NCBI GenBank assembly: GCA_902794395.1
Contig: CADBHB010000002.1
Location: 28,104-92,103 of the forward strand
Direction: 5' to 3'
Source: an uncultured Ruminococcus sp.
GTDB taxonomy: Bacteria; Bacillota; Clostridia; Oscillospirales; Acutalibacteraceae
DNA: 64,000 bases
A program made the translations under genes and the position numbers. Within the stretch, counting starts at the first letter, position 1. Every line of letters begins with the position of its first letter. Positions 1 to 64,000 of the stretch are shown here, piece after piece. The notes beneath the pieces are model-generated. The model was not told the DNA's origin. It made no database searches and saw only the letters and a program-made list of their open reading frames with translations.

Positions 1-93
1 GTCGCTTTCCTCCACCGTTATCTCGACCAAAGTCGCCTCAGCGCGCACCGAATTCTGCGCAACATCCATCACGTTGAGCGATAACTCACGCAT
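1..93 (-). CDS. GHKL-type ATP-binding protein, N-terminal fragment
   Basis: Only the first 31 codons lie in the window; the gene runs off the left edge. The peptide begins MRELSLNVMDVAQNSVRA, which matches the helix and N-box asparagine of Bergerat-fold (histidine-kinase/anti-sigma type) ATPases. Small ATPases of this kind are commonly found next to NuoE-like genes in clostridial hydrogenase loci. The ATG at 93-91 overlaps the end of the NuoE gene by 8 bases, so the two are translationally coupled. The role is probably regulatory, but the truncation leaves this as inference. Confidence 0.7.
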   Translation of the reverse strand, partial: MRELSLNVMDVAQNSVRAEATLVEITVEESD

Positions 94-586
94 CCTTGTA
101 CTTTTCGAGGATGCCGGGTACGTCGGCAACGGTCAGTCTGCCGTAAACCTCATCGTTGACGGTGAGTACGGGCGCAAGACCGCAGGCGCCGATGCAGCGG
201 CACGCTGTGAGCGAGAACTTGCCGTCGGGGGTACATTCCTCCGCCTCAATGCCGAGCAGCTCGGAAAGCTTGTTGAGAATGTCGCCCGAGCCCTTTACAT
301 AGCAGGCGGTGCCGAGGCAAACGGAAATGTTGTATTTGCCCTTGGGGGACAGCGCGAACTGCGAATAGAAGGTGGATACACCGTAAACCTCCTCAAGCGG
401 AACGCCTAAGCCCTCTGCCACCATTGTCTGGACCTCGATGGGCAGATATCCGTAGATTTCCTGCGCCTCCTGAAGCACGGGCATAACCGCGCCGGGGTCA
501 TCCTGATATTTCGCGATGACTTCCTTCAGCTTTGCCTCCTGCTCAGGTGTGCCCGAAAACGGGATACTGCTGATTTTTTTCTGCAT
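86..586 (-). CDS. NuoE/HymA-like NAD(P)H-oxidoreductase subunit E
   Basis: This 166-residue protein has the thioredoxin-like [2Fe-2S] fold of complex I 24-kDa subunits. Visible ligands are the CLGTAC pair (about residues 91-96) and the CRCIGACGLAP segment (about 129-139). The N-terminal half, with IYGYLPIEVQ and VSTFYSQF, is typical of NuoE/HymA. In clostridia such subunits pass electrons between NADH:flavin modules and [FeFe] hydrogenases. The start follows an AGGGAGG ribosome site. It has its own promoter (669-697), so it begins a transcript that continues left out of the window, probably into NuoF and hydrogenase genes. Confidence 0.9.
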   Translation of the reverse strand: MQKKISSIPFSGTPEQEAKLKEVIAKYQDDPGAVMPVLQEAQEIYGYLPIEVQTMVAEGLGVPLEEVYGVSTFYSQFALSPKGKYNISVCLGTACYVKGSGDILNKLSELLGIEAEECTPDGKFSLTACRCIGACGLAPVLTVNDEVYGRLTVADVPGILEKYKDA

Positions 587-641
587 AGTTTTTCCTCCCT
601 GAATAGAATTGTCGTTACTGATTAATAAATATACCGTTACA

Positions 642-666
642 TCGGTGATATTAAATTATTCACCGA
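642..666. promoter_or_regulatory. Inverted repeat, candidate operator downstream of the NuoE promoter
   Basis: TCGGTGA and TCACCGA form perfect 7-base arms around an 11-base AT-rich centre. It begins 3 bases downstream of the -10 box, where a bound repressor would block transcription. It is not the textbook Rex site, so the regulator is unknown. Confidence 0.4.
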
Positions 667-668
667 AC

Positions 669-697
669 ATTATAACACAAATGAATGAAAATGTCTA
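669..697 (-). promoter_or_regulatory. Sigma-A promoter of the NuoE operon
   Basis: On the minus strand, TAGACA (697-692) and TATAAT (674-669) are separated by 17 bases. It lies in the 178-base gap between the PHP gene and NuoE and points at NuoE. Confidence 0.65.
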
Positions 698-764
698 CTA
701 AAGATTTTGCCTGTTTTGTCGAAATGTGCTATTTTTTTATGGCAAATGACAAAAAGTGCCGCTG

Positions 765-1472
765 TCAGTCCAGCGCCGCCAATACGTTTTCGGCGCTAAG
801 CGACCCAAGCTCCAAAAAGTTTTCCGCTTCACGCATATTTTCAAGGTAGTGGGCGTCGGAACTTGTGACGATGTGAAGCGTGTCCAGTATAGGGTGCTGC
901 GCCCGCAGAGCGTCAAGCCGAGATATATCCGCGAGCTCGGCGGTCCTGAAGCCGCAGGCAGGGTCGATCTCTCCCAGCACCGAGAGAATAGACAGGCTGT
1001 CGCGGTCGATATGGGCGGGGTAACAGATGCCTCCGAAATCCTTTACCTTGCGGTAGGCGGAGCCGATGCCGATGTCGGTGGCGGGCAAAAGCAGGTGCTC
1101 TATCTCCCCCGTTTCCTCATCGTGCTCGTTCATAATGACCTGTCTGCCGTAGATGTCGGGACGGTTGCGTATCTTGATGCGGTGGTCGTCGACGTAGTCG
1201 TTCCACAGCAGCGCCTGCTCCAGCGTGGGAAACAGACACACCGCGTGGATGTCCTCAGAGGTGGTAAGCTCCATCCCCGGGATAACCAGCAGCCCTATTT
1301 CCCTGCCGACAGCCATAGCCGCTGCGCAGTTGCGCGAGGAATTGTGGTCGGTCAGGGCGATAACATCCAGCCCCAGCAGCTTCGCCATATTGACGAGGTT
1401 GTTTGGGGTCATGTCCATGTCGCCGCAGGGCGACAGGCAGGAGTGCAGGTGCAGGTCGTAGAACGCTTTCAT
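765..1472 (-). CDS. PHP-domain metal-dependent phosphoesterase
   Basis: The 235-residue protein carries the PHP metal-binding motifs in order: DLHLHS (residues 6-11), TDHN (about 42), GMEL (about 66), HIDR (about 154) and SSDAH (about 203). PHP proteins hydrolyse phosphate esters of nucleotides or sugars with a two- or three-metal centre. It is the last gene of the hydrogenase-linked regulatory operon, and its start overlaps the preceding DRTGG-like gene by 4 bases. The substrate is unknown; the company of two ATPases and DRTGG-like proteins suggests a signalling or nucleotide-turnover role, which is inference. Confidence 0.85.
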   Translation of the reverse strand: MKAFYDLHLHSCLSPCGDMDMTPNNLVNMAKLLGLDVIALTDHNSSRNCAAAMAVGREIGLLVIPGMELTTSEDIHAVCLFPTLEQALLWNDYVDDHRIKIRNRPDIYGRQVIMNEHDEETGEIEHLLLPATDIGIGSAYRKVKDFGGICYPAHIDRDSLSILSVLGEIDPACGFRTAELADISRLDALRAQHPILDTLHIVTSSDAHYLENMREAENFLELGSLSAENVLAALD

Positions 1473-1798
1473 CGGAGCAAGCCGCTGATCTTCACCGCCA
1501 GCGCGTAGCTGTTTTCCTCGGTCTGAAGGATGGTGACGCCGTGGATATTCGCCTTGTTGCGCGCGTCGGTATCAAGGGCGGCGTTTTCCACCAGCACTAT
1601 GCAGCTGACATCAGCCAGCGTTGCCACGGCTATGGAATTAATGTTGCCCATTACGGTCAGCCACACGCTGTCCTCGGGCGCTCTGCCCATTACCCAGCTG
1701 AGCAGGTCGCCTATGTAGCAGTCTGTCACCTCGCGGTCGAGGTCGCCCTCTACCAGGATAGTCAATTTTAATTCTTCTATCAAATCTTTTACAGTCAT
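1469..1798 (-). CDS. DRTGG-like domain protein (distal copy)
   Basis: This 109-residue soluble protein begins TVKDLIEELKL and contains the VEGDLDREV and CYIGDLLSWVMG segments typical of the DRTGG-like regulatory domain found with phosphotransacetylase and CBS proteins. It is a paralogue of the 115-residue protein at 3618-3965, so this operon carries two diverged copies flanking the GHKL ATPase and the hydrogenase. The domain is thought to bind a small ligand. The function here is unknown; a sensor or adaptor role is plausible. Confidence 0.75.
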   Translation of the reverse strand: MTVKDLIEELKLTILVEGDLDREVTDCYIGDLLSWVMGRAPEDSVWLTVMGNINSIAVATLADVSCIVLVENAALDTDARNKANIHGVTILQTEENSYALAVKISGLLR

Positions 1799-1865
1799 AG
1801 TTTTAAGCAGTCACTTGTCAAATTTTGATTGTTTGTTTCGGTCATGGGCGGTCAGGGCTTTCCGC

Positions 1866-3140
1866 TTAAATAGTTCCTTTAAGCTGGTCGTACACGTTCT
1901 GTATCTTCTCGCGCAGCTTAAAGATGCAGTCGGTCTCCTTCGCCTTGCCGCGAACTATGTCCTCGGCAAGCGCGCGGCAGGTAGGCGCGCCGCAGGAGCC
2001 GCAGTCGAGGTGAGGCAGCCCTTCGAGTATCTCCTCCATCTCCGACATCATGTTCATCGCCTTGGCGATGTCCTTGTCCAGACGGAAAATATCGGCGTCG
2101 TAGTTCAGCTCGTTTTCCCAGAGCATCCGCTCAAGGTCGCCGTCCTCCATATGGTTGAGCGACACGGGCAGGAACTTGCGCAGGGTCTGGATGCGCGCCT
2201 GAGCAACATATGCGTTCTCGACGTTGAGCACTCCGCCCACGCAGCCGCCCGAACAGGCGTTCAGCTCGATGAAGTCCACGCCGCGGATATGCTCGTCCTC
2301 CAGCTCCTCAAGGACGCGGATCACGTTTTCGATGCCGTCGGCGGCAAGGTATTTATCGCCCAGCATCGCCGCGGCTTCACCTCCCGAGGTCGCCCAGCCT
2401 ATGCCCATCAGACCGGACTGTCCCAGCGGCTCCACCTCCCTCAGGTGATCCATAACCTGGGTGAGCTCGGGGTAGATCTTTGAAATGGCTATCGCCGCGT
2501 CGACCTCGGACTTCTCGGTGGAGTTTGGCGCGTGAATCTCCGTGACCTTGGCGGGACAGGGCGAGATGAAGAATATGCCGATCTGTTCGCGCGAAAGTCC
2601 GGTTTTTTCCATAGCCCTGCGCCGCGCAACGCGCGCCGCCACCTCGATGGGCGCCAGCAGGGGCATAACATTGTCACACAGCTCGGGGAAGCGTATCTTG
2701 ATAAGCCTTACCACGGCGGGACAGGCTGAGCTGATGATAGGCTTTTTCAGCTTGTTTTCCTTTATCAGCTTGCGCGTTGCCTCGGAAACCAGCTCGGCGG
2801 CGCGGCTTACCTCGAACACATCGTCAAACCCCAGCTGCTTGAGCCCCGTGAGCACGAAGTCGATGCTCTCGAGGTTATTGAACTGCCCGAACAGCGCGGG
2901 CGCGGGGATCGCCACTGTGTATTTATATTGTATGATTTCCTCCAGCTTATTGCTGTTAGCCTTCTTTGCGTGGTGCGGACAAATGCGGATGCACTCGCCG
3001 CAGTCTATGCAGCGCTCAGAAAGGATCTTCGCCTTGCCGTCGTGCACGCGGATAGCCTCGGTGGGACAGCGCTTGAGACAGTTGGTGCAGCCGCAGCAGC
3101 GGTCGGCGTCAAGCTGGACGGAGTGATAGTATTTGTTCAT
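1866..3140 (-). CDS. Sensory-type [FeFe]-hydrogenase-like protein
   Basis: The 424-residue protein has two N-terminal [4Fe-4S] motifs (CCGCTNCLKRCP, CIDCGECIRICP; residues 15-55), then an [FeFe]-hydrogenase core. The H-cluster loops read SSACPAVV (L1), ISPCPAKVTE (L2) and NACSGGCVGG (L3), so all four cluster-ligand cysteines are present. The L1 proton-transfer cysteine of catalytic enzymes is alanine. A further cluster motif, DCGSCGAPTCRALAEDIV, lies near the C terminus. These traits match putative H2/redox-sensing (HydS-like) proteins rather than bulk H2 producers; no PAS domain follows. It sits among regulatory genes. H2 sensing is inferred from family and context. Confidence 0.85.
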   Translation of the reverse strand: MNKYYHSVQLDADRCCGCTNCLKRCPTEAIRVHDGKAKILSERCIDCGECIRICPHHAKKANSNKLEEIIQYKYTVAIPAPALFGQFNNLESIDFVLTGLKQLGFDDVFEVSRAAELVSEATRKLIKENKLKKPIISSACPAVVRLIKIRFPELCDNVMPLLAPIEVAARVARRRAMEKTGLSREQIGIFFISPCPAKVTEIHAPNSTEKSEVDAAIAISKIYPELTQVMDHLREVEPLGQSGLMGIGWATSGGEAAAMLGDKYLAADGIENVIRVLEELEDEHIRGVDFIELNACSGGCVGGVLNVENAYVAQARIQTLRKFLPVSLNHMEDGDLERMLWENELNYDADIFRLDKDIAKAMNMMSEMEEILEGLPHLDCGSCGAPTCRALAEDIVRGKAKETDCIFKLREKIQNVYDQLKGTI

Positions 3141-3192
3141 AAAAACCTCAATGAAAACTGGTTGGGACGGCGCAAGTCAAGCAAGGCGGCGC

Positions 3193-3621
3193 TTATTGGT
3201 TGACTCTTACGGTCAAGTACAGCTTGGTTCCCACGCCTATGGTGGTGTCGATGCGCATTTCGTCGCTGTATTTCTTGATGTTCGGCAAGCCCATGCCTGC
3301 TCCGAAGCCCAGGCTGCGCACGTTGGCTGGCGCGGTGGAATAGCCCTCCTGCATAGCCTTTTCCACATCGGGGATGCCGGGGCCGCGGTCGGAAAGCAGG
3401 ACCTCTACCCTGTCGGGATAGATGTCCACGTCGCAGAAACCGCCCTCGGCGTGGATGACCATGTTGATCTCCGCCTCGTACATAGCTATCGCTACGCGGC
3501 GGATGGCGTCGGGGCTGTAGCCGAGAGATTTAAGACGCTTTTTGACAGCGCCGCTCGCCTCGCCCGCGCGGGTAAAGTCCTCGCCCGAGACCTCGTAGTG
3601 AAGATGTATCGCGTTGCTCAT
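3193..3621 (-). CDS. RsbW-like serine kinase / GHKL ATPase
   Basis: This 142-residue protein has the Bergerat ATP-binding boxes: N box MYEAEINMVIHA (about 64-75), G1 box DRGPGIPD (about 98-105) and G2 box GFGAGMGLPNI (about 125-135). The size matches stand-alone anti-sigma kinases of the RsbW/SpoIIAB type. It overlaps the upstream DRTGG-like gene by 4 bases and precedes the hydrogenase-like gene by 52. It may phosphorylate a partner in response to redox state, but no STAS or sigma-factor partner is visible nearby, so the target is unknown. Confidence 0.8.
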   Translation of the reverse strand: MSNAIHLHYEVSGEDFTRAGEASGAVKKRLKSLGYSPDAIRRVAIAMYEAEINMVIHAEGGFCDVDIYPDRVEVLLSDRGPGIPDVEKAMQEGYSTAPANVRSLGFGAGMGLPNIKKYSDEMRIDTTIGVGTKLYLTVRVNQ

Positions 3622-3965
3622 ACCTTGGTACCTCCCGACAGTCCGTTAGTGTAAAGCCGTCCGCAGGCGGTGAACATTCTGAAACGGGTTTTGATAAGGG
3701 TGATGCCGCGCTGCTCCGCAAGGCTGATGATGGATTCGTCGGGCATTTTGCCGCGCACAAAGACGATGCACGCCATGTCCATCATTTCGGCGGTGCGCAC
3801 CACCTGAGGGTTCACAAGCCCAGTCAGCAGCACCGACTGATCCTTTACAAACGCCAGCACGTCGCTCATCATGTCGGAGCCGCAGGCGGTTTTGATCTCC
3901 TGATCGAGGTCGCCCTCGCAGATGATCTCACCCTCCAGAATGTCGATGATATCCTTTACGATCAT
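3618..3965 (-). CDS. DRTGG-like domain protein (proximal copy)
   Basis: This 115-residue first gene of the hydrogenase-associated operon has the DRTGG-like pattern: MIVKDIIDILEGEIICEGD, then a SDMMSDVLAF segment and a conserved ligand-fold C-terminal half. The ATG at 3965 follows AAAGGATG at a good distance; a TTG six codons earlier is a weaker start. It is paralogous to 1469-1798. Its ATGA overlap with the RsbW-like gene indicates coupled translation. The domain probably binds a regulatory ligand; none is identified here. Confidence 0.75.
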   Translation of the reverse strand: MIVKDIIDILEGEIICEGDLDQEIKTACGSDMMSDVLAFVKDQSVLLTGLVNPQVVRTAEMMDMACIVFVRGKMPDESIISLAEQRGITLIKTRFRMFTACGRLYTNGLSGGTKV

Positions 3966-4128
3966 AGTGATACATCCTTTCAATTCATTAAATATACATT
4001 GTCATTATAGCATAGTTATTTGTCAATGACAACCGATTATCTGTACAATATTTCCGATATATTTTTGTTGAAGTAGTCGGTCGCCAATAAGCTGCGGCGT
4101 AGCAACAGCCGCAGGCGCAGCTACCGAA

Positions 4129-4155
4129 AAAGACTCCCCTTGAAAAAGGGGAGCC
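4129..4155 (-). terminator. Rho-independent terminator after the DUF4358 lipoprotein gene
   Basis: The minus strand reads GGCTCCCC, a short loop, AAGGGGAGTC and then TTTTT, 17 bases beyond the stop codon. Confidence 0.7.
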
Positions 4156-4171
4156 CGTCATTGAACTCATA

Positions 4172-4639
4172 CTAAAATTCTTTCATCACCGCTTCCACGT
4201 CGTCGCACATCACAAAGGCTACGCGCCTGCCCTTTACGCTGACCCGCGCCTTTTCGGCGCGCGGCACCTGATCGGGCGCGTAAAAGCGGTACTGCTCAAT
4301 ACGGCGGCTTTTGTGGGTCTCCAGACTTTCGGCAACCGCAGAGCAGTCATTCTTATCTTTTAATTCTATTACGGAAATTTCATATCCCGCGCCGTCGGCG
4401 GCGTAGTCGATGAAGAAGTCCATTACCTTGTCGTAATCCACGTCGGTTATGGTGGAAAGCTTGCGCTGCGCGTCGTCGCTTTGGGCATTGACGCTGCGCA
4501 TCTCGGGCAGCTCAGCGGCGGCGAGCATCCTTTCGCGCGTTTGGCTAAGGCTGCGTTCAGCCTGCCTATCGGCAGCGCAGCCGCTCAAAAGGCAGAGCAG
4601 CGCCGCAAGGCAGAGCATAAGTGAAAAAGGCTTTTTCAA
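4172..4639 (-). CDS. DUF4358-type lipoprotein
   Basis: This 155-residue protein begins with a lipoprotein signal (MKKPFSLMLCLAALLCLLSG-C, lipobox LSGC). The rest fits the DUF4358 family: a helical region, then a VDYDKVMDFFIDYA segment and a short alpha/beta domain ending in VKGRRVAFVMCDD. It should be anchored on the outer face of the membrane. The start overlaps the transglutaminase-like gene by 4 bases, so the two exported proteins are co-translated. The family has no established biochemical function. Confidence 0.75.
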   Translation of the reverse strand: MKKPFSLMLCLAALLCLLSGCAADRQAERSLSQTRERMLAAAELPEMRSVNAQSDDAQRKLSTITDVDYDKVMDFFIDYAADGAGYEISVIELKDKNDCSAVAESLETHKSRRIEQYRFYAPDQVPRAEKARVSVKGRRVAFVMCDDVEAVMKEF

Positions 4640-5877
4640 TACACATCACCTGCCATAGGGGCTTGACCGTCCGCGTAATATCCGCCCTCGGTGTACGGCT
4701 GAGTCTGCATAACATATCCGGTGGCAGGCTCAGACCACACCTCGGTCGGCGCTTCGGTCTCGGCTTCGGTCGGCGGCTCGGTGGAGATCTCCTCCTCGCC
4801 GAACACATTGACAACGGCGTTGTTTATGCGCTCCTCGTCGAGGTTACCTGTGCTTTGACCTCCGCCGTCAGAGTCGTCATAATAGATGATGTTGACACAG
4901 ACAAACAGCTTGCCGTCCACCTCGGCGGCGTTGAAGGTACACAGTGATACGCTGCCGCTGTAGTCGTCGGAGTACATCAGGCGCTCGCTGACGCGCGCCA
5001 GCAGAGCTTCGGCGGTATTCTTATCGTCCTGTGAGGTGACGGGAAACAGCAGACTGAGGAGGTTGGTGTGCGTGTCTGCCTGCCGCTTAATCTGCGCGGG
5101 CAGGGTGTAGATGTCCTCGCTTTCCGCGGCATTTTTGTACAGCCAGCAAAACTCATAGCTCGCAGCGGCGGGAAACGCGGCGCGCTCCCACTCCTGAGCC
5201 ATCATTTCGTCGGGGATGTTGAGGTAGTAGTGACCGTCGCGCTCCTGCTCGGCGCTGTAGACGTCCACGTGATACCAATTCTCGCCCAGCTGCACCAGGT
5301 TCCAGGTGTGTCCGAGCGCCGAGGACGGCACCACATGACAGGGGATGTCGAGCATCTGCATCATCAGGCGGAAGGTGGTGGCATAGCCCACGCAAACCGC
5401 CTTCTTGTTTTTGAGCACACCGTTGGGCGCCGACACCGCGTCGGGGTCGTCCTGAATGAGGGTGAGTCCCCCGTCGTCTATCTCGATATTGCCCAGCATC
5501 CAGTCAAAGACCGCGCACTCCTTGTCATAGGGGGTCATGTTGTCCTTGACTATGCCCTTAAGCACCTCGGAGGCAAGCGAAAGCGTCTCCTTTTCCTCCT
5601 CGCTGAGCGCGGAGCTGTCGCCCGTGAGGTAAGCGTCGGAAACAGCCTTTGTAGAGCGGACGGTGTAGCTCTCGGCTATCACCGCCCCGTCCTCGCGGGG
5701 GGATTCCGAGGGAGCGGCCGGCTCACCGGCAGGCTCTGAGGCTACGACTTTTGGGGCTTTTCCGTTCATGGCTTCGACCCTGCGCAGCGTGAGTACGCTA
5801 AGCGCCAGTGTCGCCGACACCGCCAGCACCGTAAACACCGCGGCGCAGGCAAGCAGTGGTTTCATCAGTTTTTTCAT
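4636..5877 (-). CDS. Membrane-anchored transglutaminase-like protein
   Basis: The 413-residue protein has an N-terminal signal anchor (about residues 8-32) and a transglutaminase-like cysteine-protease domain near 150-235. The catalytic triad is visible as AVCVGYATTF (Cys), LGHTWNLV (His) and WYHVDV (Asp). The C-terminal tail, after about residue 360, is rich in Thr, Glu and Pro and looks disordered. Such proteins in Firmicutes act on cell-envelope proteins or peptides; the substrate is unknown. It lies downstream of the Na+/Ca2+ exchanger and upstream of the DUF4358 lipoprotein. Confidence 0.85.
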   Translation of the reverse strand: MKKLMKPLLACAAVFTVLAVSATLALSVLTLRRVEAMNGKAPKVVASEPAGEPAAPSESPREDGAVIAESYTVRSTKAVSDAYLTGDSSALSEEEKETLSLASEVLKGIVKDNMTPYDKECAVFDWMLGNIEIDDGGLTLIQDDPDAVSAPNGVLKNKKAVCVGYATTFRLMMQMLDIPCHVVPSSALGHTWNLVQLGENWYHVDVYSAEQERDGHYYLNIPDEMMAQEWERAAFPAAASYEFCWLYKNAAESEDIYTLPAQIKRQADTHTNLLSLLFPVTSQDDKNTAEALLARVSERLMYSDDYSGSVSLCTFNAAEVDGKLFVCVNIIYYDDSDGGGQSTGNLDEERINNAVVNVFGEEEISTEPPTEAETEAPTEVWSEPATGYVMQTQPYTEGGYYADGQAPMAGDVY

Positions 5878-5890
5878 ATCTCTTCTCCGG

Positions 5891-6871
5891 TCAGCGCACG
5901 ATGGCGAAGGCTATGGTCGAAAGGTAGAGCGCAACCATAACGGCGCCTTCGGCGCGGCTGAGTTTTTTAGTGAGAGTGAACACCAGCGTCAGGCAGGACA
6001 CCAAAATCAGGATGCCCAGGTCTATGACGGAGGCGAAGTTGACGGCGATGGGATGGATAGTGCCCGAAACGCCGAGGATGAGCAGAAGGTTGAAGAGGTT
6101 GGAGCCTACTACGTTGCCCACCGCCATGCCGTTTTCTCCCTTGCGGGAGGCGACTATCGAAGTGACCAGCTCGGGCAGCGAGGTGCCGAAGGCTACCACA
6201 GTCAAGCCTATAAGCGTCTCGCTCATTCCGCAGGCGGCGGCGATGCTCTTGGCGTTCTCCACCACCAGATTGCCGCCCAAAACGATGCAGGCAAGTCCCA
6301 CCGCTATAAGCAGCAGGCTTTTCCACACGGGCAGGGGCTTTTTTTCTTCATCCTCACTTGTAGGGTGCCTGCGCGCCATTACGATGAGGAAGGTGATATA
6401 GGCGACGAACACGCCCAGAAAAGCTATGGAAAGCGGTCTTGAGATCACGCCGACATTTTGGAGCATGGGTGTGCCGAAGCCGTAATATCCCGTGAGGACA
6501 TTGATGCCCACAGACAGGAACAGGGCAACGGAGATGATAATAGACAGCGGGAAGTCGCGCTTTACTATGCCCTTGTCAACGGGGATGGGACGGATGAGAG
6601 CACAGACGCCCAGCACCATGAGCAGGTTGAACAGGTTGGAGCCCACCACGTTGCTCATGGCTATCTCATTTGATCCGGCGACAGCCGCCGAGGTGCTTAC
6701 CGCCAGCTCGGGGGCGCTGGTGCCCATGGCGACGACGGTGAGTCCGATGATGACTCCCGGCACCTTGAAGGTGCGCGCCAGCGAGGAGCTGCCGTCCACA
6801 AAGAAGTCGGCGCCCTTGATGAGGGCGGCAAAGCCTAAGATAAGCAGCAGGATGTTGAGTACGATTGTCAT
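5891..6871 (-). CDS. CaCA-family sodium/calcium exchanger (YrbG-like)
   Basis: The 326-residue membrane protein has about ten hydrophobic helices and the two inverted alpha repeats of the CaCA family: VVAMGTSAPELAVS with NVVGSNLFNLL in the first half, and VVAFGTSLPELVTS with NVVGSNLFNLL in the second. These motifs form the cation-binding sites. Length and organisation match bacterial YrbG-type exchangers, which exchange Ca2+ for Na+ or H+. Translation starts after GGAGGTAAATAT. The nearest genes are not obviously linked to calcium. Confidence 0.92.
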   Translation of the reverse strand: MTIVLNILLLILGFAALIKGADFFVDGSSSLARTFKVPGVIIGLTVVAMGTSAPELAVSTSAAVAGSNEIAMSNVVGSNLFNLLMVLGVCALIRPIPVDKGIVKRDFPLSIIISVALFLSVGINVLTGYYGFGTPMLQNVGVISRPLSIAFLGVFVAYITFLIVMARRHPTSEDEEKKPLPVWKSLLLIAVGLACIVLGGNLVVENAKSIAAACGMSETLIGLTVVAFGTSLPELVTSIVASRKGENGMAVGNVVGSNLFNLLLILGVSGTIHPIAVNFASVIDLGILILVSCLTLVFTLTKKLSRAEGAVMVALYLSTIAFAIVR

Positions 6872-6896
6872 ATATTTACCTCCGATATGGTCGATA

Positions 6897-9602
6897 TTAC
6901 GGATTGTTTTTTTCTTCTATCCTCTTGATCTCTTCGTCGATTATGGTGCTCATGCTGCTGCGGTCAAGCTCCAGAGTCTCCTCGCCTATGGCGGATTTAT
7001 CGGCAAAGGCGTCAAAAACCGCCTGCTTTTCCTTTAGCATGTCCATTATCTTCTCGTCCACGGTGTCGTCGCACAGCAGGCGGTAGACCAGCACGTTGCG
7101 TGACTGTCCCATGCGGTAAGCGCGGGAGATAGCCTGATTTTCGATAGAGGGCTTGAGCTGCGGCTCGCAGAGGATGATGACGCTGGCGCACTGGATGTTG
7201 AGCCCCGTGCCGCCCGACTGTATCTGAGCGGTGAGCACCGCGCCTCCGGGCGCTTTTTCAAAGTCGTCTATCAGCTCCTGACGCCGCTGAGGGCTGACAG
7301 AGCCGTTTATGGGACCCACGCAGCGCTCACCCAGCATGGCGCTGATTTTTTGGATGGTATCGAGGAAGAAGGAAAAAACGATGACCTTTCTGTCCTCTGC
7401 CCTAGCCTCCTCAAGCAGCTCGTTCAGGCGCTTTGCCTTGCAGCTTTTATCGAGCGAATCCACCGACCACGACACCCTGCGAGCGTCGGCGTAGCGGCGG
7501 TCGAGCACCGCCTGCTCGTATATCTTCTCCTCTTCGCCCTGCAGGTTACACCACTCGGGGCTGTCGGTAAGCTCCGGAAGCTCGGTGAGCACTTCCTCGC
7601 GGCGGCGGCGGTAATATACGGGCGACACCGCCTCGCGGAACTGCGGAGCGGATGCCATGAATGCCATGCTCTTGACACGGGCGGCTATCTCGGGCTGCAA
7701 CACCGTCATTAGGGCTATCATCTCGTCCACGCGGTTCTCGATGGCAGTGCCCGTCATAAACAGCAGCCGCTCCGACTTTTCGCAGAGCTTTTTGACGTTT
7801 ATGCTGCGGCGCGCCTCGGCGTTCTTTATGTAGTGTGCCTCGTCAACCACCATCATATCCAAACGGCAGTCCTCGGGCAGGTCGAAATGAGCGGTGGTCT
7901 CATAGGTGGTCACGGCTACCCCGCCCTCGTCAAGCCACTGCCGCAACGCCCGTTCGCGGGAGCTGCCGTGCACCGAAATGACGGAGAGGTCGCTGTGCTT
8001 GGCGATCTCGCGGCACCAGTTTGTGAGCACGCTGGCGGGACACACCACCGCAAAACGACCGACGCCGCCGTTGCGCAGGGACACCAGCGCGGCTATAGCC
8101 TGCACGGTCTTGCCCAGACCCATCTCGTCGCCGAGCAGCACTCGCTTTTGGTGCAAGATGTATTTTACGCCCCACTCCTGATAGCGGCGAAGCTCGCAGC
8201 GCAGACCCTCGGTGTCGATTGGCTCCGCCTGGATGGCGTGCGCCAGGTCCTCGGGCAGGCCGTAAACGGCATTGTCGTTGCCCAGCAGTCCCGGAGTGAC
8301 CTCCTCTATAACATTGTAAAAGCGAACGGTGTTCTGCGCAAAGCTGTCCCACGCTTGCGCGGGCGTGCTTCGCGCCTGCGGCTGTACACCTGCGGAAAGC
8401 TGCCGCAGCCGCGCGGCATAATCGCCCTCCGCCATATCTTTCAGGCGGCGGTACGCTTCGCAGGCTTCCTGCCGCGTCTGCGGCGTCTCAAACTTCCATA
8501 GCACTCCGTTGCCTACGGCGGAAAGGGCGCTCTTGTCACGGGCGATGCCGTCGCCGTATTCCTTTTGCAGGCTTCGATAGGCAGCCAGGCTGTCAAACAC
8601 GCGCAGATAGATGTCGACCGCCTGCACCAGCGCGGTGGCTTCGTTTGTTTTATTGTCGGTGCTCAGCTTTATCTTAACCGAGCGAGCGGACTGCTCCGCA
8701 AAGCCCGCGGCGACGCGCTTGAGCTCCGCGGCTCCCTCGTCGCTCACTCCCTTTACGGCGGCAAGCCGCGCGGGCGTGGCAGCGTAAATGTCCGCCATAT
8801 TCTCAAAGCCGCTGTCGCGCAGGGTCTTGACGCGGAATCCACCCTTGCCGCGGTTGACCTCCTCTACGGGCACGCCCCGCAGAATGTCCATGGTATTCCC
8901 CGCCGCCATGCGCTGCGCGGCTGTTTTTATCTCTTTTTTACGCTCCTCAAGCGCCGCCTCCGCTTTGAGGAAGGGCTGCTCAAGCGCTTCGAGGCTCTGC
9001 AAAAGCGCGGTTATCTCAGCCACGCTGCCGCCGCTGTCGACTACCTCCCCGAGCGCTTCCGCCGCAGCTTCCCGATATTGCCCGCGGGTATTCATAAAGC
9101 CCCTGCGCGCTTTTTGCTCGTCGGCTGCCGCTATGCGCGCGGCATCGGCGGTCATCTGCTCGATTTTTTCGGGATAAGAGGTGTTGAGTAAAGCGGTAAG
9201 CGACGCAAACGCTGCCTCTGCCTCCTGCTTTTTCTGCGAAGAAGCGAACAGTCGGCGCAAACCGCCTCCGCCCTCCTGCAGACTGCGGCACTGTGACTCC
9301 ACATCCTTTTGATGGAAGTCCGCCATCTGCTTGGCATAGCGCGCTATGGACGCCGCCTCCTGATAACCCGCAACGCCCGCCAGCAGCTCCTCAAAGCCCG
9401 GCATTACCCGCACGCCTCCGCCCTCAAGCTCACCGCGCACAAAGTTTGCGAAAACTCTGCCGCTGTGCATCATGCGAGCTGTCTGCACAGCCGAGCGCCT
9501 GTACCGCTCCGGCAGGGACTGCAGGTCACCAAGCTGCCTAAGCAGGGCGCGGTGACGTTCGAGCAGCTGTTTTGATTCTTTATTAGAAAATTCCCGTGTC
9601 AT
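6897..9602 (-). CDS. SNF2-family DNA-dependent ATPase/helicase
   Basis: The chosen ATG gives 901 residues and follows GAGGAGAACCGT; an in-frame ATG 14 codons upstream lacks a ribosome site. The C-terminal half has SNF2 motifs: GDEMGLGKTVQ (motif I), DEAHYIKN (motif II), LFMTGTAIENRVDE (motif III), GTGLNIQ (motif V) and QAISRAYRMGQ (motif VI). The roughly 440-residue N-terminal half has coiled-coil-rich sequence and a helix-hairpin-helix-like segment near 275-300 (DIYAATPARLAAVKGVSDEG). Such proteins remodel DNA-protein complexes. No adjacent methylase or nuclease supports a classic defence cassette. Confidence 0.88.
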   Translation of the reverse strand: MTREFSNKESKQLLERHRALLRQLGDLQSLPERYRRSAVQTARMMHSGRVFANFVRGELEGGGVRVMPGFEELLAGVAGYQEAASIARYAKQMADFHQKDVESQCRSLQEGGGGLRRLFASSQKKQEAEAAFASLTALLNTSYPEKIEQMTADAARIAAADEQKARRGFMNTRGQYREAAAEALGEVVDSGGSVAEITALLQSLEALEQPFLKAEAALEERKKEIKTAAQRMAAGNTMDILRGVPVEEVNRGKGGFRVKTLRDSGFENMADIYAATPARLAAVKGVSDEGAAELKRVAAGFAEQSARSVKIKLSTDNKTNEATALVQAVDIYLRVFDSLAAYRSLQKEYGDGIARDKSALSAVGNGVLWKFETPQTRQEACEAYRRLKDMAEGDYAARLRQLSAGVQPQARSTPAQAWDSFAQNTVRFYNVIEEVTPGLLGNDNAVYGLPEDLAHAIQAEPIDTEGLRCELRRYQEWGVKYILHQKRVLLGDEMGLGKTVQAIAALVSLRNGGVGRFAVVCPASVLTNWCREIAKHSDLSVISVHGSSRERALRQWLDEGGVAVTTYETTAHFDLPEDCRLDMMVVDEAHYIKNAEARRSINVKKLCEKSERLLFMTGTAIENRVDEMIALMTVLQPEIAARVKSMAFMASAPQFREAVSPVYYRRRREEVLTELPELTDSPEWCNLQGEEEKIYEQAVLDRRYADARRVSWSVDSLDKSCKAKRLNELLEEARAEDRKVIVFSFFLDTIQKISAMLGERCVGPINGSVSPQRRQELIDDFEKAPGGAVLTAQIQSGGTGLNIQCASVIILCEPQLKPSIENQAISRAYRMGQSRNVLVYRLLCDDTVDEKIMDMLKEKQAVFDAFADKSAIGEETLELDRSSMSTIIDEEIKRIEEKNNP

Positions 9603-9665
9603 ACGGTTCTCCTCTGTCCTAAACGAACAGACAGATACTTTCACATATCTGCCTGTTGCCCCTGA

Positions 9666-11147
9666 TTATTTTCTGTATAGTCTCTCGGTTTCGTACACCG
9701 GCTCGGTGGTCAGGCGGATGCCCAGCTTTTTGAGTATACGCATATCGGTCTCGGAGAGGATGACCGTGGCGTGCGCGTCGGTGTCGCGCAGCTTGGGAAG
9801 CTGCTCCATCGCAAACTTAGCGGTGGGATTGGTGACCGCCGACATCGAGAGCGCGATAAGTATTTCGTCGGTATGCAGGCGCGGGTTTACTGAGCCGAAG
9901 GTGTCGACCTTCAGCTTCTGGATAGGCTCGATCACCGCCGCGTCGAGGATATCTACCTCTTTGGGGATACGCGCCAGCGACTTGAGCGCGTTTAGCAGCA
10001 TAGCCGAGCACGCGCCGAGCAAATTTGTGGTTTTGCCGGTGATGATGCTGCCGTCCGCAAGCTCTATAGCGGCGGCAGGCGCGCCTGTTAGCTCCGCCTT
10101 TTTCAGCGCGGGCGCGATGACCGCGCGGTCGGAGGTGGAAAGCTTGCTCTGCTTCATCAAAAGTCCTATCTTATACGCCTCGTCCGCGGCGCCTGCGCCC
10201 TTGGTCTTGCTGCACAGCGCGTCGTAGTAACGGCGGATTATTTCCTGATTGGCGGCACTGCGCACCACCTCGTCGTCAACTATGCAGTTGCCTGCCATGT
10301 TAACGCCCATATCGGTGGGCGATTTGTAGGGCGACTCGCCCAGTATCTGCTCAAACATAGTGTTGAGCACGGGGAATATCTCAATATCTCTGTTGTAGTT
10401 TACCGTGGTCACGCCGTACGCCTCAAGGTGGAAGGGGTCGATCATGTTGACGTCGTTGAGGTCGGCGGTCGCCGCCTCGTAAGCCACGTTAACGGGGTGC
10501 TTAAGCGGGATGTTCCAGATCGGGAAGGTCTCGAACTTAGCGTAGCCCGCCTTGACGCCGCGCTTGTGCTCGTGGTAGAGCTGCGACAGGCAGACCGCCA
10601 TCTTGCCCGAGCCGGGACCCGGAGCGGTGATAACCACCAAACGGCGGGTAGTTTCGACGTAGTCGTTCCTGCCGTAGCCGTTGTCGCTGACTATGAGGTC
10701 GATGTCGGTGGGATAGTTGCGGATGGAAAAGTGATGGTAGACATTGACGCCGTTTTCGGTGAGGTGCTTCTCAAACTTCACCGCTGTGGGCTGGTCGGCA
10801 AAGCGGGTAAGCACCACGGAATTGACCAGCAGCCCGCGGCTGCGGAAAACGTCGATAAGGCGCAGCGCGTCGAGGTCGTAGGTGATGCCCAGATCGCCGC
10901 GCACCTTATTTTTCTCAATGTCGTCGGCATTGATTACGATAACTATCTCCGCCTCATCCTTGAGCTGCATGAGCATTTGCAGCTTTGAATCGGGCTTGAA
11001 GCCGGGCAAAACTCGGGAGGCGTGGTAGTCGTCAAACAGCTTTCCGCCGAATTCCAAATAGAGCTTGTCGCCGAATTTCGCGATCCTGTCGCGGATATGC
11101 TGTGACTGCATCTCCAGATATTTTTCGTTGTCAAAACCTATTTTCAT
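9666..11147 (-). CDS. DUF1846 family protein
   Basis: The 493-residue soluble protein matches the DUF1846 family along its length. Markers are IGFDNEKYLEMQSQHI at the N terminus, an APGPGSGKMAVCLSQLYHE P-loop-like stretch (about residues 175-193) and KFETFPIWN. The family is widespread in Firmicutes and its cellular role has not been settled. The start follows GGGAGG. It stands alone between the helicase and the tRNA-Ser genes. Confidence 0.9.
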   Translation of the reverse strand: MKIGFDNEKYLEMQSQHIRDRIAKFGDKLYLEFGGKLFDDYHASRVLPGFKPDSKLQMLMQLKDEAEIVIVINADDIEKNKVRGDLGITYDLDALRLIDVFRSRGLLVNSVVLTRFADQPTAVKFEKHLTENGVNVYHHFSIRNYPTDIDLIVSDNGYGRNDYVETTRRLVVITAPGPGSGKMAVCLSQLYHEHKRGVKAGYAKFETFPIWNIPLKHPVNVAYEAATADLNDVNMIDPFHLEAYGVTTVNYNRDIEIFPVLNTMFEQILGESPYKSPTDMGVNMAGNCIVDDEVVRSAANQEIIRRYYDALCSKTKGAGAADEAYKIGLLMKQSKLSTSDRAVIAPALKKAELTGAPAAAIELADGSIITGKTTNLLGACSAMLLNALKSLARIPKEVDILDAAVIEPIQKLKVDTFGSVNPRLHTDEILIALSMSAVTNPTAKFAMEQLPKLRDTDAHATVILSETDMRILKKLGIRLTTEPVYETERLYRK

Positions 11148-11287
11148 ATGTATACCTCCCTGACGCCGTAAAAATACATATTAGTTATAGCACAAAACAC
11201 CGCCGCTATAAATTCGATAAAGAAAATTTACAAAATTTTAACCCGACAATGCTCGGCGCTGCGGGCGGCGCGCCTGAGGCTTTGCCG

Positions 11288-11330
11288 AAAAAAATAAAGA
11301 CCCTATCGACAAAAGTCGACAGGACCTTTA
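11288..11330 (-). terminator. Terminator of tRNA-Ser(GCT)
   Basis: On the minus strand, an AAGGTCCTGTCGAC / GTCGATAGGGTCTT stem with three G-U pairs is followed by ATTTTTTT, 4 bases beyond the encoded CCA. Confidence 0.75.
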
Positions 11331-11333
11331 TTT

Positions 11334-11426
11334 TGGCGGAGGACAAGGGATTTGAACCCTCGCGCCGTTTATTAGACGACCTACTCCCTTAGCAGGGGAG
11401 CCTCTTCACCACTTGAGTAATCCTCC
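11334..11426 (-). tRNA. tRNA-Ser(GCT)
   Basis: This is a 93-nucleotide class II tRNA with CCA encoded. The acceptor strands GGAGGAT and GTCCTCC pair, the anticodon loop contains GCT, the variable arm is long as serine tRNAs require, and the T arm reads GGTTCAAATCC. It reads AGC/AGU serine codons. Confidence 0.96.
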
Positions 11427-11457
11427 GTATAGTAAAGTCGTGACTTATATATCCAAT

Positions 11458-11546
11458 TGGCGGAGAGAAAGGGATTCGAACCCTTGGTCCCTTGCGGGAT
11501 CACTAGTTTTCAAGACTAGCTCCTTAAACCACTCGGACATCTCTCC
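11458..11546 (-). tRNA. tRNA-Ser(TGA)
   Basis: This is an 89-nucleotide class II tRNA with CCA encoded. The acceptor GGAGAGA pairs with its 3' partner, the anticodon loop is CTTGAAA (anticodon TGA), and the variable arm is long (GATCCCGCAAGGGAC). It lies 31 bases upstream of tRNA-Ser(GCT) and is probably co-transcribed with it. Confidence 0.96.
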
Positions 11547-11621
11547 GTATCAGCAAGATTTATTTTAGCATAGGAAGGCTTTTTTGTCAATAGTTATTTT
11601 TCAAATCCGTTGCTCTGCGGC

Positions 11622-11650
11622 TTGACAAAGCCGTTGATTTACGATAGAAT
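11622..11650 (+). promoter_or_regulatory. Promoter of the tRNA-Arg transcript
   Basis: TTGACA (11622-11627) and TAGAAT (11645-11650) are 17 bases apart. The tRNA begins about 100 bases downstream; the leader between holds no recognised gene. Confidence 0.65.
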
Positions 11651-11754
11651 ATAAAGGCAAGAGCGCCGCCGCCCGAAAAACGAGCATGCAGGCAGCGCAC
11701 ATCCTGCCCCAATGTGTTTGGTAATGTGGTAGAATAACCTGAAATTTAATACAC

Positions 11755-11831
11755 GTCTTCGTAGCTCAGCCGGATAGAGCGTCCGCCTCCTAAGCGGAAG
11801 GCCGTGGGTTCGAATCCCGCCGAGGACGCCA
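11755..11831 (+). tRNA. tRNA-Arg(CCT)
   Basis: This is a 77-nucleotide cloverleaf. Acceptor GTCTTCG pairs with CGAGGAC, the D arm is GCTCAGCCGGATAGAGC, the anticodon stem TCCGC/GCGGA holds loop CTCCTAA (anticodon CCT), the T arm is GGGTTCGAATCCC, and CCA is encoded. It reads AGG. Confidence 0.96.
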
Positions 11832-11876
11832 AATACTATAGGGGATACCCAAAAGGGTATCCCCTATAGTATTTGG
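11829..11876 (+). terminator. Perfect-hairpin terminator of tRNA-Arg
   Basis: A perfect inverted repeat of at least 20 bases (AAATACTATAGGGGATACCC, AAAA loop and its complement) starts inside the encoded CCA. A T-rich tract (ATATTTTTT) follows. The symmetry covers the tRNA's terminal CCA, because the right arm ends TTTGG. Confidence 0.85.
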
Positions 11877-11889
11877 CATATTTTTTAGA

Positions 11890-11955
11890 GGCGGGATTCA
11901 AAGGCGACCGTGCCGAGCGCAAGCGAGGTAAAAACGTCACAGTGTGACGTTTTTA
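11890..11955. repeat. tRNA-linked repeat, Arg locus: inverted tRNA 3' copy, conserved block, palindrome
   Basis: Bases 11890-11903 (GGCGGGATTCAAAG) are an inverted, slightly diverged copy of the tRNA-Arg T-arm/acceptor 3' strand. Directly after it comes the block GCGACCGTGCCGAGCG (11904-11919), then CAAGCGAGGT, then the palindrome AAAAACGTCACAG/TGTGACGTTTTT (11930-11954). The same block, in the same position relative to the tRNA, is found at the tRNA-Ala locus. Confidence 0.8.
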
Positions 11956-11979
11956 GACTAACTATTAAATGTAAGAGAA

Positions 11980-12019
11980 AAAACGATGACGATACCCAAA
12001 AGGTACCGTCATCGTTTTT
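11980..12019. terminator. Strong hairpin between the tRNA-Arg repeat and the oxidoreductase operon
   Basis: AAAAACGATGACGATACC and AGGTACCGTCATCGTTTTT form a long near-perfect stem flanked by A and T runs. It could terminate transcription in either direction. The rest of the 281-base gap (11832-12112) holds only the repeat elements. Confidence 0.6.
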
Positions 12020-12112
12020 GCTTCGGTCCACCGCAAGAACCGAAGTTTCATATAAGGCAGTTGATACCGCCCCTTGTCAAAACAGCTCCTTCCCCCCTGT
12101 GAAAATGAGCCG

Positions 12113-14314
12113 TTAATCAAGCATTTCAAGCAGCTCTTCACGGCTGAGCTGCATACTGCGCGATAGCTCGTCGTCGGGGATGACCCTGAGCACTTTGCCG
12201 TTATATCTGGACACCAGCACGCTCGCCTTTTCGCCGTTTATCTCGATTTGCTGCCGAACAAATTCCTCGCAAAGCGGCACCTGCTTGACCAGGTTCGCTT
12301 TTTCGGTCAGCGCGCCTGTCGGACAGAGCTGCACGCAGAGTCCGCAGTTGTTGCACTTGGTTTGGTCGAGCGGCAGCGCGAACGCGGGCGATATGTCGGT
12401 TTTGAAGCCGCGTCCCATCAAGCCGATGGCGTGGATGTCCATGACCTCGCGGCATGAACGCACGCACAGTCCGCAGAGGATGCACTTCGCGGTGTTGCGC
12501 TCGATAAAGGCGTTCTCGTCGCGGGTGTATTTCTGCGGCATTTCACCCTTGAAGCGGTCGGGGTCTATGTCGTATCTTTGAGCGACCTTCAAAAGCTTGC
12601 ACTTGTAGTACTCTCGGCAGCCACACTCAAGACAGCGGCTCGCTTCGGCTTTGGCTTCTTCCTCGGTAAAGCCCAGGCTAACCTCGTCAAAGCTCTTGTT
12701 TCTGACCTCAGCGGGAAGCACCTTCGGGTTTATTCTGTCGCATTTTTCTCTGTCGGAATAATCAATGGTCTTTTCGTCGCGCTTGCTGATGTAGGGCACT
12801 CTTGTGTCGAGCGGTTGATCGTTGAGATATGCATCTACCGCCTTGGCGCAGCGGTCTGCTTCACCGATAGCCTCGATCGCTATCGACGCGCCTCGGTTGG
12901 TCGCGTCGCCGATGGCGAACACGCCGTCGATGTCGGTGGTGAAAAAGTCGGTATCGGCTTCTATGTTGCCGCGCTCGTTGAGCTTAAGCTCCGAAACATC
13001 ACCCTGCACAAGCTTTTGACCTATGGCGAGGATGACGCTGTCGACCTCCAGCTCCTCGGTCTTGCCCTCAACGGGTACGGGTCTGCGCCGACCGGAAGCG
13101 TCTGGCTCACCCAGCTCCATGATCTGCAGCGTGATGGATCTCACCCTGCCGTCCTCGCCGTTGAAAGAGATGGGATTTGTGAGGAATTTATAGATGACGC
13201 CCTCTTCCTCAGCCTCGTCTATTTCGAGCTTGTCGGCGGGCATTTCGTTGCGCGTGCGTCTGTAGACGACGTAGACCTCCTTAGCGCCTAATCTGACCGC
13301 CGTGCGGCATGCGTCCATAGCGGTGTTGCCGCCGCCGCAGATGACCACCTTTTCGCCGATGTCGGGCGCGTTGCCCTGAATGACGGCTCTGAGGAAGTCG
13401 ATGCCGCCGTAAACGCCGTTTAGCTCCTCGCCCGGAGTGCGCATAGAGCTTGACTGCCACGCGCCTACCGCGACTATTACAGCATCGTTTTCTTCTTTTA
13501 AAGAATTAATCGTGAAGTCCCTGCCGAGCTTTACGTTATTGACAAGCTTGACGCCGGATTTTTCTATAATAGAAATTTCCTTGTCCAGCACCTCTTTAGG
13601 AAGTCTGTACTGCGGGATGCCGTAGCGCAGCATACCGCCCATTTTGTCCATCATATCGTAGACGGTGACGGAGTGACCCATGATGTTAAGGTAATACGCG
13701 GCTGTAAGACCGGCGGGACCTCCGCCTATGACCGCGACCTTCTTGCCGCTGCGCACCATGAGGTCGGGAAGATAGCTTTCATTGTTCAAATCAATATCCG
13801 CCGCAAACGCCTTTAGCTGCGCGATATTGATCGGCTCCTCAACATTCTTTCTGCGGCAGGCTTTTTCGCAGGGGTGCGGACATACCCTGCCGATAGACGC
13901 GGGCAGCGGTATCTTGTTTTTGATGAGCTTTATCGCCGCGTCGTATTCGCCGTTGGCTATAAGTCCCACATACCCCTGGCAGTCGGTCCTCGCGGGGCAG
14001 TTGAGCTGACAGGGAGCCACGCAGTCGCCGTCGTGCGCCGACATCAAAAGCTCCATGGCGATCTTTCGGGACTGTACCACTCTTTCGGACTCGGTGTGGA
14101 CTGCCATGCCCTCCATGACCTTCGCCGAGCAGGAGCGCAGAAGCTTGGGTATGCCCTCGGCTTCCACCACGCACAGACCGCAGGCGCCGTATATCTCAAC
14201 CGCCTTATCGTAGCAAAGGGTGGGGATGTCGATGCCGTTTGCCCTTGCGGCTTCAAGGATGGTGCTGCCCTCGGGGGCTGTTATTTTTTTGCCGTTGATT
14301 GTAAGATTTATCAT
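12113..14314 (-). CDS. NAD(P)H-binding FAD oxidoreductase (GltD/NfnB-like) with ferredoxin domains; Stn-type subunit C
   Basis: The 733-residue protein starts with a NuoG-type [2Fe-2S] domain (Cys near 34, 45, 48 and 62). A GltD-like region follows, with CPARTDCQGY and CPHPCEKACRR cluster motifs, FAD-binding VIGGGPAGLTAAYY (about 196) and NAD(P)-binding VICGGGNTAMDA (about 324). Two C-terminal [4Fe-4S] motifs read CILCGLCVRSCRE and CNNCGLCVQLCP. No H-cluster domain is present, so it is not a hydrogenase. With NuoF- and NuoE-like genes directly upstream, it resembles the third subunit of Stn-type electron-bifurcating ferredoxin/NAD/NADP transhydrogenases. The reaction is inferred. Confidence 0.85.
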   Translation of the reverse strand: MINLTINGKKITAPEGSTILEAARANGIDIPTLCYDKAVEIYGACGLCVVEAEGIPKLLRSCSAKVMEGMAVHTESERVVQSRKIAMELLMSAHDGDCVAPCQLNCPARTDCQGYVGLIANGEYDAAIKLIKNKIPLPASIGRVCPHPCEKACRRKNVEEPINIAQLKAFAADIDLNNESYLPDLMVRSGKKVAVIGGGPAGLTAAYYLNIMGHSVTVYDMMDKMGGMLRYGIPQYRLPKEVLDKEISIIEKSGVKLVNNVKLGRDFTINSLKEENDAVIVAVGAWQSSSMRTPGEELNGVYGGIDFLRAVIQGNAPDIGEKVVICGGGNTAMDACRTAVRLGAKEVYVVYRRTRNEMPADKLEIDEAEEEGVIYKFLTNPISFNGEDGRVRSITLQIMELGEPDASGRRRPVPVEGKTEELEVDSVILAIGQKLVQGDVSELKLNERGNIEADTDFFTTDIDGVFAIGDATNRGASIAIEAIGEADRCAKAVDAYLNDQPLDTRVPYISKRDEKTIDYSDREKCDRINPKVLPAEVRNKSFDEVSLGFTEEEAKAEASRCLECGCREYYKCKLLKVAQRYDIDPDRFKGEMPQKYTRDENAFIERNTAKCILCGLCVRSCREVMDIHAIGLMGRGFKTDISPAFALPLDQTKCNNCGLCVQLCPTGALTEKANLVKQVPLCEEFVRQQIEINGEKASVLVSRYNGKVLRVIPDDELSRSMQLSREELLEMLD

Positions 14315-14326
14315 GTTCCGCTCTCC

Positions 14327-16066
14327 TTATTCCTTCACGACCGCGCCGAATTTGCAGACGGTGTAGCACTTGCCGCACTTTATACACTTGGTCGTATCGA
14401 TGACGTGCGGCTGCTTGACCGTGCCGCCGATCGCGCCTACAGGACAGTTGCGTGCGCAGAGCGTACAACCCCTGCACTTGTCCGCGGCGATCTTGTATTC
14501 GATAAGGTCGGAGCACTCGCCCGCGGGACATTTTTTGTCCTTGATATGGGCTTCGTACTCGTTTCTGAAATATTTGATAGTCGTCAATACGGGGTTAGGC
14601 GCTGTTTGACCCAGACCGCAGAGCGCGCCGTCCTTGATGGAATAGCACAGCTCCTCAAGCAGCTCTATGTCTCCTTCCCTGCCCTCGCCCTTGGTTATGC
14701 GCTCGAGCATCTCAAGCATCCTCTTGGTGCCGATACGGCAGTGGATGCACTTGCCGCAGCTCTCCTTGGCGGTGAAGTCGAGGAAAAACTTCGCCATGCC
14801 TACCATGCAGGTGCTCTCGTCCATGACCACCATGCCGCCCGAGCCCATTATGGCGCCCGTCGCGCCTAGGGCTTTGTAGTCGATGACGGTGTCTATCAGG
14901 CTTGCGGGGATGCAGCCGCCCGAGGGACCGCCCATTTGAACAGCCTTGAAGGGCTTGTCGGTTTTCATGCCGCCGCCTATGTCAAAGATAACATCGCGCA
15001 GGGTCTTGCCCATGGGTATCTCAACCAGTCCCGAGCGCTTGACCTTGCCGGTGACGGCGAACACCTTGGTGCCCTTGCTGCCCTCGGTGCCCATAGCCGC
15101 GAACGCCTCGCCGCCGTTGTTGATTATCCACGCCACATTGGCGAAGGTCTCGACGTTGTTGATGTTAGAGGGCTTTCTCCAGAAGCCCGACTGCGCCGGG
15201 AACGGTGGCTTGAGTCTGGGCATGCCGCGGTGACCCTCAAGGGATTCGATCAGCGCGGTCTCCTCGCCGCAGACGAACGCGCCCGCGCCCGCTTTTATGG
15301 TAAAGTCGCAGGAGAAACCGCTGCCGAAGATGTCCTCTCCGATCACGCCGTTTTCGGTCGCCTGCCTGATAGCGTTTTTCAGTCTTTTGATGGCGAGCGG
15401 ATACTCCGCGCGGACATACACCACCGCGTGCTTAGCGCCTATGGCGTAAGCGCCTATGAGCATGCCCTCGATGAGGTTGTGCGGGTCGGACTCTATGACC
15501 GCCCTGTCCATGAACGCGCCGGGGTCACCCTCGTCGGCGTTGCAGATAAGGTACTTTTCCTCGCCCGCGCTCTGCCGCGCGGCGTTCCACTTGAACCAGG
15601 TAGGAAAGCCCGCGCCGCCGCGTCCGGCAAGCCCCGAGGTCTTGATGATCTCGATGACCTCCTCGGGAGTCATGCCGAGAGCCTTTTTTAGCGCGGTGTA
15701 GCCGCCCTTTTCTGTGTATTCCTCTATTAGCTCGGGGTTGATGATGCCGCAGTTGCGCAGCGCAATACGAGTCTGTTTTGAAAGGAACTGACTGTCCTCG
15801 TCGGTGACGATAAGCTTTTCCACTTTGCTTTTGTCGCCTGTTTCAACGTATTCCGCGACCGCCTGCGCGTCGTTTTCGCTTACCCTTACAAGCCTTGTAA
15901 GCGCGTTGTCGTCGTCGTATATATCTACGATAGGCTCCAGCCAGCACATGCCTATACAGCCTGTGATCGAAATGTCGCAGCCTATGCTTTGTTCTGTCAA
16001 CGCTTTTCTGATTTTTTCAGCCCCTGCCGCTATACCGCAGGAGCCCTGTCCGATAACTATCCTCAC
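14327..16066 (-). CDS. NuoF-like NADH dehydrogenase flavoprotein
   Basis: The protein has 579 residues from a GTG at 16066, after AGGGAGGCGGCACA; the GTG overlaps the NuoE stop (GTGA). Domains in order: a thioredoxin-like [2Fe-2S] region (residues 1-100, CGIAAG, CIGMCWLEP), an FMN/NADH-binding NuoF core with GRGGAGFPTWFKW, an SLBB-like segment, the N3 cluster motif ESCGKCIHC, and two C-terminal [4Fe-4S] motifs (CRGCTLCARNCP, CIKCGKCYTVCK). This matches HydB/NuoF-type subunits of bifurcating complexes. It should oxidise or reduce NAD(H) and pass electrons to the GltD-like partner. Confidence 0.92.
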   Translation of the reverse strand: MRIVIGQGSCGIAAGAEKIRKALTEQSIGCDISITGCIGMCWLEPIVDIYDDDNALTRLVRVSENDAQAVAEYVETGDKSKVEKLIVTDEDSQFLSKQTRIALRNCGIINPELIEEYTEKGGYTALKKALGMTPEEVIEIIKTSGLAGRGGAGFPTWFKWNAARQSAGEEKYLICNADEGDPGAFMDRAVIESDPHNLIEGMLIGAYAIGAKHAVVYVRAEYPLAIKRLKNAIRQATENGVIGEDIFGSGFSCDFTIKAGAGAFVCGEETALIESLEGHRGMPRLKPPFPAQSGFWRKPSNINNVETFANVAWIINNGGEAFAAMGTEGSKGTKVFAVTGKVKRSGLVEIPMGKTLRDVIFDIGGGMKTDKPFKAVQMGGPSGGCIPASLIDTVIDYKALGATGAIMGSGGMVVMDESTCMVGMAKFFLDFTAKESCGKCIHCRIGTKRMLEMLERITKGEGREGDIELLEELCYSIKDGALCGLGQTAPNPVLTTIKYFRNEYEAHIKDKKCPAGECSDLIEYKIAADKCRGCTLCARNCPVGAIGGTVKQPHVIDTTKCIKCGKCYTVCKFGAVVKE

Positions 16067-16539
16067 TGTGCCGCCTCCCTTAACTCCTTCAATATCCTCT
16101 TTGTCTTGTCGGGCGTAAGACTGCCGTAGGTGTCCTCGTTTATCATCATCACCGGTGAAAGCGAGCAGCAGCCCAGACAGGCTACGCATTTAAGCGAGAA
16201 CAAGCCGTCCTCGGTGGTCTGCCCGTCGTCGATGCCCAGCTCATCCTTTATCGTCTGCAGAATAAGCTCCGATGAGTTGACGTGGCAGGCGGTGCCCTGA
16301 CAGAGCATGATGAGATACTTTCCTACGGGCTCAAAGCGGAACTGCGTATAAAAGGTGCCCACGCCCATGATCTCCGAGGCGGCGATACCCGTCTTTTCCG
16401 ATATAAGCTCGATCGCCTCCTTGGGCAGATAGCCGTATATCTCCTGCGTGTGCTGCAAAATAGTGATAAGGCTTCCCCTGACGGGAGCGTACTCCTCCAA
16501 CACGCCGTCCAAAAGGGACAAATCGATTTCTTTTTCCAT
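16063..16539 (-). CDS. NuoE-like [2Fe-2S] subunit
   Basis: The 158-residue thioredoxin-like ferredoxin has cluster ligands in CQGTACHV (about 80-87) and CVACLGCCSLSP (about 115-126). It is the first gene of a three-gene operon whose ends overlap or nearly touch (4-base overlap to NuoF; 12-base gap to the GltD-like gene), as expected for subunits made in fixed ratio. It begins after GGAGGATATTC. It is a second, independent NuoE-type gene in the window; the copy at 86-586 belongs to the hydrogenase region. Confidence 0.92.
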   Translation of the reverse strand: MEKEIDLSLLDGVLEEYAPVRGSLITILQHTQEIYGYLPKEAIELISEKTGIAASEIMGVGTFYTQFRFEPVGKYLIMLCQGTACHVNSSELILQTIKDELGIDDGQTTEDGLFSLKCVACLGCCSLSPVMMINEDTYGSLTPDKTKRILKELREAAQ

Positions 16540-16647
16540 GAATATCCTCCGTTTTTTTAATTTCTTTCTTCGTTTCCTATATGCGGCGAAAGCGCACTCC
16601 CGCTTCTGATGAAAAAGGAGAGTGCGCTTGATATATTATTGCTGTTA

Positions 16648-18027
<1,380 letters not shown>

Positions 18028-18036
18028 TCAAAACGC

Positions 18037-18087
18037 AAAAAAAGACAAGGGTGCCTCAGACTTTTCTGTCTGAGACACCCTTGCCTC
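18037..18087 (-). promoter_or_regulatory. gdhA leader attenuator with ANTAR-type hexaloop
   Basis: On the minus strand, GAGGC-AAGGGT-GTCTC (18087-18072) makes a 5-bp stem with a hexanucleotide loop carrying A at position 1 and G at position 4, the signature of ANTAR protein targets. The same bases form the 5' arm of a terminator (CAAGGGTGTCTCAGAC...GTCTGAGGCACCCTTG, then TTTTTTT). The two structures are mutually exclusive. A single hexaloop was found; the canonical motif has two. Confidence 0.6.
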
Positions 18088-18097
18088 AATATCCCGC

Positions 18098-18126
18098 ATT
18101 ATACGCCCTTATGCTCCGTTTGTCAA
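18098..18126 (-). promoter_or_regulatory. gdhA promoter
   Basis: Consensus TTGACA (18126-18121) and TATAAT (18103-18098) with a 17-base spacer. Transcription would start a few bases before the attenuator hairpin. Confidence 0.85.
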
Positions 18127-18258
18127 GACAATAATCAAAATTTGGCAAAAACTGTTATGATTTGTCATTCAGCCGCCCGGGTTTTTGCAGGATATGCCGC
18201 CTTTTTACGGCGCAACCGTATTATCCGAAATGCCCCTCGCCCGCAGCCCCATTTGTGC

Positions 18259-18287
18259 TTGACACGCGCGGGCAAAGGTACTATAAT
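18259..18287 (+). promoter_or_regulatory. Consensus promoter upstream of a structured RNA
   Basis: TTGACA (18259-18264) and TATAAT (18282-18287) with a 17-base spacer. It drives the roughly 160-base structured region before glnA, which has its own separate promoter. Confidence 0.8.
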
Positions 18288-18293
18288 GAAAAC

Positions 18294-18455
18294 AGAAGGC
18301 GGTTTTGCAGGACATAAGCCACTTATCAGTGTCACCTGACGAAAAACTTTAGGTTCTGTTCAAATCTTCGATTTGGGAAGAAGGACCCACGCAGAGCTGA
18401 TTCGCGATCCGCATAACCATATCGCGCGTTATTGGCTAAAAACTGCAAAAAAAGG
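18294..18455 (+). ncRNA. Structured non-coding RNA, possibly 6S RNA
   Basis: Starting about 7 bases after a consensus promoter, the region has a closing stem, TTTTGCAG (18303-18310) with CTGCAAAA (18443-18450), continued by AAGCCA with TTGGCT (18316-18321, 18432-18437). Then comes a large open middle, then an apical hairpin GGTTCT..CAAATC-TTC-GATTTG..AGAAGGACC (18352-18387). A long rod with a central bubble, about 160-190 nucleotides, is the architecture of 6S RNA, which binds RNA polymerase. There is no terminator at its 3' end, so it may instead be an upstream part of the glnA leader. The family assignment is uncertain. Confidence 0.45.
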
Positions 18456-18456
18456 A

Positions 18457-18485
18457 TTGACAAAAAACATTTTGTGTGGTAGAGT
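18457..18485 (+). promoter_or_regulatory. glnA promoter
   Basis: TTGACA (18457-18462) and TAGAGT (18480-18485) with a 17-base spacer. The transcript would begin just before the first leader hairpin. Confidence 0.75.
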
Positions 18486-18492
18486 ATTAACA

Positions 18493-18540
18493 GAGCAAAG
18501 GTGTTCACTTAAGACATAGTCCTAAGTGTCACCTTTTTTG
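18493..18540 (+). promoter_or_regulatory. glnA leader attenuator 1, ANTAR-type hexaloop overlapping a terminator
   Basis: GAGC-AAAGGT-GTTC (18493-18506) forms a short stem with a hexaloop that has A1 and G4. From 18497 the same bases form the 5' arm of a terminator, AAAGGTG..CACTTAAGAC-ATA-GTCCTAAGTG..CACC followed by TTTTTTG. Binding of an ANTAR protein to the small hairpin would prevent the terminator. Confidence 0.65.
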
Positions 18541-18603
18541 TTTTTTACCCAAGCCATCGGCTTGCCCGAAACGCAAAGGCTGCATTTAAGACAGATTATT
18601 ATG

Positions 18604-18657
18604 ATGAACAAAGGCGTTCATTTAGGATTTGATCCTGAATGTCGCCTTTTATTTTTT
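18604..18657 (+). promoter_or_regulatory. glnA leader attenuator 2, ANTAR-type hexaloop overlapping a terminator
   Basis: ATGAAC-AAAGGC-GTTCAT (18604-18621) is a perfect 6-bp stem with an A1/G4 hexaloop. It overlaps a second terminator, AAAGGCG..CATTTAGGAT-TTG-ATCCTGAATG..CGCC, then TTTTATTTTTT. It is similar in sequence to attenuator 1 about 110 bases upstream. Together the two hexaloops may be the P1/P2 pair, or each may act on its own terminator. Confidence 0.65.
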
Positions 18658-18729
18658 CGGCAGCAACAGGTCGCAGGGCAAAAACGACGCTTTTGTATTT
18701 CTCTGCCGAACAGGAAACGGGGTAGAAAA

Positions 18730-19965
18730 ATGAAACAATCGGAAAGGGAACTGATGACATACATCGAGGAAGAAGATGTAAGATTCATTCGATTGACATT
18801 CTGCGATATTTACGGTGTGCTGAAAAACATTTCCGTTCAGCGCAGCGAATTACCCAGGGCGTTTGAAAAAGGGATAGGGATAGACGCTTCCTATATCTCG
18901 GGCTTTGGCGGAGATTACGGCAAGGACATTTGGCTTCACCCGGAAACCGACACGATCTCGGTGCTTCCGTGGAGACCCGAGCACGGCAAGGTAGTGCGGA
19001 TGTTCTGCACGCTGACCTACGCCGACGGAAAACCCGTTGACACCGACACGCGCGCTCTGCTGCGCCAGGCGGTAAGGTACGCGGAAACCAAGGGATACCG
19101 TTTCAATTTCAAATCCGAAATGCAGTTTTATCTGTTCAAAACAGATGACAAGGGCGTAAGCACAGGTATACCTTACGACCGCGCGGGCTATATGGATATT
19201 GCTCCTCTTGACAAGGGCGAGAACGTCCGCCGCGAGATATGCCTGACGCTTGAGCAGATGGGGATAAAGCCCGAAAGCTCTCACCACGAGGCGGGTCCCG
19301 GACAGAACGAAATAGATTTTCAATACTCCGATCCCATCACCGCTGCCGATAACACCGTCACCTTTCTCAGCGTTGTAAGGACTTTGGCAGCGCGCAACGG
19401 TCTTTACGCGGACTTTTCACCTAAGCCGCTCAAGGATAAGGCAGGCTCGGCGCTGCACATTTCGGTGTCCGTAAAATCAAAATCCGGCGAGGATGTCACC
19501 GACAATGCCGTTGCAGGAATTTTGCGACATATAGCCGGCATGACCGTGTTTCTCAATCCTACGGAAGAATCCTTTGACCGCTTCGGTCACCACAAAGCTC
19601 CCAAATACATCACATGGTCCGAAAACAACCGCGCTCAACTGGTTTCCGTCAGGCGGACCGAAACCGGAAAACGCTGCGCTCAGCTGCGTTCTCCCGATCC
19701 CGGGGCAAACCCGTATTTGGCGTTCACGCTGATGATATACGCGATGCTGGACGGGATAGAAGATAAAACCGCCCTTCCGCGACCCGTTGACGAGGATGTA
19801 CTGCAAATGCAGGACGAAGCCAAGGAAGAACCCCTGAGACTTCCCGACAGCCTTGAAAAAGCGCGCATAGAAGCGAAAAGATCTTCTCTTGTCAAACAAT
19901 TCATACCGGCGGCTGTGACCGAGGTCTACTGCGCCGATCAAAAATCATTTGCGAAAGCGAGATGA
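18730..19965 (+). CDS. glnA: Glutamine synthetase
   Basis: The chosen ATG (18730) gives 411 residues; the open frame extends upstream only through the leader. The enzyme makes glutamine from glutamate, ammonia and ATP. Conserved parts are the N-terminal VRFIRLTFCDIYGVLKN, the active-site EMQFYLF, HHEAGPGQNEIDF, GSALHISVS, the NPTEESFDRF and ENNRAQLVSV stretches and the RSPDPGANPYLAF signature. At 411 residues it is shorter than typical GSI enzymes (about 440-470). No adenylylation-loop motif was recognised. Regulation is probably through the two leader attenuators, with the ANTAR gene immediately downstream. Confidence 0.93.
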   Translation: MKQSERELMTYIEEEDVRFIRLTFCDIYGVLKNISVQRSELPRAFEKGIGIDASYISGFGGDYGKDIWLHPETDTISVLPWRPEHGKVVRMFCTLTYADGKPVDTDTRALLRQAVRYAETKGYRFNFKSEMQFYLFKTDDKGVSTGIPYDRAGYMDIAPLDKGENVRREICLTLEQMGIKPESSHHEAGPGQNEIDFQYSDPITAADNTVTFLSVVRTLAARNGLYADFSPKPLKDKAGSALHISVSVKSKSGEDVTDNAVAGILRHIAGMTVFLNPTEESFDRFGHHKAPKYITWSENNRAQLVSVRRTETGKRCAQLRSPDPGANPYLAFTLMIYAMLDGIEDKTALPRPVDEDVLQMQDEAKEEPLRLPDSLEKARIEAKRSSLVKQFIPAAVTEVYCADQKSFAKAR

Positions 19966-20036
19966 CTGCCGGCACCGTTAAGCGTACAATCCAGTAGTGT
20001 TTTAAGCTGCATATTTCATAGAGAGGAGTGCGGATT

Positions 20037-20621
20037 TTGAGTTATGCGGAACGACATTACAGAATGCTATTGGTTTCAACCGGAGAGAGATTCATTCAAG
20101 AGATCAACAATCTTTTGCAGGGCGATCAATTTCAAAAAGACAACTCCCGCAACGCGTCGGACGCACGCTGCAAGCTGCTCGAAAATCCGTATGATATAGT
20201 AATCGTAAACGCGCCCCTGACGGATGAATTCGGTTCACGCCTATGTATGGACGCCAGCCGCAACAACGGAACTATCGCTGTTATCTTTGCCGCTAACGAT
20301 ACCTTTGAAGAAATATACGCAAAAGAATCGGTCCAGGGCGTGTTTGTCGTGCGCAAGCCGACCTCCAGAAGCCTTATTTCTCAAGCGCTTTCCCTTACCG
20401 TGTGCGCGCGCGAGCGTCTGCGCATCTTGGAAAACAAAGCGGTAAAAGCAGAAAGCAAGCTGGATGATTTTCGTATAGTTAACAAAGCCAAATGGCTGTT
20501 GATAGAGCATGAGGACATGAGCGAGGCCGACGCTCACAGATATGTTGAAAAATCGGCTATGGACGCAGGCATAACCAAAAGGCTTGCCGCTCAGATAATT
20601 ATTGATACATACCTTAAGTAA
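20037..20621 (+). CDS. ANTAR-domain antitermination regulator
   Basis: This 194-residue protein has a receiver-like N-terminal domain (about residues 8-115) and an ANTAR RNA-binding domain at the C terminus, with the typical AKWLLIEHEDMSEADAHRYVEKSAMD helices. I prefer a TTG start at 20037 because GAGAGGAG sits 8 bases upstream; a GTG at 20028 overlaps that site. The receiver domain lacks an obvious run of acidic phosphorylation residues. It follows glnA by about 70 bases. ANTAR proteins bind paired hexaloop hairpins to prevent termination, so the gdhA and glnA leaders are its likely targets. Confidence 0.85.
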   Translation: MSYAERHYRMLLVSTGERFIQEINNLLQGDQFQKDNSRNASDARCKLLENPYDIVIVNAPLTDEFGSRLCMDASRNNGTIAVIFAANDTFEEIYAKESVQGVFVVRKPTSRSLISQALSLTVCARERLRILENKAVKAESKLDDFRIVNKAKWLLIEHEDMSEADAHRYVEKSAMDAGITKRLAAQIIIDTYLK

Positions 20622-20716
20622 AGATATTACTCTCTTTTCCATGCAGGGTTTGATCTGCCAAAAAACTTCCCTGCTCCCCAAATTTGCTATCCAACCGGAT
20701 AGGTTAACGTATGACA

Positions 20717-20763
20717 ACGCAATGGCGTACTCTCCTTCGGGTGAGTGCGTCATTGTGTTTTTT
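20717..20763 (+). terminator. Terminator after the ANTAR gene
   Basis: CAATGGCGTACTC and GAGTGCGTCATTG form a stem around CTTCGGG, followed by TGTTTTTTG. The remainder of the 339-base gap (20622-20960) shows only this hairpin and the promoter at 20880. Confidence 0.7.
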
Positions 20764-20879
20764 GCGCTTTTTTTGACAAACAAAACTCCGCCGAACCGCA
20801 AAGTCTTTATCAGAGGCTGTTCCCGTTGTCGGCAAATCCCGCGTTTACGTCTTTCGGCTTTTGGCGGCGCACCGTTTTA

Positions 20880-20908
20880 TTGACAATAAACAAAAAATAT
20901 GATAATAT
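20880..20908 (+). promoter_or_regulatory. Promoter of the YwaF-like gene
   Basis: TTGACA (20880-20885) and TAATAT (20903-20908) with a 17-base AT-rich spacer. Confidence 0.6.
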
Positions 20909-20960
20909 TTTTGTAATATAATGTCATATGACAAATACGATGAAGCAAAGGAAGTGTACT

Positions 20961-21779
20961 ATGAATCCGCTTGAACATGTTCTCTATTTCTTGTCCGCTC
21001 AGATGGAACGCCCCTACGGCTACGGCACCTTTCACCTGATATGCTTGGTCACGGTGGCGGCTGTCACGGCAGCCCTGTGCCTGATTTTTCGCAAGGCGTC
21101 CGCAAAAACGGAAAGGGTGCTGCTGATGTCTGTCTGGGGTCTGCTGATAACGCTGGAGATATACAAGCAGCTTGTGTTTGCAGTCCACTTTGAGGACACC
21201 GTTTACTGGAAGTACCGCTGGGACTCATTTCCGTTCCAGTTCTGCTCGTCTCCGCATTATCTGCTGCCGCTGGCGGCGCTGCCGAAAAACGAGCGCTTCC
21301 GCGACGTAGTGCGCGTATTCTTCGCCTCGTTTTCCCTGTTTGCGGGACTTGCGGTGATGTTTTATCCCGACGACGTGTTCTCTACCTACATCGGCATCAG
21401 CTTCCAGACCATGATACATCACGGAGCTATGGTGGCGATAGGCGTATTTCTCGGCGGAAGACTGCTCAATGAGGGCAAAATGACCCTGCCGCGCTTTCTC
21501 AAGGCGGCAGCGATGTTCGCGTCGCTGGTGTTGATAGCGCTGGTGTTCAACCTCTGTGCCCCGGCCGTGACCGACATGACCTTCAATATGTTCTTCATCG
21601 GTCCGCATTTCCCCTGTCAGCTGGTCATCCTCGACATGATCTATGTCAACGTCCCCTATCCCCTGTTTTTGATGATATACACCCTCGGGTTCATCGGCGT
21701 ATCGTTCCTGGTGTTTTGTTTGCAGCTGGTTTTGCGTCCCGCCTGGTACAAATCTCTCAGGTCGCGCAGGAACGCCTAG
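20961..21779 (+). CDS. YwaF-like (TIGR02206) integral membrane protein
   Basis: The 272-residue protein has about seven hydrophobic segments. It matches the YwaF/TIGR02206 family, with FGTFHLI-like YGYGTFHLICLV at the N terminus, DSFPFQFCSSPHYLLPL, and an FPCQLVILDMIYVNVPYPLFL segment near the C terminus. The chosen ATG (20961) follows AAAGGAAG; an upstream ATG 11 codons earlier has no ribosome site. The family is common in Firmicutes and uncharacterised. It stands alone between its promoter and the DUF1508 gene. Confidence 0.8.
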   Translation: MNPLEHVLYFLSAQMERPYGYGTFHLICLVTVAAVTAALCLIFRKASAKTERVLLMSVWGLLITLEIYKQLVFAVHFEDTVYWKYRWDSFPFQFCSSPHYLLPLAALPKNERFRDVVRVFFASFSLFAGLAVMFYPDDVFSTYIGISFQTMIHHGAMVAIGVFLGGRLLNEGKMTLPRFLKAAAMFASLVLIALVFNLCAPAVTDMTFNMFFIGPHFPCQLVILDMIYVNVPYPLFLMIYTLGFIGVSFLVFCLQLVLRPAWYKSLRSRRNA

Positions 21780-21797
21780 CATTTTGTACGGTTTTTA

Positions 21798-21826
21798 TTG
21801 ACATTTTGCGAGAATTATGATACTAT
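21798..21826 (+). promoter_or_regulatory. Promoter of the DUF1508 gene
   Basis: TTGACA (21798-21803) and TACTAT (21821-21826) with a 17-base spacer. Confidence 0.7.
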
Positions 21827-21886
21827 TGCGGTAGTATAGTATTGCTGTACCATAATATTTATCTATGTTCCAAAGGAGGATGTTCA

Positions 21887-22261
21887 ATGGGCAAATTTGT
21901 TATGAAGAGCACCGCCAACGGCGGCTTCAAGTTCGACCTCAAGGCGGGCAACGGCGAGATAATCGCTTCGTCGCAGATTTACAAATCCGAGGCTTCCTGC
22001 AAAGCGGGCATCGAGAGCGTAAGGACCAACTGCGCCGCCGCTGTGGAAGATCAGACGGTCGAGGGCTTTGAGACTCTCAAACACCCCAAATATGAGGTTT
22101 ACACCGACAAGGCGGGCGAGTTCCGCTTCCGCTTAAAGGCGAAAAACGGCGAGATAATCGCCACCTCCGAGGGCTACAAGGCAAAGGCGAGCGCTATGAA
22201 CGGCATCCAGAGCATCGGCAAAAACGCCCCCGACGCAAAGGTAGAGGTCCAGGAGGCGTAA
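21887..22261 (+). CDS. YegP-like DUF1508 protein
   Basis: This 124-residue protein consists of two copies of the DUF1508 repeat of about 50 residues, with FKFDLKAGNGEIIASSQIYKS in the first and FRFRLKAKNGEIIATSEGYKA in the second, each followed by a short helix (CKAGIESV, AMNGIQSI). The ATG follows AAAGGAGG. Small tandem DUF1508 proteins are widespread; their function is not settled. The strong promoter, ribosome site and terminator suggest an abundant monocistronic product. Confidence 0.88.
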   Translation: MGKFVMKSTANGGFKFDLKAGNGEIIASSQIYKSEASCKAGIESVRTNCAAAVEDQTVEGFETLKHPKYEVYTDKAGEFRFRLKAKNGEIIATSEGYKAKASAMNGIQSIGKNAPDAKVEVQEA

Positions 22262-22277
22262 TACTCTTCGCAGTAAT

Positions 22278-22310
22278 CAGCGGCGCACGAAAACGTGCGC
22301 CGCTTTCTTC
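22278..22310 (+). terminator. Terminator after the DUF1508 gene
   Basis: CAGCGGCGCACG, AAAA and CGTGCGCCGCT form a GC-rich stem followed by TTCTTC. Confidence 0.65.
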
Positions 22311-22337
22311 ATCAAAGCGCCGGTGGGCGCTCCGATT

Positions 22338-22370
22338 CAAAAAGCCGACGGCGAACCGTCGGCTTTTGTT
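22338..22370. terminator. Bidirectional terminator between the DUF1508 and permease genes
   Basis: AAAAAGCCGACGG, CGAA and CCGTCGGCTTTTG form a perfect stem flanked by A and T runs. It serves the converging permease gene on the minus strand as well. Confidence 0.75.
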
Positions 22371-22386
22371 ATTATGTATTATAGGA

Positions 22387-23787
22387 TCAAACGACACCCA
22401 GAGCCTGCAGACCTGTGATTACAAACATCAGTATAAACAGACAGCAGATGACATACATAAGGGGATGCACTTCCTTGAACTTGGCTCTTGCAACCTTAAC
22501 GAGCACATAGGAGATGAAGCCGAAGGCGATACCGTCGGTGATGGAATAGAAGAACGGCATGCCTACCACGGTGAAGAAGCAGGGGAACGCGATCTCCAGG
22601 TCTGCCCAGTCGATGTCCTTCAAGGCGGAACACATCATAATGCCGACGATGATAAGCACGGGCGCTGTAGCCGAGGTGGGCACAAAGCCGAGCAAGGGAG
22701 AAAGCACCAGAGCGAACGCGAAGCAAAGACCCGTGACGGTGGAGGTCAAGCCGGTCCTGCCGCCTGCCGCGATGCCTGAGGTGGATTCAACATAGGTGGT
22801 AACTGTGGAGGTGCCGAACACCGCGCCCGCGGAGGTCGCGAGGGCGTCTGCCAGCATGGCTCTTTCAATGCCGGGCAGGTTGCCGTTTTCGTCCAGCAGA
22901 CCCGCCTTGTCAGCCGCGCCGATAAGGGTGCCGATGGTGTCGAACATATCTACCATAAGCAGGGTGATGAGCACCGCGAGGATAGACGCGATAGGTGCGG
23001 TAAACAGCTCGCCGAAGCCGACGAAGCACTGACCGAACATGGAAAGGTCCACGTGAGGAGTCCAGTTAGTGGGATAGGTAACGCCCATATTGATGCCCCA
23101 GCCGAGCATATCGGAAAACACCTGCAGCACATTGGCGATTATAGCCGTGAGCACCATGCCGATGAAGATGGCGCCGGGGACCTTTTGGATGACCAAAACC
23201 GTCATCAAAACCAGTCCCACCAAAGACAGGATAATGGTAGGCTGTGTGAAGCTAGCCAGATCGACAGCCGTTGCCGCGCCGTCGCCCTGACCGATAACTA
23301 TACCGGCGTTGCCAAAGCCGATAAGGGCTATGAACAATCCGATACCGGCGGAGATAGCCTTTTTGAGGCTCATGGGTATAGCCTCAACGATAGCCTTTCT
23401 GGCGCCCGTGACTGTCAGCAGAATGAAGAACACGCCGCCGATGAAAACGGCAGCCAATGCCGCAGCCGGAGAAAGCCCGAAGCCGATGCAAAGGGTATAA
23501 GCGAATACGGCGTTGAGTCCCAGACCCGGAGCCTGAGCCATCGGGTAGTTGGACAGCCAGCCGACAAGCCAGGTGCCGAGCGCCGCGCCTATGCAGGTAG
23601 CGGTGAACACAGCGCTGTCCGCCATCGCTCCCTCATAACCCACCTTGGCAAAGGCAGGGTTGCTTTGACCGATGATGGTAGGGTTCAGAAAGATGATATA
23701 CGCCATGGTAAAAAAGGTCGTTAAACCGGCGATTATCTCTGTTCTGACGTTTGTTCCATGCTCTTTGAGATGAAATAGTTTTTCCAA
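22387..23787 (-). CDS. NCS2-family purine permease (AzgA-like)
   Basis: This integral membrane protein of about 466 residues matches the hypoxanthine/guanine/adenine branch of the NCS2 family. It has AGLTTFFTMAYIIFLNP at the N terminus, MAQAPGLGLNAVFAYT and, after mid-protein, MVDMFDTIGTLIGAADKAG and GTSTVTTYVESTSGIAAGGRTGLT. I place the start at a TTG (23787) because AGGAGGG lies just upstream, giving MEKLFHLKEHG. It should import purine bases with protons. No purine riboswitch is visible upstream. Confidence 0.9.
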   Translation of the reverse strand: MEKLFHLKEHGTNVRTEIIAGLTTFFTMAYIIFLNPTIIGQSNPAFAKVGYEGAMADSAVFTATCIGAALGTWLVGWLSNYPMAQAPGLGLNAVFAYTLCIGFGLSPAAALAAVFIGGVFFILLTVTGARKAIVEAIPMSLKKAISAGIGLFIALIGFGNAGIVIGQGDGAATAVDLASFTQPTIILSLVGLVLMTVLVIQKVPGAIFIGMVLTAIIANVLQVFSDMLGWGINMGVTYPTNWTPHVDLSMFGQCFVGFGELFTAPIASILAVLITLLMVDMFDTIGTLIGAADKAGLLDENGNLPGIERAMLADALATSAGAVFGTSTVTTYVESTSGIAAGGRTGLTSTVTGLCFAFALVLSPLLGFVPTSATAPVLIIVGIMMCSALKDIDWADLEIAFPCFFTVVGMPFFYSITDGIAFGFISYVLVKVARAKFKEVHPLMYVICCLFILMFVITGLQALGVV

Positions 23788-23960
23788 AGAAATTCCCTCC
23801 TGAAAAGATTTGCGGAAAACAGTCGAAATTTTCCACTCATACATTATATACAAATATCATAGGCTTTTCAATCACTTTTTAGAATTATAGCACATTGTTA
23901 CAAAACTGTAAGGTTTACAAAATAATAACAGCCCTCTCCGTCGGAGAAGGCTGTGAAAGA

Positions 23961-24863
23961 TTACGCATTAAGATATTTTACCGCCTCGGTGGCGGCTACG
24001 GCGCCGTCTGCGGTGGCTGTCACAAGCTGGTGCACTTCCTTTCGGCGGTTGTCGCCCGCGACGAACACGCCTGCGGTCCCGGTAAGGCAGTCCTCGGCGG
24101 CTACGGCATAACCCGCGCTGTCAAGCTCGATAAGCGAGGCGAAGTTTTGGTTTTCGGGCACCCTGCCCACCGCTACAAACAGTCCGCTGACTTCCAGCAC
24201 GCGAACATTACCCTGCCTGTCGGTCACCTCAACGCTTTGCAGCCGCCTGTCGGCGTTCAGCTTGGTGACGACGCTGTTGAGCACAAACTCCACGTTATCG
24301 CGCTCGCGCAGCTTTGCCACGCCGGCTTCCTCGCCGCGGAAGGCGTCGCGGCGGTGAACGAGATACACCTTGTCGGCTACATCAGCCAGATAGAGCGCGT
24401 CCTCGATGGCGGTGTTGCCGCCGCCGACCACCGCCACATCCTTTTTGCGGAAGAAGGCACCGTCGCAGGTGGCGCAGTAGGATATGCCCCTGCCGACCAG
24501 CTTGTCCTCGCCTTCGACCCCCAGCTTGCGGTTTTCGCTGCCGGTGGCGATGATCACCGCCTTTGCCTCGTATTCGTTTTTGGCGGTGATAACGGTTTTG
24601 GTGTCGCCGTTGTCGCGCAGCCCTACCGCCTTTTCAAACTTGAATACCGCGCCCAGCGCCTTTGCCTGCTCATACACCTTGGTGGCGAAATCAAACCCCG
24701 AGATATGCGCCGCGACGGGATAATTTTCGATGTCGGGAGTGTTGATGATCTGTCCGCCGTAGCTTTTCGCCTCAAGCACAAGCACGCTTTTGGCGGCGCG
24801 GCGGGCGTAGATGGCAGCGGTGAGTCCCGCAGGCCCCGCGCCTATGATAATAATATCGGTCAT
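23961..24863 (-). CDS. trxB: Thioredoxin-disulfide reductase
   Basis: The 300-residue FAD enzyme transfers electrons from NADPH to thioredoxin. Motifs are the FAD-binding IIIGAGPAGLTAAIYARR (4-21), the redox pair CATC in SYCATCDGAFF (about 132), the NADPH-binding VVGGGNTAIEDALYL (about 149) and VFVAGDNRR near the C terminus. The last usually reads GDVR, so Asn replaces Val here. Length and order match low-molecular-weight TrxB. It lies 5 bases downstream of the thioredoxin gene, forming a complete thioredoxin system. Confidence 0.95.
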   Translation of the reverse strand: MTDIIIIGAGPAGLTAAIYARRAAKSVLVLEAKSYGGQIINTPDIENYPVAAHISGFDFATKVYEQAKALGAVFKFEKAVGLRDNGDTKTVITAKNEYEAKAVIIATGSENRKLGVEGEDKLVGRGISYCATCDGAFFRKKDVAVVGGGNTAIEDALYLADVADKVYLVHRRDAFRGEEAGVAKLRERDNVEFVLNSVVTKLNADRRLQSVEVTDRQGNVRVLEVSGLFVAVGRVPENQNFASLIELDSAGYAVAAEDCLTGTAGVFVAGDNRRKEVHQLVTATADGAVAATEAVKYLNA

Positions 24864-24868
24864 AACGT

Positions 24869-25177
24869 TTACCCCAGCATATCCTCAAGCGCTTCACGCG
24901 GTACCAGACCGATGCTTCTGTCCGCCTCGGCTCCGTTTTTGAAGAGGATGACGCAGGGAATGGAGCTGATGTCGAACTCGTCGGCGAGGTCGGGATTCTC
25001 GTCGATATTGACCGCCGCGACCTTTACGTCGCTTCTGTCGGCGGCGATAGCCTCAAGAGTGGGTCTGAGCATACGGCAGGGGCCGCACCAATCGGCATAG
25101 AAATCCGCCAGGACCGGAAGGTCGGCGTTGATTATCTCTCTTTCAAAATTGTTTTCGTTTACGGGGATCACTGACAT
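24869..25177 (-). CDS. trxA: Thioredoxin
   Basis: This 102-residue protein has the canonical active site ADWCGPCRM (Cys near 31 and 34), the preceding PVLADFYA strand and the cis-proline loop ISSIPCVILF. The start is the ATG at 25177 after AAAGGAAG; earlier in-frame codons lie in the intergenic region. It reduces protein disulfides and is recycled by the adjacent TrxB. The pair follows the OhrR-like/peroxidase genes on the same strand, so the block handles oxidative stress. Confidence 0.95.
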   Translation of the reverse strand: MSVIPVNENNFEREIINADLPVLADFYADWCGPCRMLRPTLEAIAADRSDVKVAAVNIDENPDLADEFDISSIPCVILFKNGAEADRSIGLVPREALEDMLG

Positions 25178-25260
25178 AATAAACTTCCTTTCATTACAGT
25201 TGTTATCGGCGCTGCGGTTTTGCCGTCGGGCGCCGCTCAAAGCGGCAGAGGCAAACCTCA

Positions 25261-25707
25261 TCACGCATTATTTTCTACATTTTGCAGTATCTTATACAAT
25301 ATCCTGTACAGTGTCGCCGCCTCGTCCTCGGTCAAATCCATGCAGCGGCACATTTCGGCGGGCACATCAAGCGCCTTGTCGCGCAGGGCTTTTCCGCTGT
25401 CGGTCAGCTCAAGCAGCAGGTTGCGCTCGTCTTCCTTGGAGCGGGTGCGGGTGAGATATCCCTTTGCCTCCAGCTTTTTCAACAGGGGCGTCAGGGTGCT
25501 TGGGTCCAGCAGCAGCGTCTTTCCCACGGACTTAACATTGGAGCTGCCGTGCTCCCAAAAATACATCATCACCACATACTGGGTGTAGGTGAGATCGAGC
25601 GCCTTAAGCAGCGGGGTGTAGCGGCGCTGTACTTCCTTGGCGCAGAGATACATGGGAAAGCACAGTTGATTTTTCAGCCGCAACGCCTGATACTTGTCCT
25701 CCATCAC
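25261..25707 (-). CDS. OhrR-like MarR-family regulator
   Basis: This 148-residue winged-helix protein has the MarR core (LTYTQYVVMMYFWEHG, DPSTLTPLLKKLEAKGYLTR, RSKEDERNLLLELT). The N-terminal NQLCFPMYLCAKE carries a cysteine where OhrR proteins hold their peroxide-sensing residue; a second cysteine lies six residues further on. Its start overlaps the glutathione peroxidase stop (ATGA), so regulator and target are one operon. An OhrR-like palindrome covers the -10 region of that operon (26274-26288). It is likely an organic-peroxide-responsive repressor. Confidence 0.85.
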   Translation of the reverse strand: MMEDKYQALRLKNQLCFPMYLCAKEVQRRYTPLLKALDLTYTQYVVMMYFWEHGSSNVKSVGKTLLLDPSTLTPLLKKLEAKGYLTRTRSKEDERNLLLELTDSGKALRDKALDVPAEMCRCMDLTEDEAATLYRILYKILQNVENNA

Positions 25708-26243
25708 AGCAGCGCGGCGATTTCGCCCTCGAGCTTCTTGGGCTCAACGGTGGGGTTGTATCTGCCTGCTACCCTGCCCTCGCGGTCAATTAGAAACTTT
25801 GTGAAGTTCCATTTGATGTCGCTTTCCGACTTGGCGGTGTCGCTTAGCTTGGCTATCGCCTTTAGCGTCGCCTTCGCCTTCAGTCCCTTGACCTCCTCGG
25901 TGGGCTGCTGAGCCTTGAGGAAGGTAAAAAGCGGCTCCTCGTTTTCGCCGTTGACCTCCACTTTCTTCATGCGCGGGAACTGGGTTTTATAGCGCAGGGT
26001 GCAAAACTGCTGTATCTCAGCGTCGCTCTCGGGCGCCTGGTTGCGGAACTGGTTGCAGGGGAAGTCGAGTATCTCGAAGCCCCGGTCGCGGTACTGCTCA
26101 TAAAGCGCCTCCAGCCCCTTGTACTGGGGCGTGAAGCCGCAGCCCGTGGCGGTGTTGACTACAAGCACCACCTTGCCCCTGAGGGCGGAAAGGTCAAAGT
26201 CCTCCCCCTTGTTAGTCTTTACCGTATGATCGTAAAATGTCAT
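25704..26243 (-). CDS. Glutathione peroxidase-type thiol peroxidase (Cys form)
   Basis: The 179-residue enzyme has the GPx catalytic tetrad in context: NTATGCGFTPQY (active-site Cys), FPCNQF (Gln) and KWNFTKFLI (Trp, Asn). Selenocysteine is replaced by cysteine, as usual in bacteria. Such enzymes often use thioredoxin, and a thioredoxin gene pair lies just downstream. The ATG at 26243 is placed 8 bases after AAAGGAGG; a GTG two codons earlier is too close. It reduces hydrogen and organic peroxides. Confidence 0.93.
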   Translation of the reverse strand: MTFYDHTVKTNKGEDFDLSALRGKVVLVVNTATGCGFTPQYKGLEALYEQYRDRGFEILDFPCNQFRNQAPESDAEIQQFCTLRYKTQFPRMKKVEVNGENEEPLFTFLKAQQPTEEVKGLKAKATLKAIAKLSDTAKSESDIKWNFTKFLIDREGRVAGRYNPTVEPKKLEGEIAALL

Positions 26244-26273
26244 CTGCACAGCCTCCTTTTAAATTATTTTGTT

Positions 26274-26311
26274 TACAAATTAATTGTATCACAACTAATT
26301 TAACTTGTCAA
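26274..26311 (-). promoter_or_regulatory. Promoter of the peroxidase operon with an overlapping OhrR-like operator
   Basis: TTGACA (26311-26306) and TACAAT (26288-26283) on the minus strand are 17 bases apart. The palindrome TACAA-ATTAA-TTGTA (26274-26288) covers the -10 box. Its TACAATT-like half sites match known OhrR operators, so the adjacent MarR-type gene probably represses here. Confidence 0.7.
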
Positions 26312-26374
26312 TACTTTGGATAAAATTATTTTGTGCACAAAGCAATTACTTCCTCACGAATTGTATAAATCTTC

Positions 26375-26403
26375 TTGTAAAATCCTTAAAACTATGTTAC
26401 AAT
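26375..26403 (+). promoter_or_regulatory. Promoter of the flavodiiron gene
   Basis: TTGTAA (26375-26380) and TACAAT (26398-26403) with a 17-base spacer. The palindrome TTTGTGCACAAA lies upstream near 26330-26341 and could bind the same or another regulator. Confidence 0.6.
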
Positions 26404-26448
26404 TGTAACAAGCAAACCCCAAAATATACATTTAACGGAGGTAAAACC

Positions 26449-28242
26449 ATGAACGTAACACAAGACATCAAATATGTCGGCGTAAACGACCACAAAATCG
26501 ACCTGTTTGAAGGTCAGTACGACGTACCCAACGGCATGGCGTACAATTCATATGTTATCCTTGACCAAAAGATAGCGGTCATGGACACTGTTGACCGCAA
26601 CTTCAAGTTTGAGTGGCTGCAAAACCTTGACGAGGCGCTGGGCGGCAGAAAGCCCGATTTCCTCATTGTGCAGCACATGGAGCCGGACCACTCCGCAAAC
26701 ATCAAGAACTTTATGGAGAGCTATCCCGAGGCGACCATCGTGTCGAGCGCCAAGGCGTTCACTATGATGAAAAACTTCTTCGGCACCGAGTTTGAGGACA
26801 GGCGCATCGTCGTAAAGGAAGGCGACACCCTCGAGCTTGGCGCGCACACCCTCGCCTTTGTCGCGGCGCCCATGGTCCACTGGCCCGAGGTCATAATGAC
26901 CTACGACACCAAGGACAAGGTGCTGTTCTCCGCCGACGGCTTCGGCAAATTTGGCGCGCTGGATGTTGACGAGGACTGGGCTTGCGAGGCAAGGCGCTAC
27001 TACATAGGCATAGTCGGCAAGTATGGCGCCCAGGTTCAGAACGTGCTTAAAAAGGCGGCAAAGCTGGACATTCAAACCATCTGCCCGCTGCACGGTCCCA
27101 TCCTTTCCGAAAACCTCGGCTACTATCTTGACCTCTACAACACCTGGTCGAGCTACGGCGTTGAGACCGAGGGCATTATGATCGCCTACACCTCTGTTTA
27201 CGGTCACACCAAACAGGCTGTGGAGCTGCTTGCCGAAAAGCTCAAGGCAAAGGGCTGCCCCAAGGTGGTCGTTAACGACCTCGCCCGCGAGGACATGGCA
27301 GAGTGCGTGGAGGACGCCTTCCGCTACGGCAGGATAGTGCTTGCCACCACCACCTACAACGCGGACATCTTCCCCTTCATGCGCGAATTCATCAACCATT
27401 TGACCGAGCGCAACTTCCAGAACAAGACCATCGCCTTCATCGAAAACGGCTCCTGGGCGCCGCTGGCGGCAAAGACCATGAAGAAAATGCTGGAAGGCTG
27501 CAAGAAGCTGGAATACGTTGAGCCGACCGTAAAGATCATGTCTGCTCTCAACGACGACAGCAAGGCGCAGATAGAGGACCTCGCCGAGGCGCTCTGCCAC
27601 GACTACATCGAGCAGGACGGCGAAAAGGCTAACAAAAACGACCTCAACGCGCTGTTCAACATCGGCTACGGTCTGTATGTGGTCACCTCAAACGACGGCA
27701 AGAAGGACAACGGCTTGATAGTCAACACCGTGACCCAGGTAACCAACCAGCCCAACCGCGTGGCGGTATGCATCAACAAGCAGAACTACTCCCACCACAC
27801 CATAAAGAACACCGGCGTTATGAACGTCAACTGCCTGTCTGTAGCGGCGCCGTTCAGCGTATTTGAAAACTTCGGCTTCCAGAGCGGAAGAAACGTCGAT
27901 AAGTTTGCTAACTGCGAGCCGCTGCGCTCCGACAACGGTCTGGTGTTCCTGCCCAAGTACATCAACTCCTTTATGTCGCTGAAGGTCGAGGACTACGTTG
28001 ACCTCGACACCCACGGCATGTTCATCTGCTCCGTCACCGAGGCGCGTGTTATCGACGACAGAGAAACCATGACCTACACCTACTACCAGAACAACGTCAA
28101 GCCCAAGCCCGAAACAGAAGGCAAAAAGGGCTGGGTATGCAAGATCTGCGGCTATATCTACGAGGGCGAGGAGCTGCCCGAGGACTTCATCTGCCCGCTG
28201 TGCAAGCACGGCGTAGCGGACTTTGAGCCGATAGAAGGCTAA
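26449..28242 (+). CDS. Flavodiiron protein fused to flavin reductase and rubredoxin
   Basis: The protein has 597 residues from the ATG at 26449 (after CGGAGG). Four domains appear in order: a metallo-beta-lactamase-like diiron domain (1-245) with the HMEPDH ligand motif; a flavodoxin domain (about 250-395, IAYTSVYGHTKQAVELL); a flavin-reductase-like domain (about 415-545, GLIVNTVTQVTNQPNRVAVCI); and a C-terminal rubredoxin (550-597) with CKICGY and CPLCKHG. It reduces O2 or NO without free radicals. The fused rubredoxin and reductase make it self-sufficient for electron delivery. It is divergent from the peroxidase operon, as expected for oxidative defence in an anaerobe. Confidence 0.94.
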   Translation: MNVTQDIKYVGVNDHKIDLFEGQYDVPNGMAYNSYVILDQKIAVMDTVDRNFKFEWLQNLDEALGGRKPDFLIVQHMEPDHSANIKNFMESYPEATIVSSAKAFTMMKNFFGTEFEDRRIVVKEGDTLELGAHTLAFVAAPMVHWPEVIMTYDTKDKVLFSADGFGKFGALDVDEDWACEARRYYIGIVGKYGAQVQNVLKKAAKLDIQTICPLHGPILSENLGYYLDLYNTWSSYGVETEGIMIAYTSVYGHTKQAVELLAEKLKAKGCPKVVVNDLAREDMAECVEDAFRYGRIVLATTTYNADIFPFMREFINHLTERNFQNKTIAFIENGSWAPLAAKTMKKMLEGCKKLEYVEPTVKIMSALNDDSKAQIEDLAEALCHDYIEQDGEKANKNDLNALFNIGYGLYVVTSNDGKKDNGLIVNTVTQVTNQPNRVAVCINKQNYSHHTIKNTGVMNVNCLSVAAPFSVFENFGFQSGRNVDKFANCEPLRSDNGLVFLPKYINSFMSLKVEDYVDLDTHGMFICSVTEARVIDDRETMTYTYYQNNVKPKPETEGKKGWVCKICGYIYEGEELPEDFICPLCKHGVADFEPIEG

Positions 28243-28258
28243 CGCGGAATAAAACCAT

Positions 28259-28291
28259 AGGAAAGGCTTCTTGAAAAAGGAGCCTTTCCGT
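28259..28291 (+). terminator. Terminator after the flavodiiron gene
   Basis: GGAAAGGCTTC and GAGCCTTTCC form a stem around TTGAAAAAG, followed by GTTTC. It is weak on T residues and lies just before the glpK start. Confidence 0.5.
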
Positions 28292-28295
28292 TTCA

Positions 28296-29786
28296 ATGAC
28301 TACTGACTACAGAAATATGAAGCAATACATTCTCGCCCTTGACGAGGGCACTACCAGCGCGAGGAGCATACTGTTTGACCGCGACTGCCGTGTGGTGAGC
28401 GTGGCGCAGCATGAGTTCCCGCAGATATACCCGCAGCCCGGCTGGGTGGAGCACGACCCGATGGACATCTACGCCAACCAATACGCTTCGCTGACCGAGT
28501 GCGTAGCCAAAAGCGGCATATTGCCCGAGGAGATTGCGGGCGTAGGCGTGACCAACCAGCGCGAGACCGCCATAGTCTGGGACAAAACCACGGGCAAGCC
28601 CGTGTACAACGCCATAGTGTGGCAGTGCCGACGCACCGCCCCTATCTGCGAGAGTCTGAATGACTACTCGGGGATGATCGCCGAAAAGACAGGTCTTAAG
28701 CTCGACGCGTACTTCAGCGCCACCAAGATAAAATGGATCCTGGACAATGTAGACGGGGCGCGTGAAAAAGCAGAACGAGGCGAGCTGCTGTTCGGCACCG
28801 TGGACACCTGGCTTATCTGGAAGCTCAGCGGCGGCGCCATTCACGTCACCGACCGCACAAACGCCTCGCGCACCATGCTGTATAATATCCATACGCATAA
28901 ATGGGACAAGGCGCTTTGCGACCTATTCGGAATACCTGTGACCATGCTGCCTCAAGTTAAAAGCAGCAGCGAAGTTTACGGCACCGTAAACCTCATGGGC
29001 GCCGAGGTGCCCGTCTGCGGCATCGCGGGCGACCAGCAGGCGGCGCTGTTCGGACAGGGCTGCGTAGCGCCGGGCGATTTGAAGATCACCTACGGCACGG
29101 GCTGCTTTTTGCTTGCGAACACCGGCGAGCAGCCGGTCGGCAGCCGGCACGGTCTGTTGACCACCGTTGCCGCCACCGCCGCCGATGAGCCGATACAGTA
29201 CGCGCTTGAGGGCAGCGTATTCGTGGGCGGCGCGGTAATACAATGGCTCCGCGACGAGCTGCGCTTCATCAAGGACGCCGCCGACAGCGAATACTTTGCC
29301 CGCAAGGTGCCCGACAGCGGCGGCGTATATGTGGTGCCCGCCTTTGCGGGGCTGGGCGCGCCCTACTGGGATATGCGCGCCCGCGGCACAATAACGGGAC
29401 TTACCCGCGGCTCGGGCGCCGATCACATCATACGCGCGGCGCTGGAGAGCATAGCCTACCAGAGCGACGACGTGATACGCGCCATGCAAAGCGACTTCGG
29501 CGGAGCTGTCACCGCCCTGAAGGTTGACGGCGGCGCGTCGGCAAACAACCTGCTGATGCAGTTCCAGGCGGACATCTCGGATTTGGAGGTGCACCGTCCC
29601 GCGCAGAAGGAAGCTACCGCAGCGGGCGCGGCGATGCTTGCGGGACTGGCGATAGGCTTGTACCGCCGCGACGACCTTTTCGGTGACACGGCGCTGAGTA
29701 CCGTGTTCCGCCCCCAAATGGACGAAGCCGAGCGCAGCCGCAAACGCGAGGGATGGCAAAAGGCTGTAAAAGCAAGCCTTGCTTAA
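28296..29786 (+). CDS. glpK: Glycerol kinase
   Basis: The 496-residue FGGY-family enzyme phosphorylates glycerol. It has [18 protein letters not shown] at the N terminus, [11 protein letters not shown] (substrate region), [13 protein letters not shown], and the FGGY signatures with TYGTGCFLL and [13 protein letters not shown]. Length matches GlpK. Two starts are possible: ATG 28296 or ATG 28317, whose product begins MKQYILALD like most homologues; neither has a clear ribosome site. The following gene encodes a lipase-like hydrolase, so the pair could use glycerol released from lipids. That link is inference. Confidence 0.95.
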
Positions 29787-29856
29787 CGTCCTGCCCGTTT
29801 TATGCGGCAAATCAAAACGCCCGCAAAAAAACCATTATTTGTAAAGGAAGTTTTAT

Positions 29857-30771
29857 ATGGAGATCCGTGAAACAACTATCCCCTCCGCAGACGGCGAGCA
29901 TCAGCTTTTCTGCCGCGTGTTTGTGCCGGAGGGCGAAATAAAGGGACTTCTTCAGGTCGTGCACGGCATGACCGACCACATCTGCCGCTACGAACGCTTT
30001 ATGCGCGAGATGGCTGAGCAGGGGCTGGTCTGCTTCGGCATAGATAACCTGGGGCACGGCCGCACCGCCGAAGCGGACAACAGCTTCGGCTACATAGGCA
30101 AATGGGAATGGATGGTAGACGACGTGCGCAGCACCGTCAAGATGATGAAGGAGCAGTACGGAGCCTCTCTCCCCTGTGTGCTGCTCGGTCACAGCATGGG
30201 CTCGTTCATAGCCCGCTGTGCCACCACTCCAAAGCTTTGGGACAAGGCAATATACATGGGCACCGGCGGTCCTAATCCCGCGTCGCGCGCGGGTCTGGCT
30301 TATATTAGAGCCCTGATAAAAAAGGACGGCGAACACGGCTACTCATCCTCGGTGGAAAAGTTGATGTTCGGCAGCTACGCAAGTCATTTCGAGGGCGAAA
30401 ATGATTTTATGGCGATGCTGAGCACCATTGACGAGGTAAAGCAAGCCTACCGCGAGGACAGATACTGCACCTTCCGCTTCACCCTCAACGGTTTTTATGT
30501 GCTGGTAAAGCTGCAAATGCTCTGCAACCGCAGCACCTGGTATAAAAACGTGAGCGCGAATGTCCCGATCTTTCTTATCTCGGGCAGCGAAGACCCCGTC
30601 GGCAACTACGGCAAGGGCGTTCAGGCGGTGTACAGGCTGCTGCGCAAAAACAACAAGAACGCCGAAATGAAGCTGTATCAAAACTGCCGCCACGAGATCC
30701 TAAACGACACCTGCAGCGAAGAGGTAGTCAAGGATATACTGACTTTCATTTTTCAAGGCACTTCCGCATGA
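29857..30771 (+). CDS. Serine hydrolase of the alpha/beta family (monoacylglycerol-lipase type)
   Basis: This 304-residue protein has an alpha/beta-hydrolase fold with the nucleophile elbow LLGHSMGSFIA (Ser near 113), the early GMTDHICRYERF oxyanion region, DNLGHGRT, and a late GSEDPVGNYG (Asp) and NCRHEILND (His). It matches lysophospholipase/monoacylglycerol lipase (S33) enzymes. There is no signal peptide, so it is cytoplasmic. Its ATG follows GGAAG, 70 bases after glpK, and the two probably share a transcript. Confidence 0.88.
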   Translation: MEIRETTIPSADGEHQLFCRVFVPEGEIKGLLQVVHGMTDHICRYERFMREMAEQGLVCFGIDNLGHGRTAEADNSFGYIGKWEWMVDDVRSTVKMMKEQYGASLPCVLLGHSMGSFIARCATTPKLWDKAIYMGTGGPNPASRAGLAYIRALIKKDGEHGYSSSVEKLMFGSYASHFEGENDFMAMLSTIDEVKQAYREDRYCTFRFTLNGFYVLVKLQMLCNRSTWYKNVSANVPIFLISGSEDPVGNYGKGVQAVYRLLRKNNKNAEMKLYQNCRHEILNDTCSEEVVKDILTFIFQGTSA

Positions 30772-30814
30772 TCCTCACGCCGCGGATTGCGCGGCGTCGC
30801 CTCAACTGTAAATA

Positions 30815-30866
30815 AAAAAGCTTCTGTCAAGCGGATACCCTCCGCAGACAGAAGCTTTGTTTTTTT
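30815..30866. terminator. Terminator shared by the hydrolase and the converging ABC genes
   Basis: AAAAAAGCTTCTGTC and GACAGAAGCTTTG form a perfect stem; the plus strand ends in TTTTTTT. Confidence 0.75.
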
Positions 30867-30925
30867 GATTGGAAAATGCGTATACCCCGTTTGACCTGTC
30901 GTCACTTTCGGGACAGCCGTTCGTG

Positions 30926-32206
30926 TTATTCTTCGTTCACCAATTCCAGATCGCCGAGCTTTACGGTACCCCAGGTGCGCTGCCAGGGCTGCTTTAGCGT
31001 ATCGCTGACCTGGCGGCGGAACGCAAGACCCATTACATCCTCGATGTCCTCATAGGCAGAGCTATCGCTCTTTTTGTTGAAGAACACATATCGCGTAACA
31101 AATCTGCCCCTGCGGAACTGAGAGACGTTGATGCGGAATTTCTGCTTGTGCGTTTCGCCCTTTTTGCCGCTGTAAAAATCCTCCAGCACAAAGGAGGTTA
31201 TCGGCTGGCGCTGCGGCGTCTGCACCTCGATGCGCATTGAAAGCGAGGGTATATCCTCAAGGTTTTCCCACTCCAGCTCCAGATTCATCGGCTCTCCGTC
31301 GTAGAAAAGATTGGTTGTCCTGCCGTTGAATTTCACGCTCTTCATATTGAGGTCGTGACGCTTTACGGGGAACTTCAGACGATCGTCTTCGTAATTGAAG
31401 TGGAAGAACTCGTCGTTGGCGCCGCCCATATAGAGCTTGATAGCCTCGTCCACGTCTCCGTCATAAACCTTTTTGCCCTTGTCAAGCACTATGCAGCGGC
31501 TGCAAAGGTCCTGTATAGTGCCCATGTTGTGCGACACATAGAGCACCGTGCGGTTTTCGTCGATAGCCAGCTCGCGCATTTTGCTGATGCACTTTTTCTG
31601 GAACTTCATATCGCCGACCGCCAGCACCTCGTCCATTATCATGATCTCCGCGTCGAGGTGCGCCGCGACCGAAAACGCGAGCTTTACGAACATTCCCGAG
31701 GAATAGCGCTTAACGGGGGTGTCGATGAATTTCTCGCACTCGGAGAACTCGATTATCTGATCTATCTTTTTGTCTACCTCAGCCTTGGTCATGCCCAGTA
31801 TCGCGCCGTTGAGATACACGTTTTCTCTGCCCGTCAGCTCCGGGTGGAAGCCCGTGCCGACCTCAAGCATACTGGCTATCCTGCCGCGGTAGGCTATCTC
31901 GCCATCGGTGGGCGAGGTTATGCGCGAAAGCAGCTTTAGCAGGGTGCTTTTGCCCGCGCCGTTCGCGCCGATTATGCCGACGCGCTCGCCGCGCTCCACC
32001 TCAAGCGCCACGTCGTCCAGCGCCAGAAAGGTGTCGCCCTTTTCGTAATCCCTGGCACCTATGCGGCGGTTTGGGTCCTCCTTGCCGCGCTTTTTGGCAA
32101 ACCAGCTCTGCAAATCATGGCGCAGGGTGCCTGTGCCTATAACGCCCAGGCGATACTCCTTTTGCAGATGTTCTGTTTTGATTACATAATTATTTTCAAG
32201 TTTCAT
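30926..32206 (-). CDS. Polysaccharide ABC exporter ATPase (Wzt/TagH-like)
   Basis: The ABC domain has Walker A GANGAGKST, signature YSSGMFVKLAFS, Walker B IMIMDE and H-loop YVSHN in the first 240 residues. A C-terminal extension of about 170 residues (from roughly FHFNYEDDRLKF) resembles the carbohydrate-binding domain of Wzt. Unusually, 30 or so residues (SWFAKKRGKEDPNR) precede the Walker region, typical of TagH/Wzt transporters. ATG 32206 and a GTG two codons earlier are both possible. With the permease it should export a cell-surface glycan or teichoic acid. No glycosyltransferases are adjacent. Confidence 0.92.
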   Translation of the reverse strand: MKLENNYVIKTEHLQKEYRLGVIGTGTLRHDLQSWFAKKRGKEDPNRRIGARDYEKGDTFLALDDVALEVERGERVGIIGANGAGKSTLLKLLSRITSPTDGEIAYRGRIASMLEVGTGFHPELTGRENVYLNGAILGMTKAEVDKKIDQIIEFSECEKFIDTPVKRYSSGMFVKLAFSVAAHLDAEIMIMDEVLAVGDMKFQKKCISKMRELAIDENRTVLYVSHNMGTIQDLCSRCIVLDKGKKVYDGDVDEAIKLYMGGANDEFFHFNYEDDRLKFPVKRHDLNMKSVKFNGRTTNLFYDGEPMNLELEWENLEDIPSLSMRIEVQTPQRQPITSFVLEDFYSGKKGETHKQKFRINVSQFRRGRFVTRYVFFNKKSDSSAYEDIEDVMGLAFRRQVSDTLKQPWQRTWGTVKLGDLELVNEE

Positions 32207-32208
32207 AA

Positions 32209-33063
32209 TCACACCGTATCAATAAAGTTCTTTTCCACCTTGTTAAACACCAGCAAACCGAACAATACAACCAAAGCGGTGACGGCAAGGCTGATAAGCC
32301 AGTACATCATCTCAAAGCTGCCGCAGCCCAAAAAGGCGTAGCGATAGCCTTCGACGATAGGCGCCACGGGGTTTGCCATGAACAGCGGATACAGCCATGA
32401 AACGCCGGAATCGGCGATTTTGGAAGCGGGAAATACCACGGGGGTGACATACATCCACAGCGATACGCTGAAGCTGACAAGGATGTTTAGGTCGCGGTAT
32501 TTCGTGGTGATGGAGGAGATTATCAGACCTACGCCCATGCCGAGCACTGCGGTCTGGACGACCATTATCGGCACAAGACAAAGGTAGATATTGGGCTGCA
32601 CGTTAGGATTGGTAAAGGCGTAATAGACAACCAAACCGATAAAAACCACCATCTGTATCAGATAGTTGATGAAGCTGAAAATAATATCCGAGATAGGCGA
32701 ACACATACGCGGGAAATACACCTTGCCGAATACCCTGGAATTGCTTATAAAGGTCGCGGAGCCCTTGCTGAGGCAGCCCGAGAAGAAGCCCCAGAGCAGG
32801 TTTCCCGACATATAGAACAGGAACTGAGGGATGCCGCCCGGTGAGGTCTTGGCTATGACGCCGAAAATAACGGTGAACACCACCGTTGAGATAAGCGGAT
32901 TGATGATTATCCACAGCGGTCCCAGCACCGTCTGCTTGTATGACGTGGTGATGTTGCGCTTGACAAAAAGCATGATGAGGTCGCGGTAACGCCAGATCTC
33001 CTTAAAGTCGATCTTGTACCATTTGCTTTTTGCGGAAATATAGGTGATCTTTTCGTTTTGCAT
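32209..33063 (-). CDS. Polysaccharide ABC exporter permease (Wzm/TagG-like)
   Basis: The 284-residue ABC-2 permease has six predicted transmembrane segments. The cytoplasmic N-terminus WRYRDLIMLFVKRNI and the KQTVLGPLWIIINPL motif are diagnostic of Wzm/TagG. The C-terminal end touches the ATPase start, so the two proteins form one exporter. A strong promoter lies just upstream. Confidence 0.93.
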   Translation of the reverse strand: MQNEKITYISAKSKWYKIDFKEIWRYRDLIMLFVKRNITTSYKQTVLGPLWIIINPLISTVVFTVIFGVIAKTSPGGIPQFLFYMSGNLLWGFFSGCLSKGSATFISNSRVFGKVYFPRMCSPISDIIFSFINYLIQMVVFIGLVVYYAFTNPNVQPNIYLCLVPIMVVQTAVLGMGVGLIISSITTKYRDLNILVSFSVSLWMYVTPVVFPASKIADSGVSWLYPLFMANPVAPIVEGYRYAFLGCGSFEMMYWLISLAVTALVVLFGLLVFNKVEKNFIDTV

Positions 33064-33096
33064 ACATTCACTTCCGATTATAAAAATCCAAATGAT

Positions 33097-33125
33097 ATTT
33101 TATCACATCATCAATGCGGTGTCAA
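33097..33125 (-). promoter_or_regulatory. Promoter of the polysaccharide exporter
   Basis: On the minus strand, TTGACA (33125-33120) and TAAAAT (33102-33097) with a 17-base spacer. Confidence 0.7.
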
Positions 33126-33150
33126 TGCTTGGGACTCGGTAAAGTTACGC

Positions 33151-33179
33151 TTGATTTCCTTGCGGTAACGTGTTACAAT
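33151..33179 (+). promoter_or_regulatory. Promoter of the cyclophilin gene
   Basis: TTGATT (33151-33156) and TACAAT (33174-33179) with a 17-base spacer, divergent from the exporter promoter. Confidence 0.65.
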
Positions 33180-33214
33180 AGGAACGATATACTTTTTGGA
33201 AAGGACAAAAAACC

Positions 33215-33898
33215 ATGATAAGAAAAACGACAAAAATCATTTGCCTGATCCTTGCGCTCGCACTCATCCTCTCCTGCCTCGCGCTGGCGGGCTGCGGCAC
33301 CCCGAAAGAAGTAAAGGGCATAAAGGGAGCCAAAACCTCCGAGGTTTCGATCGCTACCGGCGACGGCGCTTCTCCCTCGGGACAGGATAACATCGACATA
33401 AGCGACGCTTCCTACGTGGCGATAGACGTCAAGGACTACGGCACCATCACCGTTGCTGTCTATCCGCATGTAGCGCCTATCACGGTTGAAAACTTCCTCT
33501 CGCTGGTAAAAAGCGGATTCTATGACGGACTGACCTTCCACCGCATAATGGAGGGCTTTATGATCCAGGGAGGCGACCCCAAAGGAAACGGCTCCGGCGG
33601 CAGCGACAAGGAGATAAAGGGCGAGTTTTCCTCCAACGGCGTGCAAAACGACCTAAGTCACAAGCGCGGCGTTATCTCTATGGCGCGCTCCAACGCTCCC
33701 GACAGCGCCAGCTCACAGTTCTTCATCTGCCATAAGGACAGCATCTTCCTCGACGGCAATTACGCGGCGTTCGGCGAGGTCACGGGCGGCATGGAAGTGG
33801 TAGATAAAATCGCCACCGACGCCAAACCCACCGACAACAACGGCACCATACCCAAGTCGAAGCAGCCTGTGATAAATTCCATCAAAATCGTAGAATGA
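33215..33898 (+). CDS. Lipoprotein cyclophilin-type peptidyl-prolyl isomerase
   Basis: The 227-residue protein has a lipoprotein signal (lipobox LAGC, Cys near 27) and a bacterial cyclophilin domain from about residue 60. Diagnostic parts are [41 protein letters not shown] and [13 protein letters not shown]. It should catalyse proline isomerisation of exported proteins on the outer membrane face, as a folding aid. The ATG follows GGAAAGG. It is monocistronic with its own promoter and terminator. Confidence 0.95.
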
Positions 33899-33908
33899 AA
33901 AAAAACAC

Positions 33909-33945
33909 GACCCGCAGCCGAACCTTCAGCTGCGGGTCTGCTTAT
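33909..33945 (+). terminator. Terminator after the cyclophilin gene
   Basis: GACCCGCAGC and GCTGCGGGTC form a stem around CGAACCTTCA; the following sequence is CTGCTTA. Confidence 0.6.
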
Positions 33946-34038
33946 GCGCGCCGTATCTGACACCAAACCGAATCCCCGGCACGCAGGGCATTATGTACCT
34001 GCCGTACTATCGCGAATAACAACCTGCGGAGGGTCTTT

Positions 34039-34238
34039 ACCTCGCTTCGCTCGGCACGGTCGCCTTCGATTTCCCTTATCTTTTTTTGCCGAAGATAACA
34101 CTTCCATATAACACCTGCCACGCTTGTTGCGGCGTGTGCAGAGCTATAAGCATCTGCAACACTCTCCCTAAAAACAGTCCACAGGACTGTTTTTACCTCG
34201 CTGTGCTCGGCACGGTCGCCTTCGATCCCCCTTATCTC
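34039..34238. repeat. tRNA-linked repeat array, Ala locus (two units)
   Basis: The array lies downstream of tRNA-Ala, which is on the minus strand. An inverted tRNA-Ala 3' copy (CCTTCGATCCCCCTTATCTC, 34219-34238) adjoins ACCTCGCTGTGCTCGGCACGGTCG (34195-34218) and a palindrome AAAAACAGTCCACAGGACTGTTTTT (34170-34194). A block, GCTTGTTGCGGCGTGTGCA (34122-34140), follows. Then comes a second inverted copy (CCTTCGATTTCCCTTATC, 34063-34080) adjoining ACCTCGCTTCGCTCGGCACGGTCG (34039-34062). The block GCCTCGGCAC..GGTCGCC is shared with the tRNA-Arg locus, and the TTGCGGCGTGTGCA block with tRNA-Val. Confidence 0.85.
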
Positions 34239-34245
34239 TTTATCA

Positions 34246-34285
34246 CCAAATAAAAACGGGTACCGAAGTACCCGTTTTTATTTGG
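34246..34285 (-). terminator. Terminator of tRNA-Ala, symmetric with the tRNA's own CCA
   Basis: CCAAATAAAAACGGGTAC, a 4-base loop and GTACCCGTTTTTATTTGG make a perfect 18-base stem. The outermost bases are the tRNA's encoded CCA and its mirror. Confidence 0.85.
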
Positions 34286-34358
34286 TGGAGATAAGGGGAA
34301 TCGAACCCCTGACCTCTTGAATGCGAACCAAGCGCTCTACCATCTGAGCTATACCCCC
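34283..34358 (-). tRNA. tRNA-Ala(CGC)
   Basis: This is a 76-nucleotide cloverleaf with CCA encoded. Acceptor GGGGGTA pairs with TATCTCC, including the G3-U70 identity pair of alanine tRNAs. The anticodon loop TTCGCAT carries CGC and the T arm reads GGGTTCGATTCCCC. It reads GCG. Confidence 0.95.
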
Positions 34359-34441
34359 ACGTAGGTATGAAATTACCGTAGAATATAATATACCATAACG
34401 GGAGGTTTATAATTCCTAAAACGAAATTTAGGAAAAATATT

Positions 34442-34786
34442 TTAGTTGAGTCCCAGCGAGATGGAGATGGCGTTATTGATCGCGGTCATTGATCGTTCGT
34501 CTACCGTGCCCATTTTTTCGCGCAGGCGGCGCTTGTCGATGGTGCGCATCTGTTCAAGCAGCACCACGCTGTCCTTTGACAGTCCGGCGGTGTGCGCGTA
34601 AAGAGGGATGTGAGTGGGCAGCTTGGCTTTGGACTGCTGGCTGGTTATGGCGGCGGCTATGACCGTGGGGCTGAATCGGTTGCCGACGTTATTTTGCACG
34701 ATAAGTACAGGCCGCACGCCTCCCTGCTCCGAACCCACCACGGGGCTCAAGTCCGCATAATAAATGTCTCCGCGTTTTATATTCAA
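34442..34786 (-). CDS. mazF: MazF/PemK-family endoribonuclease toxin
   Basis: This protein of about 114 residues is a MazF/NdoA-type toxin: [27 protein letters not shown] at the N terminus, an [16 protein letters not shown] loop, [12 protein letters not shown] and ISISLGLN at the end. Such enzymes cut single-stranded mRNA at short motifs. A TTG at 34786, 10 bases after GGAG, gives MNIKRG; a GTG three codons earlier is also possible. No MazE-like antitoxin gene precedes it, and the upstream neighbour is a lipoprotein. In clostridia the toxin is often paired with alr, which is absent here. Confidence 0.9.
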
Positions 34787-34882
34787 GGCTTTCACGCTCC
34801 AAAAATGTTCTGTCTGTATTCTTGCCCGCTTTCGGGCTTTTATTCTATACTACATATTATTTTTGAAACGCGCGGAGGTGAA

Positions 34883-35395
34883 CTATTCGCCGAGCGGCGC
34901 GGCATGGCAAAACGTGAGCGTACAGCCGAGGTCGGGTGCTAAGAGCGTTTTCGGATAACCCGCGCTGTCGCAGGTGAGTACGCAGTCGATGCCGCCGACG
35001 CGCAGGAGCAGCTCGTTTTTGCCGCTGCCCTGACGGTAATCGCCCGCGGCGACGGCTCTGAAAACGCCTCGCAGCAAAGCGGGCAGGCTGTCGGGCGGCA
35101 GACACGCCTCGTCGGCGGAGGCGGAAAAGCCCTTGCAGCCGAATGTGAGCGAGCTGTCCCTGTAGGAAAACCTCGCGTCGCACAGCGACGGCGGGCGGCT
35201 GAATGTGACAGAGCATAGCCCCCGGCGGCTGCCCGAAAGCTCCCCTTCGAGCTCAAGTCCGCGGTATTCCCCTTGAAAGGACGCGGTGAAGTCGGTAACG
35301 GGCGCCGCTTTCGCACCATGTCTGCCGCAGCCGCAGCACAGCACAGTGACCACGGAAAAAAAGACACATAACAGCTTCAAAACCTTGGCGACCAT
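34883..35395 (-). CDS. Hypothetical lipoprotein
   Basis: The 170-residue product has a signal with lipobox-like CCGCGRH near residue 21-25 and is predicted to be exported and lipid-anchored. The mature part is rich in beta strands (FTASFQGEYRGLELEGELSG, LCSVTFSRPPSLCDARFSY) with a run of paired cysteines. The start follows AAGGAGG. I recognise no family beyond small clostridial lipoproteins; similar proteins often neighbour mazF and alr. Function unknown. Confidence 0.7.
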   Translation of the reverse strand: MVAKVLKLLCVFFSVVTVLCCGCGRHGAKAAPVTDFTASFQGEYRGLELEGELSGSRRGLCSVTFSRPPSLCDARFSYRDSSLTFGCKGFSASADEACLPPDSLPALLRGVFRAVAAGDYRQGSGKNELLLRVGGIDCVLTCDSAGYPKTLLAPDLGCTLTFCHAAPLGE

Positions 35396-35646
35396 AGAGC
35401 ACCTCCTTGTTTTGTTCTATTATATGTCTGAAAGCACTGAAAAATCACCCGCGACGCATATGACGTTTTCCTCTATAGCTGCATTTTCCAAAGGCGGGCC
35501 GATGCAACGTTCCGTTGCCCGCCGTTGATGGAGCTTTATGTAAACGCTAAGTCATCCAAAGGCGGAGAAAGCGCCCACCGGCGCTCGTTCATGACATGCT
35601 AAAGCAATTCCCGCCCGACTCCTAAAAGTCAGGCGGGAAATCATTT
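35396..35646. other. Intergenic region with hairpins and a shared 16-base motif
   Basis: No gene is visible. GGCGGGC..CAACG-TTC-CGTTG-CCCGCC (35491-35524) forms a hairpin. AGCGCCCACCGGCGCT at 35570-35585 is the reverse complement of a motif at 22316-22331. TTCCCGCC..GGCGGGAA (35609-35641) forms a stem downstream of the NAD(P)HX dehydratase gene, a probable terminator. Confidence 0.5.
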
Positions 35647-36510
35647 TTATACACATTCCCGAAACGCGTTCGGTAATTCATCGATGATGTCGCTCGGCAG
35701 CATGGAGATTTTCCCCAGCCGTTTGGCGGCGAGGTCGCCTGCCAGTCCGTGGAGATACACCGCGGCGGCGGCGCAGTTGAAGGGAGCCTTGCCCTGTGCG
35801 AGGAGGGCGGCGCAAATGCCGGCGAGCACGTCGCCGCTGCCGCCTGTTGCCATGCCGCTGTTGCCCGTGGTGTTGAGCAGGGCGCGTCCGCTTGGAGCGG
35901 CGATGACGGTGCCTGCGCCCTTGAGCACGGTTATTACATTATACCGCGCGGCGAACTCACGCGCGGTCTTGGCGCGGTCGGCGTTGACCTCCTTGGCGGT
36001 AACGCCGAGAAGCCTGCCCATTTCTGCGGGGTGAGGCGTGATGACGACGGGAGCCTTTGCCTGTCTGAGCACAGACGGGTCGTCGGCAATACAGTTGAGC
36101 GCGTCGGCATCCAGCAGCATTGGGCGCTCAAAGGAGAGCAGCAGCCGTCTTACCAGCGCGCGGGTGTCGTCGCAGACGGACAGCCCGCAGCCCATAAGCA
36201 GGGCGTCGGCGTCCTGCACAAGCAGGAAGTCCGCGTTATCGGCGGCTGTTTTTCCGTCGCAGTTTTCCCTTAACGGCAGATATACGCTTTCGGGCACGCG
36301 GCACGCAGCGATGGGATATACGCTTCGGGGCAGGGCGCATTTGAGCAGCCCCACGCCGCTGCGCAGCGCCGCTAAGCTGCTGAGTACGGCGGCGCCTGCC
36401 ATGCCGTAGCTGCCGCATACGCTCAGCAGTGTGCCCATAGTGCCCTTGTGAGCGTCGTCGGGTCGGTCGCCGACGGCTCGAAGAACAAAGTTTTTATCGG
36501 TACGTTCCAT
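35647..36510 (-). CDS. nnrD: ADP-dependent (S)-NAD(P)H-hydrate dehydratase
   Basis: The 287-residue ribokinase-like enzyme repairs hydrated NAD(P)H. It has the family signatures KGTMGTLLSVCGSYGMAGAA (substrate/ATP region), TPHPAEMGRLL (about 157) and NSGMATGGSGDVLAG (about 216). The N-terminal epimerase domain found in most bifunctional bacterial proteins is missing. The protein therefore performs only the dehydration step, and an epimerase may be encoded elsewhere. The start is at the end of a run from the DUF6106-like gene; no strong ribosome site is visible. Confidence 0.93.
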   Translation of the reverse strand: MERTDKNFVLRAVGDRPDDAHKGTMGTLLSVCGSYGMAGAAVLSSLAALRSGVGLLKCALPRSVYPIAACRVPESVYLPLRENCDGKTAADNADFLLVQDADALLMGCGLSVCDDTRALVRRLLLSFERPMLLDADALNCIADDPSVLRQAKAPVVITPHPAEMGRLLGVTAKEVNADRAKTAREFAARYNVITVLKGAGTVIAAPSGRALLNTTGNSGMATGGSGDVLAGICAALLAQGKAPFNCAAAAVYLHGLAGDLAAKRLGKISMLPSDIIDELPNAFRECV

Positions 36511-36513
36511 AGC

Positions 36514-37047
36514 TTATTTCTTTTTATAATAGGTTTTCAGCAGGACGTCCTTATTGACATAGGGCTTCATCGCCTGCATGATGGTATCGTTGGGGTTGAA
36601 CACCAGCATACACTTGCCGTAAGCCGGCTCGGTAAATACGGCATAGGTGTTTATCTCGGTGTCGTTGGGATTTTTCGCCGCGAGATACACCTTGCGGAAC
36701 GCCATGTTTTTTATCTCGCTGTCGCCGACTTCAATGCGCTCGATGTCGCGGATGTTGATTCGGCAAACGCGTTTGCGCTTGCGCAGCGAAATGATCTTGG
36801 CGATGTCGAGGACGTCGCCGTTGACGGCGTACTCAAACTCTACCTTTTGCAGAGAAAAGATGTACCAGACGACGTAGACACCTCCTATGAATATAAAAAA
36901 ACCCACCAGCGCCAGATAAAACACATAGCGCGCGAAGAATACGAAGGTCAGCGGAATGACGAACAACAAGATAACCGAAATGATCTTGATGACCAGCGAC
37001 TTGGCGGTTTTGTCGCGCTTGACCACCTGTTCAATAAAGCCTTCCAT
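36514..37047 (-). CDS. Membrane protein with PH-like domain (DUF6106-like)
   Basis: The 177-residue protein has two transmembrane segments at about 20-40 and 43-66, followed by a cytoplasmic beta-rich domain that resembles a bacterial PH fold (VEFEYAVNGDVLDIAKI, RKRVCRINIRDIERIEV, AYGKCMLVFNPNDTIMQAM). I assign it to the DUF6106-like group tentatively. The ATG follows AAAAGGAGC. It lies 3 bases upstream of nnrD, so the two are co-transcribed. Function unknown. Confidence 0.6.
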   Translation of the reverse strand: MEGFIEQVVKRDKTAKSLVIKIISVILLFVIPLTFVFFARYVFYLALVGFFIFIGGVYVVWYIFSLQKVEFEYAVNGDVLDIAKIISLRKRKRVCRINIRDIERIEVGDSEIKNMAFRKVYLAAKNPNDTEINTYAVFTEPAYGKCMLVFNPNDTIMQAMKPYVNKDVLLKTYYKKK

Positions 37048-37123
37048 AGTTAAAGCTCCTTTTTCTGAGATTCCTGTCTATTGTAACATATCGGCGCCGA
37101 AATTTCAACAAGGCGTTTGCGCC

Positions 37124-39595
37124 CTATGGTAAAGGGAGTTGAGCGCCCCTCACCTTGCGCACCGCTTTTTCTATCTCGGCGGCGACCGAGGCGTCCTCAA
37201 ACACGCTGACATAACCTTGTATAGCCTGCGCCTTGGCGTATAGCACGCCCGCGCGGCGGTAGACAAAGATACGCGCCTCGCGCTTGCCGTTTTTCGCCTC
37301 CTGAATAGTATTGGCGCCCGCAGAATTGCCGTCGAGGGCTATGACCACCGACGGTCGGCGCTTGAATATCTCATAGGCAAAGCTCTTGTAAAGTCCCATG
37401 CGGGTCGGCTCAATCGACACCCTCACCCCTGCCCCGCTTTGCCTTATGCGGCGGGCTTCGTAGGGTGTGATGAGAGTAGGCACGATGGCGAATATCTCAA
37501 ACCTGCCGCGGGCAAGCTCTGTAAGAGCGCGCTCGTAGCCCGTGAGGCGGTTGCCTATGACGAAGCAGACCTCCTCGGGGTCGAGCCGCCGCGTCAGCTC
37601 GCCCAGCAGCTCAAGCAGCTGAGGCTTGGTGCGGGTTGCGTGACGGCTGCTGTTGAAGCTGCCTCCCAGCAGGATGACGGGCACCTTGCCCGGGGGTATC
37701 TCACGTATCTGCTCACGCAGGCAGACGGCGCTGTCGAGCTTGCCCGCGGAGAGCGCCTCGCTTTGCGGGGCGGCGGTCATAAGCTCTATCCGCCGCCTCA
37801 GATAGGCTTGCGTGTCCTCACCTGCAAGGCGGCTGAATCTCTCCTTCTTCTCGCGGAACACTCGGCGGCTCTCGCGCAGGATGTCGTCCTCGGCGGCGCG
37901 CATGGCGCACATATCCTCGTAGGACAGCTCCAGCAGGCGCTCCAGCGCAAGCTGCTCGTCAATGGAATCGGTGCCGTATATAGCGCCTCCGTCGGTGCCC
38001 TGCACACAGTAAACGCCGCTGTGCAGGTACTGCTTGAGCGGATGGCGGTCAAGGGCGGTGAGGTTGTTGAGGCGGACATTTGAGGTGAGCTGGAACTCCA
38101 GCACGACCTCGCTTTCTATCAGGTCGCTTATTAGCTGCCGCCCCTTTTTGGAGTTGAGATTGGCGGTGTACAGCCCGTGACCTATGCGCAGCCGAGGCAT
38201 AGACTGCCCCTCGGAGAGCGAGGCGCGCACACAGGCAAGGGAGTTTGCGACGTTGTCGCGCAGGCTGTCGTTTTCGCCCGCATGGATGCGCAGCACAAAG
38301 CCCTCGTTCTCACCCGCTATCGCCACCAGCTCCTTCAAAACAGGCTGCAGCTCGCGGATGTCGTTGATCTCCTCGCCGATGATGTCGCTGCCCGCCACAT
38401 ATGGGTCGGCGGCTACCGCGCGTATTACGCCCAGCATGCTCTGCACGTCCTCGCGGACGGCTGCCTTTTCGCGGACGATGGTTAGGGGTATGCGGCGTAT
38501 CGCCGCCAAAAAGCGCAGCATAACACCTGTTTCGCGGGTCACGGCAGGCATGACGCTGTGAACCTCTCCCAGCATTTTTGCCGCGCCCTCGGGCTTTACG
38601 AGGGTGGTGTCGGATATTTCGGCGTAACGCACGCCGCGACGCTTAAGGCTTCGGGCTATCCACAGCAGCTTGTTTTGGAACAGCGTAAGGCTTTTATAGG
38701 CAGGCGTTTCGGCGTCGCGCTGCATCTGCTCCACCGCCTCGACGATGTCGCGGTCGGGGATGGCGCGCACGTTTTTAAGGCTGACGCGCGTGTCGAAGGG
38801 CTGACCCTTTGAAAACACATAGCGGTAGAGATATACCTTTTCGAGGTTGGTAAACACCGCCTGACCGTCCTTTAGGATGGTGAGCGAGGCGCGGATGCGC
38901 GGCAGGTTGAAGGCTGCGTTTTCGAGGTTGCCGAGTATTAGGTCGGCAAAGTTTATAAAGGTGTTGTCGTCTATTTTTCGGGCAAGGTACTTGCCGCTGA
39001 GCGGCGCGTCCTTAAAGAGAGCCGCGACCTCGCGGCGCTGCCGCTCGAGCATGGCGGTCTGAGCCTCGGTACAGCGCAGGCGCAGCTTTTTCACGTAGTA
39101 CAGCGGATAGCGTATCTGGTGAAAGATGCCCAGCGAGATGAGTATATCCGCGTCGAGATTGGCGTTCATGTGGGTGTGCAGGTCGGTGCGAAACTTGTAC
39201 TCGCGGCGGATGTAGGTCTTTACCAGCGTTTTGCGCACGTCAAGACGGTAGTCCTTGGTTTGGCTCATAAGAGTTTTGGAGATCGCGGGGATGTACGCCT
39301 TGCGCTCTATCGCGCCGTCCGGGTAGATGTTGGCTACCTTGGTGTCTGCCAGCCGCAGCACATATACCTCGCGGTTGCGCTCGTCGATGTAGCAGGGCAC
39401 CTCGCCGCGGATGACCTTCAGCCCGTCCGCGCCTGTAGAGAGCGGCAGACCGCAGAGCCGCGCGAGATTGGTGATGAGATTGCCCTTCGCGTGGTTGGGA
39501 GTGCGCAGCAAATAGCGCAGCTCGCCTTCCGTCATTTCCAGCTCGATTATTATGTCCTTTTCCTTGTCCAGATAAAAAGTGCCGAAATACGCCAT
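37124..39595 (-). CDS. Adenosine-deaminase-like protein with a C-terminal Rossmann-like (SLOG-type) domain
   Basis: The 823-residue protein has an unassigned N-terminal region (1-135), then an amidohydrolase core with adenosine-deaminase motifs: TDLHTHMNAN (about 137), RIHAGEN (about 420), RIGHGLY (about 450) and the QGTDGGAIYGTD aspartate region (about 510). About 280 residues separate the HxH and HAGE motifs, more than in ordinary deaminases. The C-terminal 200 residues look like a separate nucleotide-binding domain (VILLGGSFNSSRHATRTK, ALDGNSAGANTIQEAKNGK), possibly SLOG/LOG-like. It is probably cytoplasmic. The substrate is unknown; a purine or modified nucleotide is likely. Confidence 0.7.
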   Translation of the reverse strand: MAYFGTFYLDKEKDIIIELEMTEGELRYLLRTPNHAKGNLITNLARLCGLPLSTGADGLKVIRGEVPCYIDERNREVYVLRLADTKVANIYPDGAIERKAYIPAISKTLMSQTKDYRLDVRKTLVKTYIRREYKFRTDLHTHMNANLDADILISLGIFHQIRYPLYYVKKLRLRCTEAQTAMLERQRREVAALFKDAPLSGKYLARKIDDNTFINFADLILGNLENAAFNLPRIRASLTILKDGQAVFTNLEKVYLYRYVFSKGQPFDTRVSLKNVRAIPDRDIVEAVEQMQRDAETPAYKSLTLFQNKLLWIARSLKRRGVRYAEISDTTLVKPEGAAKMLGEVHSVMPAVTRETGVMLRFLAAIRRIPLTIVREKAAVREDVQSMLGVIRAVAADPYVAGSDIIGEEINDIRELQPVLKELVAIAGENEGFVLRIHAGENDSLRDNVANSLACVRASLSEGQSMPRLRIGHGLYTANLNSKKGRQLISDLIESEVVLEFQLTSNVRLNNLTALDRHPLKQYLHSGVYCVQGTDGGAIYGTDSIDEQLALERLLELSYEDMCAMRAAEDDILRESRRVFREKKERFSRLAGEDTQAYLRRRIELMTAAPQSEALSAGKLDSAVCLREQIREIPPGKVPVILLGGSFNSSRHATRTKPQLLELLGELTRRLDPEEVCFVIGNRLTGYERALTELARGRFEIFAIVPTLITPYEARRIRQSGAGVRVSIEPTRMGLYKSFAYEIFKRRPSVVIALDGNSAGANTIQEAKNGKREARIFVYRRAGVLYAKAQAIQGYVSVFEDASVAAEIEKAVRKVRGAQLPLP

Positions 39596-39747
39596 AAGCC
39601 CCTCCCGCTTCAGGTTATTGATACTATAATAGCAAAAACGGGAGAAAATGTCCAGTGATTCGAGCGCGGTTTACCGCGATTGAAAATTTTTAACGGACAG
39701 ACCTAAAAAGCAGTCGCCGCTCCGTGAATCGTACGGTGTTGCCTAAA

Positions 39748-39772
39748 AAACAAAAGCGCCCGAAGGCGCTTT
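39748..39772. terminator. Hairpin between the deaminase-like and ridA genes
   Basis: AAAGCGCC, CGAA and GGCGCTTTG form a short perfect stem followed on the plus strand by TC; it may serve as a terminator for the ridA gene on the minus strand. Confidence 0.5.
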
Positions 39773-39826
39773 GTCATGGCGGCGCCGCGCTGTTAACGGC
39801 GCGCGCCTGAATGATGCGGTATAACT

Positions 39827-40198
39827 TTAAACCTCCGCGATGACCTCTACCTCTACCAGCACATTCTTGGGCAGAGATTTGACCGCTACGCAGGAGCGCG
39901 CGGGCTTTGAGGTGAAGTAGGTGCCGTAAACGGCGTTAAACGCAGCAAAATCGCCCATATCCGCAAGGAAGCAGACGGTTTTTACCGCTTTGTCAAGCGA
40001 GCTGCCGGACGCTTCGAGAACGCTTTTGAGGTTTTTGCAGACCTGCTCGGTCTGAGCCTCGATGGTGGTCGCTTCGACCTCGCCGGTGGCGGGATCGATG
40101 GCTATCTGACCCGAGGTGAACACCAGTCCGTTGACCTTCATCGCCTGTGAGTAGGGTCCGATGGCGTCGGGAGCGCTTCTTGTATACACTTTTTCCAT
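39827..40198 (-). CDS. ridA: RidA-family enamine/imine deaminase
   Basis: The protein has 123 residues from ATG 40198, after AGGAGGAATTATT. It matches the RidA family (IGPYSQAMKVNGLVFTSGQIAIDPATGEV, QVCKNLKSVLEASG, SKPARSCVAVKSLPKNVLVEVEVIA). The conserved arginine of the active site is in KPARSC. RidA hydrolyses reactive 2-aminoacrylate or 2-aminocrotonate produced by PLP enzymes such as threonine deaminase. Its gene follows ilvA by 17 bases, so the two products act in sequence. Confidence 0.95.
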   Translation of the reverse strand: MEKVYTRSAPDAIGPYSQAMKVNGLVFTSGQIAIDPATGEVEATTIEAQTEQVCKNLKSVLEASGSSLDKAVKTVCFLADMGDFAAFNAVYGTYFTSKPARSCVAVKSLPKNVLVEVEVIAEV

Positions 40199-40215
40199 AA
40201 TAATTCCTCCTAGTA

Positions 40216-41409
40216 TCAAACCAGTTTAAAGCCCGCGCCCGTGAGCGCCTCGGTGATTTGGCGCACATGGTCAAAGTTGCGGGTTTCTATTACGATGCGC
40301 AGGTATGCCGCGGTGACGTCGCTGCCCTCGCCGGCTCTTTCGTGGTGCACGGAGATGACATTGGCGCCCAGGTCGGCGATGATCTTGGACACCGCCACCA
40401 GCTGACCGGGCTTATCCTGCAGCTCGATGCACAGGGTCTGCTGTCTGCCCGAGCGCAGCAGTCCGCGCTTGATAACGCGGTTGAGGATGGTTACGTCGAT
40501 GTTGCCGCCCGAAACTATGCACACAACCTTTTTGCCCTTGACGGGGAGCTTGTCAAACATGACCGCCGCCAAAGGAGCGGCGCCGGCGCCCTCGGACACC
40601 ATCTTCTGCGACTCGATCAGCGCCAGGATCGCCGAGGCGATCTCGTCATCGGACACCGTTACGATGTCGTCTACATATTTTTGGATATATTGGAAGGTAT
40701 GCTCACCCGGCTCCTTTACCTGGATGCCGTCGGCGATGGTTGAAACCTTTTCCAGACGGACGGGCTTGCCCTGCTTGACGGACTCGACCATCGAGGGAGC
40801 GCCCTCTGCCTGAACGCCGTATACCTTTATGCTGGGGTTGAGGTTCTTGATGGCGCAGGCGACGCCCGAAAGCAGTCCGCCGCCGCCGATAGCCGCTACC
40901 ACAGCGTCAACGTCGGGCATTTCGTTGAGGATCTCCAAACCGATGGTGCCCTGACCCGCTATGACGTTTTCGTCGTCAAAGGGATGGATGAAGGTGTAGT
41001 TCTTCTCGTCGCGCAGACGCAGCGCCTCGTTGTAGGCGTCGTCATACACGCCAGGCACCATGCAGAGATCGGCGCCGTAGTGCTTGGTCGCCTCGACCTT
41101 GGAGATGGGCGCGCCGTCCGGCAGACAGATCAGCGACTTTATCCCGTATTTTGTGGCGGCGAGCGCCACGCCCTGCGCGTGATTTCCCGCCGAGCAGGCG
41201 ATAACTCCGCGCGCCTTTTCTTCGTCGGAGAGCTGGGAGATCTTGTAGCCCGAGCCCCTGACCTTGAAGGAGCCTGTGATTTGCAGATTCTCAGGCTTCA
41301 AATACACCTCGCAGCTGTCGGTGATGCCCGTCGTCCTGACCAGATTGGTGGGTCGGATGACGTCCTTGAGCACATAGGAGGCGTGATAAATTTTGTCCAG
41401 TGTAAGCAT
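40216..41409 (-). CDS. ilvA: Threonine ammonia-lyase with ACT domain
   Basis: The 397-residue PLP enzyme deaminates threonine to 2-oxobutanoate. Motifs are the PLP-lysine region GSFKVRGSGYKIS (Lys near 50), SAGNHAQGVALAA (about 74), GGGGLLSGVA (about 178) and CIVSGGNID (about 310). The last 75 residues form an ACT domain (QTLCIELQDKPGQLVAVSKII), which suggests allosteric control by an amino acid. The length fits the clostridial ilvA/tdcB type with one ACT domain. RidA is encoded downstream. Confidence 0.94.
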   Translation of the reverse strand: MLTLDKIYHASYVLKDVIRPTNLVRTTGITDSCEVYLKPENLQITGSFKVRGSGYKISQLSDEEKARGVIACSAGNHAQGVALAATKYGIKSLICLPDGAPISKVEATKHYGADLCMVPGVYDDAYNEALRLRDEKNYTFIHPFDDENVIAGQGTIGLEILNEMPDVDAVVAAIGGGGLLSGVACAIKNLNPSIKVYGVQAEGAPSMVESVKQGKPVRLEKVSTIADGIQVKEPGEHTFQYIQKYVDDIVTVSDDEIASAILALIESQKMVSEGAGAAPLAAVMFDKLPVKGKKVVCIVSGGNIDVTILNRVIKRGLLRSGRQQTLCIELQDKPGQLVAVSKIIADLGANVISVHHERAGEGSDVTAAYLRIVIETRNFDHVRQITEALTGAGFKLV

Positions 41410-41568
41410 TTTGAACCCTTCTTTTCATAATCATACTCCCCTATTTTATACCAATTGCTCCAAGAAATCAAGTATTTGTTCCGCAAGACGGAAAAAGGCG
41501 CAAAAAGCGGTTGAAGTTTGCTGAGTTTTATGGTATATTTGATATATATTTGTTTAGGAGTGATAAGG

Positions 41569-41934
41569 GTGCAGTTAAAAGAATCGGGAGAAATGTACCT
41601 TGAAACAATATTGGTTTTGAGTCACAAAAAGGGCTTTGTGCGCTCCATAGACGTCTGCGAGGAGATGGGCTACTCAAAGCCCAGCGTCAGCCGTGCCGTG
41701 GGACTGCTTAAGGAAGGCGGCTATCTTACCGTCGGCAAGGACGGCGGTCTTACCCTCACCGAAGCGGGTCTGGAGGTCGCCGAGCGCACCTACGAGCGCC
41801 ACACCGTGCTGAGCGAGCTGTTTTTAAAGCTGGGCGTCAGCGAAAAGCAAGCCGTGGCGGACGCCTGCAAGATAGAGCACGTAGTAAGCACCGAAACCTT
41901 CGCGGCGCTAAAGGAGCTAAACCAAAAGCTTTAG
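41569..41934 (+). CDS. DtxR/MntR-like metal-dependent transcriptional regulator
   Basis: The GTG at 41569 gives 121 residues, with AGGAG upstream; the open frame begins 17 codons earlier in the AT-rich promoter region. The winged-helix domain reads SGEMYLETILVLSHKKGFVRSIDVCEEMGYSKPSVSRAV, and the dimerisation helix includes HTVLSELFLKLGVSE and CKIEHVVS. This is the DtxR family's N-terminal two-thirds. It lacks the SH3-like C-terminal domain found in longer members. It probably binds Mn2+ or Fe2+. Its target is not obvious here. Confidence 0.85.
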   Translation: MQLKESGEMYLETILVLSHKKGFVRSIDVCEEMGYSKPSVSRAVGLLKEGGYLTVGKDGGLTLTEAGLEVAERTYERHTVLSELFLKLGVSEKQAVADACKIEHVVSTETFAALKELNQKL

Positions 41935-41978
41935 GCGCCGCCGGATTAACCTATCCACCAAGCTAAGGATGTGATGAA

Positions 41979-42554
41979 ATGATAGTACTTGCCTCCAATT
42001 CCCCAAGACGCAAGGAGCTGCTGCGGCTTATCTGCCCCAGCTTTGTAATAGAGCCCGCCGACATTGACGAGAGCGTCAGCGAAAACCTGTCGCTCGCGGA
42101 GATACCTGCGTATCTCGCGCGAAAAAAGGCGGCACACATACACCAAAAACACCCCGACGACATCGTGATAGGCTGCGATACGGGTGTGTTCATCAACAAT
42201 ATGATGATCGGCAAGCCCAGCTCAGACCAGAGCGCGTTTGAGATATTGAAGCTGCTCTCGGGCAAGACGCACAAGGTAGTAACGGGCTGCGCGATTTTCA
42301 AAGGCGAGCAGGAGCTTGTCTTTTCGCAGGTGACCGAGGTGGAGTTTTATCCCCTGACCGACGAGGAGATACGCGCCTACATAGCCACGGGAGAGCCTGC
42401 CGACAAGGCGGGTGCTTACGGCATACAGGGCAAAGGCGCCCTGCTGGTAAAGCAGATCAAGGGCGACTACAACAACGTGGTGGGACTGCCCGTAGCGCTG
42501 CTGAGCAAGAAGCTGAAGGAGCTTGATTTGCCCGAAAGCGACGATACCCTTTGA
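41979..42554 (+). CDS. maf: Maf-family nucleotide pyrophosphatase
   Basis: The 191-residue protein matches Maf: ASNSPRRKELL near the N terminus, DTGVFINN (the aspartate region, about 68-75), IGKP, SGKTHKVVTGCAI, and GKGALLVKQIKGDYNNVVGLP at the C terminus. Maf proteins hydrolyse dTTP, UTP or modified nucleotides and help to restrict division in sporulating Firmicutes. The ATG follows AAGGATG, and the gene lies 44 bases after the DtxR-like gene in the same direction. Confidence 0.93.
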   Translation: MIVLASNSPRRKELLRLICPSFVIEPADIDESVSENLSLAEIPAYLARKKAAHIHQKHPDDIVIGCDTGVFINNMMIGKPSSDQSAFEILKLLSGKTHKVVTGCAIFKGEQELVFSQVTEVEFYPLTDEEIRAYIATGEPADKAGAYGIQGKGALLVKQIKGDYNNVVGLPVALLSKKLKELDLPESDDTL

Positions 42555-42591
42555 AGGTCAAAACCGTAAATAACTGATTTTTAAAGCTGAA

Positions 42592-42640
42592 AAATGCATC
42601 TTACCGCCTTGAAAACGCAACTTGGCGGTAGATGCCTTTT
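42592..42640 (+). terminator. Terminator after maf
   Basis: GCATCTTACCGCC and GGCGGTAGATGC form a long stem around TTGAAAACGCAACTT, followed by CTTTTCTTTTT. Confidence 0.7.
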
Positions 42641-42687
42641 CTTTTTGCGCGCCGTGTGCTAAGATAAGCGTGTGAGGTGAACAGAAC

Positions 42688-43599
42688 ATGAAAAACATTA
42701 TCGAAGTAAACCATCTGGTCAAGAACTACAAGGACGTAGAAGCGGTGCGCGACATCAGCTTCAGCGTAGAGGAAGGTTCCTTCTTCGCCTTTCTGGGCGT
42801 CAACGGCGCCGGCAAAAGCACCACCATAAACATCCTTTGCACCGTACTGCAAAAGACAGCGGGCGAGGTGAAGATAGGCGGCTTTGATCTGGACAGAGAA
42901 CCATTTAAAATAAAGGACATCATAGGCATAGTATTCCAGGGCAGCGTGCTCGACAAGCAGCTTACCGTCAGGGATAACCTGGTTTCCCGCGCGGCGTACT
43001 ACGGGCTTTCAGCCTCGGAAACCAAGGCGCGCGTGGCAAAGGTCGCCGAGACCTTTGAGCTGCAGGAGCTGCTCAACCGCAGATACGACAAGCTAAGCGG
43101 CGGTCAGAAGCGCCGCGTCGACATCGCCAGAGCGCTGCTGAACCACCCCAAGATACTCTTTTTGGATGAGCCTACTACGGGACTTGACCCCGCCACCCGC
43201 GTCAAGGTGTGGGAAGTCATCCACAAGCTGCGCGAGGAAACGGGGCTGACGGTCTTTTTGACCACCCACTACATGGAGGAGACCGCCCTGTGCGACAAGG
43301 TAGTCATCCTCGACGCGGGACGCATAGCCGCCTCGGGCACGCCTCACAGCCTAAAGCAGGAGCACGCCGGCAGCCGCCTGATATGGTACACCCCGAAAAA
43401 CGCGGAAACGGACGCGCTGCTTGAGGGCGAAGGGCTGCAATATGAATACCACCTCGACTGCTACCGCGTAGCGCTGAACAGCAGCGAAGAGGCGACCGCG
43501 CTGATAAAGAAGCACAGCTCCATAAAGGACTATGAGTTTATCAAGGGAAATATGGACGACGTATTTCTCACCGTAACAGGAAAAAGGTTGGGTGACTGA
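42688..43599 (+). CDS. ABC exporter ATPase (drug/lipid type)
   Basis: The 303-residue ABC protein has Walker A LGVNGAGKSTTI, signature YDKLSGGQKRRVDIARAL, Walker B ILFLDEPTTGLDP and an H-loop in LTTHYMEE. The C-terminal 70 residues are unlike the ABC core and may serve regulation. This is the drug-efflux/DrrA-like class of ABC-2 exporters. Its end overlaps the permease gene start, so they form one operon. The substrate is unknown. Confidence 0.93.
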   Translation: MKNIIEVNHLVKNYKDVEAVRDISFSVEEGSFFAFLGVNGAGKSTTINILCTVLQKTAGEVKIGGFDLDREPFKIKDIIGIVFQGSVLDKQLTVRDNLVSRAAYYGLSASETKARVAKVAETFELQELLNRRYDKLSGGQKRRVDIARALLNHPKILFLDEPTTGLDPATRVKVWEVIHKLREETGLTVFLTTHYMEETALCDKVVILDAGRIAASGTPHSLKQEHAGSRLIWYTPKNAETDALLEGEGLQYEYHLDCYRVALNSSEEATALIKKHSSIKDYEFIKGNMDDVFLTVTGKRLGD

Positions 43600-43600
43600 T

Positions 43601-44533
43601 ATGAACACAGTAAGAACTATTCGCGCCTTCAAGGGCATGACCGTGCGCAACATCAAGGTGTACGGCAAGGACAAGATAGCGCTGCTGCTGTCAATGCTGA
43701 CGCAGATAATTGTGCTGGCACTGTTTTTGCTGTTCATAAAAGACTCGTATCTCAACGAGATAAACAAATCTCTGGGCGACTTGAAAAGCCTGCTCTCAAA
43801 GGGCGAGGTCGAGGCGATAGTGAACTCCTGGCTGGTGGCGGGTGTCGTGGGCACCTCGGTGGTGACCTCCGCGCTCAACGCGCTGTCGGTGATGGTACAC
43901 GACAAGATGGAGCGCATCGACTACGACTACAGCGCCGCCGCGGTAAAGGGCGGCACCGTGGTAATGTCATACTTCTCGGGCGCTATGCTCAGCGCCTTTC
44001 TCACCAGCGCCGTACTGCTTACGGTCGGTCTGCTGTTTCTCGCCGCCACGGGTCCCTTCCTCTACACATTTTTTGATGTGCTGATGCTCTACGGGCTGGT
44101 GTTCCTCGGCTCTGTTTCCTCAACTATGGTACTCATGCTCTTTGTGTCCTTCTTCAAAAAGGACTCCACCCTATCGGCGTTCGGTATTCTGGTATCGGTA
44201 GCGATAGGCTTTGTGGTGGGCGCTTATATGCCCGTTTCGCAGTTCAGCGAAAATGTGCAGACCGTGGTGAATCTGGTGCCCGGCTCACAGATAACCGCCA
44301 TGATGCGCCGCGTACTGATGCAGCCCACGCTCGACAACGCCGACAAGGTGCTAAACGGCGCCGACAACCACGGATTTGCCAAGTCTATGGGCGAGATGTT
44401 CTCTATGAAGCCCCATATCTTCGAGAACGAAACAGGCATGAAGTTCATGCTGGTATACACCCTGGCGGCGATCGCGCTGTTTTTGGCGCTCAACATCGTC
44501 CTCTACCGCTTCAGCTCCAAAAGAAAAGACTGA
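43601..44533 (+). CDS. ABC-2 exporter permease
   Basis: The 310-residue membrane protein has six hydrophobic segments and the ABC-2 permease pattern (VRNIKVYGKDKIALLLSMLTQII at the N terminus, GTSVVTSALNALSVMVHDKMERI, VNLVPGSQITAMMRRVLMQP near the C terminus). A large extracellular segment falls between helices 1 and 2. Two starts are possible: ATG 43601 and a GTG at 43592 that overlaps the ATPase gene. It pairs with the ATPase to export an unknown substrate. Confidence 0.9.
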   Translation: MNTVRTIRAFKGMTVRNIKVYGKDKIALLLSMLTQIIVLALFLLFIKDSYLNEINKSLGDLKSLLSKGEVEAIVNSWLVAGVVGTSVVTSALNALSVMVHDKMERIDYDYSAAAVKGGTVVMSYFSGAMLSAFLTSAVLLTVGLLFLAATGPFLYTFFDVLMLYGLVFLGSVSSTMVLMLFVSFFKKDSTLSAFGILVSVAIGFVVGAYMPVSQFSENVQTVVNLVPGSQITAMMRRVLMQPTLDNADKVLNGADNHGFAKSMGEMFSMKPHIFENETGMKFMLVYTLAAIALFLALNIVLYRFSSKRKD

Positions 44534-44553
44534 TATTTCACTGCACTGCATTT

Positions 44554-44592
44554 ACGGGAAGCATTTACAAGCTTCCCGTTTTTTGCTATAAT
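44554..44592 (+). promoter_or_regulatory. Terminator fused with the trmO promoter
   Basis: ACGGGAAGC, ATTTACAA and GCTTCCCGTTTTTT terminate the ABC operon. The loop supplies a -35 box (TTTACA 44564-44569), 17 bases before TATAAT (44587-44592). The trmO promoter is therefore built into the terminator of its upstream neighbour. Confidence 0.6.
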
Positions 44593-44628
44593 TAAAACAT
44601 AATCACGGTATCATCAAAGGAGTTTGCC

Positions 44629-45309
44629 ATGGACATCACGCCTATCGCGCGGATATACAACGACTTTCCCACCAAATTCGGACTGCCGCGGCAGAGCGGC
44701 ATGAGCGAGCACCTGCTGTCGAAGATAGTTATGGAGCCCGCCTACGCGAATATCGACGCGTTCCGCGGCATAGAGGGCTTTGACTGCCTTTGGCTTATCT
44801 GGGCGTTCAAGCCTATGGGCAAGCGCGCCTGGTCGCCCACGGTGCGGCCGCCGAAGCTGGGCGGCAACAAGCGCACGGGCGTGTTTGCCACGCGCTCACC
44901 CAACCGTCCCAACCCGATAGGACTTACGCGCGTGCGGCTTATTTCGGTGGAGCAGAACGACCGCGAGGGCGTGGTGCTGACAGTCGCCGGCGCCGACCTG
45001 ATGAACGGGACCGAGATACTGGACATCAAACCATATCTCCCCTATGCCGACAGTGTTCCCGACGCGGCGTCGGGCCCCTACGGGATAGACATGCGACCCG
45101 CGCTTGAGGTGGTCATCCCGCCAAAGATCGCCGCGCTGTTTGACGAAAGACAGCTTGCGGCGCTGAGGGAGGTACTCTCCTTCGACCCTCGCCCGGGCTA
45201 TCAGGACGACCCCGAACGGCAATACGGCTTTGCCTACGGACAATATGACATCCGCTTCCGTATAGCGGACGGCACGGTCACCGTCACCGAAGCGGAAAAA
45301 CGAGCATAG
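44629..45309 (+). CDS. trmO: tRNA(t6A37) methyltransferase TrmO-like
   Basis: The 226-residue protein matches TrmO/YaeB (TsaA): PIARIYNDFPTKFGLPRQSG, GFDCLWLIWAFKPMGK, TVRPPKLGGNKRTGVFATRSPNRPNPIGLTRVRL and GTEILDIKPYLPYAD. The enzyme uses S-adenosylmethionine to methylate t6A37 of some tRNAs. The start follows AAAGGAG. It is co-directional with the carboxylesterase gene 12 bases downstream. Confidence 0.92.
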   Translation: MDITPIARIYNDFPTKFGLPRQSGMSEHLLSKIVMEPAYANIDAFRGIEGFDCLWLIWAFKPMGKRAWSPTVRPPKLGGNKRTGVFATRSPNRPNPIGLTRVRLISVEQNDREGVVLTVAGADLMNGTEILDIKPYLPYADSVPDAASGPYGIDMRPALEVVIPPKIAALFDERQLAALREVLSFDPRPGYQDDPERQYGFAYGQYDIRFRIADGTVTVTEAEKRA

Positions 45310-45321
45310 ACAGGAGGTACC

Positions 45322-47121
45322 ATGAAATCCAAACGAATTATTTCCCGCGTTATTTTCATCTTTTTTTCGGCGCTGCTGTTGCTGCTTATGCTCACGGTGC
45401 TGGAGCTTAACAAAAACACCGTTCTCGGCTTTGTGCTGGCCGCCTTTGCCGCCGCCGCTTTTTTCATGGGCTATCGGCTGGTTAAAATAAGGCGCAACAA
45501 GTGGTACCTAAAGCTTGCCCTGTGGGTCGGCTGGGTGGCGGCGTTTGCGGGCGTGCTGTTCCTCACATGGCCGCCTGTTAGGGCGGTGCCTGCCGTCAAG
45601 GTCAAAAACCCCGCCAAAACCGAGGTGCGCACCGTAGCTCAGGGGCAGGTGCAGGGCGTTTTCAACGCCGACAAAAGCGTTGAGGTCTACACAGGCATAC
45701 CCTACGCTCAGCCCCCTGTGGGCGAGCTGCGCTGGAAGGAGCCGCAGGACCCCAAACCGTGGAGCGGCGTGCTTGCGGCAAACAAGTTCGCGCCCATGAG
45801 CATGCAGCCCTCAAATCTGCCTATCTACGATTCGCTGGTGCAGATAATAGGCTATCACGACTACCGCATCTCCCTCGACGATAACTACACACCGCCCATG
45901 AGCGAGGACTCGCTGTATCTCAACATCTGGAAGCCCGCGGGCGACAGCGAACACCTGCCCGTGCTGGTGTACATACACGGCGGCTCGCTGCAAACGGGAC
46001 AGCCGTGGTACGCCGACTACAGTGGCGAAGGGCTTGCCAGGGAGGGCGTTATAGTGGTTAACATGGGCTACCGTCTGGGAGTGTTCGGCTACTACGCCAA
46101 CGAGGAGCTTGCGGCTGAGTCGCCCAACGGCACCACCGGCAACTACGGGCTGCTGGACCAGATCAAGGCGCTGGAATGGGTAAAGCGCAACATCACTTCC
46201 TTCGGCGGCGACCCCGCCAATGTGACCCTGGCGGGAGAATCCGCGGGCGCGGCAAGCGTAAGCGCGCTGTGCACCTCGCCGCTCGCCAAAGGGCTGTTCA
46301 AGCGGGTCATCCTGGAAAGCTCCACCGTCGCCTCCGTCAACCCTCCTCACTCCTTCCGCACTATGGATGATGCGCTTGAGGCGGGACAAAAGACCATGCG
46401 GCAGCTCAACTGCTCCTCGGTGGCGCAGCTGAGAAAGCTATCGGCGAAGGAGCTGGTGGCTCAGGCGAGCAACCATCATCATATGACGGTGGACGGCTAC
46501 GCGCTGACGGAAACACCCTATGAGTCCTATCAAAAGGGCATACACAACGAGCAGGCTATCCTGCACGGCTACAACGAGGAGGAGAGCGCGGCGTTCATCG
46601 TGTTCGACCACGCCAAGCTGAGCAATTACGAGAGCAAGGTGCGCGGGTACTTCAAGGACAGCGCCGATGATATACTCGACCTCTACCCTGCCAAAAGCGA
46701 CGCCGAAGCCGACCGCAACTGGGCTGAGATATACGGCGCGGTGTTCTTTGATTATCCGCACTACTGCCTTAACCGCCTGGCGGTAAAAAACGATATACCC
46801 GTCTATGAGTACCTGTTCGCAAAAACCAACGGCAGGCTGGGCAACTGGCACAGCGGCGAGGAAGTTTACTGCTACGGCAACATCCCCGGCGACTCGCGCC
46901 TTTACGACTCGCGCGACCGCGAGCTGAGCGCCGAGATGGTGGGCTACTGGAAAAACTTCATCACAACTGGCGACCCCAACGGCGGCGGACTGCCGCAGTG
47001 GGAGAAAAACACAGGTTCCGACAGGGTGATGTACTTCGGCGGCGACACCGAGATGCGCGACGAAAAAGAACACGCGCTGTTTGCCGTTTTGGACAAAATG
47101 GACGGCTGGAAGCAGCAATAG
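45322..47121 (+). CDS. Membrane-anchored type-B carboxylesterase
   Basis: The 599-residue protein has three N-terminal transmembrane segments (about 10-26, 34-52 and 63-85), then a type-B carboxylesterase domain: YTGIPYAQPPVGELRW, SEDSLYLNIWKP, VYIHGGSLQTG, the nucleophile elbow LAGESAGAASVSAL (Ser near 310), and ENEYHS-like GNWHSGEEVYC with the catalytic His. The catalytic domain would face outside the cell. The substrate is unknown; carbohydrate esters are plausible in a gut anaerobe. The start follows AGGAGG. Confidence 0.9.
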   Translation: MKSKRIISRVIFIFFSALLLLLMLTVLELNKNTVLGFVLAAFAAAAFFMGYRLVKIRRNKWYLKLALWVGWVAAFAGVLFLTWPPVRAVPAVKVKNPAKTEVRTVAQGQVQGVFNADKSVEVYTGIPYAQPPVGELRWKEPQDPKPWSGVLAANKFAPMSMQPSNLPIYDSLVQIIGYHDYRISLDDNYTPPMSEDSLYLNIWKPAGDSEHLPVLVYIHGGSLQTGQPWYADYSGEGLAREGVIVVNMGYRLGVFGYYANEELAAESPNGTTGNYGLLDQIKALEWVKRNITSFGGDPANVTLAGESAGAASVSALCTSPLAKGLFKRVILESSTVASVNPPHSFRTMDDALEAGQKTMRQLNCSSVAQLRKLSAKELVAQASNHHHMTVDGYALTETPYESYQKGIHNEQAILHGYNEEESAAFIVFDHAKLSNYESKVRGYFKDSADDILDLYPAKSDAEADRNWAEIYGAVFFDYPHYCLNRLAVKNDIPVYEYLFAKTNGRLGNWHSGEEVYCYGNIPGDSRLYDSRDRELSAEMVGYWKNFITTGDPNGGGLPQWEKNTGSDRVMYFGGDTEMRDEKEHALFAVLDKMDGWKQQ

Positions 47122-47251
47122 CCCGCGCCGATTTCAAAGACCATATAATCAAAAATAAATCTTACAATATACAAATCGATCACCGGTGTGACAAAGAAAG
47201 CAATACTCCGTGAAGCTTTCGCTGTCACGCCCACAGCGAAAGGAGTCAAAG

Positions 47252-49195
47252 ATGCATCCCGAAAACGATTACAGAGAAGCGCTGCGTATCGGACAGAGAG
47301 AAGTGCTCGCCGCGCCCGTAAAAAGCGAGAGCAACACCCTTCCGGTGCTCGACAATATCATCCGCCCCGAAAAAGCTTCTACCGTTCACATCGGCGTTGA
47401 GCAGATACCGATGAACCTGATAGTCGGCACTAAAACCGAGGGCAGGGTAAACGCCTTTTCGCCGGGCTTTATGCCGCTTCTGCCCGAGGACACCGAATTT
47501 GCCTCTAAGTGGAAGTCGCTTTACAGCTCGCACATCAACGAGGGCATCCACGACCCGATAAAGGTGTACGAGTACCTCCACCGCTACTACGTCGAGGAGG
47601 GCAACAAGCGCGTAAGCGTGCTGAAATACTGCGGCGCGTACAGCATAGCGGCCGACGTCACCCGCGTCCTGCCCGAGCAGACCGACAGCGACGAGGTCAA
47701 GCTGTATATGGAGTACGTTGAGTTCAACCGCAGCAGCAAGATAAACTTCATTGAATTTTCCAAAAGCGGCAGCTACCGCGAGCTGCTGCGCGCCATAGGC
47801 AAGTCCGCAGACGGCCCTTGGAGCGACGACGAACGCATGGAGCTTTCGAGCGTGTATTACCGTTTTGAGAAGGCTTACTACAAAAACCGCGGAGAAAAGC
47901 TGAAAACCACCGTAGCCGACGCCATGCTAAGCTACATCAAGGTCTACGGTTACGCGCAGCTGCTTGAGGAGAGCAGCGAGGACATAGAAAACAACCTTAA
48001 AAAGATGTGGGAGGAGGTCGCCCTTAACGAACAGAACGAGGCGATCGAGCTGAAAACCGTGCCCGGCGAGGAAAAGGAGATAAAGCAGTCGGTGCTTGCC
48101 AAGGTGCTGCCCATTGCCAAGCCGGCAAAGCTTAAGGCGGCGTTCGTATACGATGTATCTCCCGAAAAATCCGGCTGGGTATCCGACCACGAGGCAGGCA
48201 GGCAATACGCGCAGACGGTACTGGGAGAGCTGGTAGAAACGCAGGCGTACACCTGCGGCGGCGAAGCCGTCTACCCCGAGGTGCTGGAGCAGGCGATTGC
48301 CGAGGGTTGCGGGCTTATCTTCACCACCTCGCCGCGCATGCTGCAGGCTTCTCTGCGCACGGCGGTGGAGCATCCCGATATTATCGTTATGAACTGCTCG
48401 CTCAACACCTCTCACCGCTATCTGCGCACCTATTATACGCGGATGTACGAGGTGAAGTTCATTCTGGGGCTTATCGCCGGCTCGCTGACAAAAAGCGGAC
48501 GGCTGGGATATGTATGCGACTACCCCATTTACGGTCAGATCGCGGGCATCAACGCCTTTGCCCTGGGCGCGCAGATGGCAAATCCCGGTTCAAAGGTATG
48601 TCTGGAATGGTCGTCGGTAAAGGGCGCTAAGGAAGCGGCTCTGGCGCTGAACCGCCAAAACATACACCTTATCTCATCTCAGGACACCTCGCGCTACACC
48701 GAGGACGACCGCTCAAGCTTCGGGCTGTCGCACATAGACGGCGACAAAACCGAGCTGCTCGCCGTGCCGGTGTGGAAATGGGGCGTGTACTACGAAAAGC
48801 TGCTGCGCTCTGTGCTTGACAAGACGATAAAAAGCGAGTACGACAACACGGCGCGCGCGCTGAATTATTACTGGGGAATGTCGGCGGGCGTGGTCGACAT
48901 AGAGTACGCTCCCGCGCTGCCGCTGGCGTCAAGGCGCTTTGCCGACTTCTTCCGCAGCAGCCTGATAAACGAGGCGGGAAAGCCGTTTTTGACTCCGTTT
49001 TACACTCAGAGCGGCGAGATAATCGGCGAGGGTCAAACAGAACTTACCCTTGAGCAGATAATCAACATGGACTATCTGGTAGACAACGTGGAGGGCAGCA
49101 TCCCCGTATATCAGGAGCTTACCGATATGGGCAAGGCGACGGTGGAGACCGTCGGCGTACGCCAGGCAAAGCAGGAAGCAGAGGTGGAAGCATGA
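47252..49195 (+). CDS. Cytoplasmic BMP-family (nucleoside-binding) protein with a ParB-like N-terminal domain
   Basis: The ATG at 47252 follows AAAGGAG; upstream in-frame codons lie in the leader. The N-terminal 150 residues contain a ParB/Srx-like segment: IGVEQIPMNLIVGTKTEGR, then YYVEEGNKRVSVLKY. The C-terminal 330 residues (from about KAAFVYDVSPEKSG) are a BMP/Med periplasmic-binding fold of the type that binds purine nucleosides. There is no signal peptide or lipobox, so the protein should be intracellular, unlike usual transporter-bound BMP proteins. Its end overlaps the phosphoesterase start (ATGA). Confidence 0.75.
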   Translation: MHPENDYREALRIGQREVLAAPVKSESNTLPVLDNIIRPEKASTVHIGVEQIPMNLIVGTKTEGRVNAFSPGFMPLLPEDTEFASKWKSLYSSHINEGIHDPIKVYEYLHRYYVEEGNKRVSVLKYCGAYSIAADVTRVLPEQTDSDEVKLYMEYVEFNRSSKINFIEFSKSGSYRELLRAIGKSADGPWSDDERMELSSVYYRFEKAYYKNRGEKLKTTVADAMLSYIKVYGYAQLLEESSEDIENNLKKMWEEVALNEQNEAIELKTVPGEEKEIKQSVLAKVLPIAKPAKLKAAFVYDVSPEKSGWVSDHEAGRQYAQTVLGELVETQAYTCGGEAVYPEVLEQAIAEGCGLIFTTSPRMLQASLRTAVEHPDIIVMNCSLNTSHRYLRTYYTRMYEVKFILGLIAGSLTKSGRLGYVCDYPIYGQIAGINAFALGAQMANPGSKVCLEWSSVKGAKEAALALNRQNIHLISSQDTSRYTEDDRSSFGLSHIDGDKTELLAVPVWKWGVYYEKLLRSVLDKTIKSEYDNTARALNYYWGMSAGVVDIEYAPALPLASRRFADFFRSSLINEAGKPFLTPFYTQSGEIIGEGQTELTLEQIINMDYLVDNVEGSIPVYQELTDMGKATVETVGVRQAKQEAEVEA

Positions 49196-49779
49196 GAATA
49201 CTTGCGGTCTCGGACGTTCCGTCCGACCGGTACTACAAGTTCTATCAGCCGGGGCGGCTGAACGGTTTTGACCTTATACTATCCTGCGGCGATCTAAGCC
49301 CCGAATACACCGAGTTTCTGGTGACGCTGGCAAACTGTCCGCTGGTTTACGTCCACGGCAACCACGACTCCTGCTACAAGCGCGATCCCGAGGGCTGCAT
49401 TTGCGCGGACGGCAGACTGGTAGAGGTGAACGGGCTGCGCATTTTGGGTATGGGAGGCTCATACCGCTACCGCAGCGGCAAATACATGTACACCGAAAAG
49501 CAGATGAACCGGCGCATCGGCGGGATAGAGTCGCTGCTGCGCAAGACCCACGGCTTCGACATCCTGCTTACCCACGCGCCCGCCTTTGGGCTGAATGACC
49601 TTGACGACCTTCCGCACAGGGGCTTTGAGTGCTTTAACACCCTGCTGGAAAAGTATGAGCCGTCGTATTTCATCCACGGTCACATCCACCTCAACTACGG
49701 CTACCGCATACCGCAGAAAACCACGAAGGGAAACACCATCGTCATCAACGCCTTCGACCATTGTATAATCGAAATATAG
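49192..49779 (+). CDS. Calcineurin-like metallophosphoesterase
   Basis: The 195-residue protein has the metallophosphoesterase motifs AVSDVPSDRYY (near 5-15), SCGDLSPEYTEF, VHGNHDS (about 55-61), LTHAP and a C-terminal FIHGHIHLNYG. It starts with ATGA overlap to the BMP-domain gene, so the two proteins are probably made together. The first motif's usual DxH has become DVP, with D7 retained but the histidine lost. It acts on nucleotide or phosphoester substrates; a link to the nucleoside-binding BMP fold is plausible. Confidence 0.88.
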   Translation: MRILAVSDVPSDRYYKFYQPGRLNGFDLILSCGDLSPEYTEFLVTLANCPLVYVHGNHDSCYKRDPEGCICADGRLVEVNGLRILGMGGSYRYRSGKYMYTEKQMNRRIGGIESLLRKTHGFDILLTHAPAFGLNDLDDLPHRGFECFNTLLEKYEPSYFIHGHIHLNYGYRIPQKTTKGNTIVINAFDHCIIEI

Positions 49780-49796
49780 CAAGTGCCGCGAAAGGC

Positions 49797-49828
49797 AAAA
49801 GGGCTGTTGCAAACGCAACAGCCCTTTT
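49797..49828. terminator. Bidirectional terminator after the phosphoesterase gene
   Basis: AAAAGGGCTGTTGC, AAAC and GCAACAGCCCTTTT form a perfect stem between two converging genes. Confidence 0.85.
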
Positions 49829-49901
49829 GATGTGTGTTATTGTTTTGTATCGATCTCACTTTTTGAAAGGCTTTGTCCGCCTTTTAGCCAAAGAGCGCGA
49901 A

Positions 49902-50663
49902 TCAGGTCTGTATACGGAACACCACGCGGCGCGAAGCCTCGCTGTCCACGCTTCCGTCCGCCTTCATCACGGGGAAGTCGCTTGAATAGCCCTTAGCCTC
50001 GAGATAGTTGTTAAGCTCGGGGTGGATCTGCAGGCAGTACGACTTGACATTGTTGGCGCGGTTCTCGGAGAGGGTCTGGTTGTACTCGTGAGTACCCGTG
50101 GTGTCGGTGTGTCCCTCAATGATGATCTTGCTGATCTCGTCCTTGGTGCCGTCGGTAAATACCGCCTCCACATAGGCGTCCAGGAAGTTCTTCATGCTTG
50201 TTTTGCCGTCTTCGGACAGCTCGGCGCTGTCAAAGCCGAACAGCACGGCGGAATCGAGCGTCACCGCACCTGTTTCATCGTCGATGGTGCAGCCCTCTAT
50301 GCCCTGCAGTTTTGTGTGCAGTTTGGGTATGGTCTGCTCTCTGACCTCATAGGACGGGATGTCAAAGGTTATCTGCTGCAGAGTGAATGTCTCCATGGTG
50401 TATTCCTTCACGGAATACGCCTCAATGGAAAGCGGCGCCATAGTTTGCAGCTGCAAGGCTGAAAAGCCCTGCGTCTCCGCGGCGCTGCCCGCAGTCGAGG
50501 CGGATGTCGCAGCGGTGCTTGCGGCGGTCGAGGGCGCGGCAGTGGTGTCCTGCTCGGCTTTGGAGTCGTTCTTTTTAGAGGTGCACGACGTGGCAGCCGC
50601 GATCGCCATTATCACCGTCAGCGCGACGGCGGCAACAGCTGCCGGTTTCTTGTTTTCTTTCAT
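49902..50663 (-). CDS. OmpA-domain lipoprotein
   Basis: The 253-residue protein has a signal ending TSCTSKK (lipobox Cys near 27), a Ser/Thr/Ala-rich linker (28-62), and an OmpA C-terminal-like domain from about 130: FGFDSAELSEDGKTSMKNFL, IIEGHTDTTGTHEYNQTLSENRANNVKSYC and SRRVVFRI. In Gram-negatives this domain grips the peptidoglycan. Here, in a Gram-positive-type lineage, it should tether the lipoprotein to the wall from the membrane side. No membrane motor gene lies adjacent. Confidence 0.9.
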   Translation of the reverse strand: MKENKKPAAVAAVALTVIMAIAAATSCTSKKNDSKAEQDTTAAPSTAASTAATSASTAGSAAETQGFSALQLQTMAPLSIEAYSVKEYTMETFTLQQITFDIPSYEVREQTIPKLHTKLQGIEGCTIDDETGAVTLDSAVLFGFDSAELSEDGKTSMKNFLDAYVEAVFTDGTKDEISKIIIEGHTDTTGTHEYNQTLSENRANNVKSYCLQIHPELNNYLEAKGYSSDFPVMKADGSVDSEASRRVVFRIQT

Positions 50664-50760
50664 GTTTTCATCTCCCGAAAATATTTATCCGCGTTCGCGG
50701 AAAGTGTTCATATCCATTATACACCGCAGCTTTTAAAAAGTCATCCCCAAAACGGCGGAA

Positions 50761-51336
50761 TCATTCAAAAAACTCCACAGCGCCGTCTGCAAGGTGATAT
50801 ATCGCGCCGACCACGCGCAGCCCGTGCTCCTCTTCCTCGTGGATGGCAAGGCTGCTTTCGATTACGTCTATACTGCGGCGCACGTTCAAGCGGCACGCCT
50901 TGTCCTCATCGGTCTCGCTGCCGATGGCAAGGCGTATCTCGTCGGTGATAAACTTGATGTAGCCGTCGGGGTCGTGGTGGATGGCTGCCTCCACTGCTCC
51001 GCAGTGATCGTGTCCCATCACGACGATAAGCTTTACGCCGAGGTGCGAGGCGGCGTATTCCACCGAGCCGAGCTGATGGTCGTCCATCACATTTCCCGCC
51101 ACACGGATAACAAAAAGCTCGCCTATGCCTGCGCCGAAAATGCTTTCAGGTATTACGCGCGAATCCGAGCAGGATATTACGACAGCGTACGGATGCTGCC
51201 CGTTTTCGCAGGTGTCAAGCCGCTTTGCGGGCGAAAGGTCGCCGCGGCAGCAGGCGCTGTTTAAAAACGCCGCGTTGCCGAGCTTGAGCTTTTCCAGCGC
51301 TTCGGCGGCGCTGAGATTTGGCTTATTGTGTCCCAT
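50761..51336 (-). CDS. Beta-class carbonic anhydrase
   Basis: The 191-residue enzyme interconverts CO2 and bicarbonate. Zinc ligands are visible in ISCSDSRVIPE (Cys, Asp dyad with Arg) and VMGHDHCGAVEAA (His, Cys). RVAGNVMDDHQLGSVEYA is the class signature. The length fits the beta class. It lies between the OmpA-domain lipoprotein and the ABC exporter, with no shared operon evident. No signal peptide is present, so it is cytoplasmic. Confidence 0.95.
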   Translation of the reverse strand: MGHNKPNLSAAEALEKLKLGNAAFLNSACCRGDLSPAKRLDTCENGQHPYAVVISCSDSRVIPESIFGAGIGELFVIRVAGNVMDDHQLGSVEYAASHLGVKLIVVMGHDHCGAVEAAIHHDPDGYIKFITDEIRLAIGSETDEDKACRLNVRRSIDVIESSLAIHEEEEHGLRVVGAIYHLADGAVEFFE

Positions 51337-51371
51337 ATTATCAATCTCCTTATAGATTTCGCGTCGGCTTT

Positions 51372-52172
51372 TCAGCTTCCGGCGCTCTCATATGCGCGTA
51401 TTCCCCTGTGCCAGACGAAAACGCCCAGTCCCATAAGCACCACCGCCGCCAAAACGGGCATGCCCAGATTGAACAGCGGATCCTTGCCCTTTAGGATGAA
51501 CAGCGCGGGATAGTAAGAGGTGAGGGCAAACGGGATGATGTATGTGATGACGTTCTGCACCACGCGGCTGTAGATGGACGCGGGGTACTTGGCGAAATCG
51601 CTGAACATATAGAACATATAGATCACGTTGCCGCTGCGCTTCGTCCAAAACGCCACCGAGGCGGTGATGGTCTTGACGCCGGTAAAGATCAGCGTTATGA
51701 AGGGAATCATAAAAATCATCGCCAAAACCCTGAACACATCCCAGTCCGCGCTTATCGCCGGAATCGAGACGCAGACCAGCGCTATGCCCATTATCAGCTC
51801 GCCGAGCGCGTCTATCTGTATCTTCTCGGAAAGCACATGAAACAGGGTGTTTACAGGTCGGGTGAGGTACTTGTCAAAGTCGCCCTTCCTAACGATGAAA
51901 AAGCCGACATTCCACAGGTTGTCAAAGTAAAAGTGGTCGATGCCCTTGGGTATCAGCGACAACCCGTAGATGAAAATGACCTCGTTGACGCTCCAGCCCA
52001 TAAGGTCGGGCACCCTGCTGAAGATTATCCACAAAAACAAAAGGTTTGAGAGCTGCACCAAAAAGAAGCTGATTATGCCGACGATGAAGTCGCCCTTGTA
52101 CTCCATCATGCGCTTAAATTCCTGCGCCATGAAAATGCGGTGGATTCGATACATCCTCTTTAGTTTTTTCAT
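51372..52172 (-). CDS. ABC-2 exporter permease B (COG3694-like)
   Basis: The 266-residue membrane protein has six predicted helices; it begins MYRIHRIFMAQEFKRMMEYKGDFIVGIISFFLVQL, the typical entry of the COG3694 family. It is the last gene of a three-gene exporter set in which the genes lie close together (4 bases to the next). With the second permease and the ATPase it forms a heterodimeric exporter. Substrate unknown; the family is often linked to multidrug or lipid export. Confidence 0.88.
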   Translation of the reverse strand: MKKLKRMYRIHRIFMAQEFKRMMEYKGDFIVGIISFFLVQLSNLLFLWIIFSRVPDLMGWSVNEVIFIYGLSLIPKGIDHFYFDNLWNVGFFIVRKGDFDKYLTRPVNTLFHVLSEKIQIDALGELIMGIALVCVSIPAISADWDVFRVLAMIFMIPFITLIFTGVKTITASVAFWTKRSGNVIYMFYMFSDFAKYPASIYSRVVQNVITYIIPFALTSYYPALFILKGKDPLFNLGMPVLAAVVLMGLGVFVWHRGIRAYESAGS

Positions 52173-52176
52173 AGCT

Positions 52177-52995
52177 CTATCCCCCCTGTACCGTCAGACG
52201 CTTTACCGAGCTTCTCCAAAGCAGCTTGGACAGCCCGAAGAAAAACAGCGCCCAAAACGCCTGCAGCCCCAGGAAATACAGTAACTCTGCCCCACCGTAC
52301 TTGCCCATATATATCATAACGGGCGTGTAGTTAAGCGAGGCGAAGGGCAGCAGCAAAAACACCTTTTCCAGCGCGCCCGGCAAAAACGAAAGCGGGATGA
52401 CAGTTCCCGACAAAAAGCCTATGACGGCGTTTTTCATCATGTTGGCGCCCCACAGGTATTTGATTATAAAGGCGATGAAACCGAAGCAAATGTTAAAATA
52501 AAAATTTATCAGGTAGGCGAGCACGCAGCTGAGGATGTAGAGCAGCAGGCAGGTGATATTGAACTGCACCGCTCCGCCCAGGACGGTGCGGATGATCTCT
52601 ACCGCGGCTATCATAGGTACGGCGATTGCTATCTCGGTCGGCAGCTTGTTGCCCAGCTCCTGAAACAGAAACGTCGCGTTGTAGCTAACGGGCTTTATGA
52701 GCCGCATGGCAATAGCACCGTCGCGTATCTCCTCGCCCACCACATAGGCGCCGTCGCTGGCTATTATCGTGCCGGTCAAAAACATAAGCACTATATACAC
52801 CACCATCTGCGGCATGCTAAAGCCGCTCATGGTACCGCCTCCGCCCGACCTGTACACCGCCGCCCAGATGAAGTACGCCACAAAGCAAGCCAGAGCGTTG
52901 CCCAGCATATAGAATATCCAGTTGACGCGGTAGGTAGCCACCTCCTGTATTCCCGCATTGATAAACGGAAGGTAGATTTTCAGCTTGCGCTTCAT
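52177..52995 (-). CDS. ABC-2 exporter permease A (COG4587-like)
   Basis: The 272-residue protein begins with a polar stretch (KRKLKIYLPFINAGIQEVATYRVNWIFYMLG), then has six hydrophobic segments. It contains the GEEIRDGAIAMRLIKPVSY loop and ANMMKNAVIGFLSGTVIPLSF segment of the COG4587 family. It overlaps the ATPase end by 4 bases. The two permeases differ in sequence and together form the membrane path of the exporter. Confidence 0.88.
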   Translation of the reverse strand: MKRKLKIYLPFINAGIQEVATYRVNWIFYMLGNALACFVAYFIWAAVYRSGGGGTMSGFSMPQMVVYIVLMFLTGTIIASDGAYVVGEEIRDGAIAMRLIKPVSYNATFLFQELGNKLPTEIAIAVPMIAAVEIIRTVLGGAVQFNITCLLLYILSCVLAYLINFYFNICFGFIAFIIKYLWGANMMKNAVIGFLSGTVIPLSFLPGALEKVFLLLPFASLNYTPVMIYMGKYGGAELLYFLGLQAFWALFFFGLSKLLWRSSVKRLTVQGG

Positions 52996-53999
52996 CCATC
53001 CACCCCCTGCTCGTACAGTCTGCGGATGATCTCCTCGATGTCGGCGTCCTTGACGCTTATGTCGCTGACGCTTATCTTGCCCAGCGTGTATGACAGCATA
53101 TCCGACACCGGCACGGCGGCGCTGTTGAACCGCACCTTTACGCTTTTGCCCTCGCCCTCCAGGCTGAGGTCGTCCGCGCCCAGCTTGAAGTGACCGGTGT
53201 AGTCAAGCGTCTTTACGGCATTGGGCGTTCCCGTTTCAAAGGAAAGCTCGCGTATCTGTCCGTACTCGGCCTTAAGCGCGGCGATAGTGCCGTCAAAGAC
53301 CTTGCTTCCCTTGTCGATCATTACTATGCGCTTTGAAAGCTGCTCAATGTCCGCTAGGTCGTGGGTGGTCAGGATGACGGTGGTTTTTTCGCGGCTGTTG
53401 ATGTGCTCTATCGCCCTGCGGATGTTGTCCTTGACCACCACATCCAGCCCGATGGTAGGCTCGTCCAAAAAGAGCACCTTGGGACTGTGAAGCAGCGAGG
53501 CGGCTATGTCCGCCCGCATACGCTGACCCAGCGAGAGCGTGCGCACGGGGCTCGAGATGAAATCGTCCAGCTCAAGCACCTCGTTGAGGAAAGCCATGCG
53601 CTTTTTATAGCTGTCGTCGGGCACCTCGTATATCTCCTTCAGCACACCGTAGGTTTCCCTGAGCGGCAGATCCCACCACAGCTGTGTGCGCTGTCCGAAA
53701 ACGACGCCGATCTCCTTTACGTAGCTTTTGCGGTTTTTTACGGGGTTTTTGCCGTTGATGGTGCAGCTGCCGGAGGTGGGCGTCAGTATGCCCGTAAGCA
53801 TTTTTATCACGGTGCTTTTGCCCGCGCCGTTAGGACCAATAAAGCCGAGTATCTCGCCTTCGGCGACCTCAAAGCTGATGTCGCGCACGGCTGTTACCTT
53901 CTCGGTCTTCGGCTTGAACAGCGACTTTATGCTGCCCTTCAAGCCCGGCTCCTTTACAGTCTTTTTGAACTCTTTTCTGAGCTTGTCTGCCGTTATCAT
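52992..53999 (-). CDS. ABC exporter ATPase (COG4586-like)
   Basis: The 335-residue ABC protein has Walker A GFIGPNGAGKSTVIKML, signature TLSLGQRMRADIAASLLHSP, Walker B VLFLDEPTIGLDV and H-loop ILTTHDLADIEQL. The signature has Leu-Gly-Gln in place of the usual Gly-Gly-Gln, which is common in this COG4586 group. The C-terminal 100 residues form an additional alpha/beta domain. It energises the two permeases downstream. Confidence 0.93.
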   Translation of the reverse strand: MITADKLRKEFKKTVKEPGLKGSIKSLFKPKTEKVTAVRDISFEVAEGEILGFIGPNGAGKSTVIKMLTGILTPTSGSCTINGKNPVKNRKSYVKEIGVVFGQRTQLWWDLPLRETYGVLKEIYEVPDDSYKKRMAFLNEVLELDDFISSPVRTLSLGQRMRADIAASLLHSPKVLFLDEPTIGLDVVVKDNIRRAIEHINSREKTTVILTTHDLADIEQLSKRIVMIDKGSKVFDGTIAALKAEYGQIRELSFETGTPNAVKTLDYTGHFKLGADDLSLEGEGKSVKVRFNSAAVPVSDMLSYTLGKISVSDISVKDADIEEIIRRLYEQGVDG

Positions 54000-54250
54000 G
54001 TATTCACTCCGTTTTTACGAGGCGGCTGCGCGCCCTTTGGTACTTATCAGTCATTATCATACCAGATTTGCGGGTATTTGTCTATAGAATGACCCGCCGA
54101 CCTTTTCATAAACCTTCAAAAAACAATAAAACTTCCTAAGTTTTTTAATCATTTTTTAAGTTTTCCGTTTTATGATGGTCTTGAACAAGAGGTTTTGTCG
54201 CGCAGAAGCTTACGGCAAAATCAAAAAGATAACCGAAAGGAGTTATTCAT

Positions 54251-56821
54251 ATGACAAAGAAAATCTTCTCCGTGATACTGGCTCTGGCGCTGGTATTGAC
54301 CTTCACCGTCTCCGCCGCGGCGGCGACAGCCGAAGATTCCTCAGCCGTCGGCGACACTGTCGCCCAAAGCGCGGTGCTGACCTTTTCGGACACCGCGATA
54401 ACGGAAACGTCCGCCGGCAGCGGCTACGCCATTGACGGAACAACGCTTACCATCACGGCGGCGGGCACCTACCGCATAGGCGGAAGCTGCTGTGAGGGCG
54501 CGATCGTCGTCGGCAAGGGTCTGAGCGGCGTCACGCTCATTTTGGATGATCTTACCCTCACTTCCTCGACTACGGCGCCTATCGTCGTCAAAAAGTCGGC
54601 GACCGTAAACATCCATCTTGAAGGCACCTCAACTATCACCGACAACGAGGATCCCGCAAACGAGACCTCAACCGACACCACTGTAGCGGAAGCCTTTGAA
54701 GGCGCGGCGATAAAGGTAAAGAGCGGTTCCGCCGTTACCTTCTGCGGCGACGGAAGCCTTGAGCTCGCAGCTAACGCGAAGAACGGCATAAAGGGCGGCT
54801 CGACCGCTTCGCTGATCTTCAACCAGAGCGGCACCATCAACGTAAGCGGCAGCGCCAACTACTACGGCGCTTCTACCTCAGGCGCGGCGGTCAACAACGG
54901 CATCGCCTGCGACGGCAGCATAGTCATCAATCGGGGCACCTACATCATCAAAGCCGCTAACGACGGCATCAAGAGCGCGCCCGACGCGACGAATGAAACC
55001 GAAGGAACGGTTATCGACACCGATTCCGCAGGCACCGTGACCATAAACGGCGGCACCTTTGATATTGACGTAGACGGCGACGGCATACAGGCGGATACCG
55101 AGCTGAACATCAACGGCGGCACCTTTGACATCCAAACCTGGAAGGGCAGCAGCGTATGGAACGATACGCTTGCGGCTTCCTACAGCTGCAAGGGTCTTAA
55201 AGCCTCGGGCGACCGCGCCGCAGAGGCGGAGCTTGAGCCTGCGCTAAACATCACGGGCGGCACCTTTACGCTGAACACGGGCGATGACGCGATCCATTCC
55301 GACGCCTACGCCACCGTTAACGGCGGCACCTTCACCATTTCGACAGGCGACGACGGTATGCACGGCGACACCTCGCTTATCATCGGCACAGAGAACGGAT
55401 ATGAGCGCGACCCCGACATAACCATCAACAGCTCTTATGAGGGACTTGAGGGCGGCACTGTCTACATGTATTCAGGACGCGCTTATGTTGTCGCGAGTGA
55501 CGACGGCGTCAACGCCGCAGGCGGCAGCGGCAACGGCTCCGACCCGGGCGCGGGCGGCGGAAACACGTTCAATCCCGGTGGCGGCGGCCCCGGCGGACGT
55601 CCCGGCGGCGGCTTCAACCCCGGCGGCGGCACTGCTCCGGGCGGCGATCAGTCATCCTCCTCGGGAGATTACAACATTTATATCTACGGCGGCGATTTGT
55701 ATGTTAACTGCACCGGCGACGGCATTGATTCCAACGGCGGGCTGTATCTCTACGGCGGCACCCAGGCTGTGTTCAGCATGCAGTCCGGCGGCGACAACTC
55801 TGCCCTCGACGCAGACGGCACCGTATCTATTCAAGGCGCGACTGTCTTTACGGCGGGCACTACCGGAATGGACGGCTCCGCTCAGTCAAGCTGGTTCGGC
55901 AGCGATCAAAAATACTCCGCAAACTCCTCAAGCTATTCATCCGGCAAGATCATCAACACCACCGCGGGCAGCGGCGGCAGCACGGTATTCAGCTATACGC
56001 TTCCGAGAAACGTCAACTACATCATGGCTTCATGGCCTTCAACAGTATCCGGCAGCACGCCTTCGTTCACGACCGCTTCAAGCGTAACAGCCTGCAAGGG
56101 CGGCTCTTGGAGCCATAACTGGGACACAGGCACTATAACGACCGCGGCGACTTCCGCTTCTGCCGGGGTAATGACCTACACCTGCACCAAATGCGGCGCG
56201 ACAGAACAGCAGACCATACCCATGACGATTTCCTTTGACGCCTGCGATCACTCCGTAGAGCAGGAGACGATCGCCGACGAGGGCTACACGGTCACCTTTG
56301 CGGGCGACAGCGGCGTAAGCTCCGTCACGGTATATAAAACGCAGGACTATAACGGCGAAAGCGAATCCGTTTCCGCGACCGGAACGACCGTTTCGCGCAG
56401 CAGCTCCACCGGAGAACCCGACTCAAGCGGCGACGGTCAGGTGAATTTCACCGTCGTGCTAAAGGGCGGCTACACCTTAAGCTCGGTGACCGCATCTGGC
56501 TCTTACAAGAATCTCAAGGATACAGACGTTAAAAACACCTACCGCGTCACCAAGATCAACGGCGAGGTGACTGTCACGATAACGACCGAACAGGCTGAAC
56601 CGACCGTAGAGTATCTTATCGGCGATGCTGACGGCAACGGCAAGGTAAACGTCAACGACATAACCGCTATACAAAGACACCTTGCTCAGGTAGAAACGCT
56701 TACAGGCACCTGCCTTGCAAACGCCGACGCGAACTGCGACGGCGAAGTGGACATAAACGACGCAACGCTTTTACAAATGTATCTGGCGGAGTTTGATGTT
56801 GTGCTTGGAGCGTCGTCGTGA
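54251..56821 (+). CDS. Secreted carbohydrate-binding protein (Cthe_2159-like) with dockerin
   Basis: The 856-residue protein has a signal peptide (1-25), a large repetitive beta-helix region (about 30-600) with repeated GGTF motifs (INGGTFDIDVDGDGIQAD), a Gly/Pro-rich linker near 430-475 (NPGGGGPGGRPGGG), a C-terminal Ig-like segment and a type I dockerin (792-852: GDADGNGKVNVNDITAIQRHL, NADANCDGEVDINDATLLQMYL, two calcium loops). The beta-helix fits the Cthe_2159/DUF4353 carbohydrate-binding family. The dockerin implies attachment to a cohesin-bearing scaffold; none is in the window. The start follows GAAAGGAG. Confidence 0.9.
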   Translation: MTKKIFSVILALALVLTFTVSAAAATAEDSSAVGDTVAQSAVLTFSDTAITETSAGSGYAIDGTTLTITAAGTYRIGGSCCEGAIVVGKGLSGVTLILDDLTLTSSTTAPIVVKKSATVNIHLEGTSTITDNEDPANETSTDTTVAEAFEGAAIKVKSGSAVTFCGDGSLELAANAKNGIKGGSTASLIFNQSGTINVSGSANYYGASTSGAAVNNGIACDGSIVINRGTYIIKAANDGIKSAPDATNETEGTVIDTDSAGTVTINGGTFDIDVDGDGIQADTELNINGGTFDIQTWKGSSVWNDTLAASYSCKGLKASGDRAAEAELEPALNITGGTFTLNTGDDAIHSDAYATVNGGTFTISTGDDGMHGDTSLIIGTENGYERDPDITINSSYEGLEGGTVYMYSGRAYVVASDDGVNAAGGSGNGSDPGAGGGNTFNPGGGGPGGRPGGGFNPGGGTAPGGDQSSSSGDYNIYIYGGDLYVNCTGDGIDSNGGLYLYGGTQAVFSMQSGGDNSALDADGTVSIQGATVFTAGTTGMDGSAQSSWFGSDQKYSANSSSYSSGKIINTTAGSGGSTVFSYTLPRNVNYIMASWPSTVSGSTPSFTTASSVTACKGGSWSHNWDTGTITTAATSASAGVMTYTCTKCGATEQQTIPMTISFDACDHSVEQETIADEGYTVTFAGDSGVSSVTVYKTQDYNGESESVSATGTTVSRSSSTGEPDSSGDGQVNFTVVLKGGYTLSSVTASGSYKNLKDTDVKNTYRVTKINGEVTVTITTEQAEPTVEYLIGDADGNGKVNVNDITAIQRHLAQVETLTGTCLANADANCDGEVDINDATLLQMYLAEFDVVLGASS

Positions 56822-56868
56822 TGCTCCCGCGCTGCCAAGGCATTGATATAATATAACCGTATATAGCG

Positions 56869-56900
56869 AACTGCTCTCCCGTAAAACAGGAGAGCAGTTT
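56869..56900. terminator. Terminator after the dockerin protein gene
   Basis: AACTGCTCTCC and GGAGAGCAGTT pair around CGTAAAACA, followed by TGTTGTTATTTTT on the plus strand. It also serves the converging GNAT gene. Confidence 0.75.
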
Positions 56901-56916
56901 GTTGTTATTTTTATTA

Positions 56917-57444
56917 CTATTCGTCCATCCTCTTTTCAAAACGGAACATACCCGCCGGAAACTGACTGTCAAGGTCGCTGTCAGGCTCGTTTTCCATAGG
57001 GTGACGGCTGTTGTAAAATTCCACTATACGGAAGCCGCAGCGGTTGACGTAGAAATGGATGTTCCGCGTTTCAAAATACGGGGTTACGGTCTCCCACACC
57101 TTCACCTGCGGATACAGCTTTTCCGCCTCGCACCACGCGGCATAGCCGATGCCCCTGCTGTGCTCCCCGGGAGCTACAAAGAGCAGCTCAAGCTCGCCGT
57201 GAGCACCGTCGGTTTTCACTATAATGCCGCCGACCTTCCTGTCGCCGCAAACTATGCGGTAGGCTTCGCCGTCGTCGATACACCGCTCGATGGTTTCTTT
57301 TGAGATTATCTGATCTTCTTCTTCAAAATGATCGTCGCGGCGTCCGAATTCCTCCAACGCGCCGTAATTGAACGCCTCCTGATTGTCGAGAATGAACTGC
57401 TCCCTGTCATCAGGCTGCAGCGGTATCAGCTTTACCTTTTCCAT
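56917..57444 (-). CDS. GNAT-family N-acetyltransferase
   Basis: The protein has 175 residues from an ATG at 57444, after AGAGGTGACGAT. The GNAT core is visible: KVGGIIVKTDGAHGELELLFVAPGEHSRGIGYAAW, where ELLFVAPGEHSRGIG is the acetyl-CoA pyrophosphate loop. It transfers acetyl groups to a small molecule or peptide of unknown identity. Its start lies 17 bases downstream of the PNPOx-like gene's stop, so the two are co-transcribed. Confidence 0.85.
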   Translation of the reverse strand: MEKVKLIPLQPDDREQFILDNQEAFNYGALEEFGRRDDHFEEEDQIISKETIERCIDDGEAYRIVCGDRKVGGIIVKTDGAHGELELLFVAPGEHSRGIGYAAWCEAEKLYPQVKVWETVTPYFETRNIHFYVNRCGFRIVEFYNSRHPMENEPDSDLDSQFPAGMFRFEKRMDE

Positions 57445-57461
57445 ATCGTCACCTCTGTTTA

Positions 57462-57932
57462 TCAATGCTTCGCCTTGCAGGAAAGCTTATTGACCTTAAG
57501 CTTAAAAACGGCTGTCTTTTTCAGCGCCGATTCATCATACGAAAAGCCGACGTTGCCCGTTGCCTGCTTCATTATCAGCTCCAACGCCTCTGTTTTTTCT
57601 TCGGTATCATTGACGAGCGAAAGCACGCCGTTGCCGATAACGCTTTGATAGCACGCGGAATAGCTGCAGGCTTTTTCGGCGGGCAACAGTCTGTACTCGC
57701 CGTCTATCTCAAAGCCCACATCGGGGTTTGACAGCGCAAGAACATACTTACGCCCCGCGTTCGCTCCGTGAAAATAAAAGGTATATTCGCCGTTCTCGGT
57801 TTTGAAGCCGTAATTGACCGGCACGATATACACCTCGCCGTCATCATAAAAACCGACCCTAATTATCTGCTGTTCAAAAAGGAAACGTTCTATTTCCCTA
57901 CTGTCGGTGATCTCTCTGTCGTTTCTTCTCAT
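57462..57932 (-). CDS. Pyridoxamine-phosphate-oxidase-like flavoprotein (NimA type)
   Basis: The protein has 156 residues from ATG 57932, after GGAGGTGCAAG. It has the split-barrel FMN-binding pattern of NimA/PNPOx-like proteins: IIRVGFYDDGEVYIVPVNYGF, YFHGANAGRKYVLALSNPDVGFEID and ACSYSACYQSVIGNGVLSLV. Some family members reduce nitroimidazoles. The substrate here is unknown. It starts a two-gene transcript with the GNAT gene. Confidence 0.85.
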   Translation of the reverse strand: MRRNDREITDSREIERFLFEQQIIRVGFYDDGEVYIVPVNYGFKTENGEYTFYFHGANAGRKYVLALSNPDVGFEIDGEYRLLPAEKACSYSACYQSVIGNGVLSLVNDTEEKTEALELIMKQATGNVGFSYDESALKKTAVFKLKVNKLSCKAKH

Positions 57933-58045
57933 CTTGCACCTCCGTGCGGTCAAAATAACGGTGCGACCGTATAGCCGTCACCGAGCATCGCTTTACCCAA
58001 GCTGTTGTCGTTCACGTCATCCTCCGCAAATGCTTGTTTTTCATA

Positions 58046-58107
58046 TTGTATCACTTTCTAAGACGTCGCGTCAAGGCTTGACGAACCGATAAAAAAGGCA
58101 TATCATG
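58046..58107. promoter_or_regulatory. Divergent promoters for the PNPOx-like and hydrolase genes
   Basis: Minus strand: TTGACG (58075-58070) and TACAAT (58051-58046), 18 bases apart. Plus strand: TTGACG (58079-58084) and TATCAT (58102-58107), 17 bases apart. The -35 boxes lie almost back to back. Confidence 0.6.
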
Positions 58108-58125
58108 TATACGGGAGGGATACAG

Positions 58126-58950
58126 ATGAAATACGTATTATTGTCCGTCGCGGCGCTTGTCCTCTGCTTTGGTCTTAGCTTTTTTATAGCGGGTCAGGTA
58201 CGAAAAAGAATGAAGCGCAAGCCGCCGCATGCGGTGCATATTTTGATTTGCGTCGCCGCCGGGCTGACTGTAATCGGCGCTGCCTGCGCGATTTTTTTGA
58301 ATATCCATTACAAGGCGGACCGTAAAGCAATAGCCGCCTTTGCCGACAGCAGCGCGTCGAAGGTCACAAAAATCGACGACGGTTATTTTATCGACGGCAA
58401 GGGTGAGGACACCGCGCTGGTGTTTTATCCCGGCGCGAAGGTGGACACCGACGCTTATCTGCCGCTGATGTATCAACTTGCCGACAACGGCATCGACTGC
58501 TTTCTGCTGGAAATGCCTTTCAGGATGGCGATTTTCAACCCTAACGCCGCCGACAAGGTGATGGGTCGCTATGATTACGACACATGGCTGACCGCGGGTC
58601 ATTCCATGGGCGGCATGATAGCCGCAAGCTACGCCGCCGCTCACGAAAGCGTAGACGGCGTGGTGCTGCTCGCCGCCTATCCCACCAAGCAGCTCCCCGA
58701 GCACACCGCTCTGCTGTCGGTTTACGGCACCAACGACAAGGTGCTGGACCGAGGCGCTTATGAGAAATCGAAGAAATACTTTCCCGCCGACGCGGCAGAG
58801 GTAGTCATTGAGGGCGGCAACCACGCGCAGTTTGCCAACTACGGCAAGCAGTCGGGCGACGGTGAAGCGACGATCTCGCATGATGAACAGCAGGCGCAGA
58901 CCGTCAGCGCGATAATCGAATATGCAGAAAACATCAAAGGCTCGGAGTGA
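58126..58950 (+). CDS. Membrane-anchored alpha/beta hydrolase
   Basis: The ATG at 58126 follows GGGAGGGATACAG and gives 274 residues. Two N-terminal hydrophobic segments (about 3-20 and 37-60) anchor an alpha/beta-hydrolase domain with the nucleophile elbow TAGHSMGGMIAASYAA (Ser near 168), SVYGTNDKVLDR (Asp) and EGGNHAQF (His). The length and NYHYK... linker fit the dienelactone-hydrolase-like group. The substrate is unknown. Confidence 0.88.
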   Translation: MKYVLLSVAALVLCFGLSFFIAGQVRKRMKRKPPHAVHILICVAAGLTVIGAACAIFLNIHYKADRKAIAAFADSSASKVTKIDDGYFIDGKGEDTALVFYPGAKVDTDAYLPLMYQLADNGIDCFLLEMPFRMAIFNPNAADKVMGRYDYDTWLTAGHSMGGMIAASYAAAHESVDGVVLLAAYPTKQLPEHTALLSVYGTNDKVLDRGAYEKSKKYFPADAAEVVIEGGNHAQFANYGKQSGDGEATISHDEQQAQTVSAIIEYAENIKGSE

Positions 58951-58965
58951 CCCGAGCCTTTTTTA
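58937..58965 (+). terminator. Terminator after the alpha/beta hydrolase gene
   Basis: AAGGCTCGG, AGTGA and CCGAGCC form a stem followed by TTTTTTA; it overlaps the last codons of the gene. Confidence 0.8.
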
Positions 58966-59044
58966 TATGATAGTAAAGCACGACATTCCGCAGGTCTGCC
59001 GGTCAAAACCCGCGCCGCGCAAAGCAGCCGGCACAGGCGCGTTT

Positions 59045-59521
59045 TTACTCTCTTGAGATAAAGTGCTTTGTTTCCCTGTCGTTTTCAAAATCGACGGTCC
59101 TGTAAAAATCGGGATATATCGTCACGCCGTCGCAGTCATCGAGGTCTATCCATTCGAGATACTCGCCGCCGGGTCCTCCGTCGGTTTTATGACCGTTTTC
59201 GATTTGCAGGAGCTTTTCGTTCGGCTTCACGCAAAAGAAGCAGGATACCTCATGGAAGAACACGCCGTCGTCATCGGTGAAGAAGTTCTCGTGTATACAG
59301 GCAAGGCGATCAAGCTCGCAGTCAATGCCAGTTTCCTCCTTCAGTTCGCGCAAGGCGGCTTCCTCCATACTCTCGCCAAAGCGAACACGTCCGCCGACTG
59401 AATAGTAAAACGCGCGTTCCTCGTTTGGGTTTCGCGCCATCAGTATTTTTCTGCCGTTTGTTACGATCACGCCCACACGGTAATTGAATTTTCCAAGCTC
59501 CGTCATAAATGTGCAGTCCAT
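59045..59521 (-). CDS. NUDIX hydrolase
   Basis: This 158-residue protein has a complete Nudix box: GGRVRFGESMEEAALRELKEETGID (about 43-67), with all metal-binding glutamates. The surrounding fold (YRVGVIVTNGRKILMARN, DGVFFHEVSCFFCVK) matches the MutT superfamily. It hydrolyses a nucleoside diphosphate linked to another moiety. The start follows GGGAGGGGC. Confidence 0.9.
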   Translation of the reverse strand: MDCTFMTELGKFNYRVGVIVTNGRKILMARNPNEERAFYYSVGGRVRFGESMEEAALRELKEETGIDCELDRLACIHENFFTDDDGVFFHEVSCFFCVKPNEKLLQIENGHKTDGGPGGEYLEWIDLDDCDGVTIYPDFYRTVDFENDRETKHFISRE

Positions 59522-59604
59522 AATGCCCCTCCCGTTTATGCGGCTTTATCTTTGTCGGAGATAAACCATAATCAAAAATCCTGTCAAAAAACGAGCTGCC
59601 GTAA

Positions 59605-60111
59605 TCAAAGAAACTCGTCTTTCCCGATCTCCATTTCAATGACGTTACAAGGCTCGCCTTTTGTTATCCCTGCGTCAGCGAAGCCGACCTTTTGATAGCA
59701 GCGGTGCGCTATGGCGTTGTTCTCAAAAACGCCGATAGTCACCTTTTCCGCACCGAGAAAGTCAAAGGCGTAGGTGAGTCCCAGACGGAGCATTTGTGTG
59801 CCATAGCCCTTGCCCCTCGCGGCGCTGTCAACGACGACCCAGCCGAAGCGGAGCAGCTTCCTGTCGCCGTTGAGATACCTCATTATAAAGTGTCCGACAA
59901 TACCGTTATCATCAAACGCCGTCCACGGATAAAAGTTATCAGGCTCTGCGCAGTCGCCGTTATTCTTACGGTATTTTTCATCAATGGTTTCCGCTGATAT
60001 CGGGTATTCTCCGAAGCGTTCTCCGCCCCACTTTGTGAACACGTCTTTATCTTCCACCCATTTCGCGATCGTCTGCGCGTCGCAGCTTTTATATGGTCTT
60101 AGCTTCAGCAT
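59605..60111 (-). CDS. GNAT-family N-acetyltransferase (RimJ/RimL-like)
   Basis: This 168-residue GNAT protein has LKLRPYKSCDAQTIAKWVEDKDVF at the N terminus, and the acetyl-CoA loop VVVDSAARGKGYGTQMLRLGLTYAFD. A late EKVTIGVFENNAIAHRCYQKVGF matches RimJ/RimL-type acetyltransferases. It modifies a ribosomal protein, peptide or small molecule. The ends of the gene lie apart from the NUDIX gene by about 80 bases. Confidence 0.88.
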   Translation of the reverse strand: MLKLRPYKSCDAQTIAKWVEDKDVFTKWGGERFGEYPISAETIDEKYRKNNGDCAEPDNFYPWTAFDDNGIVGHFIMRYLNGDRKLLRFGWVVVDSAARGKGYGTQMLRLGLTYAFDFLGAEKVTIGVFENNAIAHRCYQKVGFADAGITKGEPCNVIEMEIGKDEFL

Positions 60112-60231
60112 AACCGCATACTCTCTTTCACATGTTGATACTGATTATTGTACTCTGTTTCGCGTCAATGTCAAGAGAAAACGGTTGGCTTTTTCCGCTT
60201 TCCGTGGTATGATAATAAGGGAGTGAGGAGA

Positions 60232-60984
60232 ATGATAATCTATTTCAGCGGAACGGGCAACTGCAAATATGTCGCCGAACAGATAGCGGCGGCGACGAAT
60301 GACAAAGCCGTGTCGATCGAAAACTGCGGCAAACAAATCCATATCAAACACGGCGAAAACCTCGGCGTGGTATTTCCCACTCACTTTTGGGAGGTACCGG
60401 CGATCATGCGCGATTTTATGAAGCAGGCGACTATCACCGCCGACAAGAGCGCCTACGCCTTTACCGTCGCGACCTACGGCACCACGCCCGGGTGCAGCGG
60501 TACGGATATGAAGAAGCTGCTGCAAAAACACGGTGTTGATCTATGCGCGGCGTTCAGCGTCAAAATGCCCGACAACTGGACGCCGGTGTTTGACCTCAGC
60601 GACCCCGAAAAGGTGCGACGTCAAAACGAGAACGCCGACAAACAGCTTGCCGCCGTGATCGGCAAAATCCAATCAAAAGCTACAGGCAATCACGCGAATC
60701 CGAAAGCGCCGTATGCCGTGAGAAAACTATCCGACAGGCTGTACGACAAAGCGCGGCGCACCTCCAATTTCACGGTGGAGGAATGCTGTATCGGCTGCGG
60801 CATGTGCGCGAAAAAATGTCCGGTGCAGGCGATCGAAATGCAGCACAAAAAACCTGTTTGGACAAAGGCACAATGCACCCTCTGTCTGCGCTGTCTGCAC
60901 TTCTGCCCGAAATTCGCCATTCAATACGGCGACGGCAAAACCAGGCAGCACGGTCAGTATCATCATCCGAAGGTTGATATTTAG
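60232..60984 (+). CDS. EFR1-type flavodoxin-ferredoxin fusion protein
   Basis: The ATG at 60232 follows GAGGAGA. This 250-residue protein has an N-terminal flavodoxin-like domain (MIIYFSGTGNCKYVAEQIA) and two C-terminal [4Fe-4S] motifs (CCIGCGMCAKKCP, CTLCLRCLHFCP). This is the EFR1 family. It should transfer electrons between low-potential donors and flavin acceptors. It is transcribed alone, ends before a hairpin terminator, and marks the last GC-rich gene of the region. Confidence 0.9.
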   Translation: MIIYFSGTGNCKYVAEQIAAATNDKAVSIENCGKQIHIKHGENLGVVFPTHFWEVPAIMRDFMKQATITADKSAYAFTVATYGTTPGCSGTDMKKLLQKHGVDLCAAFSVKMPDNWTPVFDLSDPEKVRRQNENADKQLAAVIGKIQSKATGNHANPKAPYAVRKLSDRLYDKARRTSNFTVEECCIGCGMCAKKCPVQAIEMQHKKPVWTKAQCTLCLRCLHFCPKFAIQYGDGKTRQHGQYHHPKVDI

Positions 60985-60990
60985 GAAAGA

Positions 60991-61033
60991 CAAATCCGGC
61001 AGGCTTTGAGACCAAGGCCTGCCGGTAGATTTG
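60991..61033 (+). terminator. Terminator after the EFR1 gene
   Basis: CAAATCCGGCAGGC and GCCTGCCGGTAGATTTG form a stem around TTTGAGACCAAG. Between here and 61207 there is no recognised gene. Confidence 0.7.
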
Positions 61034-61207
61034 TGCCGCAAACAAAGATAGCCGCAGACGACATTCCCGCCGCTTTTCTGCGTCATTATCCCGCGTATAT
61101 GGCGGGCAAAATGGATTTGCCGGAGCTTGGGAGGGTTTAAGGGGTGAGCAGAACGGCGGGTTGGCAGTGGTTTGGGCTTTTAGATAGGTAAGAAACATTC
61201 CAAATCT

Positions 61208-61645
61208 TTATTGTCCTATTATCATTTTTTCTATATTAACAAACTCTTCTTCGGTGATTTTTCCACTATCCAATAGTTTTTTATAGTACTCTAATTTGGT
61301 AATTTTTCCACTATCCAATAGTTTTTTATAATACTCTAATTCTTCAATTTTACTTTCTTCCATATTACTACTGTTTTCAAAACCTATTCTCTCTTTGTCG
61401 TTTTCGGTTTTGTTTCCAAAACGGAAACTGTGGACATCATCTACCAGTTGTCCAAACCCAAAAACTAACCAAGACGACATAAAAAGAACAACTCCTCCTC
61501 CTAAAAAAATGAACGGCATTCCAATAAACATTTCACCCTCTAACGCAGGCGACAACAGAATAAAACCGACAACTACCTCAATCAGTCCTATTATTCCGAA
61601 TAATCTTGCGAGAACACAAATCTTCTTTCCGACATTTTTATACAT
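61208..61645 (-). CDS. Membrane protein with duplicated SHOCT-like motif
   Basis: The 145-residue protein has two transmembrane segments (about 11-32 and 41-67) and a C-terminal region where the SHOCT-like helix LEYYKKLLDSGKIT occurs twice in tandem (about 104-117 and 118-131), followed by EEEFVNIEKMI. SHOCT motifs are short C-terminal domains of membrane or soluble proteins, thought to mediate oligomerisation. The DNA of the repeat is nearly identical, so the duplication is recent. The gene is AT-rich compared with its neighbours. Start follows AAGGAGG. Confidence 0.8.
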   Translation of the reverse strand: MYKNVGKKICVLARLFGIIGLIEVVVGFILLSPALEGEMFIGMPFIFLGGGVVLFMSSWLVFGFGQLVDDVHSFRFGNKTENDKERIGFENSSNMEESKIEELEYYKKLLDSGKITKLEYYKKLLDSGKITEEEFVNIEKMIIGQ

Positions 61646-61708
61646 CTTTTTTCCTCCTTAGTTTTTCATCTTACAACAGCCTATATTATCATTTTAAAAT
61701 TAATTGTT

Positions 61709-62098
61709 TTATGGGAGGAGAATAGCGACTTGACCATGCGAAAAGTCATGATAGGGATTGATAAATAAGCGATTTTTAAGATCTTTCTGTAAAAGAATTC
61801 CGCCCGACGAGCCATAATCGCTTTTCTTATAGCCATTATCAGTCAAATAGGAAACGTATTTTTCCAAATCCTCTGATTTGCAATCATAGGTATACAGAGC
61901 CATATTCGGCTCACTGGTTCTGGTTTTATCGGAATAGTTAATGCCGGTGATACTTGTGAATGTCGGAATTGCGGTTGTTTCATAGCATTCTAAATCCTCT
62001 ATAGATTTGCTTTTTTGTTTGTTGCCACCACTACCTCCGCAAGCCGCGAGGGACAGCACCAATACCAGTGCCATTACTAATGCTAATACTTTTTTCAT
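61709..62098 (-). CDS. Hypothetical lipoprotein
   Basis: The ATG at 62098 follows TAAGGAGG and gives 129 residues. A signal with lipobox LAAC (Cys near 20) is followed by a Gly/Ser-rich spacer and a small mixed alpha/beta domain with YTYDCKSEDLEKYVSYLTDNGYKKSDYG. I recognise no family; the fold resembles small clostridial lipoproteins. It is AT-rich like the adjacent SHOCT gene and lies in the same direction, and both may belong to an acquired block. Confidence 0.75.
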   Translation of the reverse strand: MKKVLALVMALVLVLSLAACGGSGGNKQKSKSIEDLECYETTAIPTFTSITGINYSDKTRTSEPNMALYTYDCKSEDLEKYVSYLTDNGYKKSDYGSSGGILLQKDLKNRLFINPYHDFSHGQVAILLP

Positions 62099-62174
62099 TG
62101 GGTTTTCCTCCTTAAAATAAAAAATGTGTAGTCCCAAATGGAACTACACACCCAAAACGCATAGCCCCATTTGT

Positions 62175-62314
62175 TACCACACAAACTTCTTGACTATTTA
62201 CCAACAGGAAAAGTCTACGAAGGAGCGTCCGCGTTTTTGCCAAAACAAAACGCAGACTATTTCTGTTGGGAAAAATAGCCATAGTTATCCATATTCAAGA
62301 AGTAAGTGTGGTAT
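62175..62314. repeat. 140-base imperfect palindromic element
   Basis: The outer arms are TACCACACAAACTTCTTGA (62175) and its near-complement TCAAGAAGTAAGTGTGGTA (ending 62314), matching at 17 of 19 positions. Inner arms CTATTTACCAACAG and CTGTTGGGAAAAATAG also pair. It has no open reading frame of note. The structure resembles a miniature inverted-repeat element or a long hairpin; no target duplication is evident. Confidence 0.6.
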
Positions 62315-62451
62315 CATTATAGTATCACAATCAACTAAAATTTTCAATACCTTTTGAAAAAGATTGAGTAGAATAATCAATAGTTTTTCAAAAGCTTTGC
62401 CGCTGTCGCTTTTCTTTCTCTGCCCGTTCAAGCCTTTTGGGGACATAACAT

Positions 62452-62591
62452 CAGACCTCCTGCGTCAAGCGTTTTTCGCAAATGACGCAGGAGGTCGAAG
62501 CTTTTTTGAGAGAATAGAGAAAACCCATATAAACACTGAGCTTATGCGAGTTTTTGTGGGAAATGTCGGACTCGATGCAGTGACCTCTTGC
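62452..62591. repeat. Degraded tRNA-Val fragments
   Basis: GACCTCCTGCGTC (62452) and GACGCAGGAGGTC form a hairpin; the arms match the anticodon-stem and variable-loop sequence of tRNA-Val. At 62567-62590 GGACTCGA..CAGTGACCTC.TGC matches 21 of 24 bases of the tRNA-Val T arm and variable loop (as read on the plus strand). The rest of this piece is unlike the tRNA, so this is not a functional tRNA. Confidence 0.6.
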
Positions 62592-62767
62592 TTCACACAT
62601 AGGAGGTCTGATGCTGTTATATAAAAAGGAAACGGCATTGTCCCGCGCTCAATGACACCAGCCACTGAGAAAGATTCGTTCACAATGCCGTTCAAAGCCT
62701 TTCCGCTACACCAAGTGAAATGAATCCTCTCGCAAACGTCCTAAACGCTTAGCGATACAGCTTTTGA

Positions 62768-62890
62768 TGGTGGAGAATGCTTACGTTCATCTTGAGAAAC
62801 GCTCTGCCTCGTTTGCTGCGGCGTGTGCATAGCTATGCTTTCATCTGTCCCCGTCCGCTAAAAACGTGCCCCCGGCACGTTTTCTTTACG
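62768..62890. repeat. tRNA-Val-linked repeat, distal copy (123 bases)
   Basis: This unit begins with TGGTGGAGAATGC, the reverse complement of the tRNA-Val 3' end with CCA, continues with the block GTTTGCTGCGGCGTGTGCATAG and ends in a palindrome (AAAACGTGCC..GGCACGTTTT). It is almost identical to 63052-63174, with two visible base differences. Confidence 0.85.
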
Positions 62891-63007
62891 GGGTCCGTTT
62901 GAAACATGGTCGTTCAGCGTCGTACCTAAAGGTACTTCCTCGAACTCCCTGTTTCTGCGCTTCCTCGTTCTCCCTTCATCCGCCACCGGCGGCGGTCGAA
63001 CTCGTCA

Positions 63008-63034
63008 CCTTCGAGTCCGGCATTCTCTTTTTGG
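63008..63034. repeat. Inverted tRNA-Val 3' copy, distal
   Basis: CCTTCGAGTCCGGCATTCTCTTTTTGG closely follows the tRNA-Val T-arm/acceptor sequence GGTTCGAGTCCAGCATTCTCCACCA, but in the opposite orientation to the functional gene. It stands 18 bases from the next TGGTGGAGAATGC. Confidence 0.8.
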
Positions 63035-63051
63035 TTTGCTCGATTCATTAA

Positions 63052-63174
63052 TGGTGGAGAATGCTTACGTTCATCTTGAGAAACGCTCTGCCTCGCTTGC
63101 TGCGGCGTGTGCATAGCTATGCTTTCATCTGTCCCCGTCCGCTAAAAACGTGCCGCCGGCACGTTTTCTTTACG
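63052..63174. repeat. tRNA-Val-linked repeat, proximal copy (123 bases)
   Basis: It has the same structure as 62768-62890. It opens with the last 13 bases of tRNA-Val and ends in a palindrome, AAAACGTGCC-G-CCGGCACGTTTT. The distance to the real tRNA's 3' end is 202 bases, and to the distal copy 284 bases. Confidence 0.85.
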
Positions 63175-63178
63175 CGAA

Positions 63179-63205
63179 CCTTCGAGTCCATCATTCTCCT
63201 TTTGG
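63179..63205. repeat. Inverted tRNA-Val 3' copy, proximal
   Basis: CCTTCGAGTCCATCATTCTCCTTTTGG is an inverted, diverged copy of the tRNA-Val 3' end. Between it and the tRNA, TGAAATAACGG...CCGTTATTTCA (63212-63253) makes the terminator stem, so the region reads as one extended palindrome with the tRNA 3' end on one side. Confidence 0.8.
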
Positions 63206-63253
63206 TTTACTGAATGAAATAACGGACAGTCCGTTGGACTATCCGTTATTTCA

Positions 63254-63330
63254 TGGTGGAGAATGCTGGACTCGAACCAGTGACCTCCTGCGTGTGAAGC
63301 AGGCGCTCTATCCAGCTGAGCTAATCCTCC
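63254..63330 (-). tRNA. tRNA-Val(CAC)
   Basis: This is a 77-nucleotide cloverleaf with CCA encoded. Acceptor GGAGGAT pairs with the 3' strand, the anticodon stem CCTGC/GCAGG encloses TTCACAC (anticodon CAC), and the T arm is GGTTCGAGTCC. It reads GUG. Confidence 0.93.
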
Positions 63331-63335
63331 GTATT

Positions 63336-63351
63336 TGGTCGGAGTGAAGGG
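63336..63351 (-). repeat. Extra copy of a tRNA-Pro 3' end
   Basis: TGGTCGGAGTGAAGGG is identical to the last 16 bases (with CCA) of the tRNA-Pro 3' half at 63431. It lies 95 bases downstream of it, directly before tRNA-Val. Confidence 0.75.
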
Positions 63352-63390
63352 CGTTTCATCTTGCGAAAACTTCCGTTTCGCTTGTTGATA

Positions 63391-63430
63391 ATATTTCTTA
63401 AAGGCATTCTCCGAATACCTTTAAGAAATA
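63391..63430 (-). terminator. Hairpin after the tRNA-Pro fragment
   Basis: ATATTTCTTAAAGGCATTC, TCC and GAATACCTTTAAGAAATAT form a 19-base stem with one wobble or mismatch. As at the other tRNAs, it begins directly after the encoded CCA. Confidence 0.65.
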
Positions 63431-63475
63431 TGGTCGGAGTGAAGGGACTTGAACCCCCGACATTCTGCTCCCAAA
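63431..63475 (-). pseudogene. tRNA-Pro(TGG) 3' half, probable attachment site
   Basis: The minus strand reads TTTGGGAGCAGAATGTCGGG, GGTTCAAGTCCC and TTCACTCCGACCA: the anticodon loop with TGG, the 3' anticodon strand, T arm, acceptor 3' strand and CCA of a proline tRNA. The sequence upstream (from 63476) has no D arm or matching 5' acceptor (CGGAGTG expected). A precise 3' half like this is what tRNA-targeting integration leaves at one element end. Confidence 0.75.
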
Positions 63476-64000
63476 GAGATAAAATAGATTGGGAATAAAT
63501 CCATGCCACAACATATAGTGGTATCTGTTCCGGAAAAATGCTCTTTGGCGGTCTTTGCCGCACTGTTTCCGTGTGCCCCAAAGCGCGTTATGGTCGGGTA
63601 TGTGGTCAGAGTTCCTCAAACTATTTGTTCAACCTCTTGAATCCAATCCGGTCGATAGCCGTTTGTATAAAACCAAAGAGCACAAAATGAAAATCAATAG
63701 CATTCCGAAAAAGTCAACAAATATTCCAAAACGGGAATATTTTTCTTGATTTCACATAAGTTTTCCCATTTCGGAATATTTCATTCTTCCTTCGCGCGTA
63801 AGTTTATCGCCGATTTTTTCAGTCGTCGATAAATCCGCTCCGATCAACAGGTAACGTTTTTCAGCTCGTTATTTTCACCGAGGATCAGATTTCTGAAAAA
63901 CTTTTGCCTCATCACGGAAAAATGTGGGATAACGAAAATTAAATATTGAAAAAGAGCATAGGAAGCTCCATAATTGTAGTTGCTCAGAAAAACAATAAGG
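63476..64000. other. AT-rich region with no recognised gene
   Basis: No convincing coding frame was found on either strand. AAATATTCC, AAAAC and GGGAATATTTTT (63718-63743) form a terminator-like hairpin. A related string, CGGAATATTTC, lies at about 63773. The composition differs from the core genes, consistent with the start of an element that continues beyond the window. Confidence 0.5.

Follow-up and report, generated by a model that had tools for sequence, protein, structure and literature searches.

The two repeated units behind the tRNA-Val(CAC) gene described here probably belong to a family of small, non-autonomous insertion elements that are specific for the 3' ends of tRNA genes and whose arrays form by recombination. 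The units lie in a stretch of 64,000 nucleotides (the window) from an uncultured Ruminococcus sp., and on this reading what looked like the curiosity of a single tRNA becomes a genus-wide element with an empty site that can be checked. Several features can be seen directly in the sequences, namely the position of the units, a direct copy of the local tRNA end, empty and filled sites, and relatives within the same genome that sit at different tRNA types.

The 3' end of the tRNA-Val gene, which reads TGGTGGAGAATGCT on the plus strand, recurs exactly at 63254, 63052 and 62768. The initial annotation gave the same three positions but a length of 13 bases instead of 14. The long repeat, which it put at 123 bases, does contain two differences within those 123 bp, but in full it covers 127 bp (62764-62890 and 63048-63174, 97.6% identity, spacing 284 bp). 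Inverted copies of the tRNA end are also present, two bases away from where they had been placed (63181 and 63010 instead of 63179 and 63008), and both are parts of the element units, a point that the initial annotation had missed along with the palindrome that begins directly after the CCA. The features of the locus are given below; R1 is a covariance model built from 32 sequences.

63254..63330, minus strand: tRNA-Val(CAC), the target gene with encoded CCA (ARAGORN and Rfam)
63066..63253, minus strand: element copy 1, 188 bp, directly after the CCA (R1 match 63074-63175, 96.3 bits)
63215..63253, minus strand: left-end palindrome of copy 1, a terminator-like hairpin of 39 nt directly after the CCA (inverted-repeat listing, exact string)
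63181..63199, minus strand: inverted tRNA-Val 3' arm of copy 1, 18/19 nt (95% complementary; inverted-repeat listing)
63144..63170, minus strand: covarying hairpin of copy 1, 11 bp stem and 3-nt loop (alignment)
63091..63111, minus strand: core motif of copy 1, CACACGCCGCARCAARCGAGG, the most conserved part (alignment)
63052..63065, minus strand: closing direct copy of copy 1, tRNA-Val 3' end, 14 nt (exact string)
62782..63051, minus strand: element copy 2, 270 bp (R1 match 62790-62891, 92.4 bits)
63010..63027, minus strand: inverted tRNA-Val copy of copy 2, 17/18 nt (94%; inverted-repeat listing)
62860..62886, minus strand: covarying hairpin of copy 2 (sequence string)
62768..62781, minus strand: closing direct copy of copy 2, tRNA-Val 3' end, 14 nt (exact string)

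Read from the tRNA, a unit of about 185-215 bp thus consists of the encoded CCA, the palindrome, the inverted tRNA 3' arm, the covarying hairpin, the core and the direct copy. In copy 2 the palindrome is mostly gone (by eye) and an additional internal stretch is present (62891-63006), which starts like GACGAGNNCGACC and also occurs in loci L017 and L115; judged by eye, it may be another dispersed repeat of the window genome. From the sequences, the near identity of the two copies would be explained more simply by one insertion, amplified through recombination between the 14-bp copies, than by two insertions. In two other arrays (L010, L018) the tandem repeat includes the palindrome, and the end of the array consists of tRNA end and terminator, like fractional repeats. 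Further downstream, at 62454-62496 and 62556-62608, there are copies of the tRNA-Val anticodon arm (GACCTCCTGCGT) and inverted copies of it, which give rise to an inverted repeat of 14 nt and to a stretch resembling a degenerate tRNA. No recombinase was found in the ten ORFs scanned, out of 38 ORFs of at least 110 aa between 44 and 64 kb of the window. The same part of the window (54251-56821) encodes a protein that combines a Cthe_2159 carbohydrate-binding domain with a dockerin, as would be in keeping with a fibre-degrading bacterium.

The window contains further units that had escaped the initial annotation, in various states of preservation, and part of another tRNA gene:

63431..63476, minus strand: tRNA-Pro(TGG) 3' half, positions 31-76 (tRNA match; equal to G000:C2:91534-91579)
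63352..63430, minus strand: decayed tRNA-Pro element (weak R1 match 63359-63404, E 0.0056)
63336..63351, minus strand: direct 16-nt tRNA-Pro 3'-end copy closing the decayed element (sequence string)
34101..34282, minus strand: element behind tRNA-Ala(CGC) (tRNA 34283-34358; R1 match 34101-34201, 92.8 bits)
11832..11956, plus strand: partial element behind tRNA-Arg(CCT) (tRNA 11755-11831; R1 match 11930-11956, 27.1 bits)

The decayed element retains its palindrome (63393-63429) and has lost its middle (by eye), the tRNA-Ala(CGC) element has a degenerate direct copy at its right end, and the tRNA-Arg(CCT) element keeps the palindrome, the inverted copy and the hairpin only. The tRNA-Pro(TGG) 3' half lies near the contig end and probably represents the distal end of an integrated island. 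Many relatives have the 5' part alone or the 3' part alone, and these split matches suggest that islands have integrated at the anticodon repeatedly.

A DNA query of the window genome gave 16 matches at E up to 0.001, four of which are the palindromic hairpin on the other strand, leaving 12 places that include the two window copies. Since there are 12 such distinct places, and R1 finds 20 matches in this genome of 2.2 Mb, chance is excluded as an explanation. The family is dispersed well beyond one genome: a sample of 120 genomes of the genus gave R1 matches in 114 (and in 74 of the 79 best assemblies), and the six genomes without a match were so classified under the stricter filters of the genus-wide search, which drop weak matches. 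Copy number is not fixed, as it ranges from 0 to 43 matches per genome. At the level of the order, 38 of 197 genomes (the window genome included) gave R1 matches, many of them to the hairpin only. Among the 11 order-level loci fetched from other genomes, five (L149, L151, L154, L156, L157) lie behind a tRNA whose end is copied, exactly in four cases and with a mismatch in L149; the other six do not. A search of named contigs for the exact core pattern returned 11 records, ten of which are called Clostridia, Clostridiales, Ruminococcaceae, Ruminococcus or bacterium, some being of rumen or other gut origin according to their titles. The eleventh, L099 (Rhizorhabdus), is probably a chance match, and the viral contigs searched for the exact core pattern gave none. 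The core can be read as a peptide resembling M(H/N)TPQQA, which is unlikely to be real, as by eye the frame is broken by stop codons in two or more units, L044 and L049 among them.

The fetched loci contain 115 distinct units, and 77 of these have a tRNA of the same strand no more than 700 nt ahead of them (a set that includes six order-level units: L149, L153, L154, L156 twice and L157). The unit starts 45-114 nt from the tRNA end in 58 of the 77, and 178-686 nt from it in the remaining 19. Altogether 25 tRNA types are followed by a unit, or 31 if a second set, from stretches of four genomes, is included. These stretches were chosen for holding matches and cover a subset of the matches in those genomes; in them an intact tRNA lies within 1000 nt upstream of 68 of 100 units. 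The other 32 were inspected by eye: 14 follow a longer tRNA 3' part and three a short tRNA 3' end, and the remaining ones are near contig ends or without assignment. The units are therefore not found mostly away from tRNA genes, with 68 behind an intact tRNA and 17 more behind a fragment. Which tRNAs are occupied varies from genome to genome. Pure local slippage of the tRNA 3' end, which the initial annotation had offered as an alternative origin, could account for the existence of tandem arrays. As the sole origin it is scarcely credible, since it is already contradicted by the same core standing behind 25 tRNA types and missing from empty sites.

The most direct view of the insertion is given by the tRNA-Pro(TGG) loci. 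By eye, 30 such loci fall into ten with a unit, two with a partial unit, five empty ones with tRNA-Val close behind, eight without unit and with other neighbours, and five at a contig edge; the last two groups, G122 apart, say little. At four of the empty sites (G108, G063, G090 and G106) CCGACCA is followed directly by AATACGG of tRNA-Val, which is itself damaged in G106, and the fifth (G077) has a variant spacer. In the filled site of G000 the same flanks enclose 185 bp plus a 14-bp copy of the tRNA-Pro end. In G086 they enclose 209 bp plus the tRNA copy, with one base changed in the copy and a base change in the spacer. Three more filled sites, G006 (184 bp), G083 (210 bp) and G152, have variant spacers. 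As the empty sites have no terminator at this point, the palindrome must belong to the insert. A second pair comes from a different neighbourhood, where G122 is empty and G023 contains 215 bp plus a shorter, imperfect tRNA copy; the sequence behind the unit in G023 and that behind the tRNA in G122 are identical at 110 of 131 positions, a terminator-like hairpin included. The two sets of empty and filled sites show that the insert sits exactly after the CCA and that the tRNA end is duplicated, which supports the proposal of the initial annotation that the tRNA end is regenerated upon insertion. The empty sites could be precise deletions between repeats instead of pre-insertion states; many gains are nevertheless required, because the same core is found behind 25 tRNA types. 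A synteny search for further empty sites with the downstream flanks of three loci led to 29 loci in other genomes, of which one had a tRNA and none a unit. In six loci (L276, L277, L292, L294, L299 and L301) a 5' part of tRNA-Pro (approximately positions 1-40) is found about 170-190 bp ahead of the full tRNA-Pro, possibly as the relic of a different small insertion.

The direct copy was sought, anchored at the CCA, in the 115 nt behind the hairpin of the 77 units. Its length is exactly 14 nt in 29 units; 34 units have a copy of 14 or 15 nt, and 41 fall within 13-16 nt. Five copies are longer and seven shorter, and for the other 24 units no copy ending at the CCA was found within the 115 nt searched. 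When the longest direct match is considered, the local tRNA is strictly the best among all tails in 65 of the 77 units. The typical copy is the last 14 nt of the local tRNA (positions 63-76). The frequent 14-bp copy speaks for a staggered cut and against core-matched site-specific recombination between tRNA types. Integration by a casposase, an enzyme of the Cas1 type, would also produce duplications of 14-15 bp at the very 3' end of tRNA genes, as outlined in PMC6977970, i.e. of equal length and at a similar site. We nevertheless consider it very improbable. No terminal inverted repeats were seen at the ends of four Pro inserts inspected by eye, and Cas1 (PF01867) was found in five of 12 carrier genomes and not in the other seven, which are drafts; G128, G033 and G015 are without a Cas1 hit despite having 25-39 element matches.

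The inverted copy, the most unusual part of the unit and one that the initial annotation noted but left unexplained, is local as well, although less strictly so. It matches the local tRNA strictly better than any other in 36 of the 77 units, with ties in 17; if only positions 62-73 are compared, the number of strictly best matches is ten. A per-position test was carried out on the 68 units with a score of at least 35, 61 of which are anchored. Agreement with the local tRNA, as compared to other tRNAs, is 0.98 vs 0.49 at position 57, 0.90 vs 0.42 at position 59, 0.84 vs 0.38 at position 64 and 0.69 vs 0.27 at position 67, and it reaches the background level by position 72. From this agreement it follows that the inverted copy spans the T-loop, the 3' strand of the T-stem and the first acceptor bases; it covers about positions 54-68, and past that it is often interrupted (by eye).

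Such a local inverted copy could result from fold-back synthesis or from selection on RNA pairing. The latter would be expected if the unit were a host RNA module, in which the inverted copy masks the tRNA 3' arm in the folded read-through transcript and the acceptor stem is formed with the second 14-nt copy, the unit thereby tuning tRNA output or giving rise to a small RNA; a role of this kind has been claimed for the rtT repeats of E. coli. The predicted fold of tRNA-Val with copy 1 does bury the 3' arm of the tRNA and form an acceptor stem with the second copy (z -9.2, reached by none of 200 shuffles), and both the inverted and the direct copies track the local tRNA. The hairpin shows pair-keeping changes on both sides at 7 of its 11 pairs, which speaks for such a module, and selection and template switching fit this pattern alike; RNAalifold found no conserved RNA structure other than the hairpin. 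On the other hand, the first terminator-like hairpin precedes the inverted copy, which would thus be transcribed on read-through only; empty sites exist; six of 120 genomes are without a match (under the stricter filters); and different tRNAs are occupied in different genomes. We regard the RNA module as an unlikely explanation for the family. Retrotransposition primed at the tRNA locus, for which the TGG and tRNA complement on the plus strand would resemble a primer-binding site, would account for a target duplication together with an inverted copy that looks like template switching. We give this very little credence: reverse transcriptase (PF00078) was found in six of the 12 carriers and not in the other six, which include the single-contig genomes G144 and G082 as well as G146 with its 43 matches. 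Self-primed reverse transcription from the terminator was rejected as a source of the inverted copy, as reverse transcriptase is not universal. G084, G143 and G088 have neither a reverse transcriptase nor a Cas1 hit. Neither protein seems to be needed for the persistence of the element; most carriers are drafts, and past activity is possible.

The relationships between the units point to spread within genomes. For this analysis 72 of the 100 units were kept (score of at least 35, long enough), the tRNA type of orphans being set by hand. For 38 of the 72 units the nearest relative stands behind another tRNA type of the same genome, as opposed to 18.6 expected, and none of 5000 shuffles reached this value (maximum 35). 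Without the hand-set types, the nearest relative is in the same genome for 42 of 72 (18.4 expected). If matches in other genomes only are considered, the nearest relative is at the same tRNA in 8 of 72 vs 2.2 expected (27 of 5000 shuffles were as high). Judging by these similarities, spread within genomes and inheritance both seem to contribute, and concerted evolution or gene conversion inside a genome could be another source of the same-genome signal. This clustering by genome across tRNA types is at odds with the idea that the units are remnant or satellite attachment sites of tyrosine-recombinase islands at tRNA 3' ends, moved in trans, and a move between types by recombination at a shared core would not be expected to bring in the end of the new tRNA. 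The idea is not without basis, as islands seem to make heavy use of tRNA genes here: many genomes match tRNA-Pro(TGG) with just its 5' part or just its 3' part, a longer tRNA 3' part precedes 14 of the 32 units that lack an intact tRNA (by eye), and the direct copy of L141 is entered by a reading frame that ends like the C-terminus of an integrase (frame read by eye). Overall we find it rather improbable.

For the insertion element that we favour, the following course of events can be proposed. The element would insert into the chromosome immediately after the CCA that a tRNA gene encodes, where a recombinase or transposase acting in trans would make a staggered cut, and the duplication of the target end, typically its last 14 bp (positions 63-76), would keep the tRNA intact. 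Arrays like that of the window would then gain and lose units as their 14-bp copies recombine. As for the inverted copy (positions 54-68), it may start as a generic anti-T-arm carried by the element, to be made local by fold-back or quasi-palindrome template switching through the palindrome, or else it may be written in at insertion. Fold-back synthesis is known in yeast, where short templated inverted duplications at breaks are outlined in PMC11724301. No helper gene was found in the searches made, i.e. for reverse transcriptase and Cas1 in 12 carriers and among ten ORFs near the window locus. The initial interpretation of the locus is thus partly supported, and the family poses a testable puzzle, namely how a gene-less element can reach many different tRNA genes and come to contain part of each in reverse. 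An enzyme able to cut tRNA 3' ends with a 14-bp stagger would also be worth finding for its usefulness.

It is instructive to compare the family with known systems; a survey of the open-access literature by titles and abstract starts gave no description of such a family. MITEs and REP/BIME repeats are likewise short, dispersed, palindromic and without a gene, but unlike the new family they are, to our knowledge, not restricted to tRNA 3' ends and have no reversed target copy. Tyrosine-recombinase islands in tRNA genes resemble the family in that the tRNA 3' end is restored and a direct repeat is found at the far end; they are, however, long, carry an integrase gene and do not supply a different tRNA end when the target changes. 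Casposons share the 14-15-bp target duplication at tRNA 3' ends, as far as outlined in PMC6977970. They carry terminal inverted repeats and genes including Cas1, neither of which was seen in the new family.

The closest parallel in organisation is with the rtT repeats of E. coli (RF00391), which like the new family lie behind a tRNA, have each unit closed by a copy of the tRNA 3' end (19 bp) and contain an inverted tRNA copy inside the unit. The tyrT repeats consist of a 178-bp unit, and a role in the stringent response has been claimed for rtT. The inverted copy of the K-12 unit, GGGGAAGGATGAGAA, matches at 13 of 15 positions (none of 2000 shuffles), and that of the BL21 spacer at 12 of 15. 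In both strains the unit stands between two tRNA-Tyr genes (tyrV/tyrT), flanked by the 19-bp sequence AATCCTTCCCCCACCACCA; in RM12761 this sequence is directly followed by the next spacer, i.e. tyrV/tyrT is empty. Unit matches occur in 4695 of 5426 E. coli genomes, at 1-14 places (median 3 in matching genomes). A genome without a match does not equal an empty site, since two of five further strains opened, EC958 and N96, have no tRNA-Tyr beside narI. Matches to rtT are also listed in 28 plasmid records and one phage record, several of them chromosome-sized. The two families differ in that the duplication is longer in rtT, which was checked here at tRNA-Tyr only, and the covariance models do not link them: the RF00391 model gives four E. 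coli matches of 133-138 bits and, up to an E of 1, none in the 11 loci searched of the new family, so that the new family does not reach its gathering cut-off, and R1 matches none of four E. coli loci. The rtT-like organisation as such, with a unit behind the tRNA, a closing 3'-end copy and an internal inverted copy, is found in the new family, and the common layout may reflect common descent or convergence. A tentative extension, possible rather than probable in our view, is that there is a class of gene-less elements which gain direct and inverted copies of their target, the target serving as the template, and that rtT is another branch of it that arose by mobile insertion. This would provide a concrete hypothesis for the origin of rtT.
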